Positions 1 through 18,982 of a stretch of DNA of 18,982 bases are shown piece after piece. The notes under the pieces are model-generated. The model did not search any database. It had not been told where the DNA came from and was given only the letters and a program-made list of their open reading frames with translations. The position numbers and the translations under genes are program-made. This DNA is from Ruminococcus sp. UBA1409 (GTDB lineage Bacteria; Bacillota; Clostridia; Oscillospirales; Ruminococcaceae): assembly GCA_002305045.1 (NCBI GenBank), contig DBPX01000001.1, positions 26,424 through 45,405 of the forward strand, read 5' to 3'. The first letter of the stretch is position 1, and the number at the start of each line of letters is the position of its first letter.

Positions 1-1155
1 CCAGCCCATGTTCCACTTGAAGTTAAAGCCAAGTCCTCCGATGTCCACCGGCTTTGTAACGCTTGGCCACGCCGTGGACTCCTCCGCTATCATTATCGCA
101 TTAGGAATCTCTGCGAAAACCGCCTTGTTAAGAAGCTGCAGGAACTCGATAGCCTCGAGATTTTCATGCCCTCCGTTTTTGTTGGGTCTCCACTCGCCCC
201 CCTGCCTGTCATAGTCAAGATACAGCATCGAGGCGACGGCGTCCACCCTTAATCCGTCGGCATGGAAGTTTTTAAGCCAGTGAATAGCGCTGGATATCAA
301 AAACGACCTGACCTCCGGCCTGCCGAAGTCAAACACCCTCGTCCCCCAGCTCTTGTGCTCCATCTTGAGGGGGTCGCTGTACTCGTAGCAGGGCGAACCG
401 TCAAACTCATACAGACCTGCGGCGTCCTTCGGGAAGTGGGCGGGCACCCAGTCAAGAATAACTCCGATTCCCGCCTGATGGAAGGCGTCTATCATCTTCA
501 TAAGGTCTATTGGAGTCCCGAACCGTGAGGTCGGGGCGAAGTACCCTATTACCTGATAGCCCCATGAGCCGTCAAAGGGATACTCGGTGAGCGGCATGAA
601 CTCAACATGAGTGTAGCCCATATCCTTCATGTAGGGGATAAGCTCCGTAGCCACCTTTTCGTAGCTGAAAAAGTTGCCGTCAGGATACTGCTTCCAGGAG
701 CCGAGGTTGACCTCGTAAATATTCATAGGACCGTCATAAAGAGGTCTTGTGCTCCTTCCCGATATCCACTCGCCGTCCTGCCATTCGTACTCCGAAATGT
801 CAAAAACCTTCGTCCCGGTCGAGGGCTTGGTCTCCATATGAACGCCGTAGGGGTCCGCCTTCATTCTTATCGAGCCGTCTTTTCCCTCGATGTAGTATTT
901 ATATGTGGAATACTGGCCGACGCCTTCTACCCGGCACTCCCATATCCCGCCGTAGAGCTTTTCGCAGGGATTTTTTTCATGGTCCCAGCCGTTAAAGTCC
1001 CCCACGACGGAAACAGCTCTCGCTCTTGGCGCCCAGACCCTAAATACATAGGAGCCGTCACCGTCCTTATGAGCGCCGAGCAGCTCACCGCTGTCATAGT
1101 TGGTGCCCAGCAAAAAGCTGTCAATCCTGCTTTTCAGCGAATCCTCACGCTGCAT
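1..1155 (-). CDS. glgB: 1,4-alpha-glucan branching enzyme, N-terminal 385 residues (cut by left edge)
   Basis: GlgB makes the alpha-1,6 branches of glycogen by cutting an alpha-1,4 chain and transferring it. I translated the minus strand from ATG at 1155; the frame stays open for 385 codons to base 1, so the C-terminal part lies outside the window (the family is about 630-750 aa). Visible in order: a CBM48-type N-terminal domain (residues 35-110, FRVWAPRA and GDFNGWD), then the GH13 barrel with DWVPAHFP (235-242), the nucleophile motif GLRVDAVASM (Asp305) and the acid/base region IAEES (Glu358/359). Sequence AAGGAAG lies 7 bases before the start; the other nearby ATG (1160) runs into a stop after eight codons. 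It is downstream of spoIIE in the same direction but 177 bp away with a promoter of its own, so co-transcription is not required. Family call is very secure. Confidence 0.97.
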   Translation of the reverse strand, partial: MQREDSLKSRIDSFLLGTNYDSGELLGAHKDGDGSYVFRVWAPRARAVSVVGDFNGWDHEKNPCEKLYGGIWECRVEGVGQYSTYKYYIEGKDGSIRMKADPYGVHMETKPSTGTKVFDISEYEWQDGEWISGRSTRPLYDGPMNIYEVNLGSWKQYPDGNFFSYEKVATELIPYMKDMGYTHVEFMPLTEYPFDGSWGYQVIGYFAPTSRFGTPIDLMKMIDAFHQAGIGVILDWVPAHFPKDAAGLYEFDGSPCYEYSDPLKMEHKSWGTRVFDFGRPEVRSFLISSAIHWLKNFHADGLRVDAVASMLYLDYDRQGGEWRPNKNGGHENLEAIEFLQLLNKAVFAEIPNAIMIAEESTAWPSVTKPVDIGGLGFNFKWNMGW

Positions 1156-1180
1156 TTCATCACTTCCTTGGAATGTCATT

Positions 1181-1212
1181 GCCCGAAATGCCGCTTGTCG
1201 GCAACGCCGGGC
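1181..1212 (-). promoter_or_regulatory. hairpin in the glgB leader
   Basis: GCCCG (1181-1185) pairs with CGGGC (1208-1212), and inside it TGCCG (1189-1193) pairs with CGGCA (1199-1203) around a 5-base loop. It sits between the candidate promoter and the ribosome binding site of glgB. There is no T-run on the minus strand, so it is not a normal terminator; it could shape the leader or be a decayed terminator of spoIIE. Confidence 0.35.
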
Positions 1213-1237
1213 ATACCGCCTCATATTTACACCAATT

Positions 1238-1266
1238 ATTATATATCATTATAGAAATATTTGCAA
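1238..1266 (-). promoter_or_regulatory. candidate sigma-A promoter for glgB
   Basis: Read on the minus strand, TTGCAA (1266-1261) is 17 bases from TATAAT (1243-1238), about 85 bp before the glgB start. An overlapping alternative is TTGACA (1279-1274) with TATAAT (1253-1248), but its 20-base spacer is poor. The region is very AT rich, which raises the chance of false matches. Confidence 0.45.
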
Positions 1267-1332
1267 TATTTTTTGTCAAAGTTTTTATAAGTCTACATTT
1301 TACAACATATATTTTTGTGCATAATGTCTATA

Positions 1333-3471
1333 TCATATCCCGGAAATTTCGATTACTATGCAAGTAACATCGTCTCTTGAGCTTTCAGTCTGCAATTTAA
1401 TTGCTCTTTTGCATATTTTTGATGCCAGCTCGGAGGGAATCGCTCCTCCCGATTCAAGGTAAAAAGAAAGGATGTCCTCAGCCGAAAGTCCCCCTCCGCC
1501 GTCTGATGTCAGGACTATAACATCCCCGGGAGCTAGCTCAAGGCTATAATGCCCGGGAGCCTCGGCCGGGAGTATTCCAAGGGGCGCTCCCGCTCCGGGA
1601 TGAACGGCTATTCTTCCTCCCTCACGGATGTGATAGCTCTGCGCCTCTCCCCATTTGAACAGCTTGGCCGACGAGTCCTGGAGGCTGATTCTAAGAATTT
1701 CAAGGGTGGCTATCATCTCCTCTCCCATTTTAAGGCTAAGACTCTGTGAGGAAAGCCTCACAGCGGTTTCAAGCTCAAAGCCGGCTGATAAAAGCTCCCT
1801 CACAGCGCAAAGCAAAAAGCCGGAGCACTCCGCCGCCCTGCTCCCGGAGCCCATACCGTCAGAAAGGAGAATATACTGGTAGTCTCCGATTCTAAGCTCC
1901 ATTGTCATATCCCCCGATTCCTCGTAGGGAAGCCTAGGTATCTTGTGACAGCCGGCATATACGCTTATCACAGGCTTTTTTGAAAAGATAAGCCTTGTGA
2001 CTCCTGAAAGCTCCGACCTGTGGCTTAGCTCAAGTCTTTCTCCTAACCTCCTTGAAAGAGCGCCCGCAAGCCTTGAATAGGGCAGTCTCTCCCAGCTGTT
2101 TGCGTAAAGCTCGCATACGCCGTCACTGTAATATGCCTCGATGGAGTCAAGACCCAGCGCCGAAAGCTCGGAGCCTCCCAAAAGAAATGGAAGCTTCAGC
2201 GACGCCGCAGTCTCGCTGAGAGAGCCTACTGCCCTGAGGAATGCCTCACGCTTTTCTCTTGCCGAGTCCCTTGCGGTGCCGGGATAGACATCCTGCCTCA
2301 TCAGTCTGCCGGTACAGCTTGCAACCTTTGAGAAGTTGGGGCAGAGCCTTTTTCCCGAGCCTGCCCTGTCTCCCCTCTCGAAGCATCGGCTCTCATGCTC
2401 GCAGTCTATGCAGACGGAGGCGTAGACCATATCCTCGATTAAGGGTGCGCCGGATTCGTCTAGCTGCGGCTCGTCAAGAAGCCGGCAGAAGCTCTCAAGC
2501 CCTCCTGACATAAATCTCGCCCTCAGAAGAGGTCTTTTGTCCTGCTTTGGGGAGTCCGCCCCTCCAAAAAGCCATATTATTTTTTCTGAGTACCTTTCTA
2601 AAATCAACGCCAGCAAAAATGCTGCGACCGCCGCCGATGCCTGGATAAGACTTATCCCGCCCGAAAGAAGCAGGCTGACCGAAAGATACATTAAGGAGGC
2701 AAGAAGAGCTCTTAAAGCCGCCCTTGACCTTATCCTATGCGTAATCATCGAAAGAAGCGTCAAGGCAAGCCCCGTTACGGTTCCGATTGCCGTAAGACTG
2801 CTGACAAAAAGGCTGCCTATAAGATATCCACAGGTCAGCACAAGGCTAAGCTGGTTGGACTCACTAAAGGGAAGATGTCCAAGGAAAAATGCCGACGCCG
2901 CCAAAAGAATAACGAGTCCAGCGGGAAAGAACGGCTCTGTCAGCGAGGACAAAAGGACCTGAAGATAAAACACCGTCCCAAGGTCGAGCGCAGGCTGAAA
3001 AATGCCGCCAAGTCCCTCTTTTTTGATGCTTGCAAGCCTGTATGTAAGCCCGGAGGCTATAATTCCTCCCAGAATAAGCCTTAAAGCCTGGTCCGCCGGG
3101 GACTCCGCCCTTATGATATAAAGAATCATAAGGCTTAGCTGTACCGCCGTCTGGCTGATTAGCAGTGTAAGCCCAGCTCCGTCCTTGCCCTTAAAAAGAG
3201 TCCTCAAAAGTCCGACTACCGCCGCCGACGACAAAAATATAGCCTCATACGGCGACAGCCCTCCAATAATCAGGCTGACAGCGCCTCCTAAGAGCATGAA
3301 AGCCCCGCCTAGGCCGCTCTTAGCCATCATCCCGGGAAGATAGGCTCCACGAAGTCCGAACGGTCCTCCCAGCGAGACTAAAAATCCTATGGCAAAAACG
3401 CCAAGCTTTCCTGCAAGCCAGCTAAGCTCAAAAAGACTCTTTATTTTCCCAACGCCTTTAACTTCCTTCAT
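1333..3471 (-). CDS. spoIIE: stage II sporulation protein E, membrane PP2C-type phosphatase
   Basis: SpoIIE dephosphorylates the anti-anti-sigma factor SpoIIAA-P in the forespore, releasing sigma-F, and it also takes part in polar septation. The 712-aa protein has the family layout: a hydrophobic N-terminal region with about ten membrane segments (roughly residues 10-295), a central regulatory stretch with a cysteine cluster (CIDCEHESRCFERG, about 350-365), and a C-terminal PP2C domain. PP2C metal-site motifs are SDGMGSG (Asp538), TSDGGGG (Asp657) and RDDVTCIV (Asp700/701). It is shorter than the 827-aa B. subtilis protein, as is common in Clostridia. ATG at 3471 is preceded by AAAGGA about 9 bases upstream. 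A Spo0A-box-like site and promoter lie about 55-90 bp upstream. Its presence says the host is a spore former or derived from one. Confidence 0.96.
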   Translation of the reverse strand: MKEVKGVGKIKSLFELSWLAGKLGVFAIGFLVSLGGPFGLRGAYLPGMMAKSGLGGAFMLLGGAVSLIIGGLSPYEAIFLSSAAVVGLLRTLFKGKDGAGLTLLISQTAVQLSLMILYIIRAESPADQALRLILGGIIASGLTYRLASIKKEGLGGIFQPALDLGTVFYLQVLLSSLTEPFFPAGLVILLAASAFFLGHLPFSESNQLSLVLTCGYLIGSLFVSSLTAIGTVTGLALTLLSMITHRIRSRAALRALLASLMYLSVSLLLSGGISLIQASAAVAAFLLALILERYSEKIIWLFGGADSPKQDKRPLLRARFMSGGLESFCRLLDEPQLDESGAPLIEDMVYASVCIDCEHESRCFERGDRAGSGKRLCPNFSKVASCTGRLMRQDVYPGTARDSAREKREAFLRAVGSLSETAASLKLPFLLGGSELSALGLDSIEAYYSDGVCELYANSWERLPYSRLAGALSRRLGERLELSHRSELSGVTRLIFSKKPVISVYAGCHKIPRLPYEESGDMTMELRIGDYQYILLSDGMGSGSRAAECSGFLLCAVRELLSAGFELETAVRLSSQSLSLKMGEEMIATLEILRISLQDSSAKLFKWGEAQSYHIREGGRIAVHPGAGAPLGILPAEAPGHYSLELAPGDVIVLTSDGGGGLSAEDILSFYLESGGAIPSELASKICKRAIKLQTESSRDDVTCIVIEISGI

Positions 3472-3523
3472 CCTAACTTATCCTTTCTTTGCGTAATATG
3501 CATAATGCATTGATTAAAGTCCT

Positions 3524-3563
3524 ATGATAGTTTACAGCAGTGCATATGTGCAAATTTGTCGAA
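3524..3563 (-). promoter_or_regulatory. spoIIE promoter with adjacent Spo0A box
   Basis: Plus-strand TGTCGAA at 3557-3563 is an exact match to the core 0A box (TGNCGAA). On the minus strand it lies 3 bases upstream of a TTGCAC hexamer (3553-3548), which is 18 bases from TATCAT (3529-3524), a plausible sigma-A promoter for spoIIE. In B. subtilis spoIIE is transcribed by sigma-A and activated by Spo0A-P bound near the -35, so the arrangement fits. Only one box was found; short motifs can occur by chance. Confidence 0.55.
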
Positions 3564-3671
3564 GCCGGTGGTCTTGCGCTCACCTGTGTGGGGCTATTTT
3601 TCGGGTTTGGGAAAAATGGACGGCTCATCATGCAAATTGGGTGAAAACACAATGAAATTTTGGATTTTCAT

Positions 3672-3699
3672 TTGCAAAATGAAAAATATGTGCTATACT
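3672..3699 (+). promoter_or_regulatory. candidate promoter for the RING-like protein gene
   Basis: TTGCAA (3672-3677) and TATACT (3694-3699) are separated by 16 bases and sit 45 bp before the start at 3745. The rest of the 273-bp gap between the divergent genes at 3471 and 3745 holds the spoIIE promoter and nothing else that I can identify. Confidence 0.5.
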
Positions 3700-3744
3700 G
3701 TAGTCAGCAGATACTAAAATTTTAGCTTTTTTAAGGAGACAATC

Positions 3745-4728
3745 ATGCCAAATTATCAAGGACAGTCATGCGTATCCTGCAGCTCTCCCTTCAAGGATGG
3801 GGACGATATTGTAGTATGTCCTCAGTGCGGCTCCCCCTATCATAGAGAATGCTATAAGAAGGAGGGCGGCTGCATAAATACCTCGCTTCATGAGCAGGGC
3901 GAGGGTTGGACTCCGATTGATACAAAGAATCAGGAGTCCTGTGAGGATAGCGCCAAGGCTCATAAAACCGCAGTCTGCCGGGTCTGCGGGCAGGAAAACA
4001 GCGCCGAGGCTCCGTTTTGCTCGAAGTGCGGCGCTCCGATAAATATGGAGAAGGCGTCCGGCTCCTTCTACGAGCAGATGAAAAACGAAAACGGCAGGCA
4101 GTCCGGGCAGCCGTTTTTCACAGACTTCGGAATCCCGCTTTTTGGCTCCGAGAGATATACCCTTGAGACCGACCTAGACGGCAACACAGCCGGAGAGTAC
4201 ACAAGCTATGTCGGAAACAACTGGATATACTTCATCCCCAAGTTCATGAGATTTGCAAAGCGCAACAGGGTATCCTTTAACTTCAGCGCATTCATCTTCC
4301 CGCACCTCTATTTCTTCTACAGAAAGATGATACCCGAGGGCGTTCTTATGCTTATCGGCACCATACTCACCTCGATTCCCTCCACGCTGTTTACCTTCAT
4401 CGAGATGGGGTATCTTCCCTCGCTCTCTTACATTCTGGACTCACCGCTCTTTCAAAACATCTATTTAATCTCATCCTTCCTATTCTACGCCCTAAGACTG
4501 GCGGCGGGAGTATTTGCGAACTGGCTTTACTATCGCAAGGCTAAAAGAGAGATTACAAAGATAAAGGAAAAGGGGCAGGTGCTGGCTGCCGGGGACTCCC
4601 CTATGCTCTCAAGCCCCAAAAACGAGGCTATAAGAGCCGCAGGCGGAACCTCTGTAATATATCTTGCGTTCGCAGCCGTGGCTTACATGATACTAAGCCT
4701 TCTTGTAATCCTTGTCGCCATGCTGTAG
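3745..4728 (+). CDS. RING-finger-like and zinc-ribbon membrane protein
   Basis: A 327-aa protein of unknown function. The N-terminus is a prokaryotic RING-like zinc module: C9xxC12, C25xxC28, H33xxC36. A second four-cysteine zinc ribbon follows (C78xxC81, C92xxC95). After a soluble stretch come hydrophobic segments at about 188-225, 232-265 and 300-326; the region with HLYFFYRKM resembles DUF2628-type membrane domains. It is therefore probably an integral membrane protein with zinc-binding domains in the cytoplasm; a ubiquitin-ligase role should not be assumed for a bacterium. AAGGAG lies 6 bases before the ATG. The next gene also couples a zinc ribbon to a membrane domain. Existence is secure, function unknown. 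Confidence 0.85.
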   Translation: MPNYQGQSCVSCSSPFKDGDDIVVCPQCGSPYHRECYKKEGGCINTSLHEQGEGWTPIDTKNQESCEDSAKAHKTAVCRVCGQENSAEAPFCSKCGAPINMEKASGSFYEQMKNENGRQSGQPFFTDFGIPLFGSERYTLETDLDGNTAGEYTSYVGNNWIYFIPKFMRFAKRNRVSFNFSAFIFPHLYFFYRKMIPEGVLMLIGTILTSIPSTLFTFIEMGYLPSLSYILDSPLFQNIYLISSFLFYALRLAAGVFANWLYYRKAKREITKIKEKGQVLAAGDSPMLSSPKNEAIRAAGGTSVIYLAFAAVAYMILSLLVILVAML

Positions 4729-4771
4729 TCGCAAGCGCACATTAACAGCTATTAATTTTTCTTAAATAGTG

Positions 4772-4800
4772 TTGACAGATAAAAGCTCTCCTGTTATAAT
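4772..4800 (+). promoter_or_regulatory. consensus sigma-A promoter for the TM2-domain gene
   Basis: TTGACA (4772-4777), a 17-base spacer and TATAAT (4795-4800) match the consensus exactly. Transcription should begin near 4807, which rules out an in-frame ATG at 4804 as the start and supports ATG 4861. Confidence 0.85.
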
Positions 4801-4821
4801 ATTATGGCAGGAGACTTTTTT
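4787..4821 (+). terminator. terminator of the RING-like gene, overlapping the next promoter
   Basis: TCTCCTG (4787-4793) pairs with CAGGAGA (4808-4814), followed by C and six T (4816-4821). The 14-base loop contains the whole -10 box of the next gene. Transcripts starting near 4807 would contain only the right arm and so escape termination. Confidence 0.6.
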
Positions 4822-4860
4822 CATTCTGCCGACAAGCTTAAGAGTAAAGGGGAAGTTTTT

Positions 4861-5316
4861 ATGACAAATCAGGATACCGCTCAAAATGTCACCGACAACC
4901 GTCAGCCAGCCTCCGAGCCGGCTCAGGCTATGGCTCCCACTAAGTTTTGCAAGTTCTGCGGAGCGAAAATTCCCATGGACGCCGTAATCTGCACCGCCTG
5001 CGGCAGACAGGTCGAGGAGCTAAGACAGGCGGCTCCGTCTCCCTCCAACATCGTCATCAATAACAACAACGCCAACACAAACACCAATGTCAACAATCAG
5101 GTGGCGGCCGGTCCGATGGTGCCGGCAAGGGCAAAGAACAAGTATATCGCACTTTTGTTATGCATATTCCTTGGGTTTGTCGGAGGGCATAAGTTCTACG
5201 AGGGCAAGATCGGAATGGGTATCCTTTACATATTCACCGGCGGACTTTTCATGATAGGCGTGATAGTCGACTTTTTGACGCTCTTGTTCAAGCCAACAAC
5301 CTACTATGTTGTATAA
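4861..5316 (+). CDS. TM2 domain protein with N-terminal zinc ribbon
   Basis: A 151-aa predicted membrane protein. A four-cysteine zinc ribbon (C30xxC33, C44xxC47) is followed by a low-complexity linker rich in asparagine and threonine (about 63-80) and a TM2 domain (about 93-141) with two hydrophobic helices around the family motif GGHKFYEGKIGMG. TM2 proteins are widespread in Firmicutes and mostly uncharacterised. I chose ATG 4861, which follows AAAGGGGAAG by 5 bases; an upstream in-frame ATG at 4804 lies before the expected transcription start. It has its own promoter and is followed by a hairpin terminator, so it is probably a single-gene unit. Confidence 0.88.
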   Translation: MTNQDTAQNVTDNRQPASEPAQAMAPTKFCKFCGAKIPMDAVICTACGRQVEELRQAAPSPSNIVINNNNANTNTNVNNQVAAGPMVPARAKNKYIALLLCIFLGFVGGHKFYEGKIGMGILYIFTGGLFMIGVIVDFLTLLFKPTTYYVV

Positions 5317-5346
5317 ACACAGCTGATAATTTATTAAAATGCCTTG

Positions 5347-5380
5347 CGCCGATGCACATTGTGTGTCGGCGTCATTTTAT
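5347..5380 (+). terminator. rho-independent terminator after the TM2 gene
   Basis: Bases 5347-5371 fold into an 11-bp stem (CGCCGA with TCGGCG outside, two G-T wobbles and CAC/GTG inside) with a 3-base loop, followed by a T-rich tail (CATTTTAT). It is 30 bp past the stop at 5316. Confidence 0.65.
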
Positions 5381-5632
5381 CAAGACAGGATAAAAATTAC
5401 CTGCACTATACAGTTGTGCTTTTTAACAAAAGCCGCCTCAGCGCATATTTACATATTTTGCAGATATACAAATTTGACATCGCTTTATTGACCTTTCAAG
5501 GCGCAAAGAGTAAAATTATATTAAGGTATTCGGGCTTCATAAGACTAGGCATGCCGGAGCCGGAATATTAAAAATATCAAGGCTTTGCATATAATAAAAT
5601 CACATAACAAATAACGGGCTGGAGGCTTTTAT
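5381..5632 (+). other. intergenic region before feoA, no gene seen
   Basis: This AT-rich gap holds a 75-codon open frame from 5344 to 5571, which starts inside the terminator hairpin, lacks a ribosome binding site and resembles nothing known. A TATAAT at 5590-5595 could be the feoA -10 box, but no acceptable -35 lies 16-18 bases upstream. I see no clear Fur box here. Confidence 0.5.
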
Positions 5633-5857
5633 ATGACCCTGAAGGATGCTAAAATCGGAAAAAGCGTAACCGTCCTGAAGCTAAACGGTGAGGGTGCGCT
5701 CCGCCGCAGGATTATGGATATGGGAATAACCAAGGGAGTTAAAATCACTATAAGAAAGGTCGCCCCCTTGGGAGACCCGCTTGAGCTTACCGTAAGGGGC
5801 TATGAGCTGTCCCTGAGAAAGGCGGACGCCGAGCTTATCGAGGTGTCGCAGGACTGA
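5633..5857 (+). CDS. feoA: ferrous iron transport protein A
   Basis: FeoA is a small cytoplasmic SH3-like beta-barrel protein needed for Fe(II) uptake by FeoB. This 74-aa protein has the normal length and the family core: RRRIMDMGITKGVKITI (about residues 25-41), then APLGDPLELTVRGYELSLR (about 44-62). GGAGG lies 7 bases before the ATG. feoB follows 70 bp downstream in the same direction, so the two probably form one operon. Only one feoA is present here, whereas many Clostridia carry two in tandem. Confidence 0.95.
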   Translation: MTLKDAKIGKSVTVLKLNGEGALRRRIMDMGITKGVKITIRKVAPLGDPLELTVRGYELSLRKADAELIEVSQD

Positions 5858-5897
5858 GCCTTGTTATGACCAAGCCGTAGGTCGGGCAGAATTAGCA

Positions 5898-5912
5898 TGA
5901 TAATGATTTTAT
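5898..5912 (+). promoter_or_regulatory. Fur-box-like sequence between feoA and feoB
   Basis: TGATAATGATTTTAT matches the 7-1-7 Fur consensus (TGATAATNATTATCA) at 11 of 14 defined positions; the left half is perfect, the right half has three mismatches. Its position just before the feoB ribosome binding site rather than before feoA is unusual, and the region is AT rich, so this is tentative. Confidence 0.3.
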
Positions 5913-5927
5913 AAAGGGATGACAGAT

Positions 5928-8312
5928 ATGGACAAAAGGGAGATAAAAATAGCCTTGGCGGGAAATCCCAACTGCGGAAAGACAACGGTTTTCAACGCTC
6001 TTACAGGCTCTAACCAGTTTGTGGGAAACTGGCCGGGTGTTACCGTCGAGAAAAAGGAAGGAAGGCTTAAGGGCCATGATGAGATAATCATAACCGACCT
6101 TCCCGGAATATACTCGCTTTCTCCATACACCCCGGAGGAGGTCGTGGCAAGGAGATATCTTGTCGACGAGAGGCCGGACGCCATTTTAAACATAATCGAC
6201 GGAACCAATATAGAAAGAAACCTCTATCTCACCACCCAGCTTGTCGAGATAGGGCTTCCGGTCGTCATGGCGATAAACATGATGGATGTCGTCGAGAAAA
6301 ACGGCGACAGGATAGATACCGACATTCTCTCAAAGGAGTTTGGCTGCCCGGTAATGCCGATATCCGCCGTCAGGGAGCAGGGTCTTTTGGAGGCAGCTCT
6401 TGCCGCCTCTGAGGCTGCAAAAAGCGGTCTTGTCCTGCCTATTCACAGATTTTCAGGTGTCGTCGAGCATGCCCTTGCGCACATCGAGGAGGCTACTATA
6501 CACAACAGCGTCCCCCTAGACAGGCAGAGATGGTATGCCGTCAAGCTTTTTGAGCGTGACGAGCGGGTAAGAAGGCTTTTGAACCTACCCAACGAGGTGG
6601 TCATCCACATAGAGGATGACATCAAGCTTGCCGAGGCGGAGCTGGGAGACGATTCCGAGAGCATAATCATCAACCAAAGATACAACTACATCGAGGAGGT
6701 CATAAAAAGGTGCTATAAAAGAAAGCACAACGGTCTTAGCACCTCTGAAAGAATCGACAAGGTTGTAACTAACAGGTTTTTGGCTCTGCCGATTTTTGCC
6801 GTCATGATGTTTTTGGTCTACTATATCTCGGTCACTACCGTGGGAGGCTGGGCAACAGACTGGGCTAACGACGGCGTGTTCGGCGAGGGCTGGCACCTGT
6901 TTGGAATAGGCTCGGCTGAATACTATGAAAACGCCTCGGAGTTTGCCTCCGAGAATATCTGGACCGAGGAGCTGATGTCCGTGCTCGGTGCGGCAAGAGC
7001 ATCAGACGAGGTCGGCGCAAGGGACATCGAGGATGCGGTCCTAGCAAAGGATTATCAGGCGTTTATAGAGGGCTATGACTCCTACAAAGACTCGCTTTTT
7101 GCGGCAGGGTATGATATTGCAGGGCTTGTGGAGCCTTGGCTTGAGCTTGCTCCGGCGCCATCGGAGTACGGAATCTGGGTAAGCGGAGTTCCCGTTTTAG
7201 CTGCCGAGCTTCTGGAAAATGCCGGCTGTGCCGACTGGCTCAAGTCCCTTATAGTCGACGGAATAATCGCCGGAGTCGGCTCTGTTTTAGGCTTTGTTCC
7301 GCAGATGCTGGTGCTGTTTTTGTTCCTGGCCTTTCTTGAGGCGTGCGGATATATGTCAAGGATAGCCTTTGTAATGGATAAGCTCTTTAGAAAATTTGGG
7401 CTGTCCGGCAAGTCCTTTATTCCCATGCTAATAGGAACAGGCTGCGGCGTGCCGGGTATTATGGCGTCACGGACGATTGAAAACGACAGCGACCGCAGAA
7501 TGACCATCATGACCACCACCTTTATCCCCTGCGGAGCTAAGCTGCCGGTCATCGCCATGGTTTCCACCGCAATCTTCGGCGGAGCATGGTGGGTCGCTCC
7601 CTCCGCCTATTTTGCAGGAGTTGCGGCAATAGTCATCTCGGGAATCATACTCAAAAAGACAAAGCCGTTCATAAGCGAGCCGTCCCCTTTTGTCATGGAG
7701 CTTCCCGCCTATCATATGCCGACTCTTAAAAACCTCATGAACTCGATGTGGGAAAGAGGCAGCTCATTCATCAAAAAGGCGGGTACTATTATTCTTCTTG
7801 CCTCGATTTTCGTCTGGACGCTGTCTCATGTCGGCTTTGTAAATGGTAGTCTGCGTCTTGATATAGACATGGCTCTTGAGACAAGCATCCTAGGCACTAT
7901 AGGCAGTGCAATCTCGGTGATATTCGTCCCGCTCGGCTTCGGAAGCGCAAAGGCTTCTGTCGCCACACTGATGGGAATTATCGCCAAGGAGGAGATAGTC
8001 GGAGTATTCGGAGTCCTAGATTTTGAGGGCATGACAAAGCTCTCGGCGTACAGCTTCCTGATATTCAACCTACTGTGCGCCCCCTGCGTCGCAGCGATTG
8101 GAGCAATCCGCCGTGAAATGAACAGCCCCAAATGGACCCTCGCCGCAATCTGCTATCAGTGTGGCTTCGCCTACTGCGTCTCGCTGATAATCTACCAGCT
8201 TGGAAACATGGCTATAGGCCGTGGAAGCCTGCCAGGAATCATAGCGGGATTTGCGGTGTCTGCGCTTATTATTTTCCTTATCGCAAGAAAGCCGTCTACG
8301 ATAAAAAAATAA
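5928..8312 (+). CDS. feoB: ferrous iron transporter B (GTPase-coupled permease)
   Basis: FeoB is the membrane Fe(II) permease with an N-terminal G domain. From ATG 5928 it is 794 aa. G-protein motifs: G1 GNPNCGKT (12-19), the G2 threonine in GVTV (Thr39), G3 DLPG (57-60), G4 NMMD (117-120, where many homologues have NKMD), G5 SAV (146-148). A helical spacer leads to the first membrane segment near residue 283, then a soluble insert of roughly 120 residues typical of the Gram-positive type, then the membrane core with gate motif GTGCGVPGIMASRT and a second gate region, ending in hydrophobic helices. An ATG at 5919 directly abuts the AAAGGG sequence (5913-5918) and is too close; ATG 5928 has a 9-base spacing, so I prefer it. 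Confidence 0.96.
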   Translation: MDKREIKIALAGNPNCGKTTVFNALTGSNQFVGNWPGVTVEKKEGRLKGHDEIIITDLPGIYSLSPYTPEEVVARRYLVDERPDAILNIIDGTNIERNLYLTTQLVEIGLPVVMAINMMDVVEKNGDRIDTDILSKEFGCPVMPISAVREQGLLEAALAASEAAKSGLVLPIHRFSGVVEHALAHIEEATIHNSVPLDRQRWYAVKLFERDERVRRLLNLPNEVVIHIEDDIKLAEAELGDDSESIIINQRYNYIEEVIKRCYKRKHNGLSTSERIDKVVTNRFLALPIFAVMMFLVYYISVTTVGGWATDWANDGVFGEGWHLFGIGSAEYYENASEFASENIWTEELMSVLGAARASDEVGARDIEDAVLAKDYQAFIEGYDSYKDSLFAAGYDIAGLVEPWLELAPAPSEYGIWVSGVPVLAAELLENAGCADWLKSLIVDGIIAGVGSVLGFVPQMLVLFLFLAFLEACGYMSRIAFVMDKLFRKFGLSGKSFIPMLIGTGCGVPGIMASRTIENDSDRRMTIMTTTFIPCGAKLPVIAMVSTAIFGGAWWVAPSAYFAGVAAIVISGIILKKTKPFISEPSPFVMELPAYHMPTLKNLMNSMWERGSSFIKKAGTIILLASIFVWTLSHVGFVNGSLRLDIDMALETSILGTIGSAISVIFVPLGFGSAKASVATLMGIIAKEEIVGVFGVLDFEGMTKLSAYSFLIFNLLCAPCVAAIGAIRREMNSPKWTLAAICYQCGFAYCVSLIIYQLGNMAIGRGSLPGIIAGFAVSALIIFLIARKPSTIKK

Positions 8313-8414
8313 ACAGGCGAGCGTCAGCTATCAGACGCTGTCCCTCCCAATGGCTTTATCTGCTGCATTGTTTTAGAAAAATTTAGGTAATCAATGAAAA
8401 TTTCAAAAAAGCAC

Positions 8415-8444
8415 TTGACAGAATCAAAAAAATGTGCTATCATA
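8415..8444 (+). promoter_or_regulatory. promoter of the initiator tRNA gene
   Basis: TTGACA (8415-8420), an 18-base spacer and TATCAT (8439-8444) precede the tRNA by 37 bp. An overlapping CATAAT at 8441-8446 would give a 20-base spacer. Between the feoB stop at 8312 and this promoter I see only a small hairpin (AGCGTC 8320-8325 with GACGCT 8334-8339) without a T-run. Confidence 0.7.
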
Positions 8445-8481
8445 ATCTAGCACCGAGCGAGGTTCCTTGGTGCAGATATAT

Positions 8482-8557
<76 letters not shown>

Positions 8558-8563
8558 AACTTT

Positions 8564-8610
8564 AATACCCGAAAAACCTTGATAAATAAAGGCTTTTCGG
8601 GTATTTTGTT
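8564..8610 (+). terminator. strong terminator after tRNA-fMet
   Basis: Bases 8564-8580 and 8589-8605 form a 17-bp stem with a single mismatch (AATACCCG/CGGGTATT outside) and an 8-base loop, ending in T-rich sequence. It works for transcripts from either direction. Confidence 0.85.
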
Positions 8611-8650
8611 ATTTTCGTATCTTGCGTGTTTACAGCCGCTAAAAACCGCT

Positions 8651-8672
8651 TTTGGGGTGAATTTGGGGTGAA
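8651..8672 (+). repeat. tandem 11-bp direct repeat near the attachment site
   Basis: TTTGGGGTGAA occurs twice in direct tandem (8651-8661 and 8662-8672), about 95 bp from the tRNA. Position and form suit an integrase arm-type binding site, but this is inference. Confidence 0.6.
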
Positions 8673-8698
8673 TGACTTATTTTTTTGAAAGCGCCCCT

Positions 8699-8727
8699 TT
8701 GGTTAAATTACAGTTTTATGGTATAAT
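8699..8727 (+). promoter_or_regulatory. candidate promoter for the DUF6431-like gene and its leader
   Basis: TTGGTT (8699-8704) is 17 bases from TATAAT (8722-8727). Transcription would start near 8734, just before two tandem hairpins. Confidence 0.55.
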
Positions 8728-8733
8728 AAAATA

Positions 8734-8808
8734 AAATTTTGCTGTGCACCTATCCAGCGGAGGTGTAGCACAGTATAAAGCCCTCTCGCTCAAAACGGGA
8801 GGGCTTTT
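8734..8808 (+). promoter_or_regulatory. two-hairpin leader RNA that masks the ribosome binding site
   Basis: Hairpin 1: CTGTGC (8742-8747) with GCACAG (8768-8773), plus ACCT (8748-8751) with AGGT (8761-8764) and a 3-base bulge. Hairpin 2: AAAGCCCTC (8777-8785) with GAGGGCTTT (8799-8807), extended by a T-G and a C-G pair, followed by T. Hairpin 2 looks like a rho-independent terminator, yet its right arm contains the GGGAGGG ribosome binding site of the gene starting at 8809. It can thus act as terminator and as translational lock, or be the end of a small RNA. I recognise no known riboswitch. Confidence 0.55.
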
Positions 8809-9141
8809 ATGATTTTTACGGATAAATACACCCTGGAATACGATCCACGCAAGGATGCACACCGTGTACATAGCACAGAGGCTCCGCTGTGCCCCTCCTG
8901 TGGCTTTTTAATGTCTGGGTACGATAACCGCAGGCGTAAGGCTATTGACAGCACAGGCGCTGTGTATTGGCTCCTGGTGCGGCGTTTATATTGCCCCAAG
9001 TGCAAAACCCACCACACCGAGCTCCCACGGTCCTTGGTGCCATTTAAGCAATATGAGGCGGCGGTAATCGAGGGTGCAGGCTCCCCACAAAGCAGCTGCC
9101 CGGCAGAGGGATCCACCATACGCCGGTGGAAAAGAAAATAA
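8809..9141 (+). CDS. zinc-ribbon protein, DUF6431-like
   Basis: A 110-aa protein of unknown function. It has two separated zinc knuckles, C28PSC31G and C62PKC65, with a following HH pair (68-69) and the phrase ELPRSLVPFKQYE, which resembles DUF6431 proteins found near mobile elements. It ends STIRRWKRK, a helix-turn-helix-like phrase; the frame after the stop continues open for about 15 codons, so the C-terminus may be shortened, but I cannot confirm this. GGGAGGG lies 5 bases before the ATG inside a terminator-like hairpin. It is the first element gene beside the tRNA. Confidence 0.7.
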   Translation: MIFTDKYTLEYDPRKDAHRVHSTEAPLCPSCGFLMSGYDNRRRKAIDSTGAVYWLLVRRLYCPKCKTHHTELPRSLVPFKQYEAAVIEGAGSPQSSCPAEGSTIRRWKRK

Positions 9142-9142
9142 T

Positions 9143-9180
9143 ACCCACCTACTTTGCCTGTGCGCGGCAGGCTCGTGGGT
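9143..9180 (+). terminator. hairpin after the DUF6431-like gene
   Basis: ACCCAC (9143-9148) pairs with GTGGGT (9175-9180) and GCCTG (9156-9160) with CAGGC (9168-9172). No T-run follows, so it may be a weak terminator or mRNA end structure. Confidence 0.3.
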
Positions 9181-9218
9181 GTACAATAATTGTGTGCAAG
9201 TATAAGGAGGTGGTGTGC

Positions 9219-9407
9219 TTGAAAATGCGATATAAGGCCCTTGTGGGCGTTCTTATACTCATTATCGTTGCTTTGCTTATGGTGATACTCTTACAGCAAT
9301 GTGGCAATAACGGCACGCCTACGGGGCCAGGAGGCGGCTTATACGAGGATCCCAATGCAGAGGATATACGGGAGCCAGATGCACAAAAGGCAGCATCGGC
9401 AATATAG
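9219..9407 (+). CDS. membrane-anchor half of a frameshifted extracellular protein
   Basis: A 62-aa product with one N-terminal membrane helix (about 8-27, rich in L, I, V) followed by an outward-facing low-complexity stretch (GPGGGLYEDPNAEDIREPD). The cysteine after LLQQ does not fit a lipobox. I chose TTG 9219, 8 bases after AAGGAGG (9204-9210); ATG 9225 is the alternative. The frame stops at 9407, but the -1 frame continues without a break into the next entry, giving GNIAVPGFEVM upstream of its first ATG. One missing A in the AAAA run at about 9379-9382 would account for it: with five A the frame is continuous. So this is the 5' half of a disrupted gene, or a site of slippage or sequencing error. 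Confidence 0.6.
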   Translation: MKMRYKALVGVLILIIVALLMVILLQQCGNNGTPTGPGGGLYEDPNAEDIREPDAQKAASAI

Positions 9408-9427
9408 CGGTACCGGGCTTTGAGGTT

Positions 9428-9706
9428 ATGACCATAAAGGCTGATCAAACCAAGCAAAATATATGGCTCTATAACCCAGAGAAAAATAACTGTTATTTCC
9501 TTGTAACCATTATGCTGCCGGATGGTACTGAGGTGTACAAGTCTGCCCTTATCGCTCCTGGTAAAGCGATATACACCGCAGAATTTACACGGACCGTGCC
9601 CGCAGGTACATACGAAAACGCTATTTTGCAATACGATTTTTACACCCTGGATGGTACCCAGGCCAATGGTACCAAAGCCTATTTTACGCTGGAGGTAGAA
9701 AAATGA
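9428..9706 (+). CDS. extracellular-domain half of the frameshifted protein
   Basis: 92 residues from ATG 9428, without a convincing ribosome binding site (GAGG only 2 bases away), a signal peptide or membrane helix. The content looks like a beta-sandwich: IWLYNPEKNNCYFLVTIMLPDGTEVYKS, then APGKAIY and VPAGTYENAILQYDFYTLDG. Small anchored proteins of this type, ending in similar YKS...PG...GTY phrases, are familiar from Firmicute mobile elements beside secreted proteins, though their function is unknown to me. The frame is open upstream across the stop of the preceding ORF, so both halves were most likely one protein of about 160 aa. Its stop TGA overlaps the ATG of the next gene (ATGA), which indicates translational coupling. 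Confidence 0.6.
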   Translation: MTIKADQTKQNIWLYNPEKNNCYFLVTIMLPDGTEVYKSALIAPGKAIYTAEFTRTVPAGTYENAILQYDFYTLDGTQANGTKAYFTLEVEK

Positions 9707-10236
9707 AAAAGATCATAGCCCTTTTGCTTACCCTTACAATGATCCTCGGCTTATCGGTACCGGCCTTTGCAGCCGCCAATGAAACAAGCGGCAGTATGGC
9801 CGTTACCTACAACATCGAAAGTTCATATCTCGTGAATTTGCCGGATATTACCCTAACTGGTGAGAGCACCACGGTTGAAATAACAGCTGATTATGTGCAT
9901 ATTTCTCCCACCCGCTTTTTAACTGTGTATATTGATGTGGAGCGCACACTTACTGATGGAGCGTTTTACCTTTTCAAAGACGGTGGCACAGATGTAAGCA
10001 CGGCCATTGAATGTAGCATATATGTTGATACGGTCAGTAATTCCGCAAATGCAGATTTTTATACCCCGTATTATGTTACGGCAACCTCGGACAACAGGCT
10101 TGTGCGTTTTAAGTCGGAGGACACAGTACCAGAGGCCTATGGTAAGCTAACTTTTACCCCTAATGTTACAATCAACAATACATACGGCACATACACGGGC
10201 AATATTTATTACACCATACGGGTTGCAGCAGGTTAA
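9703..10236 (+). CDS. secreted beta-rich surface protein
   Basis: A 177-aa protein with a clear Sec signal peptide: MKK, a hydrophobic core to about residue 18, then VPAFAA with likely cleavage near Ala23-Ala24. The mature part is rich in T, Y, V and N and ends in phrases such as YGTYTGNIYYTIRV, reminiscent of C-terminal strands in WxL-like and fimbria-like secreted proteins. No LPXTG motif or second membrane helix is seen, so retention at the surface, if any, may depend on the anchored protein encoded just upstream. The ATG overlaps the upstream stop. A strong terminator follows. Probably element cargo affecting the host surface; that is inference. Confidence 0.75.
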   Translation: MKKIIALLLTLTMILGLSVPAFAAANETSGSMAVTYNIESSYLVNLPDITLTGESTTVEITADYVHISPTRFLTVYIDVERTLTDGAFYLFKDGGTDVSTAIECSIYVDTVSNSANADFYTPYYVTATSDNRLVRFKSEDTVPEAYGKLTFTPNVTINNTYGTYTGNIYYTIRVAAG

Positions 10237-10238
10237 AG

Positions 10239-10276
10239 CAAAAGGCAGGCGGGCTCATAACCCACCTGCCTTTTTA
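10239..10276 (+). terminator. bidirectional terminator between convergent genes
   Basis: AAAGGCAGG and GGG (from 10241) pair with CCC and CCTGCCTTT (10261-10273) around a 7-base loop, followed by a T-run; on the other strand TTTTGCTTTAA follows the stem. It separates the genes ending at 10236 and 10280. Confidence 0.88.
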
Positions 10277-10279
10277 CTG

Positions 10280-10468
10280 TCAATCAATAAAGGTTTTGCG
10301 GGAGGCATCCCACACCCCAAAATATTGATCGTCATAATACACCTTGAATAGATCAACCATTACCCGGTGCACGCCAACATTATGCCCATACACACCATAA
10401 CCGAGCTTTATAAGTGCATCCTTTACCTCCTTTGTGGCCTCTGCTATGCTGATCTTTTTCTGCCTCAT
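10280..10468 (-). CDS. small conserved-looking protein of unknown function
   Basis: 62 residues from ATG 10468 (MRQKKISIAEATKEV...). It ends VDLFKVYYDDQYFGVWDASRKTFID, a compact beta-rich phrase that looks like a short protein family in Firmicute phages and elements. The frame is open further upstream, but that part is antisense-like shadow of the preceding gene. A weak GGAAAAAG precedes the start. It overlaps the upstream gene by 89 bases in another frame, an unusually long overlap for two real genes, so either this start or the upstream end may be wrong. Confidence 0.5.
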   Translation of the reverse strand: MRQKKISIAEATKEVKDALIKLGYGVYGHNVGVHRVMVDLFKVYYDDQYFGVWDASRKTFID

Positions 10469-10901
10469 TCTTTTTCCAAGATGCCGCCAGGCATAAGGCA
10501 TCGTGCTTGAGCCCCGTATCTTTTGCAAGGCGGTTAAGATCGTTAAGCAGAGCCGCCGCAAGGCTTGTGTTGCCGTTATGGATCTCCTCAAGGTTTTCAT
10601 ACAGAGCCTCTGCGATAGCGATACAACAAGCAAGCTGCCCCCGCACATCATCCAGGGTGGTACTTGCCTCGGCCCATACATCGCCCATATCAACTGGATC
10701 CTTAAATCTCACACCGGCAGCAAAAGCGTGTTTGTGCACCTCGTTGGTGTACTCTACAAGGGCCTCATCCTCTTTGTCGCCATCACGCCAGCCGAGGCGT
10801 TCACGGAAAGCCTCACGGACCGCATCAACGGCATTACAACCAAGCTCCTCCTCAAAACCGTCGTATCCAAGCATTTTGTCAAAAGTTTCCTCAATTTTCA
10901 T
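10380..10901 (-). CDS. hypothetical alpha-helical protein of the regulatory region
   Basis: 173 aa from ATG 10901, which follows AGGAGG by 9 bases; the longer frame to 10997 would begin upstream of the promoter. The protein is acidic and helical over most of its length (for example EEIHNGNTSLAAALLNDLNRLAKDTG, residues 105-130). The last 30 residues are lysine, glycine and histidine rich, unlike the rest, and lie where the next gene overlaps, so a frameshift near codon 140 is possible. It is transcribed divergently from the XRE repressor gene and may therefore be an early or lysogeny-control gene. I recognise no family. Confidence 0.65.
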   Translation of the reverse strand: MKIEETFDKMLGYDGFEEELGCNAVDAVREAFRERLGWRDGDKEDEALVEYTNEVHKHAFAAGVRFKDPVDMGDVWAEASTTLDDVRGQLACCIAIAEALYENLEEIHNGNTSLAAALLNDLNRLAKDTGLKHDALCLAASWKKNEAEKDQHSRGHKGGKGCTYKARLWCVWA

Positions 10902-10946
10902 AGCAAACAGCCTCCTAAAAAGTTTATTTTGTTTTGCTTTGATAAC

Positions 10947-10975
10947 ATTGTACACTAATTCGTTTCGTTTGTCAA
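10947..10975 (-). promoter_or_regulatory. consensus promoter for the minus-strand gene at 10901
   Basis: On the minus strand TTGACA (10975-10970), 17 bases, TACAAT (10952-10947). The -10 region shares a long similar stretch with the divergent promoter at 11016-11044. Confidence 0.8.
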
Positions 10976-11015
10976 TAGGTTTTGCAAACTTTTTCATTTA
11001 TTTTTCCAAGAATAA

Positions 11016-11044
11016 TTGACAGAGTACATTTTTTAGTGTATAAT
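11016..11044 (+). promoter_or_regulatory. consensus promoter for the XRE repressor operon
   Basis: TTGACA (11016-11021), 17 bases, TATAAT (11039-11044), 36 bp before the start at 11080. Similar sequence at 11033-11056 and, on the other strand, 10958-10938 suggests a shared operator covering both -10 boxes. Confidence 0.85.
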
Positions 11045-11079
11045 GATAGTATCAAAAAGCATATACAGGAGGGCTAAAA

Positions 11080-11298
11080 ATGCCACTTACAATGGGTGAA
11101 AAGGTTAAGATCATACTTAGCCGTAGAAATATGACGATGTCGCAGCTTGCTGAAATTCTCGGCCAATCCAGGCAAAACATATCTAATAAAATGAGCCGGG
11201 ATAATTTCACGGAAAAGGAGCTTGCAGAGATCGCCAAGGCACTTAACTGCACATACACCGCTACCTTTACTATGAATGATACGGGTGAGATTGTATAA
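11080..11298 (+). CDS. XRE/Cro-family transcriptional regulator
   Basis: A 72-aa, single-domain DNA-binding protein. Helix-turn-helix residues run from about 18 to 40 (MSQLAEILGQSRQNISNKM), followed by ELAEIAKALN and a short tail TATFTMNDTGEIV, a pattern familiar in small regulators of Firmicute mobile elements. AGGAGGG lies 6 bases before the ATG. It is divergent from the 10901 gene across two consensus promoters, the layout of a phage or satellite genetic switch. Target operators are likely the similar sequences over both promoters. Its stop overlaps the next start (TAATG). Confidence 0.88.
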   Translation: MPLTMGEKVKIILSRRNMTMSQLAEILGQSRQNISNKMSRDNFTEKELAEIAKALNCTYTATFTMNDTGEIV

Positions 11299-11675
11299 TG
11301 ACCACCTTGCAAAAGGAAATGCTTAACGCCGTGGGGCACAATGTGGAGGTACATACCAAAGGTACCGGCAAACCCGTTTGCGGCGTGTGCACCAATTATA
11401 CGCAGCCTGCGGATAACGATCCGGAGGTTGCCGCCATTGATGTTAAAGTGGAGGGCTACGAGGGCATTATAGAAATTACCGAGGCTGATATTGTGAACCT
11501 GCGTGTAACGGTCCTGTGCCCCGTTGTAGGCTCCCAGGTCGACGGATCCACCTGTTGCACCATTTGTGCCGTTGCAGACCGTGAGGCAAAGCCTGTGGTG
11601 CTACCGGAGGGCGTAAAGTGGGATGCAGAGCTGCAAGCAAAGTGTTTGGCGTGTAAATATCATACAGAGAATTAA
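11298..11675 (+). CDS. cysteine-rich protein of unknown function, cotranscribed with the repressor
   Basis: A 125-aa protein with eight cysteines: C28xxC31, C74, C86-C87xxC90 and C116xxC119, enough for two zinc sites or a redox-sensitive fold. The middle (about 45-70) is beta-rich and acidic. The start overlaps the stop of the XRE gene (TAATG), so the two are translationally coupled and probably act together, for instance as repressor and modulator; this is inference. I recognise no family. A hairpin terminator follows directly. Confidence 0.7.
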   Translation: MTTLQKEMLNAVGHNVEVHTKGTGKPVCGVCTNYTQPADNDPEVAAIDVKVEGYEGIIEITEADIVNLRVTVLCPVVGSQVDGSTCCTICAVADREAKPVVLPEGVKWDAELQAKCLACKYHTEN

Positions 11676-11714
11676 GGGCACCGTGCCGATAAAGCACGAT
11701 GCCCTCATTTTTTA
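11675..11714 (+). terminator. terminator after the repressor operon
   Basis: AGGGCA (11675-11680) pairs with TGCCCT (11700-11705), and GTGC (11683-11686) with GCAC (11694-11697), followed by CA and a T-run (11708-11713). It lies between convergent transcription units. Confidence 0.8.
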
Positions 11715-11719
11715 TGCCG

Positions 11720-12067
11720 TTATAGTTTAAGCATTTTACGCGCGATGCCATCAATACGAAAACGCATAGCCTGCTTACGGCGTACCCATTCTGCATTGAT
11801 GAGATTTTCACATATTGCGTGCACCGGATCGCCATCTTGCGAATTTTTGAACAACTTTCTATAAATCGCCAAGGTTATAAAATTCATACGGCAAACCCTA
11901 ACGAGCCTGTTAAAAGCATCGTCAAAATTTTTTTGATCCGCATTAAGTACGATCTTAAATTCCTCGTTAATTTTCGCAATAGATTGTTTGGCGCCTAAAT
12001 GCTCAACTACCAGCTGTTTTGGTAACTTTTTATAACCCGTTGTCGTGCACCCCCTCCGCTGCGGTAC
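11720..12067 (-). CDS. ORF after the tape measure gene without a usual start codon
   Basis: 115 codons are open between stops at 12068-12070 and 11720-11722. The translation looks like a genuine helical protein (EHLGAKQSIAKINEEFKIV, later INAEWVRRKQAMRFRIDGIA). It overlaps the end of the tape measure gene by 38 bases in the +1 frame. No ATG, GTG or TTG occurs in the first 60 codons; the first is ATG 11887, behind a weak TTAGGG, which would give a 55-aa product (11720-11887). A GGAGGGGG sequence sits at the end of the tape measure gene where a start would be expected but only TGC, ACG and ACA follow in frame. Either a rare start, frameshift expression, or a lost start codon. Confidence 0.45.
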   Translation of the reverse strand, partial: VPQRRGCTTTGYKKLPKQLVVEHLGAKQSIAKINEEFKIVLNADQKNFDDAFNRLVRVCRMNFITLAIYRKLFKNSQDGDPVHAICENLINAEWVRRKQAMRFRIDGIARKMLKL

Positions 12068-14066
12068 TCAACGCATCAACAAAGCCCTCAACAATATAAG
12101 CCATCATACCGTCAAGATCGGTGTTTGCGGCTACATTGTTTGTAACGCCTCCAAGGTCAACCTTAACCTCTGCGGTAGTAAAGCGGTTAATAGCCTCTTG
12201 CTCTGCCATATCACGCAGGTATGCAAGTTCCTCCGTAGTTTTATTGGTGCTACCTGCAAGGCTTGATGTATCATCGGCAATAGCCTCCAAGCTACCACCA
12301 ATATTTGCATATTGCTCTGCTGTGGGGATGTCAATGCCCTTGGTTATGCTGTCCACACTGAACATGTTACCTATTGTGTTCTCAATACCCTCGCCGGCGT
12401 TATAGCCTGCATTCCAGGCATCGCCATAGTCAATGCGTTTAAGGCCCAGGCCCTCTGCCGAGAGGTTTAAGCTACCCATAATTGCTTGGTAATTCTCATT
12501 GGGTGCATACTCTGCAACAAGTGCATCCGCTTTGCCCTTTAAGCCATCACGCCATCCCTGGACTGTATCAGCCATATTGGAGCCAAAAACAAAGTCCATA
12601 GCGGAGGCAATTTTCTGCAATACAGCAAGTACATTATCGGCCATACCCTGGAATAGGTAAATAATCGAGCTTATCGGGTTGGTAAACACATTGCCTATAA
12701 AGTTTGCGATCTGTATAAACGGATTGATCAAATAGTTAATTACTGTGAGCACAACCTCCAGGCAATCATAGATCAAATTCCAGATAAATGCGCCGGCAGA
12801 GGCAAGTGCACCAACAATAATGCCCGTGGCAGAAATGCTGGAGTCCGTTACCTTGTTAATTATGCCAATGATGCCATAGAAAAGGCCTATAATAATTAGA
12901 ATAAGCCCGATGATCCAAGTAAGAGGGCAGGCCATTAGGGCCGAATTATAAGTAAACTGTGCTGCAGAGGCAGCAGCTGTACTGCCACGCAGCATACCGA
13001 GGCCGATTGATAAGAAATTTACAACGGCGTGGTATGCGGCGGTTGCAACAGAGGCGATCTTGGTCCAATGTGCGGCCACTTGGAATACCGCAAATGCGGC
13101 TCCGATACCCAAAACAATAGGGCCTATAATCGCCAAATTGTTTGCAAGCCAATTTATACCTTGTAGCAACGGGTTAAAGAATATGAGAGCCATATTCCCC
13201 GCCGTAGTCCATACCTGGCTCCAGGTCATTGGCATACTTTCAAATTTGGCGTTTGTTTCCTCTGCTGTGGCAAACATCGCATTTTTAACCACCTCGGCTG
13301 TAACAAGGCCATCTGCTGCCAGGGTTTTGATAGAGCCTTCTGCGGCACCCATATACTGCTCAATGGCTCGTGCAATTCCGGGAGCTCCATCAAGGATGGA
13401 ATTTAATTCCTCACCCCTCAAGGCGCCGGCGGCCATAGCCTGTGTAAGCTGCACCATCGCATTACTTTGCTCCTGTGCCGTTGCACCGCCAATAACAAAC
13501 TGCTTATTGATTAGCTCAGTAAAAGCAATAAGCTCATCATTGCTCTTAAACGCATTGCCTGCATTTAAGCCCATTTTAGCGACAGCAGATGCGGTATCAA
13601 GGTATGCGGATCGTGAACGATTAGCCGATGCTCTTATTTTCTTTTCCAATTCGGCCACGCTACCTCCATCCTCAACAAGCAAATTGAGGCGTGCGGTTGT
13701 TTGGGCCTGGGTATCGGATAACCCCGCCAGATTGCTTATGCCTTGCATACCTATGTACGCACCGGCCATACCTTTAATTTTTCCGAGCAAATTATCTGCC
13801 TTGGTTGCTCCATCATCAATGGTACGGTTAAAGCGTTCCTGCTGCCTTGCACATTGCTCATATTGGCGCTCAATATCATCAAGTGCAGCGTTTGCAAGAC
13901 CAATTTCACGCCTTACATCGGCACACCAGCTTGTATCAACACCTCTGTTGGCCGTTCTTTGTGCCCGTTCAAAATTTGTTACCATTAAGCTCATAGCCTT
14001 ATTGATGCGGCGTAGGGCGGGCGTCATACCATCGCTAACAGCAAGGTTTGATTTAATTGTTGCCAT
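12030..14066 (-). CDS. phage tail tape measure protein
   Basis: Tape measure proteins span the lumen of long phage tails and set their length; DNA passes after they leave. This 678-aa protein has an N-terminal coiled stretch (about 1-95), then the recognisable tape-measure domain (about 100-300, with AGALRGEELNSILDGAPGIARAIEQYMG near 212-240), followed by hydrophobic segments (about 290-475) and a Gly/Ala/Asn-rich tail. GGAGGAG lies 7 bases before ATG 14066, and the start overlaps the upstream gene by 14 bases. With about 0.15 nm per residue the protein would suit a tail near 100 nm. No tail tube, sheath or baseplate gene is in the window, so it may act with the tail parts of another phage. 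Confidence 0.9.
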   Translation of the reverse strand: MATIKSNLAVSDGMTPALRRINKAMSLMVTNFERAQRTANRGVDTSWCADVRREIGLANAALDDIERQYEQCARQQERFNRTIDDGATKADNLLGKIKGMAGAYIGMQGISNLAGLSDTQAQTTARLNLLVEDGGSVAELEKKIRASANRSRSAYLDTASAVAKMGLNAGNAFKSNDELIAFTELINKQFVIGGATAQEQSNAMVQLTQAMAAGALRGEELNSILDGAPGIARAIEQYMGAAEGSIKTLAADGLVTAEVVKNAMFATAEETNAKFESMPMTWSQVWTTAGNMALIFFNPLLQGINWLANNLAIIGPIVLGIGAAFAVFQVAAHWTKIASVATAAYHAVVNFLSIGLGMLRGSTAAASAAQFTYNSALMACPLTWIIGLILIIIGLFYGIIGIINKVTDSSISATGIIVGALASAGAFIWNLIYDCLEVVLTVINYLINPFIQIANFIGNVFTNPISSIIYLFQGMADNVLAVLQKIASAMDFVFGSNMADTVQGWRDGLKGKADALVAEYAPNENYQAIMGSLNLSAEGLGLKRIDYGDAWNAGYNAGEGIENTIGNMFSVDSITKGIDIPTAEQYANIGGSLEAIADDTSSLAGSTNKTTEELAYLRDMAEQEAINRFTTAEVKVDLGGVTNNVAANTDLDGMMAYIVEGFVDALSTAAEGVHDNGL

Positions 14067-14835
14067 ATATTACTCCTCCCACAACCTGCGGCTCAATATT
14101 CTTAATGCCCAGCTTTACGCCAAAATCAGCAACAAGGCTCTGTACAAAGGCATCATACACTGCGGCATTATTGATACCAACGGTAATATTAGGGTTGGCG
14201 CCGAGCTCTGCAAGGCGGGTTTTAATGTGGATGCTTTCAATGGGGGAGCCGGCAGATCTTGCACCAAAATATGCAAGCTCAAATACCTCTGCAAGGCGTT
14301 TTGCGGTTTCAACCTCCATAATTCCAGCCTTTGCTTTTGCTACTGCGGGGGCAACTTTATCCAAGCACTCCAGCAATTCTGCGTTACCGGGGAAAATCTC
14401 AAGACCAGCAAGCACATAAATAGGTGCCCACTTATCACCCAGCTCGGTATGTTCACGGACCGTAGCAAAGAAATTGCTATCACGCACGCTTGGGTGCAAT
14501 GTAGAGCCCTCGTGGTTTCGTATGATGCGGTCAATTTCGCTGGTATAGTCATACTCGGAGCCCATAGGGATTGCATCGTAGTAAGCTCTCTTGGCCTCTT
14601 TTTCGGCAGTTTCCAAAGCGATGCGGATCTCATTCTTTTTGGTATCAATGAGCGCATCATAGTTAAGCTGTACCTGCTTTGCGGCAGCAGACTTTTGTGC
14701 AGGATCCACCGGGTACCTTACGCCACCGAGGGTAGCGTACTGCCGGGCCAAAATATCCTGGATCTGTGTGTTTTTCCCTGTTTCCAGGGCAATGATCGTG
14801 TTGTGTGCATTAAGCACCTTTTCAAAAATAGACAT
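14053..14835 (-). CDS. hypothetical protein in the tail-like operon
   Basis: A 260-aa mainly helical protein without membrane segments or signal peptide. Residues 45-85 form a charged helix (KKNEIRIALETAEKEAKRAYYDA), and the C-terminal third is mixed (ANPNITVGINNAAVYDAFV, about 213-231). Position directly before the tape measure gene is where long-tailed phages place tail assembly chaperones, but those are normally two short overlapping frames with a slippery site, which I do not see; so that role is only possible. The start ATG 14835 overlaps the stop of the preceding gene (TAATG) behind AAAGG. Confidence 0.75.
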   Translation of the reverse strand: MSIFEKVLNAHNTIIALETGKNTQIQDILARQYATLGGVRYPVDPAQKSAAAKQVQLNYDALIDTKKNEIRIALETAEKEAKRAYYDAIPMGSEYDYTSEIDRIIRNHEGSTLHPSVRDSNFFATVREHTELGDKWAPIYVLAGLEIFPGNAELLECLDKVAPAVAKAKAGIMEVETAKRLAEVFELAYFGARSAGSPIESIHIKTRLAELGANPNITVGINNAAVYDAFVQSLVADFGVKLGIKNIEPQVVGGVIYGNN

Positions 14836-15065
14836 TAGTCTGCGCCTTTCAATTCTTTAATAATTTTGTTGACGGCTGTGTCAAACATTTCTTGTACTTC
14901 TTCCCGTGTAACAAAGGGCTTTATGTTCTCGGAAATGAGGCGTATTACGCCGTTTGTGCCCTCCGTTCTTACGGTCCTCTCAATTTCCGCATCCGTCTTA
15001 TCAGTTAATGCAGATGCGATATTTGCCAGAGAGGTATTAAGCTCGTTATAAGGGTTTGCTATCAT
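14835..15065 (-). CDS. small hypothetical protein upstream of the 260-aa gene
   Basis: A 76-aa helical, acidic protein starting MIANPYNEL and ending EMFDTAVNKIIKELKGAD. AAAGGA lies about 10 bases before ATG 15065, and the stop overlaps the next ATG, which indicates translational coupling. No family recognised; likely part of the same phage-like structural or assembly operon. Confidence 0.65.
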   Translation of the reverse strand: MIANPYNELNTSLANIASALTDKTDAEIERTVRTEGTNGVIRLISENIKPFVTREEVQEMFDTAVNKIIKELKGAD

Positions 15066-15069
15066 CTTT

Positions 15070-15171
15070 TTAGTTCCTTTCAGCTGTAATCATCTTTGCG
15101 TTTGCGAAATACCCACATACGCCCTCGCTATCACTAATAAATACACCTCCGGCGCTTACTAATCTCCGCAT
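15070..15171 (-). CDS. 33-residue ORF opening the tail-like operon
   Basis: ATG 15171 is preceded by GGAGGTGAT with an 8-base spacing, one of the best ribosome binding sites in the window. The product starts MRRLVSAGGVFISDSEG and ends ITAERN; it has no membrane helix. The stop at 15070-15072 is 4 bases before the next start at 15065, and the ribosome binding site of that gene lies inside its last codons. It may be a real microprotein or a leader peptide that couples translation to the structured leader upstream. Confidence 0.5.
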   Translation of the reverse strand: MRRLVSAGGVFISDSEGVCGYFANAKMITAERN

Positions 15172-15192
15172 TTTTATATCACCTCCAATGCA

Positions 15193-15240
15193 AAAAAATA
15201 AAGCACGCAAAAAGTCCCGTTAAGGATCCTTTTGCGTGCT
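15193..15240 (-). terminator. rho-independent terminator at the end of the leader RNA
   Basis: AGCACGCAAAA (15240-15230 on the minus strand) pairs perfectly with TTTTGCGTGCT (15212-15202), followed by TTTATTTTTTT. It stands between a consensus promoter and the tail-like operon, so it ends a short RNA or acts as an attenuator. Confidence 0.88.
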
Positions 15241-15347
15241 CCCGGTTTCGGTGTTTACCCCTGGAAAGAAAAACCACCACACCGTAGCTTACCCCCGGTT
15301 TAGCGTGGCGTAACCACAACCGGTGATGCTACTCGTTACTTACTCTA
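15202..15347 (-). ncRNA. structured small RNA or attenuator leader of the tail-like operon
   Basis: A consensus promoter (15382-15354) predicts an RNA beginning near 15347 and ending at the terminator, about 145 nt. Minus-strand pairings: CCGGTT (15323-15318) with AACCGG (15300-15295), enclosing GTGG/CCAC (15317-15314 with 15308-15305); ACACCG/CGGTGT as CGGTGT (15284-15279) with ACACCG (15254-15249). A second AACCGG at 15247-15242 could replace the first as partner of CCGGTT, so two exclusive folds exist. There is no ORF of note in it. Match to a known RNA family is not apparent to me. Confidence 0.6.
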
Positions 15348-15353
15348 TATAAG

Positions 15354-15382
15354 ATTATACCACATATTGTGTTTGTTGTCAA
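15354..15382 (-). promoter_or_regulatory. consensus promoter for the leader RNA and tail-like operon
   Basis: On the minus strand TTGACA (15382-15377), 17-base spacer, TATAAT (15359-15354), a perfect sigma-A match in the gap after the 63-aa gene. Confidence 0.85.
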
Positions 15383-15415
15383 TATGTTTATTAAATATTG
15401 TGGGTTGATTATAGT

Positions 15416-15607
15416 TTACTTTGGTTTAGCGTTGTAGCGTTTTGTGGGGTATAGATTAAGATAGGCGTGTAAATATTTTTTATTATTTTCCTCGGTTTCG
15501 TCTGCAAGGCTGATTTTGCCGAGAATGGGCCGGAGGTGCTCAATCGCCTCCAAAACCTCTTTGCGCCCCTCTGGGCTGTTTTCATATTTCAACGCACAGC
15601 GTATCAT
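15416..15607 (-). CDS. small hypothetical protein after the small terminase
   Basis: A 63-aa charged helical protein (LEAIEHLRPILGKISLADETEENNKKYLHAYL). ATG 15607 follows AGGAGGTG by 7 bases, so it is very likely translated. It lies 67 bp after terS in the position where a phage would have the large terminase gene. No family recognised. Confidence 0.7.
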   Translation of the reverse strand: MIRCALKYENSPEGRKEVLEAIEHLRPILGKISLADETEENNKKYLHAYLNLYPTKRYNAKPK

Positions 15608-15674
15608 TTGGCTGCACCTCCTGTGTGGTATTTATGTGGATCCGTGCATAATCGTGATAGCAAACTAACTATGC

Positions 15675-16232
15675 TTATCTTGGCGGCGGTAGGCGTGTTG
15701 GGCGCTTTTTCTCGTTTTCATCATCGCCCATATCGGCCAATTTAATAAGCTGCTCGGTGGTTAAACCAGCAAAAGGGTTTTCACAATCCTCAAGATCACT
15801 TGCACCGGATATAACAACAGGCACGGAGCCATCAATGCGTACTCTGGCTTTTTCACTAAATAAGCCGTAAGCTTTGCCCAAGTGTTCAGCTGCTTTCAAC
15901 CTGCCGCTTATGGAGGGGCCTTTGGGTATAATCCTTGCCTCGGTTTTACCGCCACCTACCCGCAGCACAACAAGGACCTCCTCTGTAATTTCACCACGCA
16001 TAACAGAAGTAAGAAACTCCATAACCTCCTGCACATCGCAGATGCGGCTCTCCTCGATAGTTTTTAGGCGCTCATCAATTTCGTTGCGTATCTCCGGTAT
16101 GTTAAGCAGCTCATACCCCGTGGATCGTGCGGTTTTAGGGCTGTACCCGGCACGGATCGCCGCCTGCGTGGCATTGAGATCCACCAGGTACTCAACAATA
16201 AAACGCTTGCGCCGTTCTGTCATAATTGCCAT
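15675..16232 (-). CDS. terS: phage terminase small subunit
   Basis: TerS binds the packaging site of phage DNA and delivers it to the large terminase. The 185-aa protein begins MTERRKRFIVEYLVDLN and has the family helix-turn-helix ATQAAIRAGYSPKTARSTGYELL (about residues 21-43) typical of the Terminase_2 family, a central helical oligomerisation region (about 50-130) and a basic, proline-rich end (KKRPTRLPPPR). AGAGGAG lies 7 bases before ATG 16232. The large terminase does not follow as it would in a phage; satellites such as SaPIs encode only TerS and use it to redirect the helper's packaging motor. This is the main reason to consider the element a satellite. Confidence 0.92.
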   Translation of the reverse strand: MAIMTERRKRFIVEYLVDLNATQAAIRAGYSPKTARSTGYELLNIPEIRNEIDERLKTIEESRICDVQEVMEFLTSVMRGEITEEVLVVLRVGGGKTEARIIPKGPSISGRLKAAEHLGKAYGLFSEKARVRIDGSVPVVISGASDLEDCENPFAGLTTEQLIKLADMGDDENEKKRPTRLPPPR

Positions 16233-16263
16233 AATATCACTCCTCTCGTGTAAAAATCGGCTA

Positions 16264-16283
16264 TCTCTATATATATATAGAGA
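16264..16283. repeat. 20-bp perfect AT-rich palindrome before terS
   Basis: A TCTC arm, twelve alternating T/A bases and a GAGA arm give perfect dyad symmetry, about 32 bp upstream of the terS start. It could be an operator, a cruciform or mRNA hairpin; no T-run follows on the minus strand. Confidence 0.6.
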
Positions 16284-16317
16284 AAAAATGTAGGGTTTTG
16301 TATGGTTTTTGGCTTAT

Positions 16318-16584
16318 TTACTCTGTGCCAGTAGCATTGGTGGCAGGAGCCTGCTGCGCAGCTTTCCGCTCTTGCTCTGCGACATCAAGTGATACCTTGC
16401 GTGCGGCAAGGGTAGCCATAGCATACTCCAAGTTAGTGTTAAGCTCATTGATTATGTGCACCTTGGCCTCGGTGTTTTCGCAGTATTCCTCAACGCATTG
16501 GATGGCCGTTTTCAGCTCATCGCAAATAAATTTTTGTTCATTATAGGATTGCTCTGCATCCTCAATATCGAAAGTATAAATCAC
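16318..16584 (-). CDS. small coiled-coil hypothetical protein
   Basis: An 88-aa acidic helical protein with heptad-like leucine, isoleucine and valine spacing over most of its length and a flexible A/Q/P/T end (QQAPATNATGTE). The start is GTG at 16584, overlapping the stop of the preceding gene (GTGA), with GAGG about 9 bases upstream. Coupling to the 86-aa gene suggests that the two act together. No family recognised. Confidence 0.65.
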   Translation of the reverse strand: MIYTFDIEDAEQSYNEQKFICDELKTAIQCVEEYCENTEAKVHIINELNTNLEYAMATLAARKVSLDVAEQERKAAQQAPATNATGTE

Positions 16585-16841
16585 TTTGCTTTACCTCGCT
16601 TTTCTTTGCTTTGTTCATTCTGGAGAGCCTGGTTATAGTTATAGGCTGCTACCACGGCGGCATCCTCTGCCTCCCGGATCTTGGCTTGCATTGCCGCATC
16701 GTTAAGCAGCCCCGCCTCCTCGGCTTTTTTCTTTATTAACTCCAAATACCCCTTTGCCATATTAAGGCGCCAACGGGTTGTGTATATTTCATCCGGAAAA
16801 GTATAACTTATTTTCACCATTGGTGGAACTTTTCTAAACAC
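16581..16841 (-). CDS. small hypothetical protein next to the iteron cluster
   Basis: 86 aa with a short beta-like N-terminus (VKISYTFPDEIYTT) followed by a long charged helix (LELIKKKAEEAGLLNDAAMQAKIREAEDAA) and a basic end (SKEKRGKAK). GTG 16841 is preceded by GGAGGG with a 9-base spacing; that site is part of an iteron copy, so repeat binding could also affect translation. ATG 16820 is the alternative start but has no ribosome binding site. Confidence 0.62.
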   Translation of the reverse strand: MFRKVPPMVKISYTFPDEIYTTRWRLNMAKGYLELIKKKAEEAGLLNDAAMQAKIREAEDAAVVAAYNYNQALQNEQSKEKRGKAK

Positions 16842-17003
16842 CGTTTTTCACCCTCCAATAGTGAAAAAAACTCCGATAACACAAGGCTTTTCACCATTGG
16901 AGGTAACCGCCCACAAGTGGGCTTTTTACTGTTCACTATTGGAGGGTGTCCTCTAATAGTGAAAAAGGCTTGATATATAAAGAAAAATCCCACTATTGGA
17001 GGG
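16815..17003. repeat. cluster of six iteron-like repeats, candidate replication origin
   Basis: The motif CACTATTGGAGGG and close variants occur at 16851-16863 (inverted), 16892-16903, 16934-16946, 16950-16961 (inverted) and 16991-17003, with a degenerate palindromic copy at 16815-16826. The fourth and fifth form a near-perfect inverted repeat of 14-base arms around GTGT (16932-16963). The flanks are AT rich, and a short hairpin GCCCAC/GTGGGC with T-run lies at 16909-16927. The cluster is directly downstream of the primase-helicase gene. Iterons beside a Rep/helicase gene mark origins in satellites and plasmids. It fills the 164-bp gap between 16841 and 17006. Confidence 0.7.
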
Positions 17004-17005
17004 TT

Positions 17006-18835
17006 TTAACACGGATGTAGGAAAACCCTCCAAGCAAAGCCCTTGCCTTGCCCTCGGCTGGTGCTTTCAATTTTAATTTTGCCAGCGGTTTTAAGCCGTT
17101 GCTTTGCCGTTTTTATAGCGTTGTTTTTTATTCCACACGCCGCAGCCGTATTATCCAGATCCTTCACCTCACAGCTACCGCCGTGCTCCTCCAGGTAACT
17201 GATGATAAAGTTTTCAGCCTCATCCGTTGCCGGGGTTTCTCTTGTAATCTTTGAGGCCTCAAGCACAAACTCACGATCCCGCTTATCCGTGTAATTTTGA
17301 AATGTAACGGTTTCATCCAAAATTTTGAAAAGCACCGTTTTACCTCGTGGACCATAGTTTGACTTTTCGTGAGATAGGTACCGCAGGCCATTTTCGTCTG
17401 CCTTGCCGGCGATCATAACGCTACGGGCAATATCCCATATATCCGAGCTGTCGGAGAGCCTGTTTCTGCCCCAAACACTTTGCATCTTGTTTGTGTGCAT
17501 AATAAGCAAAAATGTTGTGCCGTACTTTTCACCATAGATGTGCAGGCGTTTCATACATTCTCGCATTTCACTACGGCTTATCATATTTGCACCACCAACA
17601 AACGCCTGTATAGGATCGAAAATGCAAAGAGCCGGGCGGTGTGCAGCAATCAGCTTTTCGAGGTAATCGCTATTAAGGGTAACAGCGTGAAAACGATCAT
17701 CCGCACAATCAAGGGTTTTTATATTATCGAGGTTTGCACCGTTTTTACGCAGGCGCCTCCTCAATACATATTCGTAAGAGTCCTCGCTTGAAAAGAAAAG
17801 CACTTTTTCCGGAGCCTTATCCGGTGCATTTGCAAAAAGGTTGTTTTGCAGAAAACTTTTATGCCCCGTACTAACAGCGGCAGCTAACGCACACCAGGTG
17901 AATGATTTACCCGTGCCGCCATCACCGGCTATAATTGTTATTTCCCGGCGGGGTATGTAGCCATCAATAAGCCACTCCGGATCCTTTTCCTCGGCAGCAG
18001 ACAGCGTTACCAGGTCCGTACTGAGGTTGTCTGTATTAGGTTTACTTACAGCATTGTTATAAGGGCTTGTGCCGTTAGGGTATCGCCAGGCACTATTTAC
18101 TATCGTTTCAACCTCGCTTGCATCCAGCGGAGGCACACACTTTGTATCATTTTCAGCAATTACAGCGGCAAGGATAGCCTCACGGCTCAAGCCTTTTGCT
18201 ACCATAGAGCTTGCTAACTTAAATAGTGCGCTGTTTCGTTCTCCCTCTCCGATAACATCCGGGCTTTTGAACGGATCCGCAGAGCTTTTGTCTGTGGGTG
18301 ATAGCAACGCCTTTACAACTGCATCGGTCTGTGCTACACCAAAAACAAGCGGGTGATTGATCCACTCATAGGGCGTACCATTTGGATGCACGCTCCCAGG
18401 GGCCACGATATAGCCGCCATTGGCACGAACATCAACACCGCTGCCATCCTTAAATAGATCCGCAGCATTGCGGTAAACGGTATCAACATCCCTATAAAAG
18501 ATATGTACACCGCCTCTGCCGGTCCTGGCCGTTGCTGTATTAAAGGGAATGTGTACCCCGTAATCGTTTTGCCATTTGTTCAGCCGTTCTATGCCATTTT
18601 TGCCTTTTTCATCGTCTATATCAAGATCCACAACAATTAAGCCGCCAGAGGGTAGCCCCGTGGCAATGCCGATATTGTAAAAGGGGTTTTCATCCCACCA
18701 CTTTTTAATTACAACTTTATTGGTTGTGGCGTGCTTGTTCCATTCTGCAATAGCAGGCCGTTTATCTTTTGGGCTTAAAGGAAAGACGGCAAAATGCAGG
18801 TCAGCATAGGAGAGGGCTATTTGTTTTAATCCCAT
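17006..18835 (-). CDS. bifunctional primase-polymerase with RecA-like helicase domain
   Basis: A 609-aa replication protein. Domains: N-terminal prim-pol (about 5-165) with catalytic VVDLDID (Asp70, Asp72), GGVHIFY (His111) and SGVDVRANGGYIVAPGS (Asp135); a PriCT-type helical linker (about 197-252); a RecA/RepA-like ATPase (about 285-480) with Walker A GDGGTGKS (304-311) and Walker B LCIFD (403-407); and a winged-helix-like end (about 535-600). It is expected to prime and unwind at the element's own origin, most likely the adjacent iteron cluster. The ATG at 18835 follows a run of nine G and TAAAAGCAA. Such proteins are typical of satellites, plasmids and some phages. Confidence 0.92.
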   Translation of the reverse strand: MGLKQIALSYADLHFAVFPLSPKDKRPAIAEWNKHATTNKVVIKKWWDENPFYNIGIATGLPSGGLIVVDLDIDDEKGKNGIERLNKWQNDYGVHIPFNTATARTGRGGVHIFYRDVDTVYRNAADLFKDGSGVDVRANGGYIVAPGSVHPNGTPYEWINHPLVFGVAQTDAVVKALLSPTDKSSADPFKSPDVIGEGERNSALFKLASSMVAKGLSREAILAAVIAENDTKCVPPLDASEVETIVNSAWRYPNGTSPYNNAVSKPNTDNLSTDLVTLSAAEEKDPEWLIDGYIPRREITIIAGDGGTGKSFTWCALAAAVSTGHKSFLQNNLFANAPDKAPEKVLFFSSEDSYEYVLRRRLRKNGANLDNIKTLDCADDRFHAVTLNSDYLEKLIAAHRPALCIFDPIQAFVGGANMISRSEMRECMKRLHIYGEKYGTTFLLIMHTNKMQSVWGRNRLSDSSDIWDIARSVMIAGKADENGLRYLSHEKSNYGPRGKTVLFKILDETVTFQNYTDKRDREFVLEASKITRETPATDEAENFIISYLEEHGGSCEVKDLDNTAAACGIKNNAIKTAKQRLKTAGKIKIESTSRGQGKGFAWRVFLHPC

Positions 18836-18859
18836 TTGCTTTTACCCCCCCCCGCTAAT

Positions 18860-18982
18860 TTATATGTTAATTTGTCTAATAGCGGGAGCAGATGTAAGGG
18901 GGCCGTTATCGGAACCATCCGAGCACATAAGCCAACGCTCCACATTATCCCAGGCAATCAAGTATTTTTTGCCCACAATGCG
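18860..18982 (-). CDS. C-terminal 40 residues of an excisionase-like HTH protein (cut by right edge)
   Basis: The minus frame is open from the window edge to a stop at 18860-18862. It begins RIVGKKYLIAWDNVERWLM, which resembles the end of a MerR-like or excisionase-family helix-turn-helix (R-x-G-K-x-Y-L-I-x-x-x-x-x-E-x-W-L), followed by a short polar tail. The N-terminal half is outside. In satellites and prophages such a small DNA-binding protein often precedes the replication gene, which starts 24 bp further on. Confidence 0.6.
   Translation of the reverse strand, partial: RIVGKKYLIAWDNVERWLMCSDGSDNGPLTSAPAIRQINI

Follow-up and report, generated by a model that had tools for sequence, protein, structure and literature searches.

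We examined why a full-length tape measure protein (TMP) gene should lie near a small terminase gene (TerS) in the window (the whole stretch of 18,982 nucleotides that was analysed), where no capsid or tail tube gene was recognised. The window probably holds most of an integrated PICI-like satellite, probably from a Clostridia bacterium, that puts its own TMP into the contractile tails of a helper phage.

The contig with the window (C13) ends at position 18982, and the element's other end was found on another contig of this genome, C1, where C1:37531-40014 holds an HTH regulator, a tyrosine integrase (PF00589 1e-28) and attR. The regulator, a 238-aa protein adjoining the integrase, matched phrog_8 (2e-7), its Pfam HTH matches being below cut-off. 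The left boundary, put at 8558 in the first-pass annotation, was moved outward, as attL starts at 8513 within the tRNA-Met gene (Table 1); two other genomes (G017 and G028) have integrases about 50% identical at the same tRNA. Contigs C13 and C1 are not physically joined, and we infer the junction between them. A ribosome site and ATG start stand at the end of C1, on the same strand as the gene cut by the end of C13; because a minus-strand gene start lies on one contig end and a gene end on the other, possibly of the same gene, the gap is suggested to be small. The element measures at least 12.9 kb plus this one unsequenced gap, with attR and the integrase at most 2.4 kb from the C1 end.

Table 1. 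Features of the element within the window, with strand and evidence.
Feature	Position	Strand	Evidence
tRNA-Met, target of integration	8482..8557	+	ARAGORN, Rfam RF00005
attL, 47 bp, identical to attR (C1:37531-37577, same genome)	8513..8559	+	47/47
Cargo, DUF6431 zinc-ribbon protein	8809..9141	+	PF20020 2.5e-23
Cargo, 92-aa protein	9428..9706	+	47% homologue in L132
Cargo, signal-peptide-like start (by eye)	9703..10236	+	ORF; 31% homologue in L132
205-aa ORF	10380..10997	-	ORF only; 11/12 promoter match at 10975-10947
XRE regulator	11080..11298	+	HTH_26 2.5e-8; 12/12 promoter 11016-11044
125-aa phage-type protein	11298..11675	+	phrog_1865 9e-11
Tape measure protein TMP, 678 aa, full length	12030..14066	-	PF20155 9e-41; phrog_1068 8e-172
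p260, 260 aa, overlaps TMP start	14053..14835	-	12 database homologues
76-aa ORF of TMP operon, adjoins p260 start	14835..15065	-	ORF; no clear family
Structured leader before TMP operon, possible attenuator or small RNA	15196..15348	-	MFE -58.7, z -4.3
Small terminase TerS	15675..16232	-	Terminase_2 PF03592 4e-34; phrog_51 2e-40
Two small ORFs, 88 and 86 aa, TerS to iterons	16318..16841	-	ORFs; no Pfam match
Cluster of six iterons (TTCACYATTGGWGG), probable origin of replication	16813..17002	both	Pattern count
Primase-polymerase/helicase	17006..18835	-	Prim-Pol 4e-38, PriCT_1, AAA_25
Gene cut by contig end, C-terminal part, possibly excisionase-like (by eye only)	18860..18982	-	Open ORF

Pfam and PHROG matches and the six repeats confirmed what had been noticed from the letters, namely TerS, a Prim-Pol/helicase with iterons, an XRE regulator and a TMP, the best stretch of the phrog_1068 match to the latter being residues 1-308. 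The six matches to TTCACYATTGGWGG compare with 0.41 expected, an after-the-fact expectation for a pattern read off repeats already found. The promoters, described at first as intact, fared unevenly: two sites, at 11016 (+) and 15382 (-), are perfect 12/12 matches, whereas promoter-like matches overall were at chance level (20 found vs 18.7 expected). The second perfect site (15382-15354) precedes the structured leader of the TMP operon, for which no Rfam family reached its threshold. The DUF6431 cargo gene has a 44% homologue adjoining the TMP gene of Flavonifractor L132.

Among the window ORFs scanned with Pfam, PHROG and other profiles, none matched TerL, portal, protease, capsid, tube, sheath or lysis families, in agreement with the absence first described for all of these except sheath, and no further ORF listed on the minus strand of the element has the size of a capsid, portal or TerL gene. 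Extension past 18982, originally proposed as one way to refute a satellite, brought the regulator, integrase and attR and no TerL, portal or capsid, with one gap unsequenced. Hallmarks of a PICI were found in the element's own integrase with paired att sites, the HTH (Stl-like) regulator beside that integrase, the replication module with origin repeats (Prim-Pol/AAA_25 and six iterons), and TerS without TerL, given the unsequenced C13-C1 gap. Neither the window nor the C1 end contained the capsid, portal and large terminase of a cf-PICI, or the head, tail tube, baseplate and lysis genes of a complete prophage. No resident helper was seen, because neither a sheath gene (PF04984) nor a TerL of PF03354, the sole TerL family tried, was found in the window's own genome (88.5% complete).

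The same arrangement was then looked for among loci with related TMP genes. From 210 TMP loci examined for layout, 38 of them with too little upstream sequence, 21 had no head, sheath or tube match; after exclusion of six that were fragments or had a phage-tail context (L114, L141, L215, L243, L247 and L266) and of L111, which is the same contig as L124, 14 distinct loci remained with a satellite layout free of head, sheath or tube profile matches. Five loci (L032, L137, L177, L182 and L204) were added for carrying p144, L032 and L182 being short or ending at the TMP gene. The lists of co-occurring genes omitted rows with TMP only. About 20 other loci look like related satellites, mostly in Clostridia where a host is named, and in nearly all of them p144 is the gene directly upstream of TMP. 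It was present in 19 of 211 TMP loci (18 distinct) and in none of the 146 related TMP loci carrying sheath or tube. When 345 genomes of the order were searched for p144, four matches were obtained, two of them new loci (L318 and L319), each with an integrase and with p144 again immediately before TMP. The window has neither p144 nor a sigma gene, both of which are present in most relatives.

In place of p144 the window has p260, whose profile homologues occur in satellites L116, L125 and L133 and are only 20-30% identical to it. In Intestinimonas L116 and the Lachnospiraceae MAG L125 the homologue accompanies TerS and TMP, and L133 has no TerS match; this gene order, along with the p144-type relatives in more genomes, answers the earlier call for the arrangement elsewhere, so that neither the sequence beyond the contig nor the gene-order search refuted the satellite first proposed. 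No p260 match was found in 50,697 phage records, and no homologue in 98 other relative genomes or in scans of genome contigs and viral contigs; none of the nine ORFs scanned around the p260 position (203-273 aa) matched a PHROG, and neither p260 nor p144 gave a convincing fold match. The metagenome contigs with P0003, P0005, P0006 and P0007, on which p260 also occurs, are 9, 13, 102 and 29 kb long.

Virion genes other than TMP vary among the relatives: one has capsid and scaffold, one has TerL and portal, and most have none, an absence that rests on profiles and ORF lists and not on full annotation of each locus. In L318 there are genes for a major head protein (phrog_422, 7.5e-62) and a scaffold (phrog_172, 2e-12), which had escaped the head profiles since the capsid profile was built from L195 and a longer antisense ORF masked them. 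A follow-up list was made of same-strand ORFs of at least 110 aa without profile match in 20 satellite loci; compared with these, the L318 capsid matched no other satellite, and its matches outside L318 were in 10 other loci. TerL, portal and Mu F genes sit in a similar cassette in L177, and the opposite strand of L319 has a short Mu F-like fragment. In L116, L124 and L183 the gene after TMP codes for DUF2577, which in phages is of baseplate type. Of 12 other satellite-bearing genomes (a count leaving out the genome of L182), 8 had sheath genes, compared with 33 of 197 genomes from the order to which the window belongs (Fisher p 3e-4).

The window TMP is 71% identical to that of myophage L195 across the entire length and groups with it in a TMP tree (full length, quick method). 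With 14 satellite and 69 phage rows, that tree requires 9 changes, at least 8 of them forced; the scatter of satellite TMPs among phage TMPs is read from these sequences as repeated exchange with contractile phages, which would be expected if TMP has to suit helper tails that change. TMP dN/dS was 0.11-0.32 in seven pairs of relatives, indicating purifying selection, and the window-L195 pair was saturated. Satellite TMPs are full length and conserved along the body, and in eight pairs (three having one phage in common) they were 59-82% identical to the nearest phage TMP and differed from it in length by +10, +1, -6, -47, -23, -19, -19 and -4 aa. Re-sizing of helper tails, the role suggested by the first-pass annotation, was accordingly rejected as the main function, lengths being within about 5% of phage ones; matched lengths argue instead for selective assembly, escape from interference, or a role in DNA ejection. 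The N-terminal fifth was more diverged in satellite-phage pairs (-0.18, 71 pairs) than in phage-phage (-0.07, 166 pairs) or satellite-satellite pairs (-0.07, 13 pairs), the pairs not being independent. A single satellite-type N-terminus was considered and dropped, because a tree of that region with 17 satellite rows needs 11 changes (at least 9 forced), which speaks against one satellite N-terminal clade.

We suppose that during replication of a contractile-tailed helper phage in the cell they share, the satellite would excise and replicate, that its TerS would steer the helper large terminase to satellite DNA, and that its TMP, with p260 here and p144 in most relatives, would replace the helper TMP in helper-built tails; the resulting particles would have chimeric tails close to normal in length. 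The incorporation into chimeric tails we infer by analogy, from TMP conservation and from precedent. It is unlikely that the satellite TMP is instead a decoy, poisoning helper tail assembly as anti-phage interference and having no part in the satellite's own particles. Interference with tail assembly is a defence theme described in PMC11364771 and PMC10884400, and the perfect sigma-70-like promoter before the operon could allow expression ahead of induction; however, a poison could be truncated, and these TMPs are full length, length-matched and conserved in the body, while a satellite without a tube gene itself needs helper tails. Moreover, the TMP of Vibrio cholerae PLEs is incorporated and needed for transduction, which tmp deletion cut by 96-99.9% as reported in PMC12987554.

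Decay of a contractile prophage is a quite improbable source of the arrangement. The start of TMP lies 2.2 kb from that of TerS in the window vs 11.8-13.1 kb in L105, L107, L108 and L109, the four same-family loci with TerS and TMP relatives and the other head and tail genes on one contig (by profiles). On the decay reading about 10 kb would have been lost between TerS and TMP, plus everything after TMP. TerS and TMP are indeed homologous to those of host-family phages, and the grouping of TMP with myophage L195 fits such an origin; yet the core reading frames are intact, as are attL and attR, the position of the missing genes is occupied by p260, which belongs to a database family of its own and also comes after TerS in L116 and L125, similar compact layouts occur in other genomes, and the TMPs of the relatives are under purifying selection. 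We consider it very improbable that a larger element (cf-PICI or phage) has capsid and packaging genes in the gap between the unjoined contigs, even with the TerL/portal/Mu F and capsid/scaffold cassettes of L177 and L318 in mind, as the head genes of those two sit between primase or TerS and TMP, an interval fully sequenced in the window, and the contig ends leave a gap that appears small, with attR and integrase close by.

A satellite that supplies its own TMP to helper tails may also be one member of something broader. We tentatively suggest a widespread Bacillota satellite lineage that keeps TMP whatever its head genes, loads it selectively by p144 or p260, and has repeatedly re-acquired TMPs from contractile phages. 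That TMP is the part that matters most is suggested by its constant presence in relatives that otherwise have either no head genes, TerL plus portal, or capsid plus scaffold. Why satellites replace the tape measure would become testable, and repeated exchange with contractile phages helps to predict the helpers. The papers found on satellites with tape measures, or in Clostridia, included no description of these Clostridia elements.

Among known systems, the contractile prophage L195 (IMGVR_UViG_3300010274_000007) has the homologous TMP but differs in carrying head, sheath, tube, TAC and baseplate genes, and Clostridioides phage phiC2 (56.5-kb record) has a homologous TMP of 34% identity. Gram-positive PICIs and SaPIs are alike in integrase, HTH regulator, primase with iterons, TerS, tRNA att site, a size of about 13 kb and the lack of capsid and tail tube, and differ in that the window element has a tape measure and p260 after TerS; SaPIs are not known to have tmp. 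L318, which combines capsid and scaffold with p144 and TMP, seems nearer to cf-PICIs, unlike the window element with its lack of capsid, portal and large terminase. A TMP in a satellite is not as unusual as was first thought: putative tmp genes of cf-PICIs are drawn according to the legend of Extended Data Fig. 10 of PMC12987554, and PLEs were shown there (Nature 2026) to use their own TMP, with TAC and BhuB, in chimeric tails. The present satellites are likened to PLEs by TMP logic, not by PLE sequences: each has its own TMP beside a small upstream gene, and DUF2577 follows it in three relatives. In one comparison p144 had no detectable homology to TAC. Differences are the Bacillota hosts and Terminase_2-family TerS of the present satellites and the TMP itself, which in PLE11, as given in PMC12987554, is 95 aa off that of ICP1 and 20% identical to the phage's, in contrast to the nearly phage-length, far more similar TMPs here. 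The proven case of a satellite with its own tape measure, so far as that 2026 report describes, is limited to V. cholerae PLEs; a second, apparently unrelated Bacillota group, including cultured strains such as Anaerotignum neopropionicum DSM 3847 (L175) and Lutispora thermophila DSM 19022 (L146), would show takeover of tail assembly to be a general satellite strategy, and loading by p144 or p260, if true, would provide the selection step that is described as unknown in PLEs.

The right end of the window coincides exactly with the end of contig C13, and the right end of the element was sought by using the tRNA region as a query against the genus. Another contig of the same genome, C1, proved to have a second tRNA-Met copy, which is partial; the att repeat is identical at 47/47 bases between window positions 8513-8559 and C1:37531-37577 (attR), and the att sites at tRNA-Met are shown by sequence. 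The 2.4-kb stretch between attR and the end of C1 holds a 238-aa HTH regulator and a 461-aa tyrosine integrase (PF00589, 1e-28). Integrases about 50% identical occupy the same tRNA in genomes G017 and G028; in G022 the integrase there is split in two. For the first-pass annotation, large terminase, portal and capsid genes to the right of position 18982 would have refuted a satellite; the end of C1 has the regulator, integrase and attR, which answers this main test. A minus-strand ribosome site with an ATG lies in the terminal bases of C1, and a minus-strand gene of which only the C-terminal part is present closes the window; if these partial genes are one, the gap between C13 and C1 would be small. 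The minimum length of the element is 12,909 bp.

A Cro/CI-type HTH domain (HTH_3, residues 149-199) is inserted in the integrase (L300:17716-19101, minus strand, on C1). Islands of about 6 kb (L303, in G028) and 8 kb (L304, in G017) are flanked by tRNA-Met repeats and carry XRE genes and integrases related to this one, which makes tRNA-Met a hotspot of integration in the genus. The element at the same tRNA-Met in G022 (L302, G022:C26) is probably another satellite: besides the integrase pieces it has a small HTH-like protein that may be an excisionase, a replication gene, a terS2-type HTH gene and a coiled-coil-like ORF that runs off the contig.

The gene content described earlier, i.e., small terminase (TerS), Prim-Pol/helicase, iterons, XRE gene and tape measure protein (TMP), was confirmed, and scans of the window element gave no match for large terminase (TerL), portal, capsid, tube, sheath, baseplate or lysis genes.

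Features of the element within the window, from left to right
Feature	Position	Strand	Placement
tRNA-Met	8482-8557		left end of element region
Cargo block: DUF6431 protein and two small proteins	8809-10236	+	right of tRNA-Met
XRE gene, then phage-type small protein			after cargo block, before minus-strand genes
TMP, 678 aa	12030-14066	-	last gene of minus-strand series
p260, 260-aa protein		-	after 76-aa ORF, at TMP start
76-aa ORF		-	after leader, ahead of p260
Structured leader behind perfect consensus promoter	15196-15390	-	between TerS and 76-aa ORF
TerS	15675-16232	-	
Small ORFs		-	between iteron cluster and TerS
Iteron cluster	16813-17002		
Prim-Pol/helicase	17006-18835	-	

The promoter ahead of the TMP operon is a perfect TTGACA-17-TATAAT with TG, and the leader behind it folds strongly (z -4.3), has a terminator-like hairpin followed by a T run at its end, matches no Rfam family, and is possibly an attenuator or a satellite small RNA. 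The DUF6431 and small-protein cargo block is shared with a Flavonifractor element (L132:12748-14211), and sits on the TMP side in both.

Scans with TMP yielded 35 viral loci, then the best 80 of 160 genome loci, and further the best 80 of 580 viral loci, of which five were in the set before. The phage proteins from which the profiles were made were themselves checked (TerL and portal from phage reference L105; Mu F, sheath, tube, TAC, LysM, baseplate J and major head protein from myophage contig L195). Of 210 TMP loci examined, a head, sheath or tube match was present in 151 and absent from 21, and the upstream sequence was too short in 38; 14 distinct loci among the 21 without a match show the satellite layout, and five more brought in through p144, the gene directly upstream of TMP in most of them, give a satellite set of 19. 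The starts of TerS and TMP are 2.2 kb apart in the window, versus 11.8-13.1 kb for their relatives in L105, L107, L108 and L109, same-family loci carrying head, sheath and tube genes by profile. Within the satellite set the profiles matched p144 in 18 loci, a Mor-like late activator in 13, a D5 or Prim-Pol primase in 11 (some matches weak), window-type TerS in 8 and a second TerS-like type in 5 (weak phrog_2538 matches); L204 has a third TerS type (phrog_606). Library scans confirmed an integrase in L116, L132 (serine), L155 and L175; in others it was read by eye. Candidate att repeats of 18 bp (L146) and 15 bp (L175) span about 13.7 and 13.9 kb. Among the named hosts are Intestinimonas butyriciproducens An565, Flavonifractor AGMB03687, Lutispora thermophila DSM 19022, Caloramator quimbayensis and Anaerotignum neopropionicum DSM 3847. 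The recurring layout, the paired att sites and the integrase on C1 support the satellite interpretation first offered for the element.

A sigma-70 family factor is present in 13/19 satellite loci (e.g., L116:8597-9640), and might let satellites run their own late transcription. Downstream of TMP, 10 loci encode a large protein with a secretion-signal-like start (including L116:12819-14543 and L183:8894-11077, both with an SLH match), a conserved surface cargo.

p144 lay at the TMP start in 19/19 loci and in 0/146 loci with sheath or tube. Searching 345 genomes of the order gave four p144 hits, two of them in genomes that had already yielded L132 and L116, as judged by matching sheath coordinates. 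The two new loci, L318 and L319, have p144 directly upstream of TMP and an integrase: as a marker of a TMP in an element with an integrase, p144 was right in 2/2 cases, and as a sign that capsid genes are lacking, in 1/2. In L319 there are a TerS (phrog_2538, 3e-35) and a gp10-like gene, and the opposite strand has a short Mu F-like fragment. L318 (8196-12582, minus strand) encodes integrase, primase, p144 and TMP, and is likened to a capsid-forming satellite because it brings a major head protein and a scaffold of its own; the profiles used matched no TerS there, and transposase-like genes were seen by eye just beyond TMP. Head genes differ between satellite relatives while TMP is constant: L177 (Firmicutes UBA6806), a packaging-module satellite, adds TerL, portal and Mu F-like genes to the p144-TMP cassette with no capsid, sheath or tube match; L137, satellite-like with p144 and TMP, has a head scaffolding protein (L137:8896-9537; phrog_194, 6e-43), possibly a capsid-size changer, and no capsid match; a gp10-like tail-completion gene occurs in L132 and L239 (library scan) and L204 (by eye).

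The window has p260 in place of p144. Profile homologues of p260, at 20-30% identity, lie directly after TerS in L116 and L125, and a third is in L133, where no TerS was matched. Twelve database proteins are related to p260, and one of them (P0005) is listed with a TMP homologue (P0025) on a contig of 13,097 bp, which suggests that the two may be neighbours; 50,697 phage records gave no p260 match. At a comparable position many other satellites carry an ORF of 203-273 aa, with no PHROG match for 9/9 scanned or for those of L177 and L319, and no detected homology to p260.

The TMPs of the window and of L195 share 71% identity. In a quick-method tree of 117 TMPs (34 rows unlabelled), 14 satellite rows were interspersed with 69 contractile-phage rows; 9 changes were counted, and well-supported branches force at least 8 of these. 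The dN/dS of 0.11-0.32 over four satellite-phage and three satellite-satellite pairs (dS > 1 in three; the window-L195 pair was saturated) indicates selection on the relatives' TMPs. Satellite TMPs differ from the nearest phage TMP by +10 to -47 aa (8 pairs). Together these data make satellite TMPs look functional and exchanged with phages many times, and the length match argues that they encode no clearly different tail lengths. The main rival reading is that the TMP would serve as a decoy or interference factor.

Under the tail-component reading, a helper phage would trigger excision and replication of the satellite, TerS would redirect the helper terminase, and the satellite TMP would be placed in chimeric contractile tails; we infer these steps. 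Sheath genes occurred in 8/12 satellite-bearing genomes (the window's excluded) versus 33/197 genomes of the window's order (Fisher p 3e-4; 2e-4 when three genomes judged shared leave the background), which is suggestive only, because the two groups are taxonomically different and the sheath genes could come from tailocins. No sheath hit was obtained in the genome of the window itself (88.5% complete).

The evidence supports a PICI-like, TerS-encoding Bacillota satellite with its own tape measure, whose virion composition and mobilisation are predictions from sequence. The Vibrio cholerae PLE satellites are the precedent: their TMP and BhuB enter chimeric tails, and tmp deletion cuts transduction by 96-99.9% (PMC12987554). 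Unlike capsid-forming PICIs, the window element has no capsid genes; compared with PLEs, it has another host and TerS, its TMP is closer to phage TMPs, and the TMP length is unchanged.
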